Shown in pieces: positions 1-64,000 of a stretch of 64,000 nt of DNA (positions are counted from its first letter, which is position 1; every line of letters starts with the position of its first letter). Both the position numbers and the translations under genes were made by a program. The notes beneath the pieces are model-generated. The model did no database searches. It worked only from the letters and a program-made list of their open reading frames with translations, and was not told where the DNA came from. The stretch covers positions 1-64,000 of the forward strand of contig CAITDJ010000091.1 in assembly GCA_903891085.1 (NCBI GenBank), in the 5' to 3' direction. This stretch comes from an uncultured Bacteroidota bacterium (GTDB taxonomy: Bacteria; Bacteroidota; Bacteroidia; Bacteroidales; F082).

Positions 1-2
1 TC

Positions 3-380
3 GCCATCGTAATCGCCATTTACTTCCGCACCACCTGGCTTTGGCTTTTTATGCGCTCCTCTTACAGCATCCATTTAATCGACAGTCAGAGCAAACAAAA
101 ACAATTTATCAGACGTATTTTTATAATTCCCTGGTTTTTAGGAAGCCTTTTGCTTTCGTTGTTTACATTTTTGCCATACAGATACTGGTCATGGTTTTTA
201 ATCATCATTTTGATGGGTTTGGTAATCCTTCCTGTTTTTAACTTTTCCTTTCCGGAAAGAACACCCAGATTGAATAGATCTGACAAATCAGTGCTGGAGA
301 ACAGCCATCGGTTTCTGGCTTATCTGCTTATCCTGATCGCACTCTTTGCCTTTTCATATTTCAGAATATCAGTCTTATAG
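3..380 (+). CDS. membrane protein, 3' end only
   Basis: The reading frame is open from the left window edge, so the start lies outside; the first ATG inside the window (51) is probably internal. About 125 residues are visible. There are three strongly hydrophobic stretches, around the FRTTWLWLF segment, the IIPWFLGSLLLSLFTF / WFLIIILMGLVIL region, and a last helix FLAYLLILIALFAF near the C-terminus, with a short basic and polar loop between. I do not recognise the family. The last few residues (ISVL) overlap the start of a decayed adhesin fragment in another frame, so the native C-terminus may have been replaced by a rearrangement. An integral inner-membrane protein is the safe reading. Confidence 0.6.
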   Translation, partial: AIVIAIYFRTTWLWLFMRSSYSIHLIDSQSKQKQFIRRIFIIPWFLGSLLLSLFTFLPYRYWSWFLIIILMGLVILPVFNFSFPERTPRLNRSDKSVLENSHRFLAYLLILIALFAFSYFRISVL

Positions 381-388
381 GGCTGACC

Positions 389-719
389 TCCGTCTGTAAA
401 AACTTAACAATCAACGGTGCCCTGGTAATATCTGCCGGCAAGGCGTTAACGATTAGCGGCGAACTTGTAAACAATTCCGGTAACAGCGGACTGCTTATTC
501 AGAGCAATGCCACGGGAACAGGTTCACTGATCCATAATTCGGCCAGCGTAGGCGCCACAGTAAACCACTATATATCAGGCAATGCCGAAGCCTGGCATTT
601 CATCTCATCGCCAGTTTCTGACCAGGCCATTCCGTGCACCAAACCTGAAGAAAGGGATGTATTTATACCGGCTGGTGGCAGGAAATAGTGTGATCACGCG
701 AAAATGTCAGCTAGAATAA
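389..719 (+). pseudogene. remnant of a T9SS-secreted surface protein
   Basis: There is no start codon. In frame 2 the DNA encodes a beta-helix-like stretch (KNLTINGALVISAG, then LTISGELVNNSG, then GSLIHNSASVGATVNHYISG) followed by WHFISSPVSDQ, a combination common in long Bacteroidetes surface proteins. At about 640 the coherent reading moves to frame 3, where it continues as APNLKKGMYLYRLVAGNSV and then ITRK, ending at 719. That second part matches the usual end of a type A T9SS sorting domain. I infer a gene that lost its N-terminus and a large internal segment, joining mid-protein to sorting tail out of frame. Frame 2 itself stops at 688. Confidence 0.55.
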
Positions 720-942
720 CGGGTTAATTCATAACTTTTTTTATTCGTTGATCCTGAATACCATACTGGTCAAATTCAATTCCTGTAATTGGTTATGGTG
801 CCTTTCGAAAGGACGAAAAAAGCTTTTGATCATTTACCTTTGTTAAGGTTACTTCGCTTTGTTGTAATCCAAACAATCGTGATTGTATAGCTGTTTTTTA
901 CTGAAATACCTTGACAGTTTTTGAGGATAAAACCTCAAAACA

Positions 943-1167
943 ATGAAAGAGAAACTAACATTTAGTAACGCACTGACGGTGTCAGGTAACTTACTCGCTG
1001 AGTCAAGTATCGCCCTCACGGTCTCAAGTATCGCCCTGGCAGTGTCAAACAAAGTCAAAATTCATCCCGCAGCGGAGGGAGCAAAGACAAAATGCAAAGT
1101 CAAAGGGCAATTGAAACCTGATGTAGCTAGCATCACAAATACTTCAAAATCCAGATTAAAAAGGTAG
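943..1167 (+). CDS. short ORF with 7-residue repeats, doubtful
   Basis: A 74-residue ORF that I do not recognise. Its middle holds a 21-bp direct repeat (about 1001-1042) giving SSIALTV then SSIALAV, with a degenerate earlier unit (ALTVSGNLLAE). The C-terminal third is basic (KVKGQ, SKSRLKR). The opposite strand is also open here (849-1058), which weakens the case for either being real. It sits between an adhesin remnant and the endonuclease gene, in a stretch with no clear promoter. It could be a small gene or repeat-generated noise. Confidence 0.2.
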   Translation: MKEKLTFSNALTVSGNLLAESSIALTVSSIALAVSNKVKIHPAAEGAKTKCKVKGQLKPDVASITNTSKSRLKR

Positions 1168-1196
1168 CTACTGCCAGGAAGGTTAAATCTGAAACA

Positions 1197-2381
1197 TTAC
1201 TGAGCAATAATACTCGTCTGCATCGGCGAACCATCGGTTTTATAATCAATGCTTGCGCCACTTCCGGTATAACCGAAAATTTTGAAATAATAGGGGGTGC
1301 CTTCGGTGAGTGAACTAAAAGTGCATGTTTGTAAACCGGCTGCAACATTCAGGTTATTGGCATCATTCGCAACAGCGATCCCATCCGAAGGATTTGCAAG
1401 ACTGCCAAAACCCACATTGCTCATCCGTACCAAATAAGCCGTGGGCGTTGTGCTTCCTGTAGCATCGGTCCAGTTGAGGGTAATGGTATGTGACGAAAAA
1501 GATGCTGCGTGGTTTGTTGGCTCAGTGGCAGTCGTTGCGTTCCAAATTAAACCAGCGTATTCGGGATGGTCGATAAATGGGTTGCGGTTATGCTGGTAGG
1601 TTGTATAGATTTCATTGTTACGGTCAATCTCTTTCTGGCTCACCGGATCAGCAGTATGCCAGGCAAGCAGCAGATCGATAAACCATTGATCGTAGGCAGG
1701 GTAGGGGGTGCCATCGAGAACGGCATCGATGTTTGCCTTCCATAAAGCAATTCTGCTCTCGTAACGGGTGGCCATATACAAAAGATTGCGGGCAAGGTCA
1801 CCCTTGTATTCATCCCTGGGTTCAAAAACAATACCGCTGTAACCAGCAGTGGTACATGGCCCCAGTTTGCTTCCATTGAGCGAAGTCCAGGTTGGTTCGC
1901 TGACTTGTCCATAAGGATAATTGTTCCGCATCGAATTTACCTTACTATCAGAAGGTACAATATGAAATAGGTCGGTGTACATGGTATCAGCTGCGGCTTG
2001 TCCGCCTCCCCACCAGCTGTTGCAAAATGAATGTTCCCTGTTATAACAACCATTTTCATATCCGGGCGTGTTTGCACATTGATCCGGAGGGCCGAAATTG
2101 TACACATAGGGTAGTGTTCCATTTGGAATATCGCTATACATATCCCAAACCGTTCCATCCGTCTTATCATCAGTGGTATAAAAGGCAGTCCACAGATAAT
2201 CATAAGTTTTCTCTGTGTGATTCTTTACGATATTGTGCAGTGCTGTTTTTAATGGAGCACCATTTAGTCCGGCAGCCGTATTATAATAGCCCGAAGGTAT
2301 TTGCCCCATCACCGTAGCCTGAGCAGAAACAAAAAAAAGTAAAGCCAGGGCAAAGCGTCCTGATGCAGAGAAATATTTCAT
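1197..2381 (-). CDS. secreted endonuclease I family nuclease with C-terminal FN3 domain
   Basis: A 394-residue exported nuclease of the endonuclease I (EndA/NucM) family, expected to cut DNA or RNA non-specifically outside the cell. The start at 2381 (MKYFSASG) is preferred over the ATG nine codons upstream because it begins a clean signal peptide ending near residue 26. Family motifs are NREHS (114-118), HIVPSD from 140, MRNNYPYG from 151, GDLARN from 195 and HNRNPFIDHP (264-273), covering the His-Asn metal-binding fold. A fibronectin type III domain fills about 286-390. There is no T9SS sorting tail, so periplasmic location or another export route is possible. Monocistronic, transcribed leftward from its own promoter box at 2443-2450. 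Confidence 0.9.
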   Translation of the reverse strand: MKYFSASGRFALALLFFVSAQATVMGQIPSGYYNTAAGLNGAPLKTALHNIVKNHTEKTYDYLWTAFYTTDDKTDGTVWDMYSDIPNGTLPYVYNFGPPDQCANTPGYENGCYNREHSFCNSWWGGGQAAADTMYTDLFHIVPSDSKVNSMRNNYPYGQVSEPTWTSLNGSKLGPCTTAGYSGIVFEPRDEYKGDLARNLLYMATRYESRIALWKANIDAVLDGTPYPAYDQWFIDLLLAWHTADPVSQKEIDRNNEIYTTYQHNRNPFIDHPEYAGLIWNATTATEPTNHAASFSSHTITLNWTDATGSTTPTAYLVRMSNVGFGSLANPSDGIAVANDANNLNVAAGLQTCTFSSLTEGTPYYFKIFGYTGSGASIDYKTDGSPMQTSIIAQ

Positions 2382-2442
2382 AATTCCCTCGTTATAAATA
2401 AAGTACATAAATGATTAACAAGCAACCCCCCTAAAGGGGCTG

Positions 2443-2450
2443 CAAATGTA
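2443..2450 (-). promoter_or_regulatory. Bacteroidetes -7 box for the endonuclease gene
   Basis: On the minus strand the bases read TACATTTG, fitting TAnnTTTG. The transcript would start near 2437, giving a leader of about 55 nt that carries a small G/C-rich hairpin (GCCCC TTTA GGGGG, about 2425-2440). No clear -33 TTTG was found. Confidence 0.4.
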
Positions 2451-2503
2451 GGAAAATAGGGGGATTTGGCTAAAAATTAAATATTTTTTTAAGACAACGC
2501 AAA

Positions 2504-2919
2504 AAAATCGTCTCATTTTCATGAAACGCTTTCTGTAGTCTGGGCTATCTCGTCAAGTCTGAAGGACGAGACGAGACGACCCTCCCGATCCGGGATCGGG
2601 ATAATTTTAAATGAAAAATGGATCCCGCAAATGCGGAGCAATGCGCAAACTAAACCTGGAGTTGCTGGTTACTGGTTCGTTACATTTTTCATTTATAAAC
2701 ACTTAGTAACTGTTTAAATTTAGCTAAATGATAGATTTAAGAACAAGGAACATGAATTTACGATTTACGAATTGGGCACAAACCCAGTAGATTGGGATAC
2801 TTCATAAATCAAAAATCGTTCATCCTTATTCGATATTCAAAAGAACTAATAGTTTTCGAATTAAAGTAAGTATTTTAGACTGTCTCATAGTCAAACTTCA
2901 AGTTATAACTAGTTGTATT
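2504..2919 (+). repeat. dispersed repeat A, copy 1
   Basis: About 415 bp aligned by eye, in the same orientation, with 10431-10834. It begins with a hairpin-like stretch (CGTCTCAT ... ATGAAACG), contains the 19-nt palindrome at 2583-2601, and ends at AACTAGTTGTAT. Substitutions and small indels are spread throughout, including a different stretch around 2540-2580, so the copies are old. No ORF is conserved between copies. Probably a non-coding mobile or recombinogenic element. Confidence 0.75.
2583..2601. repeat. REP-like palindrome, copy 1
   Basis: TCCCGATCCGGGATCGGGA is a perfect palindrome of two 9-nt arms around one G. Identical at 10398-10416 and with one mismatch at 10497-10515, always inside or next to repeat A. 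Confidence 0.7.
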
Positions 2920-2960
2920 AGGGGTTGTTTATTAACCGTCAAATCAAATTATCTCCATAA

Positions 2961-3070
2961 AAATATTTTAGTCAAGGTCGATTAGGTGGCAATGACTGTT
3001 TCTTAATCTTTCCTTTCAGTTTATGTTGAGTTGTCGATAAAGCGCCTTCGGTTGCTTTAATTTGTCATGG
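2961..3070 (+). repeat. dispersed repeat B, copy 1
   Basis: About 110 bp from AATATTTTAGTCAAGG to TTTGTCATGG, repeated in the same orientation at 10215-10324 with scattered substitutions. Here B follows A by about 40 bp; at the second site B precedes A. Confidence 0.75.
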
Positions 3071-3756
3071 GGTTAAGTCAAGGTGTGGTCAAATTGACCG
3101 CAAACCCTGACTTAAAATTTATATTCCGATTGATCAGGTATGTCATATACAGCAGTAGTAACATGGTGAGTCTCTGGTGCCGAAATAAATCCCAAAGGCA
3201 TGGGTGAATGGAATGGTATACAGAAATGATCCACGACAAATCATAGTGAAGTTTCCTTGCATGTGTCAAAAGTGTATGGTGCATCTTGCAAAAGGAACAA
3301 GCGCGTATTACTGGCCTCTTTCACGGGAGGCTTATTGCGTTTCATGCGGACAGGACAGCTTTTAAGCTTTTATTGAGTCCGCGCAGTATGAAGCTGTTTA
3401 TCAAAGTCAGTATTAATGAATCGGGTGTGCCAAACCCTGTCCTGAGCGGAGTCGAAGGGAGCCAAAACAAAGTCACATGGGCAATGGGCAATCAGTTATG
3501 TACATCAAACTTCCGGATATTAGTGACTGGGAATCAAATGAGAAGGTGTCTGAGAACAGGCTTCAAAATTGGTTATTGGATTTTGGCGGTCAGGTGATCT
3601 TTGGCTGTAGTTTTGTAATTGGATAAATGCAAGCTTCTAATAAATATGCCTTTTGCTAAAGGTTACCGAAAATGGAATTGAAAATAATGAATGAATTAAA
3701 TTTCAGTCATAAGAGCCTTTTAACAGATGTTCCGGCTCAAAAATTCAGATTATAGT
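3071..3756. other. gene-free stretch
   Basis: No convincing gene. The short ORFs here (3078-3284 minus and 3286-3597 plus) lack family motifs, and the plus one runs through a dispersed palindromic repeat at 3435-3459. It may be decayed DNA left by the repeats on its left. Confidence 0.5.
3435..3459. repeat. dispersed imperfect palindrome
   Basis: The core CCTGAGCGGAGTCGAAGG is an imperfect inverted repeat. Closely similar sequences are scattered between genes in many bacteria; this identification is from memory of the motif, not a search. Confidence 0.45.
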
Positions 3757-3764
3757 TATATTTG
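3757..3764 (+). promoter_or_regulatory. -7 box for the TPR regulator gene
   Basis: TATATTTG fits TAnnTTTG and lies 24 bp upstream of the ATG at 3788. No good -33 element is visible. Confidence 0.4.
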
Positions 3765-3787
3765 CCAGTCTTAAAGCAAATATTGTC

Positions 3788-5464
3788 ATGAAAATCCTTT
3801 CGCAAAGTATTTTATATTTGCTTTTATTCTGTGCGTTATTTCATTATAAGGTTTTAGGTCAAAGCAATATTATAGTTGATTCTCTCATCTATAGGGTTGA
3901 AATATCCAAAGACGATTCTACCCGAATATCTTCTCTTATAGAAATTGCCAACTACTTTTCATCAACAAACTTATCGCTGTCGTTTCAATATGCTGACAAG
4001 GCATTGGAAATTGCCGAACATAGCGGAAATAAACAATTCTATGCCAAAGCTTTAATGGCGATTGGCAATATTTGTTTTTTTCAGGGTTTAATGGATATTT
4101 CGTTTCAACACTATTCCAAAGCTTTGGCAATTAACAAAGAAACGGAGAATAATAATGGCATTGCTAATGCATTAACAAACCTTGGTGGAATTTTACTTCA
4201 ACTTATGAAATTTGAAGAAGCCAAACGCTATTTTCAAGAAGCACTGCCACTTTTTATTAATTTGTCTGAGAAAAGAGGTGATACTATTCCTCCTTTTCAG
4301 GTAATCTCTATTTATAACAATCTTGGAATAGTTCATGAAAATCTGAATGAGTACAACCTAGCCATTGATTATTATCACAGGGGGATTAGCCTGGCAAGAC
4401 GGATGCCCCATCAACAAAAAAATCTGGCAATGTTACATAATAATCTCGGAAGCATTTATATGAAAATGGGAGAATTTGATGAGGCCTATAAGAATATGGA
4501 CGCAGCTCTGTTGATTCGGAAAGAACTAAATGATAAGAGTGGCGAAGCCTCTTCCTACAGAATGTTGGGTATTTTATATAAGTCGCAGCATAACTTTAAT
4601 AAAGCGATTTACAACTTTTACAATGGTTATAATTTAGCTACTTCTGTGGGAAGTACCTCTATATTATCCTCAATAAGCGAACAATTATTTGAAGTTTTCA
4701 ATTCATTAAACCAATCCGATTCGTCGCTAAAATATCACATCTTATTAAAACAGTATTCTGATAAGCTTAAAGGAGAGGAAACCTTGCAAGAGTTTACAAG
4801 AATGGAGATCACATCGCAATTTCAGGAAAAAGAGAAAATCCGTCTCATTGAACAGAGAAAACAAAAATTACGATATCTTTTTATTGCCATTCTTATGTTG
4901 CTTATTGTTGTCATACTTGGGCTTTTGTATGTGCTTTCCCAGAGCCGTTTGCGAAGACTAAGCCTGTTAAATAACAACATACAGCTTGCTTCGGAAAAAG
5001 GAGCTTTAGAAAAAGAATCGCTTTCCAAAGAATTAGAAATTAAGAACAAAGAGCTTACAACAAATGTGATTTGCCAAATTCGAAAGAATGAGCTTATCAA
5101 TAATATTGCTGATAAATTGATGTCTAACAGGCACAACTTTAAAAAAGAGAATCAGAACCTTATCAAAGTTATCATCAAAGAGCTTGAGAATTCTAAGGAA
5201 GATAGCATATGGATTGAGTTTGAAACACGGTTTCATCAAGTCCACAACGAATTCTACGAAAAACTTAATGAGATTAACCCTGATCTTTCTCCAAACGATA
5301 GAAGACTTTGTGCTTTTCTGCGTCTTAATATGACAACTAAAGAAATTTCTTCTATAACAGGCCAATCGCTCAGAAGCATTGATGTTGCAAGAACCCGGCT
5401 TCGCCAAAAACTCAATCTGACCAATGCAGAGGTTGGATTGATTGAGTACCTTTCCTGTATTTGA
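3788..5464 (+). CDS. TPR-transmembrane-HTH (LuxR-like) regulator
   Basis: A 558-residue protein of a type common in Bacteroidetes: a signal peptide (about 1-24), a tetratricopeptide array (about 40-330, with repeats such as ALTNLGGILLQLMKFEEAKRY and IYNNLGIVHENLNEYNLAI), one membrane helix (about 360-382), a coiled coil (about 390-430), and a C-terminal helix-turn-helix near 505-550 (LSPNDRRLCAFLRL, then TTKEISSITGQSLRSIDVAR). The TPRs would face the periplasm and the HTH the cytoplasm, so it probably links an envelope signal to transcription. Its target is unknown; the T9SS gene downstream on the same strand is an obvious candidate. No kinase domain is present. Confidence 0.85.
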   Translation: MKILSQSILYLLLFCALFHYKVLGQSNIIVDSLIYRVEISKDDSTRISSLIEIANYFSSTNLSLSFQYADKALEIAEHSGNKQFYAKALMAIGNICFFQGLMDISFQHYSKALAINKETENNNGIANALTNLGGILLQLMKFEEAKRYFQEALPLFINLSEKRGDTIPPFQVISIYNNLGIVHENLNEYNLAIDYYHRGISLARRMPHQQKNLAMLHNNLGSIYMKMGEFDEAYKNMDAALLIRKELNDKSGEASSYRMLGILYKSQHNFNKAIYNFYNGYNLATSVGSTSILSSISEQLFEVFNSLNQSDSSLKYHILLKQYSDKLKGEETLQEFTRMEITSQFQEKEKIRLIEQRKQKLRYLFIAILMLLIVVILGLLYVLSQSRLRRLSLLNNNIQLASEKGALEKESLSKELEIKNKELTTNVICQIRKNELINNIADKLMSNRHNFKKENQNLIKVIIKELENSKEDSIWIEFETRFHQVHNEFYEKLNEINPDLSPNDRRLCAFLRLNMTTKEISSITGQSLRSIDVARTRLRQKLNLTNAEVGLIEYLSCI

Positions 5465-5532
5465 CCTATATTCTTCTCACAAGCTGTTACTCCGAACATT
5501 AGTGCCTGCATTTTAAAAATCAATTCAACTCT

Positions 5533-5565
5533 AACGCACTATATATCAATGCTTAATGCGTTTTT
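5533..5565 (+). terminator. possible weak terminator
   Basis: AACGCA and TGCGTT pair across a loop of about 18 nt, followed by a run of T. The stem is short, so this is tentative. It lies 69 bp after the regulator stop. Confidence 0.3.
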
Positions 5566-5691
5566 GTAGTAAAGATGTAGCAATACATTTATTCCAATGT
5601 AGCGAAAAAGTGCATACGAATAGTTTGCTCCATCTTCTGATCCTATTTAATATTGCATAAGTTTTTAGTGCAACCCAAAAAATATGCTGTT

Positions 5692-5751
5692 ATGAAGTTA
5701 AGAATTACAATTATCGTGTTATTAGTATCGTGTTCAATAATACTATTGTAA
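5692..5751 (+). CDS. micro-ORF, lipoprotein-like 19-residue peptide
   Basis: ATG at 5692 opens MKLRITIIVLLVSCSIILL and stops with TAA at 5749-5751. It looks like a lipoprotein signal peptide with a lipobox-like LVSC and almost nothing after it. It is followed 13 bp later by another small ORF. It could be a real small peptide, a leader peptide controlling the downstream genes, or the stump of a decayed lipoprotein gene. Confidence 0.3.
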   Translation: MKLRITIIVLLVSCSIILL

Positions 5752-5764
5752 AAATTTGAAAATT

Positions 5765-5956
5765 ATGGAACAATCATCAGATGATTCGAAAAAGGAATCA
5801 AAAATAGAAGATAATATTCAAAAGCTCCTTGAGCAAAACAAAATTAATACGCAGGCATTAAGAAAACTGCTCAAATTCATCGAAGAGAAAAAGTCTACAG
5901 AAGATAAACTCTTTAATGAAAGCCGAGATAAAGTTACCAATAAAATTAAAAACTGA
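5765..5956 (+). CDS. small charged protein upstream of T9SS gene
   Basis: A 63-residue, highly charged, probably helical protein from ATG 5765 (MEQSSDDSKKES ...). A TTG three codons upstream is possible but less likely. It has no membrane segment and no Cys, is rich in Lys, Glu, Asn and Ser, and its middle (IQKLLEQNKINTQALRKLLK) looks amphipathic. I do not recognise a family. It ends 30 bp before the large T9SS protein on the same strand, so co-transcription is likely. Confidence 0.4.
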   Translation: MEQSSDDSKKESKIEDNIQKLLEQNKINTQALRKLLKFIEEKKSTEDKLFNESRDKVTNKIKN

Positions 5957-5986
5957 TCAATATTCATTAACATAAAACTCATTGCT

Positions 5987-8900
5987 ATGCGCAGAAATTT
6001 TACTTTAAATATTGGGGTACCACTATTAGCCCTGATGTTACTAACTTTAAGCACTATTCGTGTTTACCCAAATGAGATACCAGATAAAGGGAGAACTATC
6101 TATCCTTTAGTAGAGACCTTTGAGGGTGGGGTATTTCCCCCAACAGGATGGGCCTCGTACAGCCTGTTGAATGATTCACAAAACTGGGAACTTGATCCCT
6201 GGACTAACCATACTGAGGGTGGAACTAATTCGGCATTCCATAACCAAAGCTCTGAATTTACAATGGATAACTGGTTAGTCACACCACAAATAGGCATGCC
6301 CACCGAAGGGTTTTACTACCTCACGTTCTGGAGTTGGCTTGCGAATAACTGGTCATACAAAAAAAGTAGCGTGCTGGTAAGCACCGGAAGCCCTGATCCC
6401 GCCGACAATGATTATGTTGAAGTTTGGGCGCTGACAGAAACTAATAACGCAGGGGTCTGGTATCAATATTTTGTAAACCTTGAGGCTTATGCCGGTCAGA
6501 ACATCTATGTCGCTTTCAGATATGAAGGTGACCCATGGGGTCATACCTGGTATGTAGATGATGTTGCTTTAGGAGAGGAAGTTGACGATTCTCCTGTGCT
6601 GAATGTTAGCACTTTAGAAGTTTACCAAGCGGTAGGGTTGAATGGAACCGGCTCAAAAACATTTAATGTTATTAACGATGGAATTCTTGACCTGAATTTC
6701 GATATTGCAATTGAGTATCTGAATGCAGAAGGATGGCTTTTAGTAAATCCAACCACTGGAAGTGTGGGCACCCACGCTTCTGTTGAGATATTGCTTGATT
6801 TCGATGCTACTGGTCTGGAGTATGGAACATATCAGGCGAACCTTAACATAAGTAGCAACGATCCTGTGAACCCAACAACCACAGTACTGATAACTTTAGA
6901 AGTAGTTGATACTAATGTATATCCATTTACGGAGGATTTTGAAAGTGAAACTTTTCCACCTATCGGGTGGTCAATGTTTGATTCAGATGATGACGGAAAT
7001 GTATGGGCCCTAAGTTGGTATAATAATACTCCCGAGGGGCAATATTCTGCCTATCATGGATCGGGCAACCAATATCAGGATGGTTGGTTGGTTTCGCCGC
7101 AAATAACTATTCCTGAAGAAGGATTTTTCTATCTATCCTTTTGGAGCCTTGTCGGCGATGCTGCCTATTATTACAAGAACAGCGTTATGGTAAGCACAGG
7201 AAGCGGCAATCCGGCTGACGGGGATTTTGTTGAGGTATGGACAGTTGGGGATGTAGTGGAAAACTGGGTGCAGCATTTCATTGACCTTGAGGCTTATGCC
7301 GGGGAGGATATTTACATAGCATTCAGGTATGAAGGTGAATTGGCTCATTATTGGGTTGTTGATGATATTTCCTTCGGCGAGGAGATTGACGACTCTCCTA
7401 TTATGATTGTCAGCACAGTGGTATTAAACCAAACGGTGGGGCAGGAGGGCTCCGGCTCAAAATCCTTTAAAGTCATGAATGATGGTGTTCGAAACCTGAC
7501 ATTCGAAATAGAAATTGAATTTCTTAATGGTAACTCCTGGTTAACTGTAAGCCCAATAAGTGGTAGTATTCCCGGTAAATCTAACCAAACAATTTCTGTA
7601 GCCTTTGATGCCTCAGGCCTTGATTTGGGTACATATCAGGCAAATATTAACATTACAAGCAATGATACGGTGAATCCAACAGCAACAATACTTGCAACAC
7701 TCACTGTATTGCCGGCTCAAACGGTAAATCTTACAATAGTTTCCCCACAGTATACATTCCCGACGGGTGTTTCATCCAACGGCATGTATGTATCTGGAAG
7801 TCAGTTTGGTGGAATGAGCAGCTATTTATGGACAATGTTTAGTGGAACCGTTGATTTCGTTGGGGATGCAGAGGGTGTTTCTGATAATGGGATAACAGCA
7901 GGGACTTATACAACTGAATATATGTACGAAGGAATGGAAGTAAGCACTGCCGGTCTATGGAATAAAACAACAGGCCAATGGCAGTTTTTGGGCATGAATC
8001 CTGATTCACCTGAAATATTTGGCACATCCTATAATCTGGCCTATGACATCACAGCCGATGGAAATAAAGTAGTCGGGATGCAATGGTATCCTGATTGGAC
8101 TGTTAAAGCTTTCAGTTGGACGCTGGAGAACGGTTACGATATGATAGGTTCACCTATTGAATCAAACACTAGAGCAAATGGAATAAGCGCCAATGGAAGT
8201 GTTATATTTGGTTGGGCTGAACCGAACTGGACCAGAACCCCGGTTATTTGGTATAACAATGAAATAATCTATTTAGATGAAACACTGAATGGCGAGGCAT
8301 TTGGTGCTTCAGCAAGCGGTAATTATGTTACTGGTACTTTAGGTTGGGAAAATGGTTTTATTTGGTCACCAACGGAGGGTGTTACTCTATTCCAAAATAC
8401 GTTGAATCTTGGTACATTGAATCCACTTAAGGTCCTTGATGATGGCACGGTATTCGGCTATACAGGAGAAGGATTCCCACCAATGCCTCCAGATAGAAGA
8501 GCTTTTGTGAGACATCCTGATGGTGTCATGGAAACATTTAATGAGTATGCAGCCGGTAGAGGTTGGTTTGAGGCCTCAGATTGGATATTTTACAGTATCA
8601 ATGATGTTACACCTGATGGAAATAAATTCATTGGTGCAGCCCTACTACCATCTGGCGAATCGATAAGCTTTATTTTAGATTTAAATCCGGGCAATCCTGG
8701 AATTGAAATAAATCAATTGGAGCTAAGCGAAAATCTTGTTCCAGGAGACACGGCAACACAAACTTTATCTATTCAAAATATTGGTGCCGGTTTACTTCAT
8801 TATCATGTTATAGTGCAATATACCGCTGCTACACCAAAAGTTCAACAGGTTCCAATTGGCATTGATTATAAGTCAGAAAAACTTGAATTGGTGGAACAAA

Positions 8901-9859
8901 AAACAGCTAATCAAAGTAAACCCGACAATCAAGCCAGCAAATCGGGAACCGTACTTAACTACGACGGAATGAATGCCAATTCCGTTGGGTTGATGAATGG
9001 TGGAACTTTTTATGGAGCAGCCCGCTTTCCATCAGAGCTAACATCCGTATTTGAAAACTATCAATTTGAATCTGTTGATGTTTATATAAACGATAACCCA
9101 TCAAATCTTAAACTCATTGTCTGGGATGCAGGCACCACAACTACGCCGGGATCAATTCTCTACCAGCAAATTTATACTCCTACACCTGAAAGCTGGAATA
9201 CAATTGTACTCGATAATACCATAACTATCAGTGGTTCTGATATCTGGGTAGGCTTTGAAGTCACACACGAAGCAGGATCATTCGTGCTCGGGATTGATGG
9301 AGGTCCGGTCGTTCAGGATGGTGATTGGATAAGTGAGGATGCTATCAATTGGGATCGTCTCTCCGCCAACGGCCTGAATGGAAATTGGAATATTCGTGCA
9401 AATCTTTCATTCAATGGCATGGATTGGTTGAGTGTTAGCCCGGGGTCAGGAGTGATTGACGGGGCTTCCACCCAAGATATAGCCATTTCATTTAATTCTG
9501 AAGGGCTTGAACCCATAACATACTTTGCTAACCTCAGAATCACAAGTAACGATACTGACAACCCACTTTTAATTATCCCAGTAACGCTAGAGGTAGAACT
9601 TGGCATTTCAGTAAGCGAATTGCAGCAGCTTGATGTGAAATTAATTCCAAACCCTGCCACCAATCAGTTGACAGTTAAAGCAGATCACCAGATAGAAAGT
9701 ATCTGCATAACAGATATTGCAGGGAAAGCATTGTACACAGTTCATTGTGCTGATTACAATGAACTATTGGATTTATCATCCTTAAATAATGGATTGTATA
9801 TAGTTCTGGTTACTACCGAACAGGGAACATACGCCAAAAAATTACAGGTTGTCAAATAA
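5987..9859 (+). CDS. large T9SS-secreted multidomain surface protein
   Basis: A 1290-residue exported protein. N-terminal signal to about 28. Two related cleaved-adhesin (jelly-roll) domains lie at about 40-198 and 312-468, each starting ETFEGG/EDFESE with FPPxGW and ending WYVDD/WVVDD, and each is followed by a BACON- or Ig-like domain (about 200-308 and 470-575; GTYQANLNISSND is typical). Residues 580-900 are a repeat region resembling extracellular HAF-type repeats (VSDNGITAG, ISANGSVIFGW). A further Ig-like unit, a K/Q/S-rich linker (about 955-985), a second jelly-roll-like domain (985-1140), another BACON-like unit and a type A T9SS sorting domain (about 1205-1290, IPNPATNQLTVKA to YAKKLQVVK) follow. 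It is probably anchored at the surface and binds glycans or proteins; no catalytic residues were recognised. Confidence 0.85.
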   Translation: MRRNFTLNIGVPLLALMLLTLSTIRVYPNEIPDKGRTIYPLVETFEGGVFPPTGWASYSLLNDSQNWELDPWTNHTEGGTNSAFHNQSSEFTMDNWLVTPQIGMPTEGFYYLTFWSWLANNWSYKKSSVLVSTGSPDPADNDYVEVWALTETNNAGVWYQYFVNLEAYAGQNIYVAFRYEGDPWGHTWYVDDVALGEEVDDSPVLNVSTLEVYQAVGLNGTGSKTFNVINDGILDLNFDIAIEYLNAEGWLLVNPTTGSVGTHASVEILLDFDATGLEYGTYQANLNISSNDPVNPTTTVLITLEVVDTNVYPFTEDFESETFPPIGWSMFDSDDDGNVWALSWYNNTPEGQYSAYHGSGNQYQDGWLVSPQITIPEEGFFYLSFWSLVGDAAYYYKNSVMVSTGSGNPADGDFVEVWTVGDVVENWVQHFIDLEAYAGEDIYIAFRYEGELAHYWVVDDISFGEEIDDSPIMIVSTVVLNQTVGQEGSGSKSFKVMNDGVRNLTFEIEIEFLNGNSWLTVSPISGSIPGKSNQTISVAFDASGLDLGTYQANINITSNDTVNPTATILATLTVLPAQTVNLTIVSPQYTFPTGVSSNGMYVSGSQFGGMSSYLWTMFSGTVDFVGDAEGVSDNGITAGTYTTEYMYEGMEVSTAGLWNKTTGQWQFLGMNPDSPEIFGTSYNLAYDITADGNKVVGMQWYPDWTVKAFSWTLENGYDMIGSPIESNTRANGISANGSVIFGWAEPNWTRTPVIWYNNEIIYLDETLNGEAFGASASGNYVTGTLGWENGFIWSPTEGVTLFQNTLNLGTLNPLKVLDDGTVFGYTGEGFPPMPPDRRAFVRHPDGVMETFNEYAAGRGWFEASDWIFYSINDVTPDGNKFIGAALLPSGESISFILDLNPGNPGIEINQLELSENLVPGDTATQTLSIQNIGAGLLHYHVIVQYTAATPKVQQVPIGIDYKSEKLELVEQKTANQSKPDNQASKSGTVLNYDGMNANSVGLMNGGTFYGAARFPSELTSVFENYQFESVDVYINDNPSNLKLIVWDAGTTTTPGSILYQQIYTPTPESWNTIVLDNTITISGSDIWVGFEVTHEAGSFVLGIDGGPVVQDGDWISEDAINWDRLSANGLNGNWNIRANLSFNGMDWLSVSPGSGVIDGASTQDIAISFNSEGLEPITYFANLRITSNDTDNPLLIIPVTLEVELGISVSELQQLDVKLIPNPATNQLTVKADHQIESICITDIAGKALYTVHCADYNELLDLSSLNNGLYIVLVTTEQGTYAKKLQVVK

Positions 9860-9906
9860 TCTAAATTTTTCTTAAGTTGAAGGACCCTTTAGTCAGATGA
9901 TAGGGT

Positions 9907-9940
9907 AAATGGGGAGGTGCATAGCTTCCCCATTTTTATT
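9907..9940 (+). terminator. rho-independent terminator after the T9SS gene
   Basis: AAATGGGGA pairs with TCCCCATTT around a 10-nt loop, followed by TTATTTCTT. It lies about 50 bp downstream of the T9SS stop codon. Confidence 0.75.
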
Positions 9941-10214
9941 TCTTATTTCATCTTTTATGTTTCTCAAAATCCTGAATACTAAAATTAGAGTGACCCATCG
10001 CCCCCCTTTCGGCGCAGTGTACAACTACGTCGTATTTCATTCCGGTCTTTGACCGATTAAAATCAAAAAACTACACTACTATGACCACTAGTACCGAATT
10101 AATGATCAATCAGCGTTTTATTTCTCTCGCTCAGTGTAGTTCTCCAAACAACGTTAGATTGAGACCATTGATACAATTATTAAGGATCGTGGCGGACTGA
10201 ATTGCATTTCGTAG
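9941..10214. other. gene-free stretch
   Basis: No ORF or RNA gene recognised. Related short words CGCAGTGTACAACTAC, AACTACACTACTA and CGCTCAGTGTAGTT suggest remains of an inverted-repeat element, but I could not assign it. Confidence 0.4.
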
Positions 10215-10324
10215 AATATTTTAGTCAAGGTCGCTTTGGCGGCAATGACTGTTTCTTAATCTTTCTTTCCTGTTTATTTCTTGTTTGCCTATAAAGCGCT
10301 TTCGGTTGCTTCAATTTGTCATGG
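10215..10324 (+). repeat. dispersed repeat B, copy 2
   Basis: Same orientation as 2961-3070, starting AATATTTTAGTCAAGG and ending TTTGTCATGG. Here it is followed after 7 bp by the tandem heads of repeat A. Confidence 0.75.
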
Positions 10325-10331
10325 TAATAAC

Positions 10332-10420
10332 AAACCGTCTCATCTTTACGAGACGGTTTCTGTGGTCACTTCAGAATGGATTAAAACCTAACAACCCTCC
10401 CGATCCGGGATCGGGATACG
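10332..10420 (+). repeat. tandem head unit of repeat A
   Basis: An 89-bp unit duplicated immediately downstream at 10431-10519 with few changes. It starts with a perfect 10-bp hairpin (AAACCGTCTC / GAGACGGTTT, loop ATCTTTAC) and ends with the 19-nt palindrome at 10398-10416. Only two units are present. Confidence 0.7.
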
Positions 10421-10430
10421 TTAATAAAAA

Positions 10431-10834
10431 AAACCGTCTCATTTTCATGAAACGGTTTCTGTTGTCGCTTCGGAATGGATTAAAACCTAACGACCCTCTC
10501 GATCCGGGATCGGGATAATTTTGAATGAAAAATGGATCCCGCAAATGCGGAGCAATGTGCAAATCTAAACCTGGATTTGTTGGTTACTGGTTCGTCATAT
10601 TTTTCATTTATTCAACACTTAGTAACTGTAGAAATTCAGCTAAATGATAGATTTATGAACAACGAACATGGATTTACGATTTACGAAGTGGGCACAAATC
10701 CTGTAGATTGGGTACTTCATAAATCAAAAATCATTCATCCTTATTCGATATTCAAAAGAACTAATAGTTTTCGAATTAAATTAAGAATTTTAGACTATCT
10801 CAAAGACAAACTTCAAGTTATAACTAGTTGTATA
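10431..10834 (+). repeat. dispersed repeat A, copy 2
   Basis: About 404 bp matching 2504-2919 in the same orientation, through AACTAGTTGTAT. It contains the third palindrome (10497-10515, one mismatch). A 109-residue ORF (10532-10861) runs through it but is not preserved in copy 1, so it is not called as a gene. Confidence 0.75.
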
Positions 10835-10916
10835 GGATGTATTTTGCAACTGTACTTGTAATTTATCACCATTTCTGTACCTTCAAGATGTATTCAAATT
10901 GTTTGAACGGAATGAA

Positions 10917-10950
10917 AAAAGCCACTTACAATTAAATTGTAAGTGGCTCA
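10917..10950 (-). terminator. terminator of the tRNA-Ser/tRNA-Pro unit
   Basis: GCCACTTACAATT pairs with AATTGTAAGTGGC across two bases; read on the minus strand it ends in TTTTTT. It lies just past the 3' end of tRNA-Pro. Confidence 0.8.
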
Positions 10951-10959
10951 TTTTCAGTG

Positions 10960-11034
10960 TCGGGGCAGTAGGATTCGAACCTACGACCCCCTGCTCCCAA
11001 AGCAGGTACGCTAACCGGACTGCGCTATGCCCCG
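10960..11034 (-). tRNA. tRNA-Pro (anticodon TGG)
   Basis: On the minus strand the acceptor arms CGGGGCA and TGCCCCG pair, the anticodon arm is CCTGC-TTTGGGA-GCAGG giving TGG, and the T arm is GTAGG-TTCGAAT-CCTAC. The discriminator is A and CCA is not encoded. It decodes proline CCN codons. Confidence 0.95.
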
Positions 11035-11042
11035 AATGTTGG

Positions 11043-11129
11043 CGGAGAAGGGGGGATTCGAACCCCCGGTACCCTTTCGAGTACGACAGTTTAGCAAACT
11101 GTTGGTTTCAGCCACTCACCCACCTCTCC
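11043..11129 (-). tRNA. tRNA-Ser (anticodon GCT)
   Basis: An 87-nt class II tRNA with acceptor GGAGAGG pairing with CTTCTCC, anticodon arm ACAGT-TTGCTAA-ACTGT giving GCT, a long variable arm (GTACTCGAAAGGGTAC) and T arm GGGGG-TTCGAAT-CCCCC. The discriminator is G. It reads AGC/AGU serine codons. It lies 8 bp upstream of tRNA-Pro on the same strand, one transcript. Confidence 0.95.
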
Positions 11130-11190
11130 AAACGGTTAAGAACTTCTCAATTTCACACCTTCGTTGCCAATGGCTGCGTAATTGGAGGTG

Positions 11191-11221
11191 CAAAATTAGA
11201 GATTTATCTCATGTATACAAA
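11191..11221 (-). promoter_or_regulatory. promoter of the tRNA-Ser/tRNA-Pro operon
   Basis: On the minus strand TTTG (11218-11221) is followed after 19 bp by TAATTTTG (11191-11198), a full match to the Bacteroidetes -33/-7 promoter. It lies about 60 bp upstream of tRNA-Ser. Confidence 0.7.
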
Positions 11222-11388
11222 TTATTTAGTAAAAATATTGAATTCTTTGCTGATTCAATCTCGAAACACGAAGGGAAGTATTTCATATAATATTGAATTA
11301 CTGTAATATAACACTTCATTATGATTTCGCAGATGGTAAACTTAATGAAAAATTAACATAGTTTATTCAGCATTTTCGTTGCTTTTCA

Positions 11389-11396
11389 TACCTTTG
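11389..11396 (+). promoter_or_regulatory. -7 box for the phosphoesterase operon
   Basis: TACCTTTG fits TAnnTTTG and ends 11 bp before the ATG at 11408, so the mRNA leader must be very short. Confidence 0.55.
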
Positions 11397-11407
11397 CCGC
11401 CTGAAAA

Positions 11408-12751
11408 ATGAGAATAAAAAAGTTTTTACCCTACCTTATTGCTATTGCCTTGATCGTATCCGGTTATATCCTGACGAGTCTGGTATTCCCAAAAAATCTG
11501 AACCGCTATCCCGGCCTCGTGATGATCGTTCTGCTTGAACTTTATCTGTGGAATTTCATCAAACGTAAAATATTCATTTATCATCTGTGGATTCGCTCCT
11601 CACTCATCCTGCTCTACTGGCTACCACTTTTCGCCTTGGGATTGAGCACTGTTGTGGCTGTTTATGTGCCATCTACAGCGTGGAACATTACATTTACTAT
11701 CTATTTATTTGGTTTTATTTTTGTTTTTTATCTCGCCAAACTTATTCCTGCCCTGATATTACTGACATACAAACTGATCAGTAGTGTGCGACGACTAGTT
11801 ACCCTGTTGTTGGGAAAAAGCAAAATAGAATATGATGAAAATGTATCACGCATCAGCCGTGCACGTTTCATTGAAAATGTTGCATATGTAAGTGGTGGCA
11901 TCGTACTCGGAAGTCTGATAACAGGAATGTTTAAATGGGTACATGATTTCAGGATTTTCAAACATGAAATATCTATAGCGAAATTGCCCGATGTTTTTGA
12001 CGGTTATAAAATTGTTCAGATTTCTGATCTGCACCTGGGATCGTGGTCTTCCGGCGAATCACTGCAAGACGCTGTCGATCTGATCAATGACGAAGAGGCA
12101 GATATGGTTGTGTTTACAGGTGATTTGGTGAACTATGCCAGCGATGAGGCGTTTCGTTTTCAGAACATTTTAAGCGGTATCAGGTCAAAAAATGGCGTAC
12201 TCGCCATTCTTGGCAACCACGATTATGGCGATTACACCCATTGGCCTTCGGTGGAAGATAAAAAACAGAATATGGAGGACCTGTTCAGGTTTTACAACAA
12301 AATTGGCTGGAAATTGCTCCGTAATGAGCATATTATTATTGAGCGTGAAGGGCAGAAGCTGGGAATAATCGGAGTCGAAAACTGGGGCAGCAATCCGCGT
12401 TTCCCGCAGTTGGGCGACATTGAGATAGCCAGTGAAGGAATGGGAGAGGTTTCGGCTAAAATATTACTTTCACACGATCCTAGTCATTGGAAATCAGTAG
12501 TTTTACCACAATACAACGATATTGACCTGATGTTGGCCGGCCACACCCATGGATTTCAGTTCGGTATCGAGATACCCGGGATAAAGTGGAGCCCAGCCCA
12601 ATATATGTACAATGAATGGGCCGGCTTATATACTGACCCGCTAACAAATCAGAAACTCTATGTAAACCGCGGTATCGGTTCGATTGGTTATCCCGGCCGT
12701 ATAGGAATCTTACCTGAAATAACAGTAATTAAATTGCAATCAATAAGATAA
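11408..12751 (+). CDS. membrane-anchored calcineurin-like metallophosphoesterase
   Basis: A 447-residue protein with four or so N-terminal membrane helices (residues 5-25, 38-52, 58-85, 95-125), a further short hydrophobic stretch near 155-175, and a phosphoesterase domain from about 190. Motifs are SDLHLG (near 205), GDLV, GNHDYG (near 270), LSHDP and AGHTHGF (near 377), which bind two metal ions and perform phosphoester hydrolysis. The arrangement matches the YkuE/YaeI-like group; the natural substrate (a lipid pyrophosphate or nucleotide) cannot be told from sequence. The next gene starts 3 bp downstream, an alkaline phosphatase, so this operon is about phosphate release. Confidence 0.85.
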   Translation: MRIKKFLPYLIAIALIVSGYILTSLVFPKNLNRYPGLVMIVLLELYLWNFIKRKIFIYHLWIRSSLILLYWLPLFALGLSTVVAVYVPSTAWNITFTIYLFGFIFVFYLAKLIPALILLTYKLISSVRRLVTLLLGKSKIEYDENVSRISRARFIENVAYVSGGIVLGSLITGMFKWVHDFRIFKHEISIAKLPDVFDGYKIVQISDLHLGSWSSGESLQDAVDLINDEEADMVVFTGDLVNYASDEAFRFQNILSGIRSKNGVLAILGNHDYGDYTHWPSVEDKKQNMEDLFRFYNKIGWKLLRNEHIIIEREGQKLGIIGVENWGSNPRFPQLGDIEIASEGMGEVSAKILLSHDPSHWKSVVLPQYNDIDLMLAGHTHGFQFGIEIPGIKWSPAQYMYNEWAGLYTDPLTNQKLYVNRGIGSIGYPGRIGILPEITVIKLQSIR

Positions 12752-12754
12752 TTT

Positions 12755-13882
12755 ATGAAAAAAACACTCTTTCTCATTCCGGTATTTGTTTTGGCAATGC
12801 TAAGCCTTGCTTTAACTTCATTTCAATCAACTCAGACCGAATTAGCGGCGAATGGTCAGGAAAAGACGGACCAGCCGATAGACGTTCCGAAAAACATAAT
12901 CTTGTTTATTGGTGATGGCATGGGATTCGCGCAGGTTCAGGCAGCCATTGCTGCTTCTGATCGTGCCTTGAATTTTGGCCGATTTCCGGTAACGGGTATG
13001 ATTCAAACCAAATCGTCAGATAATGTAATTACTGATTCCGGTGCAGGTGGTACCGCGCTGGCAACAGGCAAAAAAACCAATAATGGCATGATTGGTATGG
13101 GGCCTGATAGTCTGGAAGTGAAAAGCATGCTCAATATTTTTTCTTCGCTGGGCAAAGCAACAGGTGTAGTCACGACCTGTGCACTTACACATGCTACCCC
13201 GGCCGCATTTCTGGCACATGATATTTCGCGCAGAAACACCCAGGCGATTGCAGCTGACATTGCTGATTCACCGGTTGATGTTTTGATAGGTGGTGGAATG
13301 GCCGATTTTGCCGTAAGAGAAGATGGAAGAAACCTCCCCGAAGAGATGAAAGTAAAAGGATGGGAAGTAATGACATGTCTGATGGAGGCCGAACAAAAAA
13401 CACCCAGGTTTGTCGTTTTCACATCGGATGAACATCCGGTAGCTGCCAACAAGGGGAGGGAAGATGAACTGCAACGATCTGTTGCTATTGCCATCAATGC
13501 TTTGAAAAATGATCCGGATGGCTTCTTTTTGATGGTGGAAGGCTCACAGATTGATTGGGCAGGACATAACAATGATTCTGCATATTTACTTGCCGAGATG
13601 CTTGATTTTGACCGCACGCTGGGCGTTGCCCTCGACTTTGCGGCTGCTGATGGTAATACATTGATCGTTGTAACCGCCGATCACGAAACAGGCGGACTGA
13701 CATTGCCACATGATCCAAAGGACATCAAAAACCAGACAAGACTGGCTTTTTCAACGGGTGATCATACTGCGTCCATGGTTCCTGTTTTCGCCTTTGGCCC
13801 TTCATCCAGCCATTTTACCGGGATTTACGATAACACAGAGATTTTCAGGAGGATATTGTTTTCGACGAATATCGCCCGTTAA
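12755..13882 (+). CDS. alkaline phosphatase (PhoA superfamily)
   Basis: A 375-residue exported alkaline phosphatase that hydrolyses phosphomonoesters in the periplasm. A signal peptide or anchor covers about 1-25. Visible motifs: IGDGMG (D54, metal), TDSGAGGTALATG with the nucleophile S95, THATPAAF, ADHETGG and STGDHTASMVPV (metal-binding His and Asp). It is shorter than E. coli PhoA and lacks the crown domain, as in many bacterial homologues. It lies 3 bp after the metallophosphoesterase and shares its promoter. A shared terminator hairpin with the downstream tRNA-Lys follows. No Pho box was identified. Confidence 0.92.
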   Translation: MKKTLFLIPVFVLAMLSLALTSFQSTQTELAANGQEKTDQPIDVPKNIILFIGDGMGFAQVQAAIAASDRALNFGRFPVTGMIQTKSSDNVITDSGAGGTALATGKKTNNGMIGMGPDSLEVKSMLNIFSSLGKATGVVTTCALTHATPAAFLAHDISRRNTQAIAADIADSPVDVLIGGGMADFAVREDGRNLPEEMKVKGWEVMTCLMEAEQKTPRFVVFTSDEHPVAANKGREDELQRSVAIAINALKNDPDGFFLMVEGSQIDWAGHNNDSAYLLAEMLDFDRTLGVALDFAAADGNTLIVVTADHETGGLTLPHDPKDIKNQTRLAFSTGDHTASMVPVFAFGPSSSHFTGIYDNTEIFRRILFSTNIAR

Positions 13883-13943
13883 AAGAAAAAATTATTGATC
13901 AATTATTGATTCAATAGTAGACTTTTTACCATAAGAAATAAAC

Positions 13944-13978
13944 AAAAAAAGAGACCCTTGATAGAGTCTCTTTTTTTT
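13944..13978. terminator. bidirectional terminator
   Basis: AAAAAAAGAGAC pairs with GTCTCTTTTTTT around a short loop. It can end the alkaline phosphatase transcript on the plus strand and tRNA-Lys on the minus strand. Confidence 0.8.
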
Positions 13979-13981
13979 ATG

Positions 13982-14054
13982 TGATCCGTTCGGGATTCGA
14001 ACACGAGACCCTTTGCTTAAAAGGCAAATGCTCTACCAGCTGAGCTAACGAATC
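13982..14054 (-). tRNA. tRNA-Lys (anticodon TTT)
   Basis: On the minus strand acceptor GATTCGT pairs with ACGGATC, the anticodon arm is TTTGC-CTTTTAA-GCAAA (TTT) and the T arm carries TTCGAAT. The discriminator is A. A -7 box lies at 14069-14076. Confidence 0.95.
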
Positions 14055-14068
14055 ATTAAAACGAGGTG

Positions 14069-14076
14069 CAAAAGTA
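14069..14076 (-). promoter_or_regulatory. -7 box for tRNA-Lys
   Basis: Minus-strand TACTTTTG fits TAnnTTTG, 14 bp upstream of the tRNA. A T-rich stretch with TTTG lies about 22 bp further upstream. Confidence 0.55.
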
Positions 14077-14120
14077 CTATTATAATCATTATAACCAACA
14101 AAAAAGTTGATTATTTTCAG

Positions 14121-14732
14121 CTAATCAAGGATGCCTTTTCCCTGTCGGATAATAACTATTTCATTTCCAGTACAATCGACCACTGTACTTGCCTGGTTTC
14201 CACCAAAACCTGCATCGATCACAATGTCTACTTTTTCTTTGAACTTCTCAAAAATAATCTCCGGATCTGTGGTGTACTCAATGATTTTATCATCATCGAG
14301 TATTGATGTTGTCATGAGTGGCCGACCAAGTTCCGCAACAATGGCCTGAATGATTCTTTCATCGGGTATCCGGATGCCTACGGTTTTTTTCTTACTCTGA
14401 AATAGCTTGGGGATATTATTATTTGCTTCCAGAATAAAGGTAAACGGACCCGGAAGATTGCGTCGCATCATTTTATAAATTTCGCTCGAAATAGGGCGGG
14501 TAAATTCGGATAACATACTCAGATTGTTGAAAATAAACGAAAAGTTTGCTTTTTCCTTTCTGATTCCCTTAATCTGGGCAATGCGGTCAACAGCCTTGGG
14601 TTGATCGATACTGCAACCCAACCCATATACTGTATCTGTCGGAAAAATCACCAATCCTCCATCATTCAGACAATCAGCAATAATTTTTATATGTCGGGGT
14701 GAAATGTTCTCAGCGTAGATCTTCAACAACAT
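14121..14732 (-). CDS. YrdC/Sua5/YciO-family protein
   Basis: A 203-residue protein consisting of a single YrdC domain. Members of this family bind ATP, threonine and bicarbonate to make threonylcarbamoyl-AMP for the t6A modification at position 37 of tRNAs that read ANN codons; the YciO branch has a less certain role. Visible signatures are FPTDTVYGLG (near 30) and KGIRKEK (near 55), with a TVVDCTG strand and an IIRQGKG end near the C-terminus. There is no Sua5-type C-terminal domain. Single gene, between tRNA-Lys and the SRP RNA, all on the minus strand. I am confident in the family, not in TsaC versus YciO. Confidence 0.85.
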   Translation of the reverse strand: MLLKIYAENISPRHIKIIADCLNDGGLVIFPTDTVYGLGCSIDQPKAVDRIAQIKGIRKEKANFSFIFNNLSMLSEFTRPISSEIYKMMRRNLPGPFTFILEANNNIPKLFQSKKKTVGIRIPDERIIQAIVAELGRPLMTTSILDDDKIIEYTTDPEIIFEKFKEKVDIVIDAGFGGNQASTVVDCTGNEIVIIRQGKGILD

Positions 14733-14789
14733 GGTAAAAAGATTTTTTTGCTAAGATATTGAAATTAATCGGAATAGGGCACAAAAAAT

Positions 14790-14885
14790 GGGTAAGCTAC
14801 TTATATCGCACCGCTCAACCATTTACCCTTGCTTTCTTCCAAACCTGGGGGAATTCAACAGGAGCTGGTCGTATAAGACTTACCC
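14790..14885 (-). ncRNA. ffs: signal recognition particle RNA (small bacterial type)
   Basis: Read on the minus strand, about 96 nt fold end to end: GGGTAAG at the 5' end pairs with CTTACCC at the 3' end. The apical part carries CCAGGTTTGGAAGAAAGCA followed by AGGG, the conserved GGAA tetraloop and asymmetric loop that bind the SRP protein Ffh. A -7 box sits directly upstream (14890-14897). The RNA works with Ffh and FtsY in membrane targeting. The exact ends are estimated from the terminal helix. Confidence 0.9.
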
Positions 14886-14889
14886 GCTG

Positions 14890-14897
14890 CAAAAGTA
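14890..14897 (-). promoter_or_regulatory. -7 box for the SRP RNA
   Basis: Minus-strand TACTTTTG, immediately upstream of the RNA 5' end, as expected for an RNA gene with no leader. Confidence 0.6.
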
Positions 14898-15133
14898 CAC
14901 TTTTTTCCGGTTTAGCTACCTTTTCCTGAAAATTTAGTAAACGTGAGTAATATGACTAAGGTTTAGGGTAATAAATGTGCAGATGTAATTTGCAATTTGG
15001 ATTAGGACTATACCAGGTACTTTTCCTTGTATCCATTTAACAACGTGGTTCCACATTATAATCTAACCTGCCATATTTGATTTGTATTGTATGATTTCTT
15101 ATGTTTGCATGATACATCATCATTTTTTTACAG
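14898..15133. other. intergenic region, nothing recognised
   Basis: Divergent spacer between the SRP RNA and the DUF4199 genes. No ORF, hairpin or exact promoter match was found. Confidence 0.4.
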
Positions 15134-15658
15134 ATGCATAAGTCATGGCATTTTTGGTTGGTTGGAATTTCAACCGGAATTTTCTCCGGCCTTTTGATGC
15201 TTCTCCTGTATTTTGGTATGAATTATCTTGCAAACAGCTATTTTTCTGTATATTACATATTCATCTATTTATTTCCCCTTATTTCACTCGGGGCTGCATG
15301 TTATTTTTTGCAACGCTTTTTTGGCATGGGTGTGTTGCGTTTTAAACACGCATTCAGGTTGTCATTATTGACATCTGTTATCTCTGCTGCAATATTTTCA
15401 ATTGGTATGTATTTTGTTTTCAGCCAGCTAAATCAACCTGCCATCAGTGCAAGATCGACAATGATTGAATCGGATTATATACTTGGAAGACAGGGGTTGA
15501 CATATAATGAAATGCGTGATAAAAAAGAACAAATAGCACAGATTCTTTCGCCACTTTCCATCGCAGTCATGTACTTCTTACTGAATATTGTTTTAACACC
15601 TCTTTTTGCATTGATTATTGCTATTTTTGCAAAAAGAAAAAACCGATTCATTGAATAA
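15134..15658 (+). CDS. DUF4199 membrane protein
   Basis: A 174-residue protein with four hydrophobic segments (about 10-30, 42-60, 76-98, 142-166) and one hydrophilic loop between helices 3 and 4, containing YILGRQGLTYNEM. This layout and length fit DUF4199, a Bacteroidetes membrane family of unknown function. It is followed 25 bp later by a second, divergent protein of the same kind and then by a GT2 glycosyltransferase, a neighbourhood I recall as usual for the family. A supporting role for lipid-linked sugar transfer is an inference. Confidence 0.7.
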   Translation: MHKSWHFWLVGISTGIFSGLLMLLLYFGMNYLANSYFSVYYIFIYLFPLISLGAACYFLQRFFGMGVLRFKHAFRLSLLTSVISAAIFSIGMYFVFSQLNQPAISARSTMIESDYILGRQGLTYNEMRDKKEQIAQILSPLSIAVMYFLLNIVLTPLFALIIAIFAKRKNRFIE

Positions 15659-15683
15659 TTTATTAACCTAAATAAAATAAACC

Positions 15684-16211
15684 ATGATTCCATTTCAGAA
15701 ACCGGTAAAATTCGGACTGATCGCCGGATTTGCCTTGATTATTTACACTGTACTTCTTTATGTACTTGATGTAGATATTTTCAGTATCGCTTTCTCACTC
15801 ATCAACGGTCTGCTAACCATTGGCCTAATGATTGTTTTGGCTGTGATCGGAGTGAATAAAATGAGAGACGAAGACCTTGAAAAAAAGATTACCTTTATTC
15901 AGGCAGCCCTCGGAGCATTCGCTATTTTATTGATTTCAATGTATTTAAACAGTATTTTCAGTTACCTGCTCAATGGTGTCATTGATCCGGAATATATGCC
16001 AAATAAGATTGACAGCGCCATTGCAAAATACGAAGAAAGCAATATTCCTGAAGCACAAATGAAAGAAATCGCATCGAAATTTGAAGAAGCAAAGAATGCT
16101 ACATCCAACTTTGTTCAGTCATTGTGGATGTCACCAATCATAGCTGCAATCGTAAGTGCAATTATCGCATTATTTATTAAGAAAGACAAAACCGAACAAA
16201 TTCCGGTTTAA
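15684..16211 (+). CDS. DUF4199 membrane protein, second copy
   Basis: A 175-residue protein with the same four-helix plan as its upstream neighbour: hydrophobic segments at about 10-28, 32-55, 70-95 and 147-166, and a long polar, helical loop (PEYMPNKIDSAIAKYEESN) before the last helix. Sequence identity to the first copy is low, but length, topology and position agree, so they look like old duplicates that may form a heteromer. The GT2 gene begins 8 bp downstream, so translation is probably coupled. No enzymatic motif is present. Confidence 0.7.
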   Translation: MIPFQKPVKFGLIAGFALIIYTVLLYVLDVDIFSIAFSLINGLLTIGLMIVLAVIGVNKMRDEDLEKKITFIQAALGAFAILLISMYLNSIFSYLLNGVIDPEYMPNKIDSAIAKYEESNIPEAQMKEIASKFEEAKNATSNFVQSLWMSPIIAAIVSAIIALFIKKDKTEQIPV

Positions 16212-16219
16212 AATCAAAT

Positions 16220-17158
16220 ATGGATTTATCTATTGTTATTCCGCTTTTAAACGAGGAAGAATCATTGCCTGAGTTGACAAAGTGGATCATTGATGTGGTT
16301 GAAAAGGAAGGTCTTAGCTACGAAATACTTTTTATTGACGACGGTTCAACCGACAATTCCTGGCGTGTTATTCAATCATTTGGAAACCAATATCCTGCCG
16401 TTAAAGGCATCCGTTTTCGACGTAATTATGGCAAATCAGCTGCATTGAATGAAGGTTTCAGGACTTCTCAGGGAAAGGTTGTAATCACTATGGATGCTGA
16501 TATGCAGGATAGTCCGGATGAAATACCTGAACTATATAAAATGATTGCACTTCAGGGATATGACCTTGTCTCAGGTTGGAAGAAAAAACGACACGATCCG
16601 ATTTCAAAAACCATTCCTTCCAGGTTTTTTAACTGGTTCACCAGTAAAATTTCCCATATCAAACTGCATGATTTTAACTGCGGTTTGAAGGCTTATCGAT
16701 CAGAACTGGTAAAAAACATCGAAGTACATGGCGAGATGCACCGTTATATTCCGGTTATTGCCAAATGGGGTGGTTTTGTAAAAATAGGGGAGAAGGTGGT
16801 AAATCACCGCGAAAGGCAATATGGTGTCACCAAATATGGCATGAGCCGGTTTATCAAAGGTTTCCTCGATTTGTTGTCAATCACTTTCATTTCAAAATTT
16901 GGAAAACGTCCGATGCACCTGTTTGGTACGCTGGGAACGATCATTTTTATTATCGGGTTTGCCATTGCCGGTTATCTGGCTTATGGTAAAATCTTTTTAT
17001 CAGAATATAAAATGACTGATCGTCCGCTATTCTATGCGGGCTTATTGGCAATGATAATTGGAACACAGTTGTTCATGACAGGTTTTCTGGCTGAATTGGT
17101 ATCGTTGGGAAACCGTGATCGTAACAGCGGCTACGCTGTTTCTGAAACTATTAATTAA
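16220..17158 (+). CDS. GT2 family glycosyltransferase, polyprenyl-phosphate type
   Basis: A 312-residue enzyme with an N-terminal GT-A domain: start DLSIVIPLLNEEESL, FIDDGSTDNSW near 40, RNYGKSAALNEGF near 75 and MDADMQDSP near 95 (DXD-type metal site). Two C-terminal membrane helices lie at about 235-260 and 272-295. This is the layout of DPM1/GtrB-like enzymes, which move a sugar from a nucleotide donor to undecaprenyl phosphate at the inner leaflet. The acceptor and sugar are not determined. It is third in an operon with the two DUF4199 genes and ahead of an epimerase and a GT4 enzyme. Confidence 0.9.
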   Translation: MDLSIVIPLLNEEESLPELTKWIIDVVEKEGLSYEILFIDDGSTDNSWRVIQSFGNQYPAVKGIRFRRNYGKSAALNEGFRTSQGKVVITMDADMQDSPDEIPELYKMIALQGYDLVSGWKKKRHDPISKTIPSRFFNWFTSKISHIKLHDFNCGLKAYRSELVKNIEVHGEMHRYIPVIAKWGGFVKIGEKVVNHRERQYGVTKYGMSRFIKGFLDLLSITFISKFGKRPMHLFGTLGTIIFIIGFAIAGYLAYGKIFLSEYKMTDRPLFYAGLLAMIIGTQLFMTGFLAELVSLGNRDRNSGYAVSETIN

Positions 17159-17181
17159 ATTATATTTTTAAAACAAACGTG

Positions 17182-18237
17182 ATGAAGATACATTTGGTGT
17201 CGGGTGGTTGTGGCTTTGTTGGCCGCAATATGGTAAAGAGATTAATCGATACAACAAAAGATAAGGTGTTTATGGTGGATGACCTTTCGATTGGTCGTCA
17301 TCCATCGGACTGGCTTGATAATTATGAATCGAAAATGTCCGGGGATATTGAAATTATTGGCAGCGAAGAAAGGCTCTATTTTTGGAAAGGAGATTTCAGA
17401 AACCTTTTGTTCTATATGCGTGAAAATCCTCGTTATATTCAGGACAAGTATGGTATTGAATTCGAACGATTTAGTGATGTATTTCATTTTGCAGCCATTG
17501 TGGGTGGTAGATTGAAAATTGATGGTGATCCCATGATTGTCGCCCTTGATTTATCCATTGATGCTGAGTTTTTTTACTGGTTAACACAGCATAAACCTGC
17601 GCGTGTATTGTATCCAAGTTCAAGTGCCGCTTACCCCATCAGCCTCCAAACTACCACCGATGCCATCGCGCTGAGTGAAGGTGATATCGATTTCAATAAA
17701 AACCTTGGAACCCCTGATATGACTTATGGTTGGTCGAAGCTGACCGGTGAATTTCTGGCTCAGATTGCGGCGAAATATTATGGGATAAAAATTGCTTGTA
17801 TCCGTCCATTCTCAGGATATGGTGAGGATCAGGAATTGGCCTATCCGGTGCCAGCCATTGCTGCACGTGCGGCTGGAAAGGAAAATCCATTTGAAGTTTG
17901 GGGGACAGGCAAGCAAGGACGTGATTTTGTGCATATTGACGATGTGATTGATTTCATTTTCATTTTGTTGGATAAAGTTTCTGACGGTTCGGCATACAAT
18001 ATCGGTTCAGGAAAATTGACTTCATTTCTTGAGCTGATTGAAGTCTTCGGCGAAATTGCCGGTTATAAACCAAACATCAAACCCTTATTGGATAAACCTG
18101 TTGGAGTGCACTCACGCTATGCCAATATGCAGTTGGTAACCGATACCTTTGGCTGGAAACCAAAGATTTCGATCAAAGAAGGTATGACCCGGGTGTATAA
18201 CAAACAACTTGAAAGGATTAAAAAAGAAGAAAAGTAA
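17182..18237 (+). CDS. NAD-dependent sugar epimerase/dehydratase (SDR)
   Basis: A 351-residue extended SDR enzyme that acts on nucleotide sugars. Rossmann motif VSGGCGFVGRNM is at the N-terminus, the catalytic Ser region is YPSSSAAYP, and the YGWSK pair supplies Tyr and Lys. RPFSGYG and GRDFVHIDDV are typical of the UDP/GDP-sugar epimerase branch. A GTG one codon upstream (17179) is an alternative start. The reaction cannot be fixed: 4-epimerase and 4,6-dehydratase remain possible. It sits 20 bp after the GT2 gene and probably supplies a sugar for the same envelope glycan. Confidence 0.87.
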   Translation: MKIHLVSGGCGFVGRNMVKRLIDTTKDKVFMVDDLSIGRHPSDWLDNYESKMSGDIEIIGSEERLYFWKGDFRNLLFYMRENPRYIQDKYGIEFERFSDVFHFAAIVGGRLKIDGDPMIVALDLSIDAEFFYWLTQHKPARVLYPSSSAAYPISLQTTTDAIALSEGDIDFNKNLGTPDMTYGWSKLTGEFLAQIAAKYYGIKIACIRPFSGYGEDQELAYPVPAIAARAAGKENPFEVWGTGKQGRDFVHIDDVIDFIFILLDKVSDGSAYNIGSGKLTSFLELIEVFGEIAGYKPNIKPLLDKPVGVHSRYANMQLVTDTFGWKPKISIKEGMTRVYNKQLERIKKEEK

Positions 18238-18329
18238 AAAGTATTATACAATTGTCGCAAGCAGAAGATTTAAACATTTAGATTTCGCCTTTAAACTTGC
18301 TACTTTAAACTTTAGCCTTTATCCTTATT

Positions 18330-19607
18330 ATGAAAAAGATAGTCTGTTTCGGCCCCGGCCCACAATTTAAAGGGGGCATTGCCAATTATAATACCTCGTT
18401 AGCAAAGGCTTTTGATAAGCTGGCTGATACGGAAGTGCATATTGTTTCGTGGACCCAACAATACCCGGCAATTATTCCACGCGATTTCATCGATCGAAAA
18501 AGCAAAGCGGATCAGTTGGAGGGTACAGCTATAAAGGTTCATTATATTACAAACTATAACAATCCGGTAACCTGGATGGCTACTGTAAAACTCATTCAGT
18601 CACTCGAACCTGATCTTGTTGTATTTCAGTGGGCAATAGCTGTTCAGGGAATTCCACTTGGATTTATTGCACGTAAACTATCGAAAAATAAACATATTGA
18701 GGTTGTTTTCGATCTTCATTTCGTGATTCAGAAGGAAGGAAGTGCTCTCGATAACCGTTTCACAAAATTTGGTATACAATGGGCTGATTCGTATGTCGTG
18801 CATGCACGTCAAACAGCCGAACAATTGCAAATACTGTTTCCTAAACGACATTTTACTATTTCGAAACAAATCGTTAACCCACCGGATATCCATAGTACTT
18901 CCGTTCTGCAATTGTATCATCCGGTGTATGATATGTTTGCGCCTGATCCAGGTTTCGATAAAGAGAAGGTTAAAAAAGAACTTGGCCTGAAAAAGCATGT
19001 TTTTCTTTTTTTCGGTTTCATTCGAAAATACAAGGGATTACATCAGGCTATCGAAGCTTTTTCATTATTATGTAAGGAAAGGGATGATGTTAGCCTGCTG
19101 ATTGTTGGTGAGTCGTTCTGGCAGACTTTGGATGAAAAAAAATTATCGACCCGCATCAAAAACAGTATGTTTGGTTTAGCGAAAAGTATTTTCCTGAAAA
19201 AACAGGATGATGAACGAAATTACCAACCTCTCGCCTTAATCGATCAATTGAAACTAAATGATTCAGTGATAGTTGTCAATGAATTTGTGCCAAATGAAGA
19301 TGTTCATGCCTATTTTCAGGTAAGTGATAATCTGGTACTTTTTTATTTAACGGCTACGCCATCGGGCGTTGAATCGATAGGGTATAACTTTTATATGCCG
19401 ATGCTTGCTACAAGGGTGGGTCATTTTACTGATACAGTGAAAGATGGGTACAATGGATATTTGGCTAATGACAGAGATGTTTTGTCGATGAAAGAGGTAA
19501 TGCAGAAATCGATCACCCATCCAATTAATCGTGAAGCAGTTGCAGAAACAACCCAACTGATGAGTTGGACAAACTATGCACAAAGTTTATTGGGATTGAT
19601 CGAATAA
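18330..19607 (+). CDS. GT4-like glycosyltransferase
   Basis: A 425-residue protein with the two Rossmann-like domains of the GT-B fold. The N-terminus CFGPGPQFKGGIANYN is the acceptor-side glycine loop; LFFGFIRKYKGLHQAIEAF near 228 starts the donor domain; PSGVESIGYNFYMPML near 346 is the nucleotide-sugar binding motif region (with E but not the full EX7E). An extra segment of about 40 residues (ESFWQTLDEKKLSTRIKNSM) interrupts the donor domain. The gene comes about 90 bp after the epimerase on the same strand, so it may have its own promoter. Role in surface polysaccharide synthesis is inferred. Confidence 0.85.
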   Translation: MKKIVCFGPGPQFKGGIANYNTSLAKAFDKLADTEVHIVSWTQQYPAIIPRDFIDRKSKADQLEGTAIKVHYITNYNNPVTWMATVKLIQSLEPDLVVFQWAIAVQGIPLGFIARKLSKNKHIEVVFDLHFVIQKEGSALDNRFTKFGIQWADSYVVHARQTAEQLQILFPKRHFTISKQIVNPPDIHSTSVLQLYHPVYDMFAPDPGFDKEKVKKELGLKKHVFLFFGFIRKYKGLHQAIEAFSLLCKERDDVSLLIVGESFWQTLDEKKLSTRIKNSMFGLAKSIFLKKQDDERNYQPLALIDQLKLNDSVIVVNEFVPNEDVHAYFQVSDNLVLFYLTATPSGVESIGYNFYMPMLATRVGHFTDTVKDGYNGYLANDRDVLSMKEVMQKSITHPINREAVAETTQLMSWTNYAQSLLGLIE

Positions 19608-19652
19608 AATAAGAAAGCTGCTATTGAAAATTCATTAGCAGCTTTCTATTAT
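19608..19652. terminator. bidirectional terminator
   Basis: AGAAAGCTGCTA pairs with TAGCAGCTTTCT across a 12-nt loop, between two convergent genes (GT4 ending 19607 and the acidic protein ending 19673). Confidence 0.8.
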
Positions 19653-19672
19653 CATAAACAGAGGTCTGGGAA

Positions 19673-20044
19673 TCAATAATCGTCATCATCGAAATCGTCA
19701 AAACTTTCGAAATCATCATCTGCGATTCCACTAATATCGTCGTCATCCCAATCCAGATCTTCCTCGTTAAAATTTTCAGGTTCAAAATCATTCACTTCCT
19801 CAACTTCATCAAAAAAAGAATCTAACTCATCATCACTCAAATCATCAACATCAGCCAAAGTCGGACTGATCGCCTGAAGATTTAAACTCCGAAGTTCTTT
19901 CATTACATCGGGAGAGACATAAAATTCATCATAATTGTTGAAACAAAAATCGATGTACTTTGGATCTTTTTCAAAAACTTCCTGTAAAGTCTTTCCTTCG
20001 TATTTTCCAAAAGTGAACTCCGATTCAACATCATAAAATTTCAT
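19673..20044 (-). CDS. ExoX-C-like domain protein with long acidic tail
   Basis: A 123-residue protein. The N-terminal half (FTFGKYEGKTLQEVFEKDP, then KYIDFCF) matches the small domain found at the C-terminus of exodeoxyribonuclease X-type proteins, which is thought to bind nucleic acid. The second half, from about 60, is extremely acidic, ending FESFDDFDDDDY, with Asp and Glu more than half of the residues. No exonuclease catalytic domain is present. Such an acidic tail could be a protein-binding or DNA-mimic segment; this is speculation. Single gene, convergent with the GT4 gene. Confidence 0.65.
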   Translation of the reverse strand: MKFYDVESEFTFGKYEGKTLQEVFEKDPKYIDFCFNNYDEFYVSPDVMKELRSLNLQAISPTLADVDDLSDDELDSFFDEVEEVNDFEPENFNEEDLDWDDDDISGIADDDFESFDDFDDDDY

Positions 20045-20150
20045 AAAACAGTGTTTGCGTTAATGATTAATGTAAAAGTAATAGTATTTAAAATATATCC
20101 AACAATTTTTTTTTAAATTAAGTTTATTAATGATTATCAGTTATTTATAA

Positions 20151-20519
20151 TTATTTTTTAAAAATAAAAAAAACTGCCAACACTAAAAAAATGAATCCGA
20201 TAAAATGGTTTAGCCGAAATGTTTCGTTTTTGAAAACAAGCAGCGAAAATACAATAAAAACCAATAATGTTATCACTTCCTGTAAAACTTTCAGTTGAAC
20301 CAGACTAAAATTTCCTCCATTTCCGGTGTATCCGATTCGGTTTGCCGGAACCTGAAAAATATACTCAAACAATGCGATAGACCAACTGATAATGATGATC
20401 CAAAACAGGCCCAATTGGTCAAATCCCTTGATTTCTTTGAATTTAAGGTGCCCATACCAGGCAAAAATCATAAAAATATTTGATAATACCAACAAACCTA
20501 TGGTAGTGAGATTTTTCAT
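20151..20519 (-). CDS. DUF486 (DMT superfamily) small membrane protein
   Basis: A 122-residue protein with four membrane helices (about 5-20, 38-55, 78-95, 103-120). The segment FEYIFQVPANRIGY is the conserved core of the DUF486 family, which belongs to the drug/metabolite transporter superfamily; length fits that family. The substrate is unknown. Upstream and downstream genes are on the same strand but more than 100 bp separate it from the acidic protein, so it is probably a single unit. Confidence 0.8.
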   Translation of the reverse strand: MKNLTTIGLLVLSNIFMIFAWYGHLKFKEIKGFDQLGLFWIIIISWSIALFEYIFQVPANRIGYTGNGGNFSLVQLKVLQEVITLLVFIVFSLLVFKNETFRLNHFIGFIFLVLAVFFIFKK

Positions 20520-20878
20520 TAAGCTTATTTTTGGGCAAATATCTGTTAATTTTTAAAAGTAACGAACCATATCCATAATAAAAGCCACGTATGGTACCAA
20601 ATTAAGCCATAAAAAATTGAAGTCCTCAAAAAAATATATGCCCATGAGTGAATCAATTATCCGAAAAATCAGACATATAACTATCTTTCATTAAGGTTCA
20701 AAATTTCAATCGTTTGAAATGGTCTAACTGTATTATTAAATCATTGTAATCCAAATACATATATTTTATGAATTGTATCGTATTTTGATAGTATCTACAT
20801 TTTTCAATCACAAACTGAAAAAAAACCACTTTTCGTGCACCGTAAATATTGAAAATCACTCAATTTGATAATTAATGC
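20520..20878. other. AT-rich intergenic region
   Basis: Divergent spacer of about 360 bp between the DUF486 gene and gmhA. Apart from the gmhA promoter at its right end, I see no ORF, RNA or hairpin. Confidence 0.4.
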
Positions 20879-20886
20879 TATTTTTG
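20879..20886 (+). promoter_or_regulatory. -7 box for the gmhA operon
   Basis: TATTTTTG fits TAnnTTTG and lies 20 bp upstream of the gmhA ATG. Confidence 0.5.
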
Positions 20887-20906
20887 CGCTTGTAATCTGA
20901 ATTTTA

Positions 20907-21488
20907 ATGACCATCAATCAAATTGTAAGCGATTCAATATCAATACATCAATTGATTCTGTCTGACCAAAATTTTTTGGAAAAGATACAGATGGCTGTTG
21001 ATATATGTGTTCAATCACTGCAATCAGGCGGAAAAATCTTACTCTGCGGAAACGGTGGCAGTGCTTCGGATGCGCAGCATATTGCAGCTGAATTGTCTGG
21101 CAGGTTTTATTATGACCGACCTCCATTATATGCAGAAGCATTACATGTAAACACTTCTTACCTGACTGCTGTGGCAAACGACTATCATTTCGACAAAGTG
21201 TACAGCAGGATGTTGGAAGCCGCGGGAAGAAAAGGGGATGTGCTGATTGGACTCAGCACTTCAGGCAATTCGGCCAATGTGGTGAACGCCATGTTGACAG
21301 CAAAAGAAATAGGAATGAAAACTATCGCATTTACAGGTTCAACAGGCGGTAAGCTTTCATCAAGCGATATTTTATTGAATGTTCCAAGTATCTGTACACC
21401 TCGTATTCAGGAAATACACATCCTGATTGGCCATATTGTTTGTGAATTAATCGAAAAAACGATCTTTCCAAAAGATGAAGGAATTTAG
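20907..21488 (+). CDS. gmhA: sedoheptulose-7-phosphate isomerase (GmhA)
   Basis: A 193-residue SIS-domain enzyme that converts sedoheptulose 7-phosphate to D-glycero-D-manno-heptose 7-phosphate, the first step of heptose synthesis for the LPS inner core. The phosphosugar loop is LLCGNGGSASDAQHIAAEL (near 45-63), with the zinc-site His and Glu in it; STSGNSANVV near 112 is the second SIS motif, and a late HILIGHIVCELIE holds another conserved His. The length is that of GmhA. It overlaps gmhB by 14 bp, and both share the promoter at 20879. Confidence 0.93.
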   Translation: MTINQIVSDSISIHQLILSDQNFLEKIQMAVDICVQSLQSGGKILLCGNGGSASDAQHIAAELSGRFYYDRPPLYAEALHVNTSYLTAVANDYHFDKVYSRMLEAAGRKGDVLIGLSTSGNSANVVNAMLTAKEIGMKTIAFTGSTGGKLSSSDILLNVPSICTPRIQEIHILIGHIVCELIEKTIFPKDEGI

Positions 21489-22065
21489 GCAATTTGTTAA
21501 TGCCCTGTCGAAAGACTGGACACTATTTCTCGATAGGGATGGTGTGATTAACAAACGGCTACCCGATGAATATGTTAAAACCCCACTTGAATTTGAATTT
21601 ATTGAAGGTGTGACTGAAAGTCTGGCTGCACTTTCCGCCATTTTTCATCGGATAATTATTGTTACCAATCAACAGGGAATCGGAAAGGGATTAATGACCA
21701 TTAATATGCTTGAAAATATTCATAATCAAATGATTAATGATATTTATCAGGCAGGAGGGAAGGTAGATAAAGTTTATTTTTGCCCTGATCTTATCACCGA
21801 TTCAAATCACTGCAGAAAGCCCGGAAGCTCAATGGCATATCAGGCTAAAAGTGATTTTCCTGAAATTGAATTCAACAAATCTATTATGGTGGGTGACTCC
21901 ATTTCAGACATTGAATTTGGCAAAAGGCTCGATATGACCACAGTTTTTGTTGGAATTCATGATATTCCTCATAACGCTGACTTTGTTTTCGATTCATTGT
22001 TCGATTTTACACTTCATTTAAGAAATGAATCAGATCTTTTGCACAGGAAAGGAGAGTTATGTTAA
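21475..22065 (+). CDS. gmhB: HAD phosphatase, GmhB-like
   Basis: A 196-residue HAD-superfamily phosphatase, most likely acting on heptose 1,7-bisphosphate. HAD motif I is LFLDRDGVIN (D20 and D22), motif II is IVTNQQG, and MVGDSISDIEFG supplies the later acidic residues. The family's zinc site is normally CPH...CxCRKP; here it reads CPD ... NHCRKP, so only two cysteines remain and zinc binding may be lost. It overlaps gmhA at its start and the symporter gene at its end (7 bp), so translational coupling is probable. The order gmhA-gmhB supports the assignment. Confidence 0.85.
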   Translation: MKEFRQFVNALSKDWTLFLDRDGVINKRLPDEYVKTPLEFEFIEGVTESLAALSAIFHRIIIVTNQQGIGKGLMTINMLENIHNQMINDIYQAGGKVDKVYFCPDLITDSNHCRKPGSSMAYQAKSDFPEIEFNKSIMVGDSISDIEFGKRLDMTTVFVGIHDIPHNADFVFDSLFDFTLHLRNESDLLHRKGELC

Positions 22066-23513
22066 ATACCAACATCATTCTTTCCGTTTTCGTTGTTTAT
22101 ACTGCTTTCATTTTCCTTGTCACCTACCTGACATCGCGCAAAGCAAACAATGAAAGTTATTTTATAGGTAACCGTCGCTCTTTGTGGTATGTGGTTGCTT
22201 ATGGTATGATTGGCGCTTCCTTGTCAGGTGTTACTTTTATGTCGGTCCCCGGTTGGGTTGGCGATACAGGTTTTTCCTATTTCATGGTGGTGGTTGGCTA
22301 TTGGCTGGGTTACCTTGTTATTTCTTTTGTTTTATTACCACTTTATTATCGGTTAAATCTTACCTCTATTTATAGTTATTTGGGTGGTCGTTTTGGATTC
22401 ACCAGTTATAAAACCGGATCTTTGTTGTTCATCGTTTCAAGATTACTCGGTGCTTCATTACGTATGTTTCTTGTAGTGAATGTATTACAAATATTTCTCT
22501 TCAATGGTTTAGGTGTTCCATTTTTTGTAACTGCCTCTATTTTTATTTTACTTGTACTCTTATATACCTTTCAGGGAGGTATAAAAACAATCGTTTGGAC
22601 CGATACCTTACAAACCACTTTCATGCTCGTTGCTGTGGTGATGACAATTGTGATTATCAGTAATAGAATGGGTATTGGACTGGGAAATTTATTTACAAGA
22701 GTGATGGATTCGGATTACAGCAGGGTGATTGTTACTGATTTCAGTGCAAGGAATCACTGGCTAAAACAATTACTAAGTGGCGCATTTATCACAATTACCA
22801 TGACCGGACTTGATCAGGAGATGATGCAAAAAAATCTTAGTTGCCGGAATTTAAGAGATGCGCAAAAAAACATGCTGACTTTCAGCGTTGTTCTCGTGTT
22901 TGTAAACATGATTTTTTTATTTCTGGGGGCTACCTTGTTTATGTATGCCAATGATAGTGGAATTGCTATTCCCGATCTGAAAGATGATTTATTTGCAACC
23001 GTTTCGTTACAATACCTTACGCCATTGGCAGGAATCGTCTTTCTGGTCGGACTTATTTCCGCTGCATATCCAAGTGCAGATGGCGCAATAACGTCACTTA
23101 CAACTTCTTTTTCGATCGATATACTCGGATTAAAGGAAAAGCCCTGGTCCGAAGCCCGTAAAAAGAAAACTCGTTTGACGGTGCATATTGGTTTTGCTAT
23201 AGTTCTGCTATTACTAATTGGAATGTTCAGCATCATCAACGACAGAAGTGTTATTGACAAGCTCTTTACTATTGCCGGATATACATATGGTCCTTTGCTC
23301 GGATTATTTGCCTTCGGATTATTCAGCAAAAGACAAATAAAAGATAAATTTGTGCCGGTTTTGGCAATACTTGCTCCGGTCATTTGTTATATCATCAGTT
23401 CAAATTCAGAAGTACTTCTCAATGGTTATAAATTCGGATTCGAATTATTGATATTGAATGGATTACTTATGTACACAGGCCTTTGGTTAATTAGTAAACG
23501 TAAAACCCAATAA
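22059..23513 (+). CDS. sodium:solute symporter (SSS family)
   Basis: A 484-residue transporter with about 13 membrane helices. Typical SSS features include an N-terminal helix followed by NESYFIGNRRSLWYVV, then GASLSGVTFMSVPGW, the GGIKTIVWTDTLQTTFM signature near 175, and ISAAYPSADGAITSLTTSF near 330, which carries residues that line the Na+ site. The substrate cannot be read from sequence; sugars, amino acids and carboxylates are all carried by relatives. It is third in an operon with gmhA and gmhB and 18 bp ahead of glnN, an unusual setting for a transporter. Confidence 0.88.
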   Translation: MLNTNIILSVFVVYTAFIFLVTYLTSRKANNESYFIGNRRSLWYVVAYGMIGASLSGVTFMSVPGWVGDTGFSYFMVVVGYWLGYLVISFVLLPLYYRLNLTSIYSYLGGRFGFTSYKTGSLLFIVSRLLGASLRMFLVVNVLQIFLFNGLGVPFFVTASIFILLVLLYTFQGGIKTIVWTDTLQTTFMLVAVVMTIVIISNRMGIGLGNLFTRVMDSDYSRVIVTDFSARNHWLKQLLSGAFITITMTGLDQEMMQKNLSCRNLRDAQKNMLTFSVVLVFVNMIFLFLGATLFMYANDSGIAIPDLKDDLFATVSLQYLTPLAGIVFLVGLISAAYPSADGAITSLTTSFSIDILGLKEKPWSEARKKKTRLTVHIGFAIVLLLLIGMFSIINDRSVIDKLFTIAGYTYGPLLGLFAFGLFSKRQIKDKFVPVLAILAPVICYIISSNSEVLLNGYKFGFELLILNGLLMYTGLWLISKRKTQ

Positions 23514-23531
23514 CTAAACAACACGTATAAT

Positions 23532-25721
23532 ATGGAAAATTTCAGATTTACTGCCCTATCTCAAACGCTGGACCGTCAGGTTGTTCCGGTGGATTATCCA
23601 TCATTAAAAATCTCCGATTACTATGGATCCATGGTCTTTAATATGACCGTGATGCGTGAGTATCTTACAAAAGAAGCCTATCAAAGCGTACAACTCGCAA
23701 TTGATAAAGGTGAAAAAATTGATAGAAAAGTTGCCGATCAGGTTGCTTCAGCTGTGAAAGCCTGGGCAATGAATAAAGGAGCAACCCATTATACACACTG
23801 GTTTCATCCCTTGACAGGAACAACTGCTGAAAAGCATGATGCATTTATTAATCCTGTTTTCGGCGGAAAAGCCATTGAAGAGTTCCAGGGAAATGAATTG
23901 ATTCAACAGGAACCTGATGCATCCTCTTTTCCGAGTGGTGGAATCAGAAATACCTTTGAAGCCCGAGGTTATACTGCATGGGACCCAACATCACCGGCAT
24001 TTATTCTCGATAAGACACTTTGTATTCCAACAATTTTCGTTTCCTATACAGGCGAATCTCTTGATTACAAGACTCCGTTATTGAAATCTATTGATGCAAT
24101 TGATCATGCTGCTGTAAAAGTTTGCCAGTTATTTAATACTGATATCACAAAAGTATATCCAACCTTAGGATGGGAGCAGGAATATTTTCTTGTGGATTCT
24201 GCCTTGTTTGCAGCAAGACCAGACCTTGTGTTAACCGGAAGGACTGTTTTCGGACATTTATCAGCCAAAGATCAGCAATTGCATGACCATTATTTTGGCA
24301 CTATCCACAGTCGTGCAAGAGCATTTATGCGGGACCTGGAAATTGAGTCACATAAATTAGGTATTCCTTTGAAAACCAGACACAATGAAGTTGCGCCTAG
24401 TCAGTTTGAATGTGCTCCGGTTTATGAAGAAGTGAATGTTGCCGTCGATCATAATCAATTACTCATGCACCTGTTGGATACAGTAAGCCGTAAACATCAT
24501 TTCAAAGTATTATTGCATGAAAAACCATATGAAAGTGTAAACGGAAGTGGCAAACACAACAACTGGTCATTGGCTACCAATACCGGTATCAACCTGCTTG
24601 CTCCAGGTAAAACTCCAAAGGATAATCTTCGGTTCATCAGTGTATTGGTGAACATATTAAAAGCATTACACACCTATGAAGAATTGGTGCGTGCCAGTAT
24701 CGCTTCTGCCTCAAATGACTTACGTTTGGGAGGAAATGAGGCTCCGCCAGCGATCATTTCTGCTTTTATAGGCGAACAATTGACAGCAACACTGGATGCA
24801 ATTGAAAAGATGCCAAACCACAAAGGCATGAAAAGTGAATCGGAAAAAGAAGTGTTAAGAGGTGTTCCAAAAATTCCTGAAATACTTCTCGACAACACCG
24901 ACAGAAACCGCACCTCTCCCTTTGCATTTACAGGTAACAAATTTGAGTTCAGGGCAGTTGGATCAATGGCTAATTCAGCCAAGCCAATGTTTGTGCTCAA
25001 TACCATTGTTGCAGAACAATTGGGTCATTTTTATACTGAAGTAATGGCCCTCATCGACAAAAAAGTTGAAAAGGAAGATGCCATCTTTACCGTAATAAAA
25101 AAATACATAAAAGACTCGAAACCAATTCGTTTTGAAGGAAACAGTTACAGTGAAGAATGGAAGAAGGAAGCCGCCAAACGTGGATTATCAAACCATTCAA
25201 ACACACCTGATGCGATCAAAGCATTCGTATCACCCAAGGTAGTTGCTTTGTTCGAAAAGAACAATGTGCTCACCAAACGTGAGCTGGAGGCAAGACATGA
25301 GATTCAATTAGATAAATATGCACGTAAACTGCAGATTGAATCACGTATGATCGGTGATCTGTCAATCAATCATATTATCCCGACTTCCATTTTATATCAA
25401 AATACGCTCATCGAAAATGCACGTGGATTGAAGGATGTTCTGGATCAGAAAACCTATGTGAAACTAAGCCGTAATCAGGTTCAAACCATCAAGGAAATAT
25501 CAGAGCATATTTCCGAAATCCGCAATTTTGTGGAATTAATGACCGAGGAACGGAAAAAAGCAAACAAACTTGAATCGGAAGAAGAAAAGGCCATCGCGTA
25601 TTGCTATAAAGTGAAGCCATATTTCGATGAAATCAGGTACCATGTTGACAAACTAGAAATGGTAATTGACGACAGGCTATGGCCACTTCCAAAATACCGT
25701 GAACTGATGTTTATTAAATAA
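23532..25721 (+). CDS. glnN: glutamine synthetase type III
   Basis: A 729-residue GSIII enzyme that makes glutamine from glutamate, ammonia and ATP in the cytoplasm. The length is characteristic: GSI enzymes are about 450 residues. Visible conserved stretches are HYTHWFHPLTG, the Glu-rich GWEQEYFLVD metal site, KTRHNEVAPSQFECAP, NGSGKHNNWS and NRTSPFAFTGNKFEFR. The C-terminal region (about 560-729) is a helical extension found only in GSIII. It follows the symporter by 18 bp and ends before a terminator. GSIII is the main assimilatory glutamine synthetase in many Bacteroidetes. Confidence 0.95.
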   Translation: MENFRFTALSQTLDRQVVPVDYPSLKISDYYGSMVFNMTVMREYLTKEAYQSVQLAIDKGEKIDRKVADQVASAVKAWAMNKGATHYTHWFHPLTGTTAEKHDAFINPVFGGKAIEEFQGNELIQQEPDASSFPSGGIRNTFEARGYTAWDPTSPAFILDKTLCIPTIFVSYTGESLDYKTPLLKSIDAIDHAAVKVCQLFNTDITKVYPTLGWEQEYFLVDSALFAARPDLVLTGRTVFGHLSAKDQQLHDHYFGTIHSRARAFMRDLEIESHKLGIPLKTRHNEVAPSQFECAPVYEEVNVAVDHNQLLMHLLDTVSRKHHFKVLLHEKPYESVNGSGKHNNWSLATNTGINLLAPGKTPKDNLRFISVLVNILKALHTYEELVRASIASASNDLRLGGNEAPPAIISAFIGEQLTATLDAIEKMPNHKGMKSESEKEVLRGVPKIPEILLDNTDRNRTSPFAFTGNKFEFRAVGSMANSAKPMFVLNTIVAEQLGHFYTEVMALIDKKVEKEDAIFTVIKKYIKDSKPIRFEGNSYSEEWKKEAAKRGLSNHSNTPDAIKAFVSPKVVALFEKNNVLTKRELEARHEIQLDKYARKLQIESRMIGDLSINHIIPTSILYQNTLIENARGLKDVLDQKTYVKLSRNQVQTIKEISEHISEIRNFVELMTEERKKANKLESEEEKAIAYCYKVKPYFDEIRYHVDKLEMVIDDRLWPLPKYRELMFIK

Positions 25722-25751
25722 CAATCTGATTTACAATTTTATAGATAAAAT

Positions 25752-25778
25752 AAAAGGATGCATTTGCGTCCTTTTTTT
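25752..25778 (+). terminator. terminator after glnN
   Basis: AAAGGATGC pairs with GCGTCCTTT (one G-T pair) around ATTT, followed by T run. It is about 30 bp after the glnN stop. Confidence 0.7.
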
Positions 25779-25911
25779 ATGCACTTTGGTGAATGAGGTC
25801 ATTAATATTATTCATTTCAATTACGTTTAATTGTGATGCACAATTCAAAGCGGAATTACATTTGAAGGGATAAAAAACAATTACCATGATCGTTCCAAAT
25901 CCTTTTTACTT

Positions 25912-25919
25912 TACTTTTG
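25912..25919 (+). promoter_or_regulatory. -7 box for the DUF4831 gene
   Basis: TACTTTTG fits TAnnTTTG, 39 bp before the ATG. A second match, TACATTTG, lies further upstream at 25857-25864. Confidence 0.4.
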
Positions 25920-25958
25920 TATTAGAGTTTTGTATTAAATTTAAATTCAATCAGTTAT

Positions 25959-27137
25959 ATGGATAAAATGAAAAGAAATGTAATCATCGTAACGGCATTC
26001 TTTTTCATGGTGCTGTTAGTATCGCTTAACCATTCAGCAAATGCCCAGATTATCGTTTCACCTGCCGGAAGTACAGGGATTAATGCTGAGTCGTCAGGTT
26101 TTTATTATTCGTTGCCGCGAAACCTGATCAAAGTGGATTTTATCATTGAAAAAAACAAATCTTTCAAAGGTCCTTACAGCGAATATGCCCCAAAAATTCT
26201 CGGTATTGATGATGTAATTCTCAAAGATGAAACGAAGTTTTCTCTGGTTGATGTAATCGTTTCGGCAGTTACCGAACCCGATCCTGAGGCAACTTATTAT
26301 GTTGAATTTGACGAAAAAGCTTCAAAAGAACCTAAAAGTTTGATTTTCAATTTACAGGCTGATGGAATTATTCTCAGCGCAAACGACACGGAAGATAAAG
26401 GATTACAAAAACAGGTTTCTATTAGCAAAACCCTGGTGAATGGCAATGATACCAAGGAATTTCAATATTATGCGGAAAGTAATCTTTATCAAAAAGTCGA
26501 TACGATTGTGCGTAAAATCACCATTGACACAACCACAATCCGACGAAATATACTTCAATCATCATGGGTTGATCGCAGTCCTGAGCAAAAAGCCCGTGCC
26601 GCTGCTGATTACATACACAAGATTCGCGAGAGCCGGTTCAATTTAATCAGTGGTTACCAGGAAGTAAATTATGGTAACAGTATTGCTTTTATGGATGAAA
26701 AGCTGGCAAAAATGGAAGATGATTATGTGAGCCTTTTTGTTGGGAAAGAAGTTAAAACCCTTATGGAACAAAGTGTTGAGTATTTGCCAACAAAAGAGAA
26801 TACAGGATTACAGATATTGGCAAAATTTAGTGAAACAAGTGGAATTACGGGACTTGAATCGAAAGCAGAATCAATTCAGATTGAAATCACGCAAGTTGGT
26901 AACACAAATTCGATTGCCACTGAAAACAAAAATATAGGCAAGGCAAAAATCACAAATAATCTTTACTGCAGGATTCCTGAATATATTCATGTGAAAATAC
27001 TTTATAAAGGAAGTGTCTTGGCTGAAGAAAAATTGTTAATCAGTCAGTTAGGATCGATTTCAACAGCTCCCATAAGCAAGACCCGCCTGATATTCGATGC
27101 AAACACAGGTATGGTTACCACAGTGAAACGTGATTGA
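25959..27137 (+). CDS. DUF4831 family exported protein
   Basis: A 392-residue protein with a signal peptide ending at about residue 29 (AQ). The layout fits DUF4831, a Bacteroidetes family of unknown function: an N-terminal YYSLPRNLIKVDFIIEK beta-rich domain, a GPYSEYAPKILGI motif near 68, then a second half with HKIRESRFNLISGY. An ATG three codons downstream is another start. Expected in the periplasm or outer membrane. The gene ends 1 bp from the convergent kdsA stop with no terminator between, so the two messages probably overlap. Confidence 0.78.
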   Translation: MDKMKRNVIIVTAFFFMVLLVSLNHSANAQIIVSPAGSTGINAESSGFYYSLPRNLIKVDFIIEKNKSFKGPYSEYAPKILGIDDVILKDETKFSLVDVIVSAVTEPDPEATYYVEFDEKASKEPKSLIFNLQADGIILSANDTEDKGLQKQVSISKTLVNGNDTKEFQYYAESNLYQKVDTIVRKITIDTTTIRRNILQSSWVDRSPEQKARAAADYIHKIRESRFNLISGYQEVNYGNSIAFMDEKLAKMEDDYVSLFVGKEVKTLMEQSVEYLPTKENTGLQILAKFSETSGITGLESKAESIQIEITQVGNTNSIATENKNIGKAKITNNLYCRIPEYIHVKILYKGSVLAEEKLLISQLGSISTAPISKTRLIFDANTGMVTTVKRD

Positions 27138-27138
27138 A

Positions 27139-27954
27139 TTACTGCAAGGCTTCCTTAATCCTAACAAGTTTTTCGAGCAAAGGTTCCAACAGGTCAAGGC
27201 GGAGCATATTGGCCCCATCTGATAGGGCAATTGCGGGATTTGGGTGCGTTTCCAGAAAGATACCATCTGCACCACTGGCGATGGCAGCTTTGGCAATTAA
27301 CCCAATCAATTCAGGTTTTCCACCGGTTACACCCGATTCCTGATTTGGTTGCTGTAATGAATGGGTAATATCCATGATCACCGGAACACCAATTTCACGC
27401 ATATCAGCAATATTTCTGAAATCAACCACCATATCTTTGTAACCAAACATATTACCCCGTTCGGTAAGCATAACATATTCATTTCCTGACTGTTTTACCT
27501 TATCAACGGCATGTTTCATAGCTTTGCCTGATAAAAACTGGCCTTTTTTAATATTAACAATTTTGCCTGTTTTGGCTGCTGCCACCAACAATTCAGTTTG
27601 CCGGCAAAGAAAAGCCGGTATCTGTAATACATCAACATATTGGGCTGCAAGCGAGGCTTCTTCAACAGCATGAATATCCGTTACAACAGGAATCTGAAAT
27701 TGTTGACCAACCGCTTTTAATATGTTCAGCGCTTTCTCATCACCAATTCCTGAGAAAGAATCAAGACGCGAACGATTTGCCTTTTTATAAGAGCCTTTGA
27801 AAATCAAAGGAAGGTCAAACTGTTTTGATAAACTTACAAGTTTTTCAGCAATCTCAAAAGGATTCTGATCATTCTCGATAACGCAGGGACCTGCCATGAG
27901 GAAAAATCTGTCAGACCGCGTATTCCAAATTTTGTTAGCGACTAATTCATTCAT
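27139..27954 (-). CDS. kdsA: 3-deoxy-8-phosphooctulonate synthase (KdsA)
   Basis: A 271-residue enzyme that condenses phosphoenolpyruvate with arabinose 5-phosphate to make Kdo 8-phosphate for LPS. Signature stretches are FKGSYKKANRSR, VTDIHAVEEA, QIPAFLCRQTELL, NIKKGQFLSG, MLTERGNMFGY and MDITHSLQQP. The N-terminal AGPCVIE has Cys (C24), which marks the metal-dependent class; the non-metal class has Asn there. Other candidate ligands are His in DITHS, Glu in LETHP and Asp in LSDGANM. It is last in a minus-strand set with a 40-bp gap from the SDR gene. Confidence 0.95.
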   Translation of the reverse strand: MNELVANKIWNTRSDRFFLMAGPCVIENDQNPFEIAEKLVSLSKQFDLPLIFKGSYKKANRSRLDSFSGIGDEKALNILKAVGQQFQIPVVTDIHAVEEASLAAQYVDVLQIPAFLCRQTELLVAAAKTGKIVNIKKGQFLSGKAMKHAVDKVKQSGNEYVMLTERGNMFGYKDMVVDFRNIADMREIGVPVIMDITHSLQQPNQESGVTGGKPELIGLIAKAAIASGADGIFLETHPNPAIALSDGANMLRLDLLEPLLEKLVRIKEALQ

Positions 27955-27994
27955 ATTGTATAAATTAAAGAATTCAATAAAAGCATAACTTCAT

Positions 27995-28654
27995 CTAACT
28001 ATTTGCAATTTTTACCAATAAATCTGAAGATATAGGGCCCGTAAATTTATTGTCAAGCGCAATTTTTATCATTGACAGTGCAACAATTTCTGCCCTAATT
28101 GCCCTGTATTTTCTTAGCTTCCCGATTAACAAAAAACCAAAAGAACGCATTACAATTTCACCTATACGTTCTCCAAACCGAAACTCAGGACGTTTTCCAA
28201 GCAGAAGGCTGGGTTGAATAAATACCTTTTGTGGAATTTTCAGCATTTCGATACATTGTTGCATCTGGCCCTTCGTCTTCAAATAAAAGTTCGTTGATTC
28301 AGGATCAGCACCCAAACTAGAAATGACAACAAACGATTTAAAAAGTTTATTTTCCGCCAGTTTAGCAAGCTCACAAGGAATTTCGTAATCAACGCTTCGG
28401 AATTTTTCTTTTGAACCTGCATTTTTGATTGTTGTTCCCACACAGCAAAAAACAACATCTCCTGTGAAATCATCCATTATTTGTCCAGGTTGTTGAAAAT
28501 CAATCTCAAACTGAATAAGTTTTTGATGTTTTATTGGAAGTTTTTTTCTGCTAAAGCACCTGATTTCATCAAATTGATTGTTTTGTAACAGCAAGTCAAG
28601 TAAATGACTGCCGACTAAACCGGAGGCTCCGACGATAACCGCTTTAGTTTTCAT
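27995..28654 (-). CDS. atypical SDR, TIP30/HTATIP2-like oxidoreductase
   Basis: A 219-residue NAD(P)-binding protein. The nucleotide loop is VIVGASGLVGSHLL at the N-terminus; then CCVGTTIKNAGSKEKF and VVISSLGADPES, with YLKTKGQMQ providing a Tyr-X3-Lys-like pair. Members of this group (HTATIP2-like) often have no known reaction. The start overlaps the end of the upstream EamA gene by 4 bp (ATGA), so translation is coupled. It lies between a transporter and kdsA, but no functional link to LPS is evident. Confidence 0.8.
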   Translation of the reverse strand: MKTKAVIVGASGLVGSHLLDLLLQNNQFDEIRCFSRKKLPIKHQKLIQFEIDFQQPGQIMDDFTGDVVFCCVGTTIKNAGSKEKFRSVDYEIPCELAKLAENKLFKSFVVISSLGADPESTNFYLKTKGQMQQCIEMLKIPQKVFIQPSLLLGKRPEFRFGERIGEIVMRSFGFLLIGKLRKYRAIRAEIVALSMIKIALDNKFTGPISSDLLVKIANS

Positions 28655-29544
28655 ACACTAATTTCTTTTTTTTGTCGAATAACAAAATATACGCCTGCAA
28701 ATATAAACACTGCAGCAATTATTTGCTGGTAATGCAGCTGTTCTTTTCCAAATATTACGGCTGCTAGTGTTGCGATGGCAGGTTGTGAATAAATGAAAGC
28801 ACTGTTAGTAAAGGCACTCATTCTGGTTAATGAATAGTTATTAAAAGAATATGCCAGAATTGTTGCAAAAACAACAACATAGAATATTGACAACCATATG
28901 TTTATGGGAATTATTGTCCAATCTGTTTGAATAACTTTTGGTAAGGTGACAGGAAATATGACAAGAAAACCAAACAAAAAAATCCATTTCATGATGGTTA
29001 TCGGATGATATTTCGCTGTCAGGGGTTTTATCATGACCAAATAAAGCGCATAGGAGGTTACATTGATTATGATGAAAATATTTCCAAGAAATGATTTTCC
29101 GGACAAATCGATGCTTCCATATCCAAGTATCAGATAAACGGCACCAATCGTACCAAGTGCCATTCCGAAAAGCCTGTCTGATGAAATTGAAAACTTATGA
29201 AAAATCCTGGAAAAGGCGAGTACAGCAATCGGAATTCCCACCATTAAAATGCTGGCATTGATCGAAGTCGTCAAATTCAGTCCTTCAAAAAACATGATCT
29301 GATTCAGTGAAATTCCAAAAAATGAAATAATAAAAATGGATATCAAGTCTTTACGCCCGACTTTTTCCGATTTCATAAATGAAGCGATGATCCAGAATAC
29401 AATGCATGCAATCGAAACCCGTAAAAATATAATAGCACGCGGATGAAGATATCCGGGCATAATACCTTTGGCTATGACATAGTTTAAACCGTAAATGACA
29501 TTGGCACTGATAACTGCCAGCAGGGCAGGGGTTCTGTTTTTCAA
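28651..29544 (-). CDS. EamA/DMT family transporter
   Basis: A 297-residue membrane protein with ten predicted helices in two similar halves, as in EamA (RhaT-like) drug/metabolite exporters. Recognisable pieces are LLAVISANVIYGLNYVIAKG, an NQIMFFEGLNLTTSINAS segment in the first repeat and SAFIYSQPAIATLAAVIFG in the second repeat. The substrate is unknown. It lies 11 bp after the DUF3127 gene and overlaps the SDR gene by 4 bp, forming a compact minus-strand operon. Confidence 0.87.
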   Translation of the reverse strand: MKNRTPALLAVISANVIYGLNYVIAKGIMPGYLHPRAIIFLRVSIACIVFWIIASFMKSEKVGRKDLISIFIISFFGISLNQIMFFEGLNLTTSINASILMVGIPIAVLAFSRIFHKFSISSDRLFGMALGTIGAVYLILGYGSIDLSGKSFLGNIFIIINVTSYALYLVMIKPLTAKYHPITIMKWIFLFGFLVIFPVTLPKVIQTDWTIIPINIWLSIFYVVVFATILAYSFNNYSLTRMSAFTNSAFIYSQPAIATLAAVIFGKEQLHYQQIIAAVFIFAGVYFVIRQKKEISV

Positions 29545-29555
29545 TCAGAAATCAG

Positions 29556-29924
29556 TTAAAATGGCAGATCGCCACCGGAATCCTGAGTTGCGAAATCTTC
29601 GAAAGGAGATGCTTGCTGAGCAGATTGAACTGCAGGTGATGAACTGGTTCCGATTTTATCAAATTTCCATACACGCACATCTGTATACCAACGGCCATTA
29701 AACTCTCTTGACTCAAGATTGACCGATGCTTTAATCTTTTCCCCGGTTGCAAATGATTTTGCCTCAGCGGCTTTGTCACCCCAGCATGATAAACATAATT
29801 TCTTCGGAAATTGATCGTCTGTTTCGATAATCAGGTCCTGACGTACCCATGTGCCGTTTTTACCTTCGCCACTTTGCAATTGCCCAAGCATAGTGACTTT
29901 TCCTGAGACTTCGATGTTTGACAT
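29556..29924 (-). CDS. DUF3127 protein with SSB-like C-terminal tip
   Basis: A 122-residue protein whose first 80 residues (MSNIEVSGKVTMLG ... FNGRWYTDVRVWKFDK) fit DUF3127, a small OB-fold-like family in Bacteroidetes. The rest is a low-complexity Ser/Gln/Ala linker ending in GGDLPF. A flexible linker plus a D-D-[IL]-P-F end is the layout of single-stranded DNA-binding protein, where the tip recruits repair and replication proteins. Function is unproven. It is first in a four-gene minus-strand operon, with a -7 box at 29965-29972. Confidence 0.8.
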   Translation of the reverse strand: MSNIEVSGKVTMLGQLQSGEGKNGTWVRQDLIIETDDQFPKKLCLSCWGDKAAEAKSFATGEKIKASVNLESREFNGRWYTDVRVWKFDKIGTSSSPAVQSAQQASPFEDFATQDSGGDLPF

Positions 29925-29964
29925 AGATGTATTTTTTTTTGATTATTTATTGGAGTTATTGCTA

Positions 29965-29972
29965 CAAAATTA
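29965..29972 (-). promoter_or_regulatory. -7 box for the DUF3127 operon
   Basis: Minus-strand TAATTTTG fits TAnnTTTG, 40 bp upstream of the DUF3127 start. Confidence 0.45.
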
Positions 29973-30044
29973 AATAAAAATCAATTACATGGTGGGATAT
30001 TTAAACATTTCCGTTACGAAACTGTTATGTAGTAAAGAATTTTT

Positions 30045-30653
30045 ATGAAAATCGTAATGACATCGATAATCGCATTAACTATCTTAATAACAAATAATTA
30101 CGTAATGAGTCAAACAATAAAAGAGGAAAAAATCACCTTAGGTTCAGGTTGTTTTTGGTGCACCGAAGCCATATTTCAGCGGTTGCAAGGAGTCATTAAG
30201 GTAGAATCGGGTTATAGTGGCGGGCAAACTAAAAATCCAACTTACGAGCAAGTGTGTTCAGGAACTACCGGCTATGCGGAAGTAATACAAGTTACTTATA
30301 ATCCAAATCAAATCAGTGTTTATGAACTGCTCGAAGTTTTCTTTAAAACACATGATCCAACCACATTGAATCGCCAGGGAGCAGATGTGGGTACGCAGTA
30401 TCGTTCAGTTATTTTTTACCATACAACTGATCAGCAGCAAATCGCGAAACAACTCATCCATGAATTAAATGCTGAGCACATCTGGACAAATGCAATTGTA
30501 ACTCAAGTTGATTCATTCGAAACATTTTATAAAGCAGAATCATATCATCAGAATTATTTTAATGAAAATACGAATCAGGGATATTGTCGTTTTGTGATTG
30601 TTCCAAAACTTGAGAAGTTTGAGAAAGTGTTTTCAGCAAAGATAAAGCAGTAG
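30045..30653 (+). CDS. msrA: peptide methionine sulfoxide reductase MsrA, exported form
   Basis: A 202-residue enzyme that reduces the S epimer of methionine sulfoxide in proteins. An N-terminal hydrophobic signal (about 1-22) suggests a periplasmic copy. Active site GCFWC carries the nucleophile C36 and a second Cys C39; other hallmarks are SGYSGG, THDPTT and GTQYRS. The Tyr/Asp/Glu set that binds the sulfoxide is in the same region. No MsrB domain is fused. Single gene, followed by a bidirectional terminator at 30737-30772. Confidence 0.93.
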   Translation: MKIVMTSIIALTILITNNYVMSQTIKEEKITLGSGCFWCTEAIFQRLQGVIKVESGYSGGQTKNPTYEQVCSGTTGYAEVIQVTYNPNQISVYELLEVFFKTHDPTTLNRQGADVGTQYRSVIFYHTTDQQQIAKQLIHELNAEHIWTNAIVTQVDSFETFYKAESYHQNYFNENTNQGYCRFVIVPKLEKFEKVFSAKIKQ

Positions 30654-30736
30654 GTAATTATTAATTGATTTACTGTCAATATTTTATGATAATATATTTC
30701 AGATAATTTATATTATGTTAAATTGTAATATTAAAA

Positions 30737-30772
30737 TATAAGGCAGCAATTAAATCAATTGCTGCCTTATTA
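30737..30772. terminator. bidirectional terminator
   Basis: AAGGCAGCAATT pairs exactly with AATTGCTGCCTT around a 5-nt loop, between msrA and the convergent TPR gene. Confidence 0.85.
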
Positions 30773-30786
30773 TATTGTAGTGTCCC

Positions 30787-31929
30787 CTATTTATTCAGTG
30801 ACTCAAGTTTGTCATTCATTTTGAAACGGGTATAGATTGATTTCAGTACCAACACAGTTTCCTGATTTGAAGGATCCATCTGATATGCTGTTTCAAGATA
30901 TGGTAATGCTTCTCTGATGATTGCATTTGCCTGCTCAGTCAATTCATCATATTTCTTTGTTTCGGTCAGCGGCAAATCATTTGCTTTCATCTGTAGCTTA
31001 TTCGATTCATTGATATATAACGCACCAAGATTATAAATTGCATCAAAATAATCTGCCTTAATTTCTATGGCTTTCTTGTAATAACCTATGGCTGTTTCCA
31101 ATTGATACATCTCTGGTTTTGTATCATCACCGTAAATTGTTCCCAACACAAAGTAAATTGAGTAATTCGTGGGATCTTTCTCAACAAGCTTCTTCAGATT
31201 ATCGACAACTTTAACACCTTGACCCATTGCCAGATACGAGTTTATTTCTTCAAGTAATAAGCCTGAATCATCAGGGAATTTTGCACGACCAGCTTCGATG
31301 GTTTTTTTCATCCCTTCAATATCTCCTGAGCTGCGTTGAGCCATTGCAATATTCTTATAAATATCTGGTTTTTCGACACCTAAGCCCTGCATAACACCAT
31401 AATATTCAATAGCTTTTGGGTAATTTTCACCACGTAACGATGCCAATGCAGCATTTTCGATGGCCATTGTGTCGACCGATTTAATCAACGCAGCTACATT
31501 ATAAGCCATTAAAAAGTTATCAGTAGCATTGTTAAAATCTTGGGCATTAAATTTCTCAACTCCAATCGAAAAATACTGCTGACTGATAGCATTCACCCTT
31601 GGTATTATTTCAATACTTTGTTTTTCAACATCTTGCGGATCAAGCTCCATAACCTTTTTAAAAGATTCTAAACTCTTTGGCAAGGCTTCTGTATCAATTG
31701 ATTTAAATTGATCTGAAAAAACAATGTTCAAATAGATAATACCCCTGTACAACCAGGTTTTTGGATCAAGGGCTGTTTTTTCATTCACAATTGCTTTGTC
31801 AATTGATTCACGGGCTTTGTCGTATTGTCCGTTTTTATTGTACATAAAAGCATTTGTCCGTTCAGATTTTTGTGCTATTGCAGCTGTAGTTGCGATAAGC
31901 AAGGCAAGCGCCAATACAATTTTCTTCAT
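30787..31929 (-). CDS. exported tetratricopeptide repeat protein
   Basis: A 380-residue protein. The start at 31929 (MKKIVLALALLIATTAAIAQ) is chosen because it opens a signal peptide with cleavage near AQ; the reading frame extends 12 codons further upstream. Several TPR units are visible (NKNGQYDKARESIDKAI, ALPKSLESFKKVMELDPQD, ENYPKAIEYYGVMQGLG, QLETAIGYYKKAIEIKADY). No enzymatic domain. It lies 50 bp downstream of gyrA on the same strand and may be read through from it. A periplasmic scaffold role is a guess from the fold. Confidence 0.8.
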   Translation of the reverse strand: MKKIVLALALLIATTAAIAQKSERTNAFMYNKNGQYDKARESIDKAIVNEKTALDPKTWLYRGIIYLNIVFSDQFKSIDTEALPKSLESFKKVMELDPQDVEKQSIEIIPRVNAISQQYFSIGVEKFNAQDFNNATDNFLMAYNVAALIKSVDTMAIENAALASLRGENYPKAIEYYGVMQGLGVEKPDIYKNIAMAQRSSGDIEGMKKTIEAGRAKFPDDSGLLLEEINSYLAMGQGVKVVDNLKKLVEKDPTNYSIYFVLGTIYGDDTKPEMYQLETAIGYYKKAIEIKADYFDAIYNLGALYINESNKLQMKANDLPLTETKKYDELTEQANAIIREALPYLETAYQMDPSNQETVLVLKSIYTRFKMNDKLESLNK

Positions 31930-31979
31930 GATTTTTAAGTTTCGGTTTTTAAGGTTTATGTTCAAATACTATACCATGT

Positions 31980-34496
31980 TTATACTTGCTCCTCTGTCGA
32001 AGGAACTTCATTATCTTCCGCGATGTCCGTTTGCTCTGTTTCAGTTTCCTCTTCAGCAGTTACTTTTGCAACAGCGGCAATTTCATCACCCTGACGAATA
32101 TTGATCAACCTCACCCCTTGTGTGGCACGACCCATCAAACGCAAGCTTTCGATTGCGATACGAATGATGATACCTGATTTATTGATAATCATCAGGTCGT
32201 CTGTATCCGTTACGTCTTTTATTGAAATAAGATTACCGGTTTTTTCGGTAATATTAATGGTTTTCACACCCTTCCCTCCCCTATTGGTGATGCGGTAATC
32301 ATCAATGTTAGAGCGTTTTCCGTATCCGTTTTCAGAAACAACCAATACATCAGAAGCGTTGTTCTCGATGCAGATCATTCCAATGACTTCGTCTTTTTCT
32401 GATGCGAGACGGATACCACGAACTCCGGATGCATTGCGACCCATCGGGCGAACTGTTGATTCGTTGAAACGGATAGCTCTACCCGATCGTAAAGCCATGA
32501 CAACTTCACTTGAACCACTTGTTAAACGTGCCTCAAGCAATACATCGCCTTCTCTAACAGTAATTGCATTTATTCCATTCTGACGTGGACGTGAATAGGC
32601 CTCAAGACTGGTTTTCTTAATGATTCCGTTTTTGGTACAAAGGATAATAAAATTATTATCAGTGTATTCTTTATCCTTCAAATCCTGAACATTGATGAAT
32701 GCCTTAACATTATCAGCAGGATCAATATTTATCAGATTCTGAATCGCCCGTCCTTTGCTGATTTTAGTACCTTCAGGTATTTCGAAAACCCTGAGCCAGA
32801 AGCACTTGCCATTTTCAGTAAAAAACAGCATATAATTATGGTTGGTTGCAATAAACAGCTGCTCGATAAAATCTTCATCCCTTGACTCAGAACCTTTTGC
32901 ACCTTTGCCACCACGTGATTGACGGCGGTATTCGGTCAAAGCAGTCCTTTTAATATAACCTAAATGTGAAATGGTTACCACAACGGCATCATCTGCAATT
33001 ACGTCTTCAATTCTGAATTCATCAGCTGAATACACGACAGTTGAACGCGATTTGTCACCATATTTTTCCTTGATAACCAGCAGTTCATTTTTAATGATTT
33101 CGTATCTCAACGCTTCACTATCCAGAATTTCATGATAATTTGCGATGGTCTTGATAATCTCATCATATTCTTCTTTTATTTTCTGAATTTCAAGGCCGGT
33201 CAAACGTTGCAAACGCATTTCCAGAATGGCCTTGGCTTGAATTTCTGTCAGTTTGAACGATTCCATTAAACCGGTTCGCGCTTCATCCGGATTTTTAGAA
33301 GCTTTGATCAGTTCAATAACAGCATCAATATTGTCGAGGGCAATAATTAAACCCAATAGAATGTGTGCACGTTTTTCTGCTTCTCTCAAGTCAAATTGAG
33401 TGCGTCGTACAACCACTTCATGACGATGTTCGACAAAATAATGGATCAGGTCTTTCAGGTTAAGCATTCTTGGACGACCATTAACCAGTGCAATATTGTT
33501 CACACTGAATGACGTCTGCAACGCTGTCATCTGATATAATTTGTTCAGCACAACATTAGGAACCGCATCTTTTTTGAGTTCATAAACGATGCGCATTCCG
33601 GTACGATCCGATTCATCACGGATATCCGATATCCCTTCAATCTTTTTATCATTTACCAGGTCTGCCGTCTTCTTGATCATATCGGACTTATTTACCTGAT
33701 ATGGTATTGAAGTTGCAATAATCCATTCACGGCCATTGTGTTCTTCAAAGTTTGTTTCACCACGCATGACAATTCGTCCACGTCCAGTTTCAAATGCTTC
33801 ACGAACGCCCTCAAAACCATAGATTATACCACCGGTAGGAAAATCAGGCGCCTTGATGTATTGCATTAATTCACTGATCGTTATATCACGATTATTTATA
33901 TAGGCAATGGTTCCGTCAATTATTTCGGATAAATTATGCGGTGGCATATTGGTAGCCATTCCCACGGCAATACCGCTTGCACCATTCACCAAAAGATTTG
34001 GAATCCCGGATGGTAAAACTGTCGGTTCAGTGAGTGAATCATCGAAATTCAACTGGAAATCAACAGTCTCTTTATCGATATCGGCAAGCATTTCTTCAGC
34101 AATCTTGCGCAATCTTGCCTCGGTGTAACGCATGGCAGCAGGACTGTCGCCATCAATAGAACCAAAGTTACCTTGTCCGTCGACGAGTGGATAACGAAGT
34201 GACCAGTCCTGTGCCATTCGAACCATGGCATCATACACTGATGTATCACCATGTGGATGGTACTTACCGAGCACTTCCCCAACAATTCTGGCTGACTTTT
34301 TATAAGAACGATTCGATAAAACACCTAAATCAAGCATTCCATACAGCACGCGTCTGTGTACTGGTTTTAAACCATCTCGAACATCAGGAAGTGCACGTGA
34401 AACAATTACCGACATTGAGTAATCAATGTAGGCTGATTTCATCTGATTCTCAATGTTTACCTTTACAATCTTTTCTCCTTCAAAAACCTCTTCCAT
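31980..34496 (-). CDS. gyrA: DNA gyrase subunit A
   Basis: An 838-residue topoisomerase subunit that breaks and rejoins DNA during negative supercoiling, in an A2B2 complex with GyrB. The catalytic Tyr is Y124 in [11 protein letters not shown]. The quinolone region is [10 protein letters not shown] (81-90), where the usual Ser is Thr (T85) and the Asp is kept (D89). The C-terminal beta-pinwheel from about 510 has the GyrA box as QSRGGKG, which differs from the usual QRRGGKG by one residue. An acidic tail follows. Transcribed leftward; it diverges from clpC. Confidence 0.95.
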
Positions 34497-34537
34497 TCAA
34501 TAAATTCTTCTAATTTGAGTTTAATTCATCTTGGATG

Positions 34538-34545
34538 CAAAGATA
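34538..34545 (-). promoter_or_regulatory. -7 box for gyrA
   Basis: Minus-strand TATCTTTG fits TAnnTTTG, 41 bp upstream of the gyrA start. Confidence 0.5.
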
Positions 34546-34759
34546 CAAAAATTCAATATAGCTTTTTAACAATAGGTTAGAACAAAATTTTATATGTCAA
34601 CATTGAAATGTTAATATTTTTGTCGATCAAACAATTTTGGACTGATGTTTGTTTCTACTTTTGATAAAACAGGGAAAATATATCAAATTACGTTTTATAA
34701 GAAACGTTTTTTGATGTTTTTGTTCTGATTTTGAGTTAATTATTTTGAAATTATCAGGT

Positions 34760-37282
34760 ATGGATGCAAAATTTTCACCCCGCGTTAGAGATATACTGAC
34801 ATACAGTCATGAAGAAGCCGTGCGCCTGGGGAATAATTATATTGGTATTGAGCATCTCTTTCTTGGAATGGTGCGGGATGGGGATGGAAAAGCAATAAAG
34901 ATTCTGAAAGGATTCGGAATTGATATTGATTATTACAAACGAAGAATAGAAGAATCTATCCGAAATCCGAATGTTCTGGCCAGCGATCTGACAAATATCC
35001 CATTAATGAAACAAACGGAGAAAGTATTGAAGTTCACTTATCTTGTGGCCAAGGAGTTTAACAGCGAATTGATTAATACTGAACATCTTTTGCTGGCCAT
35101 TTTGAAAGTTGGCAACAATCTTATTTCACAACTTCTTGAGAGTGAAGGGGTTGATTTTAACGCATATAAACGAGAGATCATGCTATTAAACAGTGATATT
35201 TTACCGGAAGAAATTAAGAAAGACCTTCCAAAAGATGAACTACCCGGTGATCCCATGGAAGATGATGAACCACGATTTCCGCGATCAGGAGCAAAAAAAC
35301 CTGAAGATGCCAAATCAAAAACTCCGGTGTTGGACAATTTTGGCAGGGATTTAACAAAAGCAGCTGCCGAAAACCGGCTTGATCCGATCGTCGGACGTGA
35401 AAAGGAATTGGAACGTATCAGTCAGATTCTGAGTCGTCGTAAAAAAAACAATCCTATCTTGATTGGTGAACCAGGTGTTGGTAAATCGGCAATTGCCGAG
35501 GGTTTGGCACTTCGTATTGTACAGCGAAAAGTTTCGCGTGCCCTTTTCGATAAGCGCCTTTTTATGCTTGATGTGGCTTCCCTCGTAGCAGGAACAAAAT
35601 ATCGCGGGCAGTTTGAAGAAAGAATGAAGGCCTTGTTAAATGAGATCGAGAAAAATCCGGATATCATCCTCTTTATTGATGAGATTCACACCATTGTAGG
35701 TGCCGGCAATGCAAGTGGTTCATTGGACGCATCAAATATGTTTAAACCTGCACTTGCCCGCGGAGAACTTCAGTGTATTGGTGCCACAACGCTGGATGAA
35801 TACAGGCAATATATAGAAAAAGACGGAGCATTAGAGCGTAGGTTCCAGAAAATTCTCGTTGATCCAACTTCACCTGAAGAAACGGTAGAGATATTGAATA
35901 ATATCAAAGAGAAATATGAGGATCATCATTTCGTAAGGTACGAACAGGCTGCTATTGAAGCGTGTGTTAAACTTACAAACCGCTATATGTCAGATCGTTG
36001 CCTGCCGGATAAAGCCATTGATGCTCTCGATGAGGCCGGCGCAAGGGTGCATATCAACAATATTCAGGTACCAAGTGAGATTATTGCCTTAGAAAAAGAA
36101 CTCGAAGAGAATAAGTTAAACAAATCCAAAGCGATAGAGCAACAAAAGTTTGAGAAAGCGGCTGAATTACGTGACAATGATAAGAAAATCGCGAACCGTC
36201 TCGAATTGGCCAAAAAGCAATGGGAGGAACAATCAAAACTACAGCGTGAATCTGTTACAGAGGAAAATGTGGCTGAAGTTGTGGCCATGATGACTGGTGT
36301 TCCGGTTCAGCGAATTGCCCAGAATGAAAGCGAAAGACTGGTTCAAATGGAAGAACAGCTGCAGGACGCTGTCATCGGACAGAATGAGGCCATTAAAAAA
36401 GTAGCCAAGGCTATCCGGCGCAACCGGGCAGGACTGAAAGATCCGAACAAACCCATTGGAACTTTTATTTTCCTTGGTCCTACGGGCGTGGGTAAAACCT
36501 ATTTGGCAAAAGTGTTGGCGAAATATCTTTTCGATTCAGAAGATACCCTGGTTCGAATTGATATGAGTGAATATATGGAGAAATTTGCCGTTTCCCGCCT
36601 GGTTGGAGCTCCTCCCGGTTACATCGGCTATGAAGAAGGCGGACAGCTCACCGAAAAAGTCAGACGGAAACCTTATTCCATTGTTTTGCTTGACGAGATT
36701 GAGAAAGCCCATCCGGATGTATTTCATTTGTTGTTGCAAGTGCTGGATGATGGTGTACTCACCGACAGCATGGGCAGAAGGGTCGATTTCAAGAATACAA
36801 TTGTTATCATGACTTCGAATATTGGTTCCAGACAGTTAAAGGATTTCGGACAAGGCGTGGGTTTTGGAACCTCTGCCAAAAAAATAGCAAAGGCGAATTA
36901 TTCTCAGGGAGTAATCGAAAATGCATTGAAGAAATCATTTGCTCCGGAATTTCTGAACAGAATCGATGATGTTGTCATATTTGATTCACTGGAAAGAGAA
37001 GATATTCACAAAATAATTGATGTGGAGTTGCGTCATCTTTATTCACGCATTCACGATCTGGGTTTCAAAATAACTATTTCTGAAAAAGCCAAGGATTATA
37101 TTGCGGAAAAAGGCTGGGATGAGCAATTTGGTGCACGCCCACTCAAACGAGCCATTCAAAAATATGTTGAGGATTCATTGGCAGAAGAAATTATTAAGTC
37201 AAAGCCAAAACCCGGTGATGAACTACAAATCGATTTTGACGAGGAAAAAACAGAAATAACCATCAAAATCGAAAAGGTATAA
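34760..37282 (+). CDS. clpC: ClpC-type AAA+ unfoldase
   Basis: An 840-residue class I Clp ATPase that unfolds substrates for ClpP. The start is ATG 34760; the TTG at 34745 lies within the promoter-like TTATTTTG. Domains: N-terminal Clp_N repeat (1-150), D1 with Walker A GEPGVGKS (near 235), a UVR-like coiled coil (about 443-480) as in ClpC, D2 with GPTGVGKT (near 572), and the C-terminal D2-small domain. A VGF tripeptide near 700 (FGQGVGFGTSA) is the expected ClpP-docking loop. A terminator follows at 37331-37371. Divergent from gyrA. Confidence 0.95.
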   Translation: MDAKFSPRVRDILTYSHEEAVRLGNNYIGIEHLFLGMVRDGDGKAIKILKGFGIDIDYYKRRIEESIRNPNVLASDLTNIPLMKQTEKVLKFTYLVAKEFNSELINTEHLLLAILKVGNNLISQLLESEGVDFNAYKREIMLLNSDILPEEIKKDLPKDELPGDPMEDDEPRFPRSGAKKPEDAKSKTPVLDNFGRDLTKAAAENRLDPIVGREKELERISQILSRRKKNNPILIGEPGVGKSAIAEGLALRIVQRKVSRALFDKRLFMLDVASLVAGTKYRGQFEERMKALLNEIEKNPDIILFIDEIHTIVGAGNASGSLDASNMFKPALARGELQCIGATTLDEYRQYIEKDGALERRFQKILVDPTSPEETVEILNNIKEKYEDHHFVRYEQAAIEACVKLTNRYMSDRCLPDKAIDALDEAGARVHINNIQVPSEIIALEKELEENKLNKSKAIEQQKFEKAAELRDNDKKIANRLELAKKQWEEQSKLQRESVTEENVAEVVAMMTGVPVQRIAQNESERLVQMEEQLQDAVIGQNEAIKKVAKAIRRNRAGLKDPNKPIGTFIFLGPTGVGKTYLAKVLAKYLFDSEDTLVRIDMSEYMEKFAVSRLVGAPPGYIGYEEGGQLTEKVRRKPYSIVLLDEIEKAHPDVFHLLLQVLDDGVLTDSMGRRVDFKNTIVIMTSNIGSRQLKDFGQGVGFGTSAKKIAKANYSQGVIENALKKSFAPEFLNRIDDVVIFDSLEREDIHKIIDVELRHLYSRIHDLGFKITISEKAKDYIAEKGWDEQFGARPLKRAIQKYVEDSLAEEIIKSKPKPGDELQIDFDEEKTEITIKIEKV

Positions 37283-37330
37283 ATCAAACCGAAAATTGAT
37301 TTGTCGTCATTGTAAATTTAGAAATTATGA

Positions 37331-37371
37331 AAATAGCAACCATCATTAATTGCTGGTTGCTATTCATTTTT
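37331..37371 (+). terminator. terminator after clpC
   Basis: AATAGCAACCA pairs with TGGTTGCTATT around an 11-nt loop, followed by TTTTTA. About 50 bp after the clpC stop. Confidence 0.8.
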
Positions 37372-37466
37372 AAGCACTTATGCAATTTTAATGCGAATTT
37401 CTATATGAATTGAATCTAAATTAGCCTGACCATGCGCAGCGATGCCTGAGTTATGGACTATTTTTT

Positions 37467-37474
37467 TACTTTTG
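37467..37474 (+). promoter_or_regulatory. -7 box for the long acyl-CoA dehydrogenase
   Basis: TACTTTTG fits TAnnTTTG, 23 bp upstream of the ATG at 37498. Confidence 0.5.
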
Positions 37475-37497
37475 CTCCTAACAAAAACTAAATATTT

Positions 37498-39276
37498 ATG
37501 AGTAGCAACACCACGATTAAAGGCGGCGAATTTCTTATTAAAGAAGTTGATATTGAGGACGTTTTCATTCCGGAAGAATTTGACGAAGAAGCCAGGATGA
37601 TTGTTGATTCCTGCCATGATTTTCTTGATAGTGAAATATTCCCAAACCTTGATCGTATTGACAAACAGGAAGATGGATTGATGGCTCAGTTGCTTAAGAA
37701 AGCTGGTGAACTCGGTTTGTTAGGTTTATCAATTCCGGAAAAGTATGATGGATTTGAACAATCATTTTTAAATATCATGCGTGCCAATGAAGCTCTGGGA
37801 TCTGGTTATTCGTACTCAGTTGCCCTGATGGCCCATACCGGAATCGGAACTTTACCTATATTGTATTATGGCAACGAAGAGCAGAAACAGAAGTACATTC
37901 CAAAACTTGCTTCTGGTGAGTTAATGGCCGCCTACTGTTTAACAGAGCCCGGTGCAGGTTCCGATGCAAATTCAGGACGTACCCGTGCTGTTTTGTCGGA
38001 TGATGGCAAGCATTATATCCTTAATGGACAAAAAATGTGGATTACCAATGGAGGTTTTGCTGATATTCAGACTGTTTTTGCGAAAATCGACAATGACCGG
38101 GTGCTGAGCGCCTTTATTGTTGAACGCAAATGGGAAGGCGTTACCATGAATCCGGAAGAAAAGAAAATGGGTATCAAGGGTTCCTCAACCCGCCAGATTT
38201 TTTATAACGATGTGAAAGTCCCGGTTGAAAATCTACTCGGTAAACGGGGTGAGGGATTTCGTATCGCATTGAATATATTACATTTAGGAAGAATAAAACT
38301 GGGTGCAACGGTGGTTGGAGGTGCAAAACGTGCCATTCTTCACTCCGTAAACTATGCCAACGAACGTAAGCAATTCGGAAAGAGTATCGCCGAATTCGGT
38401 GCAATAAAGCATAAACTCGCCCAACAAGTGATACGTACATTTGCCACAGAATCAGCGATATATAAATCAAGCAAAGACATTCAAGACAATATACTGCGTA
38501 TGAAATCGGAAGGTATTGAACATGGCAGGGCAATTATCGAAGGTGTTGCTGATTTCGCTATTGAATGTGCTTTGATGAAAGTATATGGCTCTGAAGCACT
38601 TGATTACGTGGTTGATGAAGCAGTTCAGATTTATGGCGGAATGGGTTTTTCGGCTGAAACACCTGTTGACAGAGCATACAGAGATTCCCGAATCAACCGT
38701 ATTTTCGAAGGAACAAATGAAATCAACCGATTGCTTTCAGTAGATACATTATTGAAACGTGGGATGAAAAATGATTTCAACTTGTTTGAAATCGCTCGCA
38801 TTAGTTACGACACGATGAATGAAGCAACTTCTATTGAAGGTCTCCCCTATTTTGATGAAAAAGTGGCTGTCATCAGAAACCTGAAAAAGGCTGTTTTGAT
38901 GATGATTCCAGGATTTTCGGATGCCTTTGGACGTAAAATGGCTGAAGAAGAAGAAGTGATGATGAACCTTTCGGATATGTTGATGCAGGTTTATGCAGTT
39001 GAATCAACCATGTTGCGCGTAAAAAAACTGGAAACTAATAAGTTAAAAGAAGATATTTCAATCTATCACGATATCCTTGATGTATTGGTGTATGAAGCCT
39101 CTTCTAGTGTGCATAAATCGGGTAATGATGCGATTGTTTCATTTGCGACCACAGAACAGCAGGAAACTATGATAACAGCTTTAAACAAACTTTGTTGTGT
39201 AAAGCCGGTAAATATCAAAGATGCCCGACGACGGATCGCCGAGAAGCTGATTGATGATAATTTCTATAACTTCTAA
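37498..39276 (+). CDS. acyl-CoA dehydrogenase, long (VLCAD/ACAD9-like) form
   Basis: A 592-residue FAD enzyme that introduces the first double bond in fatty acyl-CoA beta-oxidation. The core (about 30-430) has FAD and substrate loops YCLTEPGAGSDANSG and KMWITNGGFAD, and the catalytic Glu in IFEGTNEINR. A C-terminal helical extension of about 160 residues (430-592) is the trait of the very-long-chain type. Single gene with its own -7 box. A second, shorter acyl-CoA dehydrogenase lies 1 kb away on the other strand, so the cell has chain-length or substrate variants. Confidence 0.9.
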   Translation: MSSNTTIKGGEFLIKEVDIEDVFIPEEFDEEARMIVDSCHDFLDSEIFPNLDRIDKQEDGLMAQLLKKAGELGLLGLSIPEKYDGFEQSFLNIMRANEALGSGYSYSVALMAHTGIGTLPILYYGNEEQKQKYIPKLASGELMAAYCLTEPGAGSDANSGRTRAVLSDDGKHYILNGQKMWITNGGFADIQTVFAKIDNDRVLSAFIVERKWEGVTMNPEEKKMGIKGSSTRQIFYNDVKVPVENLLGKRGEGFRIALNILHLGRIKLGATVVGGAKRAILHSVNYANERKQFGKSIAEFGAIKHKLAQQVIRTFATESAIYKSSKDIQDNILRMKSEGIEHGRAIIEGVADFAIECALMKVYGSEALDYVVDEAVQIYGGMGFSAETPVDRAYRDSRINRIFEGTNEINRLLSVDTLLKRGMKNDFNLFEIARISYDTMNEATSIEGLPYFDEKVAVIRNLKKAVLMMIPGFSDAFGRKMAEEEEVMMNLSDMLMQVYAVESTMLRVKKLETNKLKEDISIYHDILDVLVYEASSSVHKSGNDAIVSFATTEQQETMITALNKLCCVKPVNIKDARRRIAEKLIDDNFYNF

Positions 39277-39292
39277 TAAGTAATTGACATAA

Positions 39293-40195
39293 TTAAAGGT
39301 AGAAAACTAATCCGTAGTTAAACAGTGTTTCCATATCATCATATTTGATATATGGATTGTTTAGGTATTTTTTAATTGGTTTATTTATTTGAAGATAAGT
39401 TGAAAATATCTTGAAATTAAGTCGAAGTCCTAATTGATAATAAGCAATATTGTATTGAATGATATTTGTTAGATAAAAGCCTTCCAGCTCAAAATCAAGC
39501 GTATGCATTTTAAAACGGTCATTTTCAAATCTTAAATCTAAATTTGATTTGGCACCAATGCCCGTAAAATTAAATTTACTTGCAATTCTGCATTCCAAAT
39601 TATTTGAGGAAATGAGGCTGGTTTGACCTTTTTTGAAAAGTACTCTTCTATATCCATACTTTAATTCGAGGTAAGGAACGAAAATATCCTTGATTTCCGA
39701 GCTATTGTAAATCCAATATCTATTTGGATAAATTTTTTCAATGATCCATTTGTGCAAATAATACTTCTCACCAACGGCGCCTATACTGATTCTATTTCCT
39801 TGAATATACATTAAACCGATTGCCAATGAATAGAACTAGGATCTATCCTTGAATCTATTATTATCAATGCAAAACTGAAAATTATTCAGTTCAACAAAAA
39901 GTAGATCTCTTGGTTCGGGAGTATTATTATCAAAATTTGAATACTCGGTACTTTCAACCTTTATTTTAAAATTATATTTTAATTTCTTTGGGAAGAAATT
40001 CGCAGAGAGAAAAAGTGATTGTGTTTCACCTATATCATCACCAGTATGAAACCATTTGGAAAATTCACCAGCATAATCGTTTTTTTCTCTGATCTCGATG
40101 TTTGATTTAGCAATCTGCCCAAATACACTTAGCTTCAGGACTAGGCATACAAGAATCAAAAGTAATTTCCTAAAAATCATAATATTACATTTCAC
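39293..40195 (-). pseudogene. exported beta-barrel-like protein interrupted by in-frame amber codon
   Basis: One reading frame of about 300 codons with a TAG at 39836-39838. The first part (119 residues) starts with a signal peptide (LLLILVCLVLKLSVFGQ); the second part (from about 39835) continues in the same frame with alternating beta-strand patterns such as YLELKYGYRRVLF, LDLRFENDRF and YQLGLRLNFKIFSTYL and ends with an aromatic residue near the C-terminus (LVFYL), as in outer membrane barrels. A TTG at 39826 could start an isolated C-terminal piece but would lack a signal. I infer one gene with a nonsense mutation, or a sequencing error. Family unknown. Confidence 0.6.
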
Positions 40196-40334
40196 TCCAA
40201 CTCAGTGAATAATTGTTAATATAATTAATAATGAGGCTTAATCAGTAAAATCATACCACCAAGTTCACTGATTATTAAGGTATTAATAAGAAAAGAAGAT
40301 CAATTGACCGTTCTCCATCTAAATTTATTTGGAT

Positions 40335-41480
40335 TTATCCTTTCAAAATACTTTTCGAAATGACCAAACGCTGGATCTGATTCGTCCCTTCATAAATCTG
40401 ACACAACTTGGCATCACGCATCATTTTTTCCACAGCAAATTCGGTGCTGTAACCATCACCGCCCATTACCTGAACTGCATCTGTGGTAATTCTCATACCG
40501 GCATCGGAAGCAAAAAGTTTGGACATGGCAGAAAGTTTGCCGGCTGTTTTTTGCGCATTATCATACGCCCAGGCTGCGCTCCAGGTGAGTAAACGTGCTG
40601 CTTCAAGGTCAGTCGCCATGTCGGCAAGCATGAAACTAACACCCTGATTTGCAGTGATCGGAGCGCCAAACTGAATCCTGTTTTTTGCCCAATGTAAGGC
40701 AGTTTCGTAGGCTGCACGCGCATTTCCAACACTTAAGGCTGCAACTCCTGTACGTGTTCTGTCAAAAGTTTTCATGGCAATCAAAAAACCAGTTCCTTCA
40801 TCACCAAGGCGGTTGGCCTCGGGGATTTCAACATCATGAAAAATAATCTCATTCTGAACGGATGCCCGTTGCCCCATCTTGTCGAGGTGAGGTTTCATCT
40901 CAATCCCGGGAGAATTAGTCGGGACAAAAAACGCGGTGAGGCTTCTTGCTCCTTTTTCAGGATTTGTCAATGCAAAAACAGTGATAAAAGTGGAAACTTC
41001 AGCATTGGTTATGAATCGTTTATGTCCGTTTAGGATATATTTATCACCATGTTTTATGGCAGCAGATTTTATTCCGGCCACATCAGAACCCGCATTAGGT
41101 TCGGTTAGGGCATAGGCAGCTACTGCTTGTTGCTCATTGATAATTCCAAAGAATTTTTTCTGCTGGTCTTCATTCGCGGCGAGGTATAGCGGTGTTAATG
41201 CCAATGTATTTGCATCAATGCTGATCCCAATCCCGACGCAACCCGCTCCCAATTCTTCAGAAGCAATGGCACTGTCAAAAATACTGTATTCTTTTCCACC
41301 AAACTTTATGGGCATCGGACCATTCATGATTCCTTCGCTGTATGCTGCTTTTACAACTTCCCACGGAAATTCGGCAAGTTTATCATATTTCAATCGATTT
41401 GGAATGACCCAGCGATTGGCAAAATCGCGGTATTTTTCTTTGATAGCCAGTTGACGTTCGTCGAGTGTAAATCCGATCAT
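40335..41480 (-). CDS. acyl-CoA dehydrogenase, short (MCAD/SCAD-like) form
   Basis: A 381-residue FAD-dependent acyl-CoA dehydrogenase. Signatures are YALTEPNAGSDVAG (near 133), KRFITNAEVST near 170, DRTRTGVAALSVGNARAAYE, and MGGDGYSTEFAVEKMMRD followed by QIYEGTNQIQR with the likely catalytic Glu. Length and the position of Glu fit the medium/short-chain group rather than the long form nearby. It probably passes electrons to electron-transfer flavoprotein. Its own -7 box lies at 41542-41549. Confidence 0.9.
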   Translation of the reverse strand: MIGFTLDERQLAIKEKYRDFANRWVIPNRLKYDKLAEFPWEVVKAAYSEGIMNGPMPIKFGGKEYSIFDSAIASEELGAGCVGIGISIDANTLALTPLYLAANEDQQKKFFGIINEQQAVAAYALTEPNAGSDVAGIKSAAIKHGDKYILNGHKRFITNAEVSTFITVFALTNPEKGARSLTAFFVPTNSPGIEMKPHLDKMGQRASVQNEIIFHDVEIPEANRLGDEGTGFLIAMKTFDRTRTGVAALSVGNARAAYETALHWAKNRIQFGAPITANQGVSFMLADMATDLEAARLLTWSAAWAYDNAQKTAGKLSAMSKLFASDAGMRITTDAVQVMGGDGYSTEFAVEKMMRDAKLCQIYEGTNQIQRLVISKSILKG

Positions 41481-41541
41481 GGTGTTTGGTTTAGAAATAA
41501 ATAATAATCAATAAAAAATCTGGACGTAATGTATAGGAAAG

Positions 41542-41549
41542 CAAATATA
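41542..41549 (-). promoter_or_regulatory. -7 box for the short acyl-CoA dehydrogenase
   Basis: Minus-strand TATATTTG fits TAnnTTTG, about 60 bp before the start codon. Confidence 0.4.
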
Positions 41550-41605
41550 TGCAGAAATCGTTTGCGGAAAATTATTTTCAGGTCATGGAACTCAAAAAAA
41601 TATCA

Positions 41606-42385
41606 TCAATTCGTGTTTTTACCTTGCTTTTGTAAAAACAATTCCTCTGGATAACTTACATTTTCAAGAAACAGTGCATAGCCCGGAACTGAAAAACCCG
41701 CATTGGACCGGTTTTTTGATTCGATAACCTCCTTAAACCCTTCGATGGTTAGTTTTCCTTTGCCAATTTCCAACATTGTTCCAACAATCGCACGTACCAT
41801 ATTCCGCAGAAACCTGTCAGCTGTGATTGTAAAAACTAAATTGTGACCTGATTGTACCCATACAGCCTTACTTATTCTGCAGTTATTCGTTTTTGTTTGT
41901 GTATGAAGTTTCGAAAAACTTGTAAAATCTTCATATTCCAACAATACACTGCAGGCTTCCTGCATGGTATCAACATCAAGCGGACCATAATAATATAATG
42001 AATGATGCCGGATAAACGGATCTTTCGTATGGTGCATATAATAGCTGTAGGTGCGCGAAATAGCATCGAACCTGGCATTTGCTTCAGGTGAAACTTCCGA
42101 TAGATCAATTAGCACAATATCAGCAGGCAAAAATTGATTCAGGTTATTTAAAAATGAGTCCTTTTTTTCTAAATCAATAGGATTGGCCAAATCAAAATGC
42201 GCATAATAGGTTCTCGCATGAACACGGGTATCGGTTCTTCCGCATCCTGAAAGTTTTACAATTTCTCCAAGTTTCAGCGTCATACACTTTTCAATCTCGG
42301 TCTGAACACTCACAGCATTCTCCTGAGATTGCCAACCGTGGTAATGAAGGCCATCATAGGCCAATCGTAGAAAGTATCTTGTCAA
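41606..42385 (-). CDS. truA: tRNA pseudouridine(38-40) synthase TruA
   Basis: A 259-residue enzyme that isomerises uridines at positions 38-40 in the tRNA anticodon arm. Hallmarks are RYFLRLAYDGLHYHGWQSQ at the N-terminus, the active-site GCGRTDTRVHA with catalytic D52, and FLRNMVRAIVGTMLEIGKG near the C-terminus. I place the start at the TTG 42385 (TRYFLRL), as most TruA proteins begin here; a TTG nine codons upstream (42412) is an alternative, and no ATG is available. Monocistronic. Confidence 0.9.
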   Translation of the reverse strand: MTRYFLRLAYDGLHYHGWQSQENAVSVQTEIEKCMTLKLGEIVKLSGCGRTDTRVHARTYYAHFDLANPIDLEKKDSFLNNLNQFLPADIVLIDLSEVSPEANARFDAISRTYSYYMHHTKDPFIRHHSLYYYGPLDVDTMQEACSVLLEYEDFTSFSKLHTQTKTNNCRISKAVWVQSGHNLVFTITADRFLRNMVRAIVGTMLEIGKGKLTIEGFKEVIESKNRSNAGFSVPGYALFLENVSYPEELFLQKQGKNTN

Positions 42386-42531
42386 TTTTGATATTTTGCA
42401 CAAAAATCGCAAATAATTATCAAAATATCTGATTAAACTTTATAGAAACCGAATTTTCGTCCAATAGTTTATTCTGAACCAAACCATTCATTAAAACTGT
42501 TAATATTAAGTTGTTTCAATTGTAAAACTTG

Positions 42532-42539
42532 TAATTTTG
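42532..42539 (+). promoter_or_regulatory. promoter for the nickel transporter-like gene
   Basis: TAATTTTG fits TAnnTTTG, 14 bp before the ATG, with TTG (42511-42513) about 18 bp upstream as a -33 partner. Confidence 0.55.
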
Positions 42540-42553
42540 TCAAAAATGCAATC

Positions 42554-43324
42554 ATGCAAAATTATATCCATACATTGATGATGGTTGAAGCTGGTCAGTC
42601 TGGCTATATCACTGGTATTCCGTTGGTTTATGGGCTTGTTGCCAGTGTATTACATGTTGTTTCAGGCCCCGACCACTTGGCTGCAGTGAGTCCGTTAGCT
42701 ATTGAAAACAAATTGAAAGCATGGATTGTTGGTCTTGGCTGGGGTGTAGGACATACTGCCGGAATGCTTACTGTTGGATTATTATTAATGCTTTTCCGCG
42801 ATCTCATTCCTGTTGAATTAATTTCATCATCCAGCGAAACCATTGTTGGATTTGTGCTGCTAATCATCGGAATCTGGGCACTTTGGAGGATTTTTGGAAA
42901 ACCTAAAAAGCATATTCATCTTCATCCACACAGCCATGCTGATAATCAGGGAGATACATTTACACACATTCACCGACACAACCACCCGGCTACTAATATT
43001 CACCGGCATGAGCATAAAAAAAAGGTGAATCAGTCGTTTATTTCTGCAGCTATCATCGGGCTCATTCATGGAATGGCTGGTTTTTCACATCTACTCGGAC
43101 TTTTACCAACACTGGCATTCAAATCCACGACAGAATCGGCCATTTATTTGTTAGGATTTGGAACAGGAACAATCATTTCGATGATACTATTTTCGGTTGT
43201 TCTTGGTTTTGTTGCTTTCAAAACTGACAAATCGAACAGACCCTTTCTTTTCCGAAGCGTTCAGCTTACCGGGGCTTTTGCATCAATTCTTATTGGAATT
43301 TATTGGATATCAATGAGTTTATGA
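42554..43324 (+). CDS. nickel/cobalt transport-like (UreH/NicO family) membrane protein
   Basis: A 256-residue membrane protein with six or so helices. Helix 1 carries HVVSGPDHLAAV (H34 ... D40 H41), resembling the metal-site motif of nickel/cobalt permeases, and GLGWGVGHTAG (near 60) follows. A cytoplasmic-looking loop at 118-155 has 12 His residues. A late helix contains IHGMAGFSHLLGLLP. The family (UreH, NicO, RcnA relatives) moves Ni2+ or Co2+; direction is uncertain. No urease or hydrogenase genes are in the window. The next gene starts 1 bp after its stop. Confidence 0.8.
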   Translation: MQNYIHTLMMVEAGQSGYITGIPLVYGLVASVLHVVSGPDHLAAVSPLAIENKLKAWIVGLGWGVGHTAGMLTVGLLLMLFRDLIPVELISSSSETIVGFVLLIIGIWALWRIFGKPKKHIHLHPHSHADNQGDTFTHIHRHNHPATNIHRHEHKKKVNQSFISAAIIGLIHGMAGFSHLLGLLPTLAFKSTTESAIYLLGFGTGTIISMILFSVVLGFVAFKTDKSNRPFLFRSVQLTGAFASILIGIYWISMSL

Positions 43325-43325
43325 A

Positions 43326-44111
43326 ATGCGAACAACACTGTTATACCTGATTCTATTAATAAATATTACAGTTTACGGACAGCAATCAGAAAATGAAAAA
43401 ACCTGGCAATTTGGTGTAGCCGGAGGTGCTTCAATAGGAAATGTCAGTGCAAACAATACCTCATATGAATTCAAAAAGAAGAATGGTTTTCGTACAGGAA
43501 TAATTGCAAAATTTAATTTTAATACAAATGTTGCAGTCGGAACTGAAATCGAATTCGAAAGACGAGGCTTCAGTGCAAGTGTCTATAATTTTGGTTTACA
43601 GATTATTGATGCCAATAGTTATATCTGCTGGGAATGTTCCTATATTTCAGCTGTTGATTATCAGTCATTTTATCTCACGCTGCCTTTGTTTGTTGAATTT
43701 CAAAAAAAAGAAGGGAATTTCGGTTTTTCGTTGAAGGCCGGCTTGTACTATTCGCTGATGTTACAATCATTTCAGGATGGATACGAAGAAATGTTTATTG
43801 ACACAGAAACAGGATTACCGCTTGTTCCCTATGGTTTTGAGCCAGGCCGTTACCGGATTATTTTCACCGGACGGGTTAAAAATGTTGTAAATACTTATGA
43901 TGCAGGAGTTTTACTGGGTGTTGGACTTTCTTATGATATGTCCCCTACCCTGGGCCTGTTTATCGATGCGATGGTTTATATGGGCATGGTAGGATATTTC
44001 GAAAACCCTGAGATGGTAGTTGCTCAATCCAAAACAACTTCCTTCAAGGCAGGAATTTATTATACGCTTTTTTCAAATATCAGAATGCAACGTAGAAACG
44101 ACGCGAACTAA
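43326..44111 (+). CDS. outer membrane beta-barrel protein
   Basis: A 261-residue protein with a signal peptide (about 1-19), then a porin-like pattern of amphipathic strands: WQFGVAGGASIGNVSAN, FRTGIIAKFNFNTNVAVGTEI, YLTLPLFVEFQKK, FGFSLKAGLYYSLMLQ, and near the end TTSFKAGIYYTLFSNIRMQ. This fits the PorT-like/OMP_b-brl families of Bacteroidetes. It starts 1 bp after the nickel-type transporter stop codon, so the two are co-translated and may form an envelope pathway for one metal; that link is inferred. Confidence 0.8.
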   Translation: MRTTLLYLILLINITVYGQQSENEKTWQFGVAGGASIGNVSANNTSYEFKKKNGFRTGIIAKFNFNTNVAVGTEIEFERRGFSASVYNFGLQIIDANSYICWECSYISAVDYQSFYLTLPLFVEFQKKEGNFGFSLKAGLYYSLMLQSFQDGYEEMFIDTETGLPLVPYGFEPGRYRIIFTGRVKNVVNTYDAGVLLGVGLSYDMSPTLGLFIDAMVYMGMVGYFENPEMVVAQSKTTSFKAGIYYTLFSNIRMQRRNDAN

Positions 44112-44165
44112 ATTGAATAAGCGCTGAAACAATAAATCGTAATGTAATAGTAATCAGTATTTCAA

Positions 44166-44972
44166 TTACTTGAAAGGTGAATCAGGTTCTTTTGACATTA
44201 CCTTATAAATACTTTTATCGATAAGATTCGGGATTACACGGTTGAATTGACGCAGAAACTTACCTTCAAACGTCAGGATCAGATTTCGCTGACGTTTTTT
44301 TATCCCCTTTAATATAGATACAGCGACTTTTTCGGCAGTCATCATATTGTCTTCATTCCTGGGAGATTCTCCCTGAGGAGCGCCTACACCGTTCAGCGCG
44401 GTATTTCGGATGTTGGATGCAGTAAAGCCGGGGAACGCAATAAGTACATGCAGGCCATTTTTGATATTTTCGATCCGAAGCGCCTCTAAAAAACCCTGCA
44501 TTGCAAATTTTGAGGCAGAGTAACCTGTTCGACCGGGCAAGCCGATAAAACCTGCTGTGGAAGAAACACCCACGATGGAACCTTTGGTTTTTAAAAGAAA
44601 AGGTAAAGCGTATTTCGTGCAATAAACTGTTCCCCAAAAATTAACATCCATAAGGCGTCGTATCACATCGAGATTGGTTTCAAGGAACAATGCCCGCATT
44701 GAAATGCCGGCATTACTGATTAATATGTCGATTCGGCCGTAGCTTTCAATCGTTTTAATTATGAGTTGAGCGCAGTCTTTTTCTTTACTAACATCAGTCA
44801 CACAATAAATTACATGCTCATTTGAAGTTTTTATGCTTTTAGTAATTTCGATAAGGTGCTGTTCATTTCTGGCAGCCAGCATCAGTTTTGCCCCTTGTTT
44901 GGCTGCTTCAAATGCCAATGCTTTTCCAATACCGGATGACGCACCTGTGATGATTATTACTTTGTTTTTCAT
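44166..44972 (-). CDS. SDR family oxidoreductase
   Basis: A 268-residue classical short-chain dehydrogenase. The NAD(P) loop is IIITGASSGIGKALAF at the N-terminus; NAG is in SNAGIS (near 90); the catalytic Ser lies in GVSSTAGF and the Tyr-X3-Lys is YSASKFAM near 154. A C-terminal stretch with conserved basic residues (KKRQRNLILTFEGKFL) gives it the look of the DHRS7B-like/YqjQ class. Substrate unknown. A candidate -7 box (TATATTTG, 45029-45036 minus strand) lies about 60 bp upstream. Divergent from the aminotransferase gene. Confidence 0.87.
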   Translation of the reverse strand: MKNKVIIITGASSGIGKALAFEAAKQGAKLMLAARNEQHLIEITKSIKTSNEHVIYCVTDVSKEKDCAQLIIKTIESYGRIDILISNAGISMRALFLETNLDVIRRLMDVNFWGTVYCTKYALPFLLKTKGSIVGVSSTAGFIGLPGRTGYSASKFAMQGFLEALRIENIKNGLHVLIAFPGFTASNIRNTALNGVGAPQGESPRNEDNMMTAEKVAVSILKGIKKRQRNLILTFEGKFLRQFNRVIPNLIDKSIYKVMSKEPDSPFK

Positions 44973-45123
44973 TTTGAATGGCTAACCAATAAGTTTACAA
45001 ATTTCGGTAAAGTTGTTCGATTAGAAGACAAATATAAAGTATATCCGTCGACAAAAAGTTTCATTGTTTATAATTCGTTCAAAACTATGTTATTATCAAT
45101 ACTTTAGATAAGTTCTTAAACTG

Positions 45124-45131
45124 TATTTTTG
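45124..45131 (+). promoter_or_regulatory. -7 box for the aminotransferase gene
   Basis: TATTTTTG fits TAnnTTTG. It contains the TTG at 45129 that would otherwise look like an upstream start, which argues for the ATG at 45144. Confidence 0.55.
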
Positions 45132-45143
45132 CCAAAAAAAAGC

Positions 45144-46349
45144 ATGATGACCACCCGGCAATTATTTCAACTTCACCTTGGTCTTCCTTCCGTTGAATCT
45201 GATCCTATTGAGATAATTGGTTCAAAAGGTATTTATCTTATTGATTCTGAAGGAAATGAGTTGATTGATCTTGTGTCAGGGGTTTCGGTGAGTAATGTCG
45301 GTCATTTGCATCCGAAAGTAGTAAAAGCCATCACGCAGCAGCTCGAAAGTTATATGCACGTAATGGTGTATGGCAAGTTCATTCAATCGCCTCAGGTGAT
45401 GCTGGCTGCCAAACTGGCCGAAAACCTTCCAAATAGTCTGGATTCCGTATATTTTGTGAATTCAGGAAGTGAAGCAATCGAAGGTGCATTAAAACTCGCA
45501 AAACGAGTCACAGGCCGCACTGAGATGATTGGGTTTAAAAATGCTTATCACGGCGGGACTTCCGGAGCATTGAGTTTATTAGGAAATGAAACATTGAAAA
45601 ATGCATTCAGACCCTTACTTCCTGACACCAGGATGCTGCATTTTAATGATTTTGATGAACTGATGCAAATAACCGAACGGACAGCCTGTGTATTGATTGA
45701 ACCGATTCAGGCGGAAGCCGGCATCATCCTGCCAAAGGAAGGTTATCTGGAAGCACTTCGTCGACGTTGTGATGATACCGGAACACTGCTCATTTTTGAT
45801 GAGATTCAGATGGGTATGGGCCGAACCGGCAAACTATTTGCTTTTGAGCATTATCATATTGTTCCTGATATTCTTTGTTTGGCAAAAGCGCTGGGCGGTG
45901 GCATGCCTATTGGTGCCTTCATTAGTTCGAAAGAAAAAATGTCGACCTTCACTTTTAATCCTGCACTGGGTCATATAACAACCTTTGGAGGTCATCCCGT
46001 TTGTTGTGCTGCTGCGTTGGCGGCTTTGGATGTACTTTTTGATGAAAAACTGATAGAAAGTGCTGATCAAAAAGGGAAAATATATGTAAATGCATTAATG
46101 CATCACAAAGCCGTTAAAACGATTCGTCAAACGGGACTTATGCTTGGTGTTGAGATTTCTGATAGCTTAAATATCAATAACTTAATGAAGGTTTTTAAAA
46201 TAAACCATCTTATTGTTGATCAGTTTCTGTTTAATGAAAATGCCTTTAGGATCGCACCACCCTTAACAATTACATGGGATGAAATTGACCTGACTATAAA
46301 AATAATTCTTCAATCGCTTGAGGATGCATTAGCCAAAAATGAAGCCTAA
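45144..46349 (+). CDS. class III PLP-dependent aminotransferase
   Basis: A 401-residue enzyme of the acetylornithine/4-aminobutyrate aminotransferase group. The cofactor Lys is K248 in CLAKALGGGMPIGA; other signatures are VNSGSEAIEGALKLAK, AYHGGTSGALSL, LIFDEIQMGMGRTG and GHITTFGGHPVCCAA. ATG at 45144 is favoured (an adjacent ATG at 45147 is equal); an upstream TTG lies in the promoter. The amino donor and acceptor are not known; no arginine or GABA genes are adjacent. It shares an operon with the gamma-glutamyltransferase homologue 24 bp downstream. Confidence 0.88.
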   Translation: MMTTRQLFQLHLGLPSVESDPIEIIGSKGIYLIDSEGNELIDLVSGVSVSNVGHLHPKVVKAITQQLESYMHVMVYGKFIQSPQVMLAAKLAENLPNSLDSVYFVNSGSEAIEGALKLAKRVTGRTEMIGFKNAYHGGTSGALSLLGNETLKNAFRPLLPDTRMLHFNDFDELMQITERTACVLIEPIQAEAGIILPKEGYLEALRRRCDDTGTLLIFDEIQMGMGRTGKLFAFEHYHIVPDILCLAKALGGGMPIGAFISSKEKMSTFTFNPALGHITTFGGHPVCCAAALAALDVLFDEKLIESADQKGKIYVNALMHHKAVKTIRQTGLMLGVEISDSLNINNLMKVFKINHLIVDQFLFNENAFRIAPPLTITWDEIDLTIKIILQSLEDALAKNEA

Positions 46350-46373
46350 AGTGTATAACTACTTAATTTACAG

Positions 46374-48068
46374 ATGAGATACTTGTATTTCTTTTTAGTT
46401 ATAATTGTTCTGTTTCAACAATCAATTGTTGCACAGGAGAGTATTGTTATTGTTCCCGATGAAATCACCGTGGTGGATGAGGCCACTGGTAAAAATGGCA
46501 TGGTTATTACAAATACACCTCTTGCCTCACAAACTGCTATGAATATTCTTAAAAAAGGAGGAAATGCTGTTGATGCTGCCATCGCCGCCAATGCGGTGCT
46601 CGGAGTTACCAATCCCACTTCCGGAGGTGTCGGAGGCGATTTGTATGCATTGATTTGGGATGCTAAAACCAGGCAACTTTATGGATTAAATGCCTCCGGA
46701 AGAAGTTCAAATTTATTAAGTTTTGAAAAATTGAAATCTCTGAAAATAAATACGATAGATGAAAATAGCCCGTATTCAGTAACCGTTCCGGGTTGTGTTG
46801 ATGGATGGAATGAAATGCATGAAAAGTTTGGAAGACTGCCCGTTTATGAAATTCTTTTAGACGCTATTCATTATGCTCAAAATGGTATTGTAATAACAGA
46901 AGATGTTGCTGAACTATTGGAAAATGAGACGATCAGATTAAACCGTTATGAAAATTTCAGAAAAACATACCTGATTGATAGTATTTCACCTGTTGCTGGT
47001 CAAATATTCCGTAATCCAGATCTTGCATATTTATATAAATCATTGGTTAGTAAAGGGTTCAGAAGTTTTTATAATTCAGAAATCAGCCAAAACATTTCTG
47101 CATCAGTGACTGAACTTGGGGGTTTTTTGAGTGTTAGCGACCTGACCATGCACCACAGCGAATGGGTTGAACCTATCTCAACTGATTATCGTGGTAATCT
47201 TGTTTACCAGCTTCCTCCAAATAGCATGGGTATTAATTTGTTGGAAATGCTTGAAATCCTTGAAAATTTTGATTTGGTTCAGTTGAATTATGGTTCGAAA
47301 AAGTATCTTCATACCTTAATCGAAGTAAAAAAAATAGTCTATCAGGACCAATCCAATTTTTTTGGTGATCCCACATATCATAAATACAAAACAGATAAAT
47401 ACCTTAGTCAGGAATACGCCAAAAAGAAATTGCTATCTTTCAGTTCGGGAAGTGCTGTAAATATCCCTTCCATTCAATTTGAAAATGAGAGGAATACCCT
47501 GTCAATTATTATTGCAGATAATGAAGGTAATCTGGTAGTTATGGCGCAAAATAATTATTCAGGAATGGGTTCAGGAATCGTACCTGATAGTTTGGGTTTC
47601 GTATTGCAAAACAGGGCAGCTGCATTTTCCCTGAAAAAGAATGAGGGCAATGTTTATGCTGCTTCAAGCCGTCCTTTTTTCAATGCTTTACCATGTATCG
47701 TATTTAAAGATGACAGACCAATTATTGGTATAGGTTTGACGAACAACTTGTTAAATGCACTTACCGAAACGCAATTGATTCTAAATACCCTCGATTTTAA
47801 TATGGAACCAATCGAAGCGATGCAGGTTCCATACATTTATCATAATCTGTTTGCCAAACCAAAGGAGTCAGGTAAAAATATTCCCTGGACAACCATTGAA
47901 AAGGGAATTAATTATCAGGTTGTAAGAGAGTTGATTGCAGCCGGTCAACGAATAAAATTTATCTCAGAGCCGGTTGTTGGTTTGCAGGCTCTTTTTCTTC
48001 TGTCAGACAAAAACAGATATCAGGGTTTATCCAGATCAAAAGGAAATGGGTATATCATTGGTTATTAA
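46374..48068 (+). CDS. gamma-glutamyltransferase family protein, atypical
   Basis: A 564-residue exported homologue of gamma-glutamyltranspeptidase with a signal peptide of about 20. The large-subunit part has KKGGNAVDAAIAANAVLGV and NPTSGGVGGDLYAL, with AASGRSS-like NASGRSS. The autocleavage Thr equivalent is T375 in NTLSIIIADNEGN. The rest of the active site differs from classical enzymes: the SSM equivalent is SRPFFNAL and the GSPGG oxyanion loop is GLTNN (454-458). It resembles the YwrD-like branch but is further altered. Gamma-glutamyl transfer is therefore doubtful. It follows the aminotransferase by 24 bp. Confidence 0.8.
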   Translation: MRYLYFFLVIIVLFQQSIVAQESIVIVPDEITVVDEATGKNGMVITNTPLASQTAMNILKKGGNAVDAAIAANAVLGVTNPTSGGVGGDLYALIWDAKTRQLYGLNASGRSSNLLSFEKLKSLKINTIDENSPYSVTVPGCVDGWNEMHEKFGRLPVYEILLDAIHYAQNGIVITEDVAELLENETIRLNRYENFRKTYLIDSISPVAGQIFRNPDLAYLYKSLVSKGFRSFYNSEISQNISASVTELGGFLSVSDLTMHHSEWVEPISTDYRGNLVYQLPPNSMGINLLEMLEILENFDLVQLNYGSKKYLHTLIEVKKIVYQDQSNFFGDPTYHKYKTDKYLSQEYAKKKLLSFSSGSAVNIPSIQFENERNTLSIIIADNEGNLVVMAQNNYSGMGSGIVPDSLGFVLQNRAAAFSLKKNEGNVYAASSRPFFNALPCIVFKDDRPIIGIGLTNNLLNALTETQLILNTLDFNMEPIEAMQVPYIYHNLFAKPKESGKNIPWTTIEKGINYQVVRELIAAGQRIKFISEPVVGLQALFLLSDKNRYQGLSRSKGNGYIIGY

Positions 48069-48192
48069 GTTTATATACCAAAATAATCTACATTATTCGA
48101 GAGTTTAGCGCTGGTTTTTTAGAATTTACGATAACACTCAATCACGATTTTTCCTACTTTTATAGTCAAAAATCATTTGAAAATCGTGTATA

Positions 48193-48906
48193 ATGCAGTC
48201 GTTTACTGTGAATAATGAATATTTCGATGAGATTGCCAATATTGAAGTAGGTGAAGGTCCAATCGCAATAGGAGGTGAAATCAATGTTAGCATTATTCTT
48301 CAGGCTTATTCACTCGGGCTTTTTCCATGGAGTAACGAAAGTGAGCCTGTTATGTGGTATTCGCCTGATCCACGCTTGGCGCTGAAGCCTGAGAAAGCTG
48401 TTTTTTCGAAGAGTCTTCTCAAATCAATACGAAACAATGAATTTCAAATTAGATTTGATACAGATTTTGAATCAGTTATAAGTCGTTGTGCTACAATAAG
48501 TCGTAACGGAGAAACAGGAACCTGGATTACAAAAGCGTTAAAAATGACATTTATTGACCTGCATAAAGCTGGTTTGGCCCATTCGGTTGAAGCATACAAG
48601 GGTGATTCACTGGTTGGTGGACTGTATGGACTTTCGTTGGGAAAGATTTTCTTTGGTGAATCTATGTTTTATCTGGAGCCAAATGCATCAAAAACTGCAT
48701 TTTATTATTTGGTAGATTTTCTGAAATCAAATAACTTTGACCTGATCGATGCGCAACAGGAAACACCGTATCTTGCAGGCTTCGGAGCAAAGGCACTTCC
48801 GCGTTCCGAATTTATGGAAATACTTAAACGATCAATCCAAAAACCTACCCTGATTGGAAAATGGAATGATTCGGCAGTTGAAAAAAGAATTATTAGCATT
48901 GTTTAA
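48193..48906 (+). CDS. aat: leucyl/phenylalanyl-tRNA-protein transferase (Aat)
   Basis: A 237-residue enzyme that adds Leu or Phe from tRNA to the N-terminus of proteins with basic N-terminal residues, marking them for ClpS/ClpAP-type degradation. Recognisable parts: GPIAIGGEINVSIILQAYSLG, FPWSNESEPVMWYSPDPR, ETGTWITKALK, AHSVEAYKGDSLVGGLYG and GKIFFGESMFY. Length matches the family. It lies upstream of a deaminase by 11 bp. ClpC, encoded 11 kb to the left, is the nearest unfoldase in the window. Confidence 0.93.
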   Translation: MQSFTVNNEYFDEIANIEVGEGPIAIGGEINVSIILQAYSLGLFPWSNESEPVMWYSPDPRLALKPEKAVFSKSLLKSIRNNEFQIRFDTDFESVISRCATISRNGETGTWITKALKMTFIDLHKAGLAHSVEAYKGDSLVGGLYGLSLGKIFFGESMFYLEPNASKTAFYYLVDFLKSNNFDLIDAQQETPYLAGFGAKALPRSEFMEILKRSIQKPTLIGKWNDSAVEKRIISIV

Positions 48907-48917
48907 AGCAATATAAA

Positions 48918-49400
48918 ATGAAAGCGACAAAGAAGCAGGAATTATTTATGCAGGAAGCGATACGAATCGCCTCAGAGAATATTAAAAGTGGCAATGGCGG
49001 GCCTTTTGGGGCCGTAATCGTAAAAAACGGTTTGATCATAGGACGGGGTGCAAACAGCGTAACTTCAGAGAACGACCCAACTGCCCATGCCGAAGTAATG
49101 GCAATTCGTGAAGCCTGCAAAAACCTGAATTCATTTCAACTCAATGATTGTGAATTATATACAAGTTGTGAACCATGCCCGATGTGTCTGGGCGCCATTT
49201 ATTGGGCCCGCCCATCCAAAGTATATTTTGCAGCAACCCGTGAAATGGCCGCTATGGCCGGGTTTGACGATTCATACATCTATAATCAGATTCCGCTGCC
49301 ACCCCTTGAGCGAGATATTCCTACACGGCAATTGATTCTCGAAAATGCCATCACTGTTTTTGATGAATGGGTATTGACAGAGAAGAAAATTCCATATTAA
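48918..49400 (+). CDS. nucleoside/guanine deaminase (CDA superfamily)
   Basis: A 160-residue zinc deaminase. The catalytic sites are TAHAEVMAI (H57 zinc ligand, E59 proton shuttle) and the second zinc motif PCPMC (C87, C90). The C-terminal region (DDSYIYNQIPLPPLERDIP) resembles guanine deaminase of the GuaD type more than tRNA adenosine deaminase TadA, so conversion of guanine to xanthine is the best guess. It starts 11 bp after aat and the following gene begins 31 bp (ATG 49432) after its stop. Confidence 0.85.
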   Translation: MKATKKQELFMQEAIRIASENIKSGNGGPFGAVIVKNGLIIGRGANSVTSENDPTAHAEVMAIREACKNLNSFQLNDCELYTSCEPCPMCLGAIYWARPSKVYFAATREMAAMAGFDDSYIYNQIPLPPLERDIPTRQLILENAITVFDEWVLTEKKIPY

Positions 49401-49431
49401 TCATAAGTTGATAAGCAGAAATTTTATAAGA

Positions 49432-50970
49432 ATGAAAAGAATATATTTATTGATTTCGTTGTGCGTATTATTCAGTTTAAACGCTAAGAATCAGACTTTA
49501 AAAAAGAAAATATCACTGCTGGATAGTTACTATACAGCTGGCCTGACTGACTGGAATGTTCCGGGAATGGCAGTTGCCATTGTTTCAAAGGATAGTGTGC
49601 TATTTGCAAAAGGATTTGGTGTGACTGATGTAGTTTCAAAAAAACCAGTCGATGAAAATACCCTATTCGCGCTTGCCAGCAATACAAAAGCGTTTACGGC
49701 AACAGCACTGGCCATATTGGTCGACCAGGGAAAAATAAATTGGGATGATAAGGTAACTGACTATTTGCCATGGTTCAATATGTATGATCCTTATGTCACC
49801 AATTCGTTTACTATCAGAGATTTACTTTGTCACAGAAGTGGTTTGGAGACCTTCTCTGGTGATTTGATTTGGTATGGCAGCACCTACACCCGAAAAGAAG
49901 TTGTGACAAAAGCACAGTTTCTGAAACCGGTGTATGGTTTCCGTGAACATTTTGGTTATTCAAACATTATGTTTATTGCTGCCGGCGAAATAATACCGGC
50001 TGTAACCGGTCAGTGCTGGGAAGATTTCGTCGCGGAAAACATTCTCAAACCATTGGAAATGAATCATTCAAGGTTGCAGATTACTGGCCTGAAAAGTGTT
50101 GCAAATGTCGCGCAACCCCATACCTATGTGGAAGGTAAACCTGTAATGATCCCCTGGTTAGACTGGAACAATATGGCACCGGCAGGTTCTCTTATTTCAA
50201 GTGTTTCTGATATGGCAAAATGGCTGCAAATGAATCTCGGTAATGGGATCTATCATAGTGATACACTGATTAGTACCAAAAGAATTTTTGAATTGCAAAG
50301 TCCCAATACCCTGATCAATGTGGGTGAAAGTTCTTCGAAAATGTTTCCAAGTATCCATTTCAAAGCGTATGGCATGGGTTGGAGTCTGATGGATTACCTC
50401 GGACGAAAAATAGTCACACACAATGGCGGTTATGATGGCATGATTTCACAAACAGTTTTTATTCCAGAGGAAAATATTGGTTTTGTGATTGTTACAAATG
50501 CCAATTCAACCTTATATTACCCCATGATGTATAAAACTCTGGATGTTTTACTTGGAAATCCTGTTGATAAGGATTGGAGTAAATTGATCCTCGAAAGGGT
50601 TAAAAAAAATGAAGATTATGCAACAAAAGCCAAGGCTGAAAAAGAAGCGTTACGAAATATAAATACAAAACCAAGTCTGGATATTGACTCATATACAGGT
50701 TTTTATGGTTGTGCGCTCTATGACAGCGTTCAAGTTTATAATGAAAACGGTAAACTCGCCTTACAGTTTATGCGTACTGCAAGCCTAAAAACCGGCTTAA
50801 CACATTGGCAATATGATACCTATGAAATTGAATTTAAAGAATTTCCATCCTTACCCAAAGGACTGGTCACTTTTAAATTGAACAGGGATGGAAAAGTAGA
50901 TGAAATGGAAATCTTTGTTGATAATCCTGATTTTGATTTCACTGAATTCAAACTTAGAAAGTTGGAGTAG
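49432..50970 (+). CDS. serine hydrolase (beta-lactamase/class C fold) with C-terminal DUF3471-like domain
   Basis: A 512-residue exported protein. Start at ATG 49432 gives a signal peptide (about 1-18); a longer frame begins at 49408. The catalytic motifs are S83-N-T-K86, Y176-S-N178 and HNGGYDG (near 325). The C-terminal part (about 410-512) with YTGFYGCALYDSV fits the DUF3471 domain often joined to this fold. Substrate is likely a peptide or ester; beta-lactam hydrolysis is not indicated. It may be co-transcribed with aat and the deaminase. Confidence 0.87.
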   Translation: MKRIYLLISLCVLFSLNAKNQTLKKKISLLDSYYTAGLTDWNVPGMAVAIVSKDSVLFAKGFGVTDVVSKKPVDENTLFALASNTKAFTATALAILVDQGKINWDDKVTDYLPWFNMYDPYVTNSFTIRDLLCHRSGLETFSGDLIWYGSTYTRKEVVTKAQFLKPVYGFREHFGYSNIMFIAAGEIIPAVTGQCWEDFVAENILKPLEMNHSRLQITGLKSVANVAQPHTYVEGKPVMIPWLDWNNMAPAGSLISSVSDMAKWLQMNLGNGIYHSDTLISTKRIFELQSPNTLINVGESSSKMFPSIHFKAYGMGWSLMDYLGRKIVTHNGGYDGMISQTVFIPEENIGFVIVTNANSTLYYPMMYKTLDVLLGNPVDKDWSKLILERVKKNEDYATKAKAEKEALRNINTKPSLDIDSYTGFYGCALYDSVQVYNENGKLALQFMRTASLKTGLTHWQYDTYEIEFKEFPSLPKGLVTFKLNRDGKVDEMEIFVDNPDFDFTEFKLRKLE

Positions 50971-51072
50971 GTTGAACCCTTACATATTTGGCTTCAATTG
51001 TAGCATAATGCTATAATTTTTGAGGATCTTTCAAACTTTTTCCGGAATAATTTGTTTATCAAAATAAAAAAC

Positions 51073-51612
51073 ATGAAAAATAACTTTCTATTTTTAATAT
51101 TATTGGTAATGATCAGTGGCTCAATATTTTCACAATCAACATTTCATGAATTTATTGTGAAGGACATTGATGGGAAAGATTTCGCATTGTCACAACTGAA
51201 AGGTAAAAAAGTGATGGTTGTGAATGTAGCATCAAAGTGCGGACTAACGCCACAATATGAAAAACTTGAAGCGCTTTACAAACAGTATGGTGGTGACAAA
51301 TTTGTGATTATTGGTTTTCCTGCCAATAATTTTTTAAGTCAGGAACCAGGAACTGATACGGAGATCAAGTCATTTTGCACACTTGAATACGGTGTTAGTT
51401 TCCCTATGATGTCAAAAATCTCAGTAAAAGGAAAGGATCAGCACCCATTATACAAATGGCTTACTACCAAAGAATTGAATGGTGTTGAAGATTCAGATGT
51501 TTCCTGGAATTTTCAAAAGTACCTAATCGATGAAAACGGTATGATTGTGAAAGTTATCAGTCCGAAAACTGATCCCTTGGACGCTGAAATTATTGACTGG
51601 CTTAAGAAATAA
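51073..51612 (+). CDS. glutathione peroxidase family protein, exported
   Basis: A 179-residue thiol peroxidase. Start at ATG 51073 gives a signal peptide ending near residue 21; an upstream ATG at 51052 is an alternative. The peroxidatic Cys is in NVASKCGLTPQY (C56), and GFPANNF (normally FPCNQF) and WNFQKYL are the family's Gln and Trp regions. The resolving Cys common in thioredoxin-type enzymes is absent from GFPANNF, so its reducing partner is uncertain; a Cys in KSFCTLEYG could serve. Convergent with the SDR gene downstream. Confidence 0.88.
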   Translation: MKNNFLFLILLVMISGSIFSQSTFHEFIVKDIDGKDFALSQLKGKKVMVVNVASKCGLTPQYEKLEALYKQYGGDKFVIIGFPANNFLSQEPGTDTEIKSFCTLEYGVSFPMMSKISVKGKDQHPLYKWLTTKELNGVEDSDVSWNFQKYLIDENGMIVKVISPKTDPLDAEIIDWLKK

Positions 51613-51630
51613 CCCGGAAATAATTTTTAC

Positions 51631-52407
51631 TTATCCGAATATTCCTTTTACACTTCCACCATCGTGGCTGAATGTTTGGCCAGTGACAAAGCGGGCTTGT
51701 TTGGAAAGCAACCAAACTGCAGGTTGTGCCATTTCAAAGGCTTCTCCCATCCTGCCAACCGGAATAGAATTTTCTATGCTACTTTTTGCTTCCTCAACCG
51801 ATATTTTTAACAAATCAGCTTTCTTCATAAACAAACGCTGCATCGCCGAAGTATTATGATATCCGGGTGCCATTACATTGAAAGTGATGTTTTCAGCGGC
51901 ATACTCCTGCGATAAACTCTTTGCAAAACCCACTATTGCCGGACGAAATGTATTGCTAAGAATCAGGTTTTCAACCGGTTGTTTCACCGATATACTTTCG
52001 ATAAAGAGGAATCTGCCATATTGTTGACGACGGAAAACAGGTAACAATAAGGAAGTAAAAGCAATTTTCCATTGCACCAGTAAATGATACGATTCGTCCC
52101 AATCGGCCTGGGTGAGTTCGTTCATTTTTTTTGCTGGTGGACCACCGGCATTAATCAAAACACCAGATAAATACTTTCCGTCAATAAACTGAATAACTTC
52201 TTGTTGGATAATTGATTGTGTGATATCACCGACAATATAGTTTAACTGATTATTCCACTGATTCTTGAATTCGGCAAGTACCTTTTCGGTTCGTGCTACG
52301 GCAAGCACCTGCGCTCCTTCGTTGAGAAGCAATTCGGCTATGGCACGTCCGAAACCCGAACCTGCGCCAGTTACAATGAAAAATGATTCTTTAAGTTGCA
52401 AATCCAT
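51631..52407 (-). CDS. SDR family oxidoreductase
   Basis: A 258-residue short-chain dehydrogenase. The start MDLQLKES at 52407 is preferred; the frame extends upstream to 52437 but that lies within the promoter. NAD(P) loop IVTGAGSGFGRAIAEL; INAGGPPA (near 88) replaces NAG, and the catalytic region is ESISVKQPVENLILSNTFR, where the usual YxxxK Tyr is Asn (N-T-F-R), so the activity is uncertain. GSVKGIFG ends the protein. Convergent with the glutathione peroxidase gene, 18 bp apart. Confidence 0.8.
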   Translation of the reverse strand: MDLQLKESFFIVTGAGSGFGRAIAELLLNEGAQVLAVARTEKVLAEFKNQWNNQLNYIVGDITQSIIQQEVIQFIDGKYLSGVLINAGGPPAKKMNELTQADWDESYHLLVQWKIAFTSLLLPVFRRQQYGRFLFIESISVKQPVENLILSNTFRPAIVGFAKSLSQEYAAENITFNVMAPGYHNTSAMQRLFMKKADLLKISVEEAKSSIENSIPVGRMGEAFEMAQPAVWLLSKQARFVTGQTFSHDGGSVKGIFG

Positions 52408-52424
52408 GTGTTTGATTTTTACGT

Positions 52425-52432
52425 CAAAAATA
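52425..52432 (-). promoter_or_regulatory. -7 box for the SDR gene
   Basis: Minus-strand TATTTTTG fits TAnnTTTG, 17 bp before the ATG at 52407. It makes the longer frame from 52437 unlikely. Confidence 0.5.
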
Positions 52433-52535
52433 GTCAATTGAAAATTAATAGATCTGAATATGATGCATTTCTCTCAACCCATGATTTGATGCTGCTTAAA
52501 TCCGTAATTTCGCATGGAAATACAGTCAGAAAAAG

Positions 52536-53456
52536 ATGACAGCAATACAACGAAAAGCAATCATAACAGGTTCACTTGCCATTGGCATTTCAGCGGTTTT
52601 GTGGGGTTTTGATGGCGCGGTCCTTACTCCGCGCTTATATAACCTCGATGTGATATTTGTAGTATTTATTGTGCATCTTCTCCCCTTTCTTGTTATGAAT
52701 ATTTTCATGTTTCGGGAGTACCGGAAAATTCTTTCGATGGAACGAAAGGATATCATTATCTTTTTGTTAATCAGTTTATTTGGTGGTGCAATTGGTACGT
52801 TGGCAATTGTAAAAGCCTTGTTCCTGATGGATTTCAACCACCTTTCCGTAGTGATTCTGCTTCAAAAGCTACAGCCTGTTTTTGCTATTCTGCTCGCAAC
52901 AACCTTTTTACACGAAAAACTCAGAAAAAACTTTTTCTATTGGGCTGGTTTGGCAGTAGTTGGAGGGTATTTCCTCACTTTTGGTTTTGCTCTTCCAAAT
53001 ATGCAAACCGATGAAAAAACGGTGTATGCTTCGCTATTGGCGTTGTTAGCTACCTTATCATTCAGCAGTTCCACGGTTCTGTCAAAAAAGATTTTAGGCA
53101 CGTATAAATTCACGACTTCGACCTTTTTCCGTTATGGGTTTACTTCATTTATTATGCTGTTATTCATGCTGATAGCCGGTGATTTTTCGCAATTCGGAAC
53201 GACAACAACCGAAAACTGGATGTATATCTTCATTATTGGCGCTACCACTGGTTCGGGTGCTATTTTCCTCTATTATTATGGACTCAGAAAAGTGAAAGCG
53301 AGTCTTGCCACTATCAGTGAGTTGATGTTTCCGTTATCAGCAGTTGTTTTCGATTATTTTGTAAATGGTAGTCTGTTCTCACCTGTTCAGTGGGTCGCTG
53401 CCGGGGTGATGATATTTGCGATTCTAAAACTCACGGCAAGTGATAATAAAAGTTGA
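52536..53456 (+). CDS. EamA/DMT family transporter
   Basis: A 306-residue membrane protein with ten helices in two repeats. Features include GISAVLWGFDGAVLTPRLY at the start, a FGGAIGTLAIVKALF helix, LQKLQPVFAILLATTFLHE closing the first repeat, and SELMFPLSAVVFDYFVNG near the end of the second. Substrate unknown. It begins the rightmost long plus-strand run of genes, divergent from the SDR gene, and is followed by a small DUF2007 gene at 51 bp. A near-match to the -7 box (TAATTTCG, 52505) lies upstream. Confidence 0.88.
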   Translation: MTAIQRKAIITGSLAIGISAVLWGFDGAVLTPRLYNLDVIFVVFIVHLLPFLVMNIFMFREYRKILSMERKDIIIFLLISLFGGAIGTLAIVKALFLMDFNHLSVVILLQKLQPVFAILLATTFLHEKLRKNFFYWAGLAVVGGYFLTFGFALPNMQTDEKTVYASLLALLATLSFSSSTVLSKKILGTYKFTTSTFFRYGFTSFIMLLFMLIAGDFSQFGTTTTENWMYIFIIGATTGSGAIFLYYYGLRKVKASLATISELMFPLSAVVFDYFVNGSLFSPVQWVAAGVMIFAILKLTASDNKS

Positions 53457-53507
53457 TTTACTTGAAGAAAAGTGCTAATTTAGAACTGATTATTAAATAA
53501 TAGCATT

Positions 53508-53735
53508 ATGGAAGATGTAAAATTAGTGTTTACCGGTTCGGCAATCGAAGCAAGTTTCATCGCTGAAATTCTTGATGAAAATGGAATTTCTTTTATTTTC
53601 CGTGATACATTGGACGAAAGTATCATTGCCGGTTGGGCATCGGGATCACCCGAAGATTCAGGACTTATTTACGTTGAAGGTGAAGATTTTGAAAAAGCAA
53701 AAGAAGTTATTACTAACTATTTATCAACAAGATAA
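53508..53735 (+). CDS. DUF2007 small protein
   Basis: A 75-residue soluble protein fitting DUF2007 (putative signal-transducing proteins, ferredoxin-like fold): VFTGSAIEASFIAEILDENGI and IYVEGEDFEKAKEVI are the typical start and end. Members are often fused to other domains; this copy is stand-alone. It has no metal or catalytic motif. It follows the EamA gene by 51 bp and precedes the CAP-SPOR gene by about 118 bp. Confidence 0.75.
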   Translation: MEDVKLVFTGSAIEASFIAEILDENGISFIFRDTLDESIIAGWASGSPEDSGLIYVEGEDFEKAKEVITNYLSTR

Positions 53736-53825
53736 AGCTTTTATCGAAGCATTGAGTGATACTTTTTACGAATTTCGTTTATTAATTTACCGGAACAAAG
53801 CTGCATTCTCAAAACAATGAAAAAC

Positions 53826-53833
53826 TATCTTTG
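53826..53833 (+). promoter_or_regulatory. -7 box for the CAP-SPOR gene
   Basis: TATCTTTG fits TAnnTTTG. The GTG at 53833 is the last base of this box, so the true start is the ATG at 53854. Confidence 0.55.
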
Positions 53834-53853
53834 TGCCTGTTAATCCTGTAAAG

Positions 53854-54717
53854 ATGTTGATACTAAGAAAATATTTCCTGCTATTTATTCTCACAATTTT
53901 TGCCTTTTCATCGTTGAAAGTCCATGCACAGAAAAAGATGGATGACGATATGTGTGTCAACCGGAATGAATTGCGATTGGCCGAACTCATCAATAGCTTC
54001 CGGATTCAAAACAAACTACCTGAGATTCCATTATCCAAGTCATTGTTTGTAGTAGCGAAAACCCATGTGAATGACCTTCAAATTAACCGGCCTGATACAA
54101 GTATATGTAATACTGCAAGTTGGTCGGATAAGGGAAAATGGAGCTCCTGTTGTTTCAATAAATATGTGTTAAAGACAGAATGTATGTGGGATAAGCCAAA
54201 GGAGTTGACCCCGTATAAATTTAAAGGATATGAAATCAGTTATTTTGAAGAAGGAATTGTAAATGAAGACAGTTTATTCAGGCTTTGGTCTGCCACCGCC
54301 GAAGTAAGTGATATGTTGTTATGCAAAGGAATACATTCAGATAAGAAATGGCTGGCAATTGGCGTGGGAATCAGTGATAATTACGCATGTATCTGGCTCG
54401 GTCAGCGACCCGATCCGCAAGGGAAACCAACCGTTTGCAAAAATGATAAACAAGCCGTTTCTTCATCTGTAGCATCGCAACAACCGGATGGAAAAACCGG
54501 AAAATATTACCTGATCTACGGTAGTTTCAGCCGACAGCCTGATGCTGAAGAAGAAGTAAAAAAATATAAACTAGCTGGTCTTAAAAATGCTCAGATTGTT
54601 TTAAATGGCGATAAAATCCGTGTGGCCCTGGGCGTTTACGATAGCATAAAAGAAGCCATGGCAGCCAAAGACAAATACAAAGACAAATATAAAGACGCCT
54701 GGATATTAAAGAATTGA
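53854..54717 (+). CDS. exported CAP-domain protein with SPOR domain
   Basis: A 287-residue protein: signal peptide (1-26), a cysteine-rich CAP/SCP domain (about 30-170; LRLAELINSFRIQNKLPEI, then AKTHVNDLQ and SDKGKWSSCC), a linker, and a C-terminal SPOR domain (about 205-285; YYLIYGSFSRQPDAEEEV and AQIVLNGDKIRVALGVYDS). SPOR domains bind denuded septal peptidoglycan, so division-site localisation is likely, but the CAP role is unknown. Start is set by the -7 box at 53826. It ends 62 bp before the photolyase start. Confidence 0.82.
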   Translation: MLILRKYFLLFILTIFAFSSLKVHAQKKMDDDMCVNRNELRLAELINSFRIQNKLPEIPLSKSLFVVAKTHVNDLQINRPDTSICNTASWSDKGKWSSCCFNKYVLKTECMWDKPKELTPYKFKGYEISYFEEGIVNEDSLFRLWSATAEVSDMLLCKGIHSDKKWLAIGVGISDNYACIWLGQRPDPQGKPTVCKNDKQAVSSSVASQQPDGKTGKYYLIYGSFSRQPDAEEEVKKYKLAGLKNAQIVLNGDKIRVALGVYDSIKEAMAAKDKYKDKYKDAWILKN

Positions 54718-54779
54718 ACCAACAAACTGTCGACGCTGTATTTGGCAATTCGATGGTTGGATGAATGGGCCAAATAGCA

Positions 54780-56090
54780 ATGAAAGATTTCGTAACAATT
54801 TTCTGGTTCAGACGCGATTTGCGTTTGCATGATAATGCCGGCCTTTATCATGCGCTGTCTTCGGGTAAACCTGTGATTCCGCTGTTTATTTTCGATACCA
54901 ATATTCTAGGTAAACTTGAAAATAAAGCTGATATACGGGTACAATTCATCCATGATACATTATTGAGTTTGAATAAACAACTGAACGAGTTGAATAGCAG
55001 TTTATTCGTTAAGTTTGGTAAGCCTGTTGATATTTTTACATCACTTATCGCGGAATTCAACATTGAAAAAGTTATTATTAATGAGGATTATGAACCGTAT
55101 GGTTTACAACGCGACAATTCAGTGAAACTTCTTCTATATCAACACAATATTATGTTTGAGACTTTCGCGGACCACACAATTTTTGGTCCGGATGAAGTGC
55201 TAAAAGCAGATGGATCGCCTTATACTGTTTTCACACCCTATAGCCGTCGCTGGAAAGAAGCCTATGCAGCTAAACAGAGTATTCATTATGATTCTGAAAC
55301 GCTGCTGGCAAATTTTGTCAGCATCAGCAATACCATTCCTTCAATGGAAGAAATTGGCTTTCAAGAGACGAAGTATCCTATTGCCGGACCTGTCCTGGCA
55401 GCCAATTGCATCATAAAATATAATGAAACGAGAGACTTTCCGGGTAAGGATTCCACAACAAGAAATGGCATTCACCTGCGTTTTGGCACTGTCAGTGCAC
55501 GGAAATTGGTAAAAATAGCACGAAACACGAACGAAACTTATCTGAATGAATTGATATGGCGTGAGTTTTTCATGCAGATTATATTTCATTTTCCGCATGT
55601 TGAAAATGAGTGTTTCCATAAAAAATATAATGGGTTACCCTGGCGGAATAATGAGAGAGAGTTTGCTGCCTGGTGTGCCGGCCAAACTGGCTATCCGTTG
55701 GTTGATGCGGGCATGCGGGAGCTAAACGAAACAGGATTTATGCATAATCGTGTGCGCATGATAACCGCTGGTTTTCTGACAAAACATTTGCTTATTGACT
55801 GGCGTTGGGGAGAATCCTATTTTGCTTCACATCTAGTTGATTTCGAATTGTCCTCAAACAATGGTAACTGGCAATGGGCTGCCGGTTGTGGTTGCGACGC
55901 AGCACCCTATTTCAGGGTTTTTAGTCCAACCGAGCAACAGCGAAAGTTCGACGCTGAACTGTATTACTGCAAGAAATGGATTCCTGAATTAATGACTTCT
56001 GAATATCCATTACCCATTGTCGATCACGTATTTGCCCGTAACAGAGCCATTTCAACTTATAAAGAACATTTGAAAACATTTGCTTTTTGA
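54780..56090 (+). CDS. phrB: deoxyribodipyrimidine photolyase (class I, CPD type)
   Basis: A 436-residue FAD enzyme that repairs UV pyrimidine dimers using light. N-terminal FWFRRDLRLHDN starts the antenna domain; the FAD domain includes FRFGTVSARK-like LRFGTVSARK, NELIWREFFMQI, YPLVDAGMRELNETGFMHNR and WQWAAGCGCDAAPYFRVFSP. Start ATG 54780 (MKDFVTIFWFRR) fits homologues; an ATG five codons upstream is equal. Photolyases are close to cryptochromes, but the conserved substrate cleft residues here favour repair. Its neighbours are CAP-SPOR and alpha-2-macroglobulin genes. Confidence 0.9.
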   Translation: MKDFVTIFWFRRDLRLHDNAGLYHALSSGKPVIPLFIFDTNILGKLENKADIRVQFIHDTLLSLNKQLNELNSSLFVKFGKPVDIFTSLIAEFNIEKVIINEDYEPYGLQRDNSVKLLLYQHNIMFETFADHTIFGPDEVLKADGSPYTVFTPYSRRWKEAYAAKQSIHYDSETLLANFVSISNTIPSMEEIGFQETKYPIAGPVLAANCIIKYNETRDFPGKDSTTRNGIHLRFGTVSARKLVKIARNTNETYLNELIWREFFMQIIFHFPHVENECFHKKYNGLPWRNNEREFAAWCAGQTGYPLVDAGMRELNETGFMHNRVRMITAGFLTKHLLIDWRWGESYFASHLVDFELSSNNGNWQWAAGCGCDAAPYFRVFSPTEQQRKFDAELYYCKKWIPELMTSEYPLPIVDHVFARNRAISTYKEHLKTFAF

Positions 56091-56152
56091 TCACACAAAC
56101 TTTCTTAATGCGAATGCTTAATTCGTAAATTTGAATTCTAATTTTTTTCCGA

Positions 56153-59100
56153 ATGAAAAACAAAAAACAACTCATTATTGCCTTTGCAGTAATCGCCATG
56201 CTGTTGGCCGGTTATTTTCTTTTTTTTAATAAAAAACCAGCGCATATTCCGTTCAATCAGGCTTTTACTCCTTTTATAACTGCCTTCACTTCAGGCAATA
56301 TTTCAAAAGAAAGCCCAATTCGGATTCAACTTGCACAGGAACTTTCAAAAGAAGAGTTGGTAAAACTTGAAGGGATCCGGCTTTTCGAATTTTCCCCTGA
56401 CATAAAGGGTAAAACTGTTTGGCAGGATGGATCTACCGTCGATTTTATTCCTGAAGTTCCGCTCCCATCGGGACAATTATTTGAAGCTGAGTTTGCCCTC
56501 TGGAAAACAATCAAGGTTGCCGATGCCCTGAAATCATTTACCTTCAGTTTTCATGTTATTCATCAGTCCTTTGATGTGGTGGTCGATGGTTTGAAATCGG
56601 TTGATAAAATGAAACCTGAAAGGCAGCGGTTGCATGGAGCAATTGTTACAGCCGATGTTGAAGATCCGGAGGCTGTTAAAAAAGTATTGGAAGCCACACA
56701 AGACAATCATACACTCCCGATTGCCTGGGAATACGATGGTGAAAGGAAAAGATTCAGCTTCGTTGTCGATAGCATCGTTCGGGGTGATAAGGCTTCAGTG
56801 GTGAAGCTGGCCTGGAATGGCAAGGACATCAACATGGTTGTAAAAAGCAGTCAGGAAGTGCCAGTACCGGCCCTGAGTGAATTTATTCTCGTACACAAAA
56901 AAGTTTTTTACAATCCCGATCAGTATTTGTTACTGCAATTTTCGAGTCCGCTTCTCGAAAACCAGAACCTGGATGGGTTGATACGCATTGGACAGGTAAC
57001 AAATTTGAAATTTGTGATACTCGATAATGAAATCAGGGTATACGCGCCACAGCGCCTTGCCGGTGATCAGGAAGTGTTTGTTGATATGGGAATTCAAAAC
57101 AGCGCGAAAGGAAAACTTAAAGAAACGATTCAGTTTGTCACGACGTTTGAAGAGTTGTTGCCTGCTGTCAGACTCACAAACAATGGTGTCATTTTACCCA
57201 ATACCGGAAAACTTGCATTTCCATTTGAATCGGTCAACCTGCGCGCTGTGGATGTGAAAGTGATTAAAATTTATGAAAACAATATCAAACAATTCCTACA
57301 AGTCAATTCCCTTGATGGCAATTACGAACTCAGGCGGGTGGGTAAAGTTGTAGCCAGAAAAACAATTGCCCTGGATGAAGATAAGTTGCTCGATTTGAAT
57401 AAATGGAATCGCTTTTCTCTCGATCTGAATGATCTGATCAAGGCCGAACCCGGAGCAATTTATCAGATTACCCTCGGATTCAAACTTGATTACTCCTTAT
57501 ACACCTGTAATGCAGCCGCAGCAACAACGATTGACGGGGCAGATGAATCGGATGAAGAATACTATTATTATGAAGATTATTCGGGTGAAGAATACAGTGA
57601 CGATTTTGATACCTATTACTATCCAAGGGGATATCGCTGGAATCAAAGGGATAATCCATGTCATAATTCCTATTATACAAGCGATCGTTGGGTAACGCGG
57701 AATATTTTGGCTTCGGATCTCGGACTGATTGCCAAAAAAGGAACAGGTGACAATATGCTTTTTGTGGTAAACAATCTGAAAACCACAAAACCGGTGGCTG
57801 ATGTTTCACTTCAAATATATGATTATCAGCAGCAATTGATTGCCGAAGGAAAAACCAACAGTGAGGGGATCGCCTATATCAGCGTAAAAAGTACCCCATA
57901 TCTGCTCATTGCATCTGATGGTTCCCAAAAAGGTTATCTCCGTTTGGATGATGGCTCATCCCTTTCACTGAGTAAATTTGATATTTCGGGTGAAAATACG
58001 CAGGAGGGTATCAAAGGGTTTATTTATGGGGAACGGGGCGTATGGCGGCCTGGCGATACCTTGTATCTGAAGTTTATGCTGGAAGACAGATTGAAAACTA
58101 TTCCGTTGAATCATCCCGTTTCGTTTGAATTGTTCAACCCGTTCGGGCAACTGATCCGAAAAATAATCAGAACCGAATCGGTGAATGGGATCTATGATTT
58201 TCAAACAAGCACAGATGCTGATGCACCAACAGGTGTGTGGAATGTAAAAGTAAAAGTCGGAGGTGCGACTTTCCAGAAGAGTATCAGTATCGAAACCATT
58301 ATGCCCAATCGATTGAAACTGAACCTCGATTTTGGAGGCGCAATCTATAAAAACAAGACAGTTACCGGAGTATTACAGGCTAACTGGCTGCATGGCGCAG
58401 TAGCTAAAAATCTTAAAGCGACTATCGAAGCAACCCTGACAGGAGCCAACACCGTTTTTAAAAAATTCCCTGCTTACAGTTTTGATGATCCTGCCAGAAG
58501 ATTTGAAAGTGAGAAGAAGATTATTTTTGATGGTGAAATAGATGAAAACGGAAAAGCAACAATTTCGCCTGAATTTACGACTGACAATGCTCCGGGTATG
58601 TTGAATGCCGTCTTTGTTACCCGGGTTTTCGAACCGGGCGGCAACTTCAGTATCGATAAGTTCAGCATTCCATATTACCCCTTTACAACATTCATCGGAA
58701 TGCAACTATTTGAGAATGAAAAATCTAACTCGACTATATTCACCAATACTGATCACAACATCAAAATTGTTGCCGTCGATCAGCAAGGAATTCTTACTAA
58801 TAAATGTAAATCGGTTGAGGTTCAAATCTATAAGGTTGAATGGCGCTGGTGGTGGGATCGCTCGGATGAAAATCTGACCAATTACAACACTTCGAGTTAT
58901 CATAAACCCATCAAATGGGAAAAGATTTCACTGACGAACGGACAGGGTGAATACAAGCTGAAAATCAATTATCCTGAATGGGGACGATTTCTGATCCGGA
59001 TTATTGATGAAGTGGGCGGACATAGTACCGGACAATCTTTTTATGTGGATTGGGGAGGCGAATATGCCCATAATTCGAAGGATCAGCCCGGAGGTGCCAC

Positions 59101-61702
59101 CATGCTGAGTTTTGCCTCGGATAAAACCAATTATACCGTTGGTGAAAAAATTACGCTTACCATTCCAACAGGAAATGAAGGCTGTGCATTGGTGAGTATT
59201 GAAAACGGCTCCCGTGTGTTGCAGACAAACTGGGTGGATGTGAATCCCGGACAAACACAGTTTTCCTTTAAAGCAACGCAGGAAATGACGCCGAATGTTT
59301 TTGTTCATGTCACCCTGCTTCAGCCACATGCACAAACGATGAATGACCTTCCCATTCGCATGTACGGTATCATTCCGCTAATGATAGAAGATCCTGACAC
59401 AAAATTGCAGCCTGTAATTAGTATGAAAGACGTGCTGCGTCCTGAAGAAAAATCGAAAATCACTGTTTCAGAGAAAGCAGGCAAAGAAATGACATATACA
59501 ATCGCCATTGTTGATGATGGTCTGCTCGATCTGACACGATTTAAAACGCCCGATCCGTGGACAAAATTCAACGCCAAAGAAGCACTTGGGGTGAAAAGCT
59601 GGGATCTGTATGACAATGTTATTGGCGCCTGGAGCGCGCAACTGGAGCGGATGTTCAGTATTGGAGGTGATGATTTTAACAGACCAAAAGATGATAAAAA
59701 GGCAAAGCGTTTTAAACCGGTCGTCATCTCACTGGGACCATTCTACTTGAAAAAAGGAGAAAAGCAAACCCATGAATTCAAGATGCCTCAATATGTTGGC
59801 TCGGTGCGTGCCATGGTAGTGTGTGCTTTTGAAGGGGCCTATGGTTCAGCCGAAAAAACAATACCTGTCCGCAAACCCCTTATGTTGCTGGCAACCTTAC
59901 CGCGTGTTATCGGTCCGGGCGAAATAGTAAGTTTACCGGTGAATGTATTTGCCATGGAAAAGAATGTCAGTGAAGTTTCGGTGGAAGTACAGGCCGATAC
60001 ATCGTTTATAGTGGAAGGGGAAAAACTAAAGAGTCTGAAATTCACCGAAATTGGAGATAAATTGGTCAATTTCAACCTAAAAGTTAAACCGGTATTGGGT
60101 GTTGGTCATGTAAAAATTATCGCAAAAAGTGGAAACGAAACGGCTGATTATTCGGTAGAGATTGATATACGCAATCCGAATCCTTATATCACCGATGTGA
60201 TAGATACTGTCATCCAGGCAGGTCAAAAGATGACAATTCCATACAAACCACTGGGTATGCCGGGTACAAATACTGGCATTCTTGAAGTTTCTTCCTTCCC
60301 TCCTATCAATCTTGGCAAACGGCTCGATTATCTGATTCATTATCCGTATGGTTGCGTCGAACAGACTACATCAGCAGTGTTTCCACAACTTTTCATTTCG
60401 AAATTTGTTGATCTTTCACCTGAACAGAAATCTGAAGTGGAAAATAATATTAAAACTGGTATTCAACGGTTATCCACCTTTCAGATACCTGATGGCGGCA
60501 TGGCCTATTGGCCTGGCACTTCACAATCCGATGACTGGTCAAGCTCATATGCCGGTCATTTTATGATTGAGGCACAAATGATGGGATACAATCTTCCTCC
60601 GGCCTTTTTGGAGCAATGGAAAAGATTCCAGCGATCGAGGGCCACAAACTGGACGCTTGGTGCCTATGAACGATCGACCCTGATGCAGGCGTATCGCCTG
60701 TTTACACTTGCCCTGGCAAAATCACCTGAGTTGGGCGCCATGAACCGATTGCGTGAACAAACGAATCTACCTGTTGAATCCCTGTGGTGTCTTGCAGCTG
60801 CCTATCAGTTGTCCGGACAATCAGAAGTTGCCAAAGCCCTGACTTCGAAAATTGGAACTACGGTAACGAAATACACCGAATCGGGTTCATCCTATGGCTC
60901 TGATTTGCGCGATAAGGCTATGATGCTGGAGGCATTGACGTTGATCGGAGATCAATCAAAAGCGGCCCCATTGATGAAGGAAATTGCAGGACGTTTGAGC
61001 AGTTATGAATGGATGGGTACACAAACTACCGCCTATTGTCTAGTAGCGGTCGCCAAATTCATTGATAAAAATGGTGTTTCTGACAAACTGAATTTCACTT
61101 ACAACATCAATAAAAATTCAAAAGAAGTGAATACAGTTTCTCCATTCTCACAAACTAATATACCCATTGAAAACGCCGAAAATGGTAAAGTTGAGATTAC
61201 AAATAAAAGCAAGGGTATGTTGTTTACACGGGTTATTATTACCGGACAACCCGAAAGCGGTGAAAGTAAAGGAAGTAAGGAGAATGGCCTGAAAATCAGC
61301 TTGACTTATAAAACATTGGAAGGGAAGGATATAGATATTAGTAAATTAAGACAGGGAACTGATTTTATGGCTGAGGTAACTGTAACCAATCCCGGATTCA
61401 GAGGTAATTATGAACAAATGGCGCTATCACAGGTTTTCCCTTCGGGTTGGGAAATTCACAATACCCGTTTGTTTGGAACAGAAGGCGCACTGAAAGCATC
61501 TCCGTTTACTCATCAGGATATTCGTGATGACAGGGTATATACCTATTTCAACATCAATAAAAACCAGTCGTTGACCTACTATGTCCTGCTGAATGCCAGT
61601 TACACCGGAAGGTATTTTTTACCATCGACTAACTGTGAGGCCATGTATGACGCAACGATCAATGCGCGTGTGCCGGGTAAATGGGTGGAAGTAACAGAAT
61701 GA
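56153..61702 (+). CDS. bacterial alpha-2-macroglobulin (thioester type)
   Basis: An 1849-residue protease-trapping protein. One N-terminal membrane anchor (about 7-25) is present; no lipobox Cys. It has a chain of MG/Ig-like domains, WRWWWDRSD around 900, and an alpha-helical toroid C-terminal third with thioester motif YGCVEQT (C1401-V-E-Q1404). Bacterial homologues bind attacking proteases covalently in the periplasm. A Tyr/Asp/Glu-rich insert (about 463-496) sits in an MG domain. The next gene, pbpC, overlaps by 4 bp; this pairing is widespread and is thought to couple protease defence to cell-wall repair. Confidence 0.92.
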   Translation: MKNKKQLIIAFAVIAMLLAGYFLFFNKKPAHIPFNQAFTPFITAFTSGNISKESPIRIQLAQELSKEELVKLEGIRLFEFSPDIKGKTVWQDGSTVDFIPEVPLPSGQLFEAEFALWKTIKVADALKSFTFSFHVIHQSFDVVVDGLKSVDKMKPERQRLHGAIVTADVEDPEAVKKVLEATQDNHTLPIAWEYDGERKRFSFVVDSIVRGDKASVVKLAWNGKDINMVVKSSQEVPVPALSEFILVHKKVFYNPDQYLLLQFSSPLLENQNLDGLIRIGQVTNLKFVILDNEIRVYAPQRLAGDQEVFVDMGIQNSAKGKLKETIQFVTTFEELLPAVRLTNNGVILPNTGKLAFPFESVNLRAVDVKVIKIYENNIKQFLQVNSLDGNYELRRVGKVVARKTIALDEDKLLDLNKWNRFSLDLNDLIKAEPGAIYQITLGFKLDYSLYTCNAAAATTIDGADESDEEYYYYEDYSGEEYSDDFDTYYYPRGYRWNQRDNPCHNSYYTSDRWVTRNILASDLGLIAKKGTGDNMLFVVNNLKTTKPVADVSLQIYDYQQQLIAEGKTNSEGIAYISVKSTPYLLIASDGSQKGYLRLDDGSSLSLSKFDISGENTQEGIKGFIYGERGVWRPGDTLYLKFMLEDRLKTIPLNHPVSFELFNPFGQLIRKIIRTESVNGIYDFQTSTDADAPTGVWNVKVKVGGATFQKSISIETIMPNRLKLNLDFGGAIYKNKTVTGVLQANWLHGAVAKNLKATIEATLTGANTVFKKFPAYSFDDPARRFESEKKIIFDGEIDENGKATISPEFTTDNAPGMLNAVFVTRVFEPGGNFSIDKFSIPYYPFTTFIGMQLFENEKSNSTIFTNTDHNIKIVAVDQQGILTNKCKSVEVQIYKVEWRWWWDRSDENLTNYNTSSYHKPIKWEKISLTNGQGEYKLKINYPEWGRFLIRIIDEVGGHSTGQSFYVDWGGEYAHNSKDQPGGATMLSFASDKTNYTVGEKITLTIPTGNEGCALVSIENGSRVLQTNWVDVNPGQTQFSFKATQEMTPNVFVHVTLLQPHAQTMNDLPIRMYGIIPLMIEDPDTKLQPVISMKDVLRPEEKSKITVSEKAGKEMTYTIAIVDDGLLDLTRFKTPDPWTKFNAKEALGVKSWDLYDNVIGAWSAQLERMFSIGGDDFNRPKDDKKAKRFKPVVISLGPFYLKKGEKQTHEFKMPQYVGSVRAMVVCAFEGAYGSAEKTIPVRKPLMLLATLPRVIGPGEIVSLPVNVFAMEKNVSEVSVEVQADTSFIVEGEKLKSLKFTEIGDKLVNFNLKVKPVLGVGHVKIIAKSGNETADYSVEIDIRNPNPYITDVIDTVIQAGQKMTIPYKPLGMPGTNTGILEVSSFPPINLGKRLDYLIHYPYGCVEQTTSAVFPQLFISKFVDLSPEQKSEVENNIKTGIQRLSTFQIPDGGMAYWPGTSQSDDWSSSYAGHFMIEAQMMGYNLPPAFLEQWKRFQRSRATNWTLGAYERSTLMQAYRLFTLALAKSPELGAMNRLREQTNLPVESLWCLAAAYQLSGQSEVAKALTSKIGTTVTKYTESGSSYGSDLRDKAMMLEALTLIGDQSKAAPLMKEIAGRLSSYEWMGTQTTAYCLVAVAKFIDKNGVSDKLNFTYNINKNSKEVNTVSPFSQTNIPIENAENGKVEITNKSKGMLFTRVIITGQPESGESKGSKENGLKISLTYKTLEGKDIDISKLRQGTDFMAEVTVTNPGFRGNYEQMALSQVFPSGWEIHNTRLFGTEGALKASPFTHQDIRDDRVYTYFNINKNQSLTYYVLLNASYTGRYFLPSTNCEAMYDATINARVPGKWVEVTE

Positions 61703-64000
61703 GAAAAGTGATTTCCTTTGTCAACAGGCACAGGCGAAAGTGCATTGCATTGCTGCTTGTGCCCTTATTTGTTTTTATTTTTTCGAAAATATTTTTACCG
61801 GATCCGATCTTTAAAACGCCAGTTTGTCTAGTGGTTGAGGACAGGAATGAACAATTACTTGGCGCGGTGATTGCGGGCGACGGCCAATGGCGTTTTCCTT
61901 ACAACCCGTTGGTTCCGGAGAAATTTCGTCAAGCTTCCATTACTTTCGAAGACAAACGCTTTTATTCCCATATTGGTATCGATCCTGTAGCTGTAGGCAG
62001 GGCGCTGTTACAGAATTTCCGTTCGAAACGGACAGTCAGTGGTGGAAGCACAATCACCATGCAGGTGGTGAGGTTGGCGCGTAACAAACCAAGGAATATT
62101 TTTCAGAAATCGATCGAAATGCTGCTGGCATTGTATGTTGACCTGGTTTATTCAAAGGATGAAATCATGGCCTTATATGCCTGGCAGGCTCCGTTTGGCG
62201 GGAATGTAGTCGGGCTCGAAGCAGCGTCGTGGAGGTATTTCGGAAGAAAACCCGAACAGCTTTCATGGAGTGAAGCTGCCACATTGGCGGTGCTTCCCAA
62301 CAGTCCGGCACTCATTCATCCCGGACGAAACAGAAAATCATTACAAATAAAAAGGGATTTCTTACTCGACAAACTTTGCAACAATGGTACCATCGACTCC
62401 CTCACCTGTCTGATTTCCAAACTGGAACCCTTACCCGAAAAGCCTGTATCACTGCCTCAACTGGCGCCCCAACTGGTCGATAGAATTTATTTCAACCGCT
62501 TCAATAAAAAAAAACCGGGTATAGCCAAATTTGTTACCACCATCGACGCTCCTTTGCAACAGCAGGTGAATGAAATGTTGGCACGGCACAGCAGCGGATG
62601 GATTGCTAACGGAATTCATAACGGTGCAGCCATCGTCATTGAGGTGGAAACCGGTAAAACCCTTGCTTATGCCGGCAATATCCCGAACGACAAAAAAGCA
62701 CACCACAACGAAGTGGATGTGATTGTTGCCCCACGCAGTCCGGGCAGTACCCTGAAGCCCCTGCTTTTCTCAGCCATGCTCACAGATGGACTGATATTGC
62801 CTACGACCCTGATTCCAGATATTCCAACCCAGATTGCCGGCTATGCACCGAAAAATTTTAATCTAGAATATGATGGGGCCATTGCGGCGAAAAAAGCACT
62901 CTCGCGCTCGCTCAATGTGCCGGCCATCCGCATGCTGCGCAGCTATGGTGTCGAACGATTTCATCTGTTGCTGCAACGTATGGGCATGACTACCATCAAT
63001 CAACCTGCAGATCATTACGGCCTGTCGCTCATTCTCGGAGGCGGAGAGACTTCGTTGTGGGAGTTAAGCGGCATCTATGCCAGCATGGCACGCATACTGA
63101 ATCATTATGGCGGAAACAGCGGCCGGTATGATAAAAAAGACTGGCATATGCCTTATTATCTTTCAAATGTTGAATTATTAAAGAAGGAACACGATATTTT
63201 TAAACTGGATGAAACATTTTTTCTGAATGCCGGGGCAATCTGGTCGACCTTCGAAGCCATGGAGGATGTGATGCGCCCCGGTGAAGAAGCGATCTGGAAG
63301 GAACTGAATATCACCCAGAAAATCGCTTGGAAAACTGGCACCAGTTATGGATTTCGTGACGGATGGGCCATCGGCTGCACCCCGAAATATGTGGTGGGTG
63401 TGTGGGTTGGTAATGCGGATGGCGAAGGACGTCCCGGGCTGACAGGCATTGCAACCGCTGCACCGGTGATGTTTGAGATATTTGCGCAATTATCCGAATC
63501 CAACTGGTTCGATATGCCTTATGATGATCTCGAAAAGGTAGCTGTTTGTTCTGAAAGTGGATTTCGTGCCCTCGATATCTGCGAACAAAAGGATTCGGTG
63601 TGGATTCCGCGTTCGGGTATGAAAACACCTCCCTGCCCCTATCATCAGCTGATACACTTGGATGCAACCGGGAAATATCGTGTGCACAGTGAATGCGAAT
63701 CCACTGCAACGATGATCCACAAATCATGGTTTGTGCTTCCTCCGGCCATGGAATGGTATTATAAAACCAGAAACGATCACTATCGGGTATTGCCCGTTTT
63801 CAGGGCCGATTGTATTCAGAATGGCAGCGGTGATGCCGATATGGAGATCATCTACCCGAAGCAGTCGACCACTATTTATGTTCCGATCGAAATTGACGGG
63901 ACGCCGGGCAAAACCATCTTCGAGGTGGCCCATCGTAATCCTTCCACCATCATTTATTGGCATCTGGATGATCAATACCTCGGCTATACAAAGAATTTTC
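61699..64000 (+). CDS. pbpC: penicillin-binding protein 1C, cut by the window end
   Basis: The reading frame is open to the right edge; 767 codons are visible and the C-terminus is missing. Start is the ATGA overlap with the upstream gene. One N-terminal membrane helix (about 15-35); a GT51 transglycosylase domain with FEDKRFYSHIGID and GGSTITMQ; and a transpeptidase domain with S-T-L-K (in SPGSTLKP), S-L-N (in SRSLNVP) and KTGTSYGFRDGW. After about 655 the BiPBP_C domain begins (DCIQNGSGD ... MEIIYPKQ). It makes and crosslinks peptidoglycan. Confidence 0.93.
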   Translation, partial: MRKVISFVNRHRRKCIALLLVPLFVFIFSKIFLPDPIFKTPVCLVVEDRNEQLLGAVIAGDGQWRFPYNPLVPEKFRQASITFEDKRFYSHIGIDPVAVGRALLQNFRSKRTVSGGSTITMQVVRLARNKPRNIFQKSIEMLLALYVDLVYSKDEIMALYAWQAPFGGNVVGLEAASWRYFGRKPEQLSWSEAATLAVLPNSPALIHPGRNRKSLQIKRDFLLDKLCNNGTIDSLTCLISKLEPLPEKPVSLPQLAPQLVDRIYFNRFNKKKPGIAKFVTTIDAPLQQQVNEMLARHSSGWIANGIHNGAAIVIEVETGKTLAYAGNIPNDKKAHHNEVDVIVAPRSPGSTLKPLLFSAMLTDGLILPTTLIPDIPTQIAGYAPKNFNLEYDGAIAAKKALSRSLNVPAIRMLRSYGVERFHLLLQRMGMTTINQPADHYGLSLILGGGETSLWELSGIYASMARILNHYGGNSGRYDKKDWHMPYYLSNVELLKKEHDIFKLDETFFLNAGAIWSTFEAMEDVMRPGEEAIWKELNITQKIAWKTGTSYGFRDGWAIGCTPKYVVGVWVGNADGEGRPGLTGIATAAPVMFEIFAQLSESNWFDMPYDDLEKVAVCSESGFRALDICEQKDSVWIPRSGMKTPPCPYHQLIHLDATGKYRVHSECESTATMIHKSWFVLPPAMEWYYKTRNDHYRVLPVFRADCIQNGSGDADMEIIYPKQSTTIYVPIEIDGTPGKTIFEVAHRNPSTIIYWHLDDQYLGYTKNF

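Follow-up and report, generated by a model that had tools for sequence, protein, structure and literature searches.

The TPR/T9SS gene pair near the start of the window (the whole 64,000-nucleotide stretch of DNA analysed here) is anchored on a tRNA-Pro (TGG) gene. The site is most likely, in a judgement that we hold with about even confidence, the integrase-less relic of a tRNA-targeted integration, and the locus looks like a worn tRNA-anchored gene island, not a new kind of mobile element. Fragments derived from tRNA-Pro are outermost, repeat B lies inside them on both sides, and the gene pair stands between (Table 1).

The repeats and genes of this locus had been noticed in a first-pass annotation, which described two direct repeats in the order A-B ... 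B-A. Self-comparison of window positions 1-14000 recovered both repeats in direct orientation and in that order. The A copies (2501-2918 and 10427-10833) align at 87.9% identity across 420 columns (E 1.5e-147), the B copies (2962-3070 and 10215-10324) at 86.4% across 110 (E 8e-31). The original coordinates matched, but the partial third A head, which places the right side in the order B, third head, A, had been missed, as had the greater length of left B and the composite make-up of A. The enclosed genes were as first described. Since the A copies are just 88% alike, any event that produced them is old. No inverted pair among the five listed for 1-14000 closely brackets 3788-9859, so that an inverted-end transposon, also dismissed at first pass, does not account for the order. 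A known RNA in A or B was likewise rejected, Rfam giving only tRNAs and matches under its curated score in 1-14000. GC content shows no contrast (0.32-0.43 in the cargo kilobases, 0.35-0.46 in those surrounding).

Table 1. Features of the tRNA-Pro locus, in window coordinates.
Feature	Position	Strand	Remarks
Head of left A: terminator hairpin with decayed tRNA-Pro 3' end (as read by comparison with a sister species)	2501-2602	-	distal to intact tRNA-Pro
Left A spacer	2603-2703	.	93.0% to 10517-10618 outside gaps
MITE-like dispersed repeat inside left A	2704-2890	.	
Left B	2945-3206	+	core 2962-3070; longer by homology to G002 copies
TPR protein, putative regulator, weak LuxR-type helix-turn-helix tail	3788-5464	+	TPR_12 E 1e-30
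T9SS-sorted protein	5987-9859	+	PF07675, PF18962 over cut-off
Third dispersed repeat	10001-10122	.	in filler between cargo and right B
Right B, core only	10215-10324	+	86.4% to left B, 91% to G002 C73
Array unit 1 (third A head): terminator hairpin and decayed tRNA-Pro 3' part	10329-10427	-	
Array unit 2, forming the right A head	10428-10516	-	
Right A: spacer, MITE-like repeat (10619-10805), 28-nt tail	10517-10833	.	
Intact tRNA-Pro (TGG)	10959-11034	-	ARAGORN; Rfam tRNA 68.2 bits; proximal anchor

Repeat A is composite and consists, in order, of a terminator/tRNA-Pro-like unit, a spacer, a dispersed repeat of ~187 bp and a short tail. The head is a ~99-nt unit (a terminator and a decayed tRNA-Pro 3' end), followed by ~100 nt before the MITE-like repeat; terminator-like sites lie on the minus strand at 2528-2509 in the left head and 10460-10429 in array unit 2. 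Outside gaps, the spacer, MITE-like repeat and tail of the right copy are 93.0, 92.5 and 96.4% identical to those of the left. A search of the window's own genome (G000) located the head and spacer, which make up ~200 nt beyond the dispersed core, in no copy other than the two in the window; the spacer gave just short matches elsewhere. A was therefore duplicated as a 0.4-kb block. Across the four genomes of the genus, A-type heads were confined to tRNA-Pro.

The core of A resembles a MITE in being short, multicopy and dispersed. At least 13 copies, both window copies included, are present in G000, and four clear copies and two fragments in the sister species G001; none was reported in G002 or G003. 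The terminal 19 nt of the left core are inverted with 15 of 19 positions matching, a level reached by 3 of 100,000 position-fixed shuffles, while under free local alignment the score was reached by 315 of 2000 shuffles and so is not significant. Like the bacterial MITEs described in a review (PMC10969869), the A core is a small dispersed repeat that encodes no protein; its short inverted ends resemble theirs but are significant in the position-fixed test only. In a tree of 17 rows, with two G001 fragments left out, the window's two A cores came out as sisters (94/91 support, slightly below the program's 95/80 mark); they share 92.1% identity, whereas neither exceeds 89.1% with the remaining 15 copies. 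According to the first-pass annotation, repeat copies unlinked to gene content would make the arrangement coincidental. The A core is indeed dispersed, and no tRNA gene was found in the flanks of 13 core loci, but the A head occurs at tRNA-Pro only.

The link between the window units and tRNA-Pro, as read from sequence, depends on comparison with G001, in which units of the A type stand in tandem directly behind tRNA-Pro. Outward from the intact G001 gene there follow a terminator hairpin, a tRNA-like unit, a hairpin, a second unit and a third hairpin that is truncated where the contig (C15) stops; immediately behind its hairpin, the outermost unit carries a perfect copy of the final 19 nt of tRNA-Pro. 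The alignment of window positions 10329-10499 with this array extends into the end of the intact tRNA-Pro (80.9% over 173 nt), and array unit 1 is identical to G001 unit 2 in 77 of 93 columns. Against G001 tRNA-Pro plus terminator, array unit 2 scored 65 (shuffle maximum 23), array unit 1 scored 35 (maximum 20) and the left A head 58 (maximum 25), the last match being carried chiefly by the terminator (41 of 47 columns). With the tRNA gene alone as target, these three sequences had their scores reached by 0, 19 and 227 of 1000 shuffles, respectively, so that by this test the tRNA character of the window units is weak and that of the left head not significant. Neither window flank passed a tRNA 3'-end filter, and Rfam found no tRNA in 10200-10900, just weak matches below its curated score. 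The 3' end of the intact window tRNA-Pro points into the island, which lies at lower coordinates. At its own tRNA-Pro locus, G002 has neither A nor cargo, and the neighbours on that side differ too. The idea that the GATCCGGGATCGGG palindrome is a common Bacteroidota repeat was discarded: among 100 genomes of the family, exact matching finds the longer pattern in just two, which belong to this genus and carry it at tRNA-Pro.

An array of this kind might have been built behind tRNA-Pro by slipped replication and never by an integrase, with ordinary recombination dropping the cargo in and dispersed repeats piling up in insertion-tolerant intergenic DNA. Such a history is unlikely in our judgement, though it is the strongest competitor. 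Consistent with it, the units are short, tandem and alike in length, with a spacing of 99 nt; their decay is graded; no recombinase was recognised (in the ORF list, six ORFs of which were scanned with Pfam); and this intergenic stretch also holds a third family of dispersed repeats, with 82-83% matches in G001 C58 and C107 and more in G001, G002 and, in part, G000 C124. However, in the alignment the units keep the tRNA 3' part and terminator and not the 5' part, as tRNA-targeted integration leaves; fragments of the same composition stand on both sides of another gene at the tRNA-Arg locus of G003; and G009 carries a 66-nt duplication of a tRNA-Pro(GGG) 3' end and terminator ~4 kb from the same TPR/T9SS cargo.

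Repeat B is a separate, genus-specific repeat that probably arrived independently of A. The idea of a family-wide element was abandoned: with five candidates at most scored per genome, B appeared in four of the 149 genomes examined, each a member of this genus. Left B is 89.4% identical to G002 C73 over 2946-3161 and 86.4% to G002 C318 over 2945-3206, and the C73 copy has imperfect terminal inverted repeats, whose score was reached by none of 2000 shuffles. G000 holds four copies, and B is also found elsewhere without A. In a tree of eight rows, with the pieces at C133, C242, C150, C358 and C139 and the second C63 piece left out, the window copies were 82.6% identical to each other and 87.7% and 84.7% to G002 C73; their pairing as sisters was disfavoured (p-AU 0.105, no rejection). 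Separate histories for the two window B copies are thus favoured, not proven. The early assumption that A and B form one system does not hold, the A cores being sisters and the B copies not nearest relatives. A single duplication of an A+B block, already doubted at first pass, is disfavoured because the two kinships differ. The order A-B ... B-A is most likely nesting, since A and B are unrelated and the window B copies are not mutual closest relatives. A tandem array that lost its middle, or a repeat-mediated insertion, had been offered in the first-pass annotation, whose interpretation is partly supported overall: either fits A, because A-type units are tandem behind tRNA-Pro in G001 and the window's accessory genes stand between members of an array of this kind, but B is separate.

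The enclosed TPR/T9SS pair is accessory, being patchy and relocated among relatives. The tail of the TPR protein matches GerE below cut-off (E 0.012, 15.7 bits against 23.5), and the T9SS protein carries Por_Secre_tail and two Cleaved_Adhesin stretches. One of three other genomes of the genus, G002, has the pair, at a different site and with 84/79% identity (TPR/T9SS). In G015, which belongs to another genus, identity is 83/78%, versus 51-66% for the four G015 control genes found. Only distant matches were seen in G001 and G003 (best-scoring TPR 32% and 31%, partial up to 37% and 40%; best-scoring T9SS 33% each, partial up to 44% and 41%). The G002 cargo lies behind a photolyase gene, and its contig shares 19 of 20 ORFs in collinear order with window positions 30787-56090; neither A nor B adjoins the copies in G002 and G015. 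The borders of the block common to G002 fall within ~100 bp of the genes, so that ~0.6 kb and ~0.3 kb of sequence outside the block separate it from B. No direct repeats bracket the cargo in loci L147 and L148, and at L149 the sole repeat is a tRNA-Pro(GGG) end duplication ~4 kb outside. Vertical descent of the cargo is undecided, as two trees disagree: the TPR tree disfavours grouping G000 with G002 (p-AU 0.045), while the T9SS tree recovers that pairing with weak support (70/61). Pfam recognised no integrase, relaxase or transfer gene among six ORFs of 1-14000, which encode endonuclease I, the TPR and T9SS proteins, a metallophosphatase, an alkaline phosphatase and a 66-aa product without match.

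The nesting of B inside outer tRNA fragments recurs at tRNA-Arg. On G003 C63 the order is tRNA-Arg fragment, B, ATPase gene, B 5' end, tRNA-Arg fragment, and the two tRNA-Arg(CCT) 3' fragments, with terminators, score 220 and 45 (shuffle maxima 32 and 31). A homologous ATPase gene (AAA_14/DUF4143) lies between two B copies in G000 C121/C133. An intact tRNA-Arg(CCT) is found 5.1 kb away in one direction; in the other, ~0.3 kb past the B copy, there is a 13-14-nt tRNA-Arg end plus terminator. Intact tRNA genes are found within ~2.1 kb of four of ten B loci (window, G003 C150, G001 C139 and G002 C73; rough binomial 1e-4 to 9e-4 with tRNA densities assumed) and in the ~1.5-kb flanks of none of 17 control loci of other repeats. 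These proximity statistics were not relied on, because a 1.5-kb limit leaves two B loci (a third is at 1,507), because 11% of the window is no more than 2.1 kb from a tRNA, and because the tRNA 3'-end filter does not discriminate (3 of 12 B stretches and 2 of 17 control loci, no difference, one of the three, inside the ATPase gene, probably being chance).

Could common intergenic repeats of the genus simply have come to lie on both sides, unrelated to the arrival of the cargo? The dispersal of the A core and the four copies of B would agree with this, as would the distance at which the block shared with G002 stops short of B and the lack of enrichment of tRNA 3'-end matches at B loci relative to controls. 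We consider such a coincidence improbable, given the duplication of A as a block and the recurrence of the nested layout at tRNA-Arg. A little more doubtful still is the idea that tRNA genes of this genus are followed by integrase-less "landing arrays" of tandem units, each a tRNA 3' end plus terminator, through which unrelated cargo would enter and leave in trans or by host recombination. B, just inside, would then serve as a functional inner boundary and be no bystander, and the cargo would be TPR/T9SS at tRNA-Pro and the DUF4143 ATPase at tRNA-Arg. That A and B are the composite ends of one mobile unit carrying the 7-kb module as a block is very improbable: both bracket the cargo in direct orientation and B brackets another gene elsewhere, but the G002 and G015 cargo has neither alongside, A heads are seen at tRNA-Pro only while B occurs without A, and the A and B pairs differ in kinship.

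Under the preferred reading, a relic of tRNA-targeted integration, A would have grown from units of tRNA-Pro 3' end plus terminator behind tRNA-Pro. A dispersed MITE-like repeat may have entered one unit, which was then duplicated with it, and the TPR/T9SS module now has the far unit (2501) on one side and, on the side of the intact tRNA, the near units (10329, 10428). B may have come as a second layer inside the outer tRNA-derived fragments, probably independently of A. We infer that the A pair arose by site-specific recombination, which also introduced the cargo, and that an exchange between its two copies could remove ~7.9 kb. A single hybrid A was found in none of the four genus genomes (G000-G003), whose contigs break at or near the tRNA-Pro accessory locus.

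Integrases that target tRNA genes duplicate sequence of the type tRNA 3' end plus terminator at island ends; tRNA 3' ends also serve as anchors for integrative and mobilizable elements. Riemerella, like the organism studied here, belongs to the Bacteroidota. The 10K genomic island of Riemerella anatipestifer, in the available excerpt of its description, adjoins a tRNA-Arg gene, is bounded by perfect repeats of 53 bp, encodes a tyrosine integrase and is reported to excise (PMC6764341). In the sequence printed there, the att repeat begins with the tRNA-Arg 3' end and finishes with a terminator-like hairpin, a make-up like that of the window units and the G003 C63 tRNA-Arg fragments, whereas the repeats at the present locus show decay, greater length and a partly tandem arrangement, with no integrase recognised in the six scanned ORFs. 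Integrative and mobilizable elements, as presented in the accessible part of PMC5704250, are likewise integrated accessory elements; unlike them, the locus has no recognised relaxase, transfer or integrase gene in the six scanned ORFs.

Decayed tRNA ends can hide, and here they became visible mainly through the sister species. The order of the repeats thereby becomes a readable history, in which the outer repeats record the origin of the site at a tRNA and the inner ones a separate layer. If the tRNA-Pro and tRNA-Arg layouts share a cause, these Bacteroidota may have a way to swap surface-protein genes without an adjacent integrase.

The first-pass annotation had claimed that two direct repeats, in the order A-B ... 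B-A, bracket the T9SS locus, and alignment of the copies bore this out. The enclosed cargo consists of two genes, the first coding for a TPR protein whose tail weakly resembles LuxR, the second for a T9SS-sorted protein with Cleaved_Adhesin domains. The window belongs to a contig of 69,822 bases in a draft genome (G000; 4.0 Mb, 155 contigs), which was compared with three further genomes of the same genus (G001, G002 and G003).

Features of the locus and of related loci, with positions in the window unless a contig is named
Feature	Position	Remarks
Repeat A	2501-2918 and 10427-10833	direct; 87.9% over 420 columns; E 1.5e-147
Repeat B	2962-3070 and 10215-10324	direct; 86.4% over 110; E 8e-31
Left A head	2501-2602	
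Unit 1	10329-10427	partial third copy of A head
Unit 2	10428-10516	head of right A
TPR protein gene	3788-5464	
T9SS-sorted protein gene	5987-9859	
Site of relatives' middle gene	5738-5743	homology from both sides meets; ~6 nt overlap
Third dispersed repeat family of genus	10001-10122	copies in G001 and G002, partial in G000 C124
tRNA-Pro (TGG), intact	10959-11034, minus strand	
tRNA-Pro terminator	10913-10956	almost perfect inverted repeat; resembles a terminator on either strand
tRNA-Pro(GGG)	G009 C167 (L149) 515-589	
Its 3' end and terminator, 66 nt	G009 C167 (L149) 557-622	repeated at 943-1008
AAA/DUF4143 ATPase gene	G000 C121 (L157/L236) 2-1815; G003 C63 (L238) ~8027-9756	~1.7-kb block; B repeats direct on both sides
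Endonuclease I homologue	G003 C201 (L151) 1-1576	closest to that of window (70%)

Repeat A is composed of four segments. Outside gaps, the left and right copies are 93.0% identical in the spacer, 92.5% in the core (ca. 187 bp) and 96.4% in the 28-nt tail; in the head, a unit of ca. 99 nt, the hairpin is 92.5% identical and the remainder 82.0%, with 12 gaps. The core is dispersed, with at least 11 copies in G000 beyond the window and at least four clear copies in G001, counts that are minima because the best 40 of 43 candidates were scored. Both window cores are sisters in a tree of 17 copies (support 94/91). Short matches excepted, no further copies of spacer and head were found in G000, and we therefore conclude that A was copied in one piece that already contained the core.

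Units of the A-head type, ca. 99 nt long, lie directly behind tRNA-Pro in G001. The 256 bp behind this gene contain the hairpin of the gene's terminator, another complete hairpin, and one more that is cut by the end of the draft contig (C15), which stops within the array; tRNA-like units lie in between, and the outermost unit carries the final 19 nt of tRNA-Pro, without a mismatch, immediately behind its hairpin. Window positions 10329-10499 align at 80.9% identity over 173 nt with the array and, beyond it, with the end of the intact tRNA. Scores against G001 tRNA-Pro with its terminator were 58 for the left head, 35 for unit 1 and 65 for unit 2 (shuffle maxima 25, 20 and 23); against the tRNA gene alone, their scores were reached in 227, 19 and 0 of 1000 shuffles. 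Because of the G001 array and these scores, the A head is taken, on sequence comparison with G001, to be derived from tRNA-Pro 3' ends and terminator. The intact tRNA-Pro of the window has a terminator of a different kind, common to G002. A 66-nt duplication at tRNA-Pro(GGG) in G009, a genome of another genus, is a tRNA-end scar (98.5% identical, copies offset by 386 bp); the same TPR/T9SS pair lies ca. 4 kb away.

Repeat B, up to ca. 260 bp long, was found in four of the 149 family genomes searched, all of the same genus as the window. The ends of the copy in G002 C73 are imperfect inverted repeats (score reached in 0 of 2000 shuffles). G000 has four copies, since the terminal piece of C133 and the initial piece of C121 overlap exactly over 43 nt and were taken as one. 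The window copies are 82.6% identical to each other, and 87.7 and 84.7% identical to the G002 C73 copy; their grouping as a sister pair appears disfavoured (p-AU 0.105).

A parallel was observed at tRNA-Arg. In G003 C63, an ATPase-type gene lies between one B copy and one B 5' end, in a block of 1,725 bp shared with G000 C121 at 91% identity, and the G000 protein contains AAA_14 and DUF4143 domains. Just outside the B elements of G003 C63 are two tRNA-Arg(CCT) 3' ends with terminators, the left one comprising 21 nt of tRNA-Arg and 109 nt of the DNA found behind intact tRNA-Arg in G003 C150 (score 220, shuffle maximum 32), and the right one 16 nt of tRNA-Arg plus terminator (score 45, shuffle maximum 31). 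At the G000 locus (C121/C133), two B copies flank the gene; an intact tRNA-Arg(CCT) is located 5.1 kb off on one side, and ca. 0.3 kb past the B of the opposite side there is a 13-14-nt tRNA-Arg end, behind which comes a terminator resembling that of G003 C63. This short match is weak alone (scores 28 and 32 against tRNA-Arg with downstream DNA, shuffle maxima 29 and 30; 13-14-nt tRNA 3' matches at 2 of 17 control loci), and draws its support from a likeness to G003 C63 judged by eye. Since both ATPase loci may go back to a single old insertion, present in two genomes, we count them together as a single parallel.

The cargo proteins (TPR/T9SS) are 84/79% identical in G002, 83/78% in G015, which belongs to another genus, and 80/59% in G009, while G001 and G003 yielded distant matches only (for the T9SS protein, among the best 17 candidates scored per genome). 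Four other window genes located on one G015 stretch are 51, 56, 64 and 66% identical; the cargo thus exceeds these controls in similarity. The G002 cargo is located ca. 2.9 kb behind photolyase, and the contig that carries it is collinear with 19 of the 20 window ORFs of 30787-56090; in G000, another gene begins 62 bases after photolyase. At tRNA-Pro, conservation with G002 extends only rightwards from window position 10882, and the ORFs on the left are different. We therefore conclude that the cargo address differs between species. A middle gene of the cargo, 642 aa in G015 and shortened to 306 aa in G002, is absent in the window and, because homology to both sides abuts at its site, was probably lost from G000. 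In G003, the endonuclease I homologue lies immediately upstream of a tRNA-Ser that the contig end truncates (C201 begins inside the tRNA-Ser region). The other species have the metallophosphatase at this place, a gene not found in G003, and endonuclease I of the window is on the opposite side of the tRNA pair.

We give roughly even chances to the reading that the locus is a tRNA-anchored accessory site. In this view, the outer repeats would be the remains of tRNA-targeted integration, now decayed and with a dispersed repeat sitting within, and B would be a second layer nested inside A, which would account for the A-B ... B-A order. Among the titles and abstracts listed in the literature searches, none was found to describe such a nested layout, and a description may exist elsewhere. 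The Riemerella 10K island adjoins tRNA-Arg and has a 53-bp att repeat which, in our own reading of the printed sequence, consists of a tRNA 3' end and hairpin, like the outer repeats here (PMC6764341). Unlike that island, the window locus has decayed repeats, and no integrase was recognised in the region (Pfam scan of six ORFs). Recombination between the two A copies, which was not observed, is possible and would delete ca. 7.9 kb.
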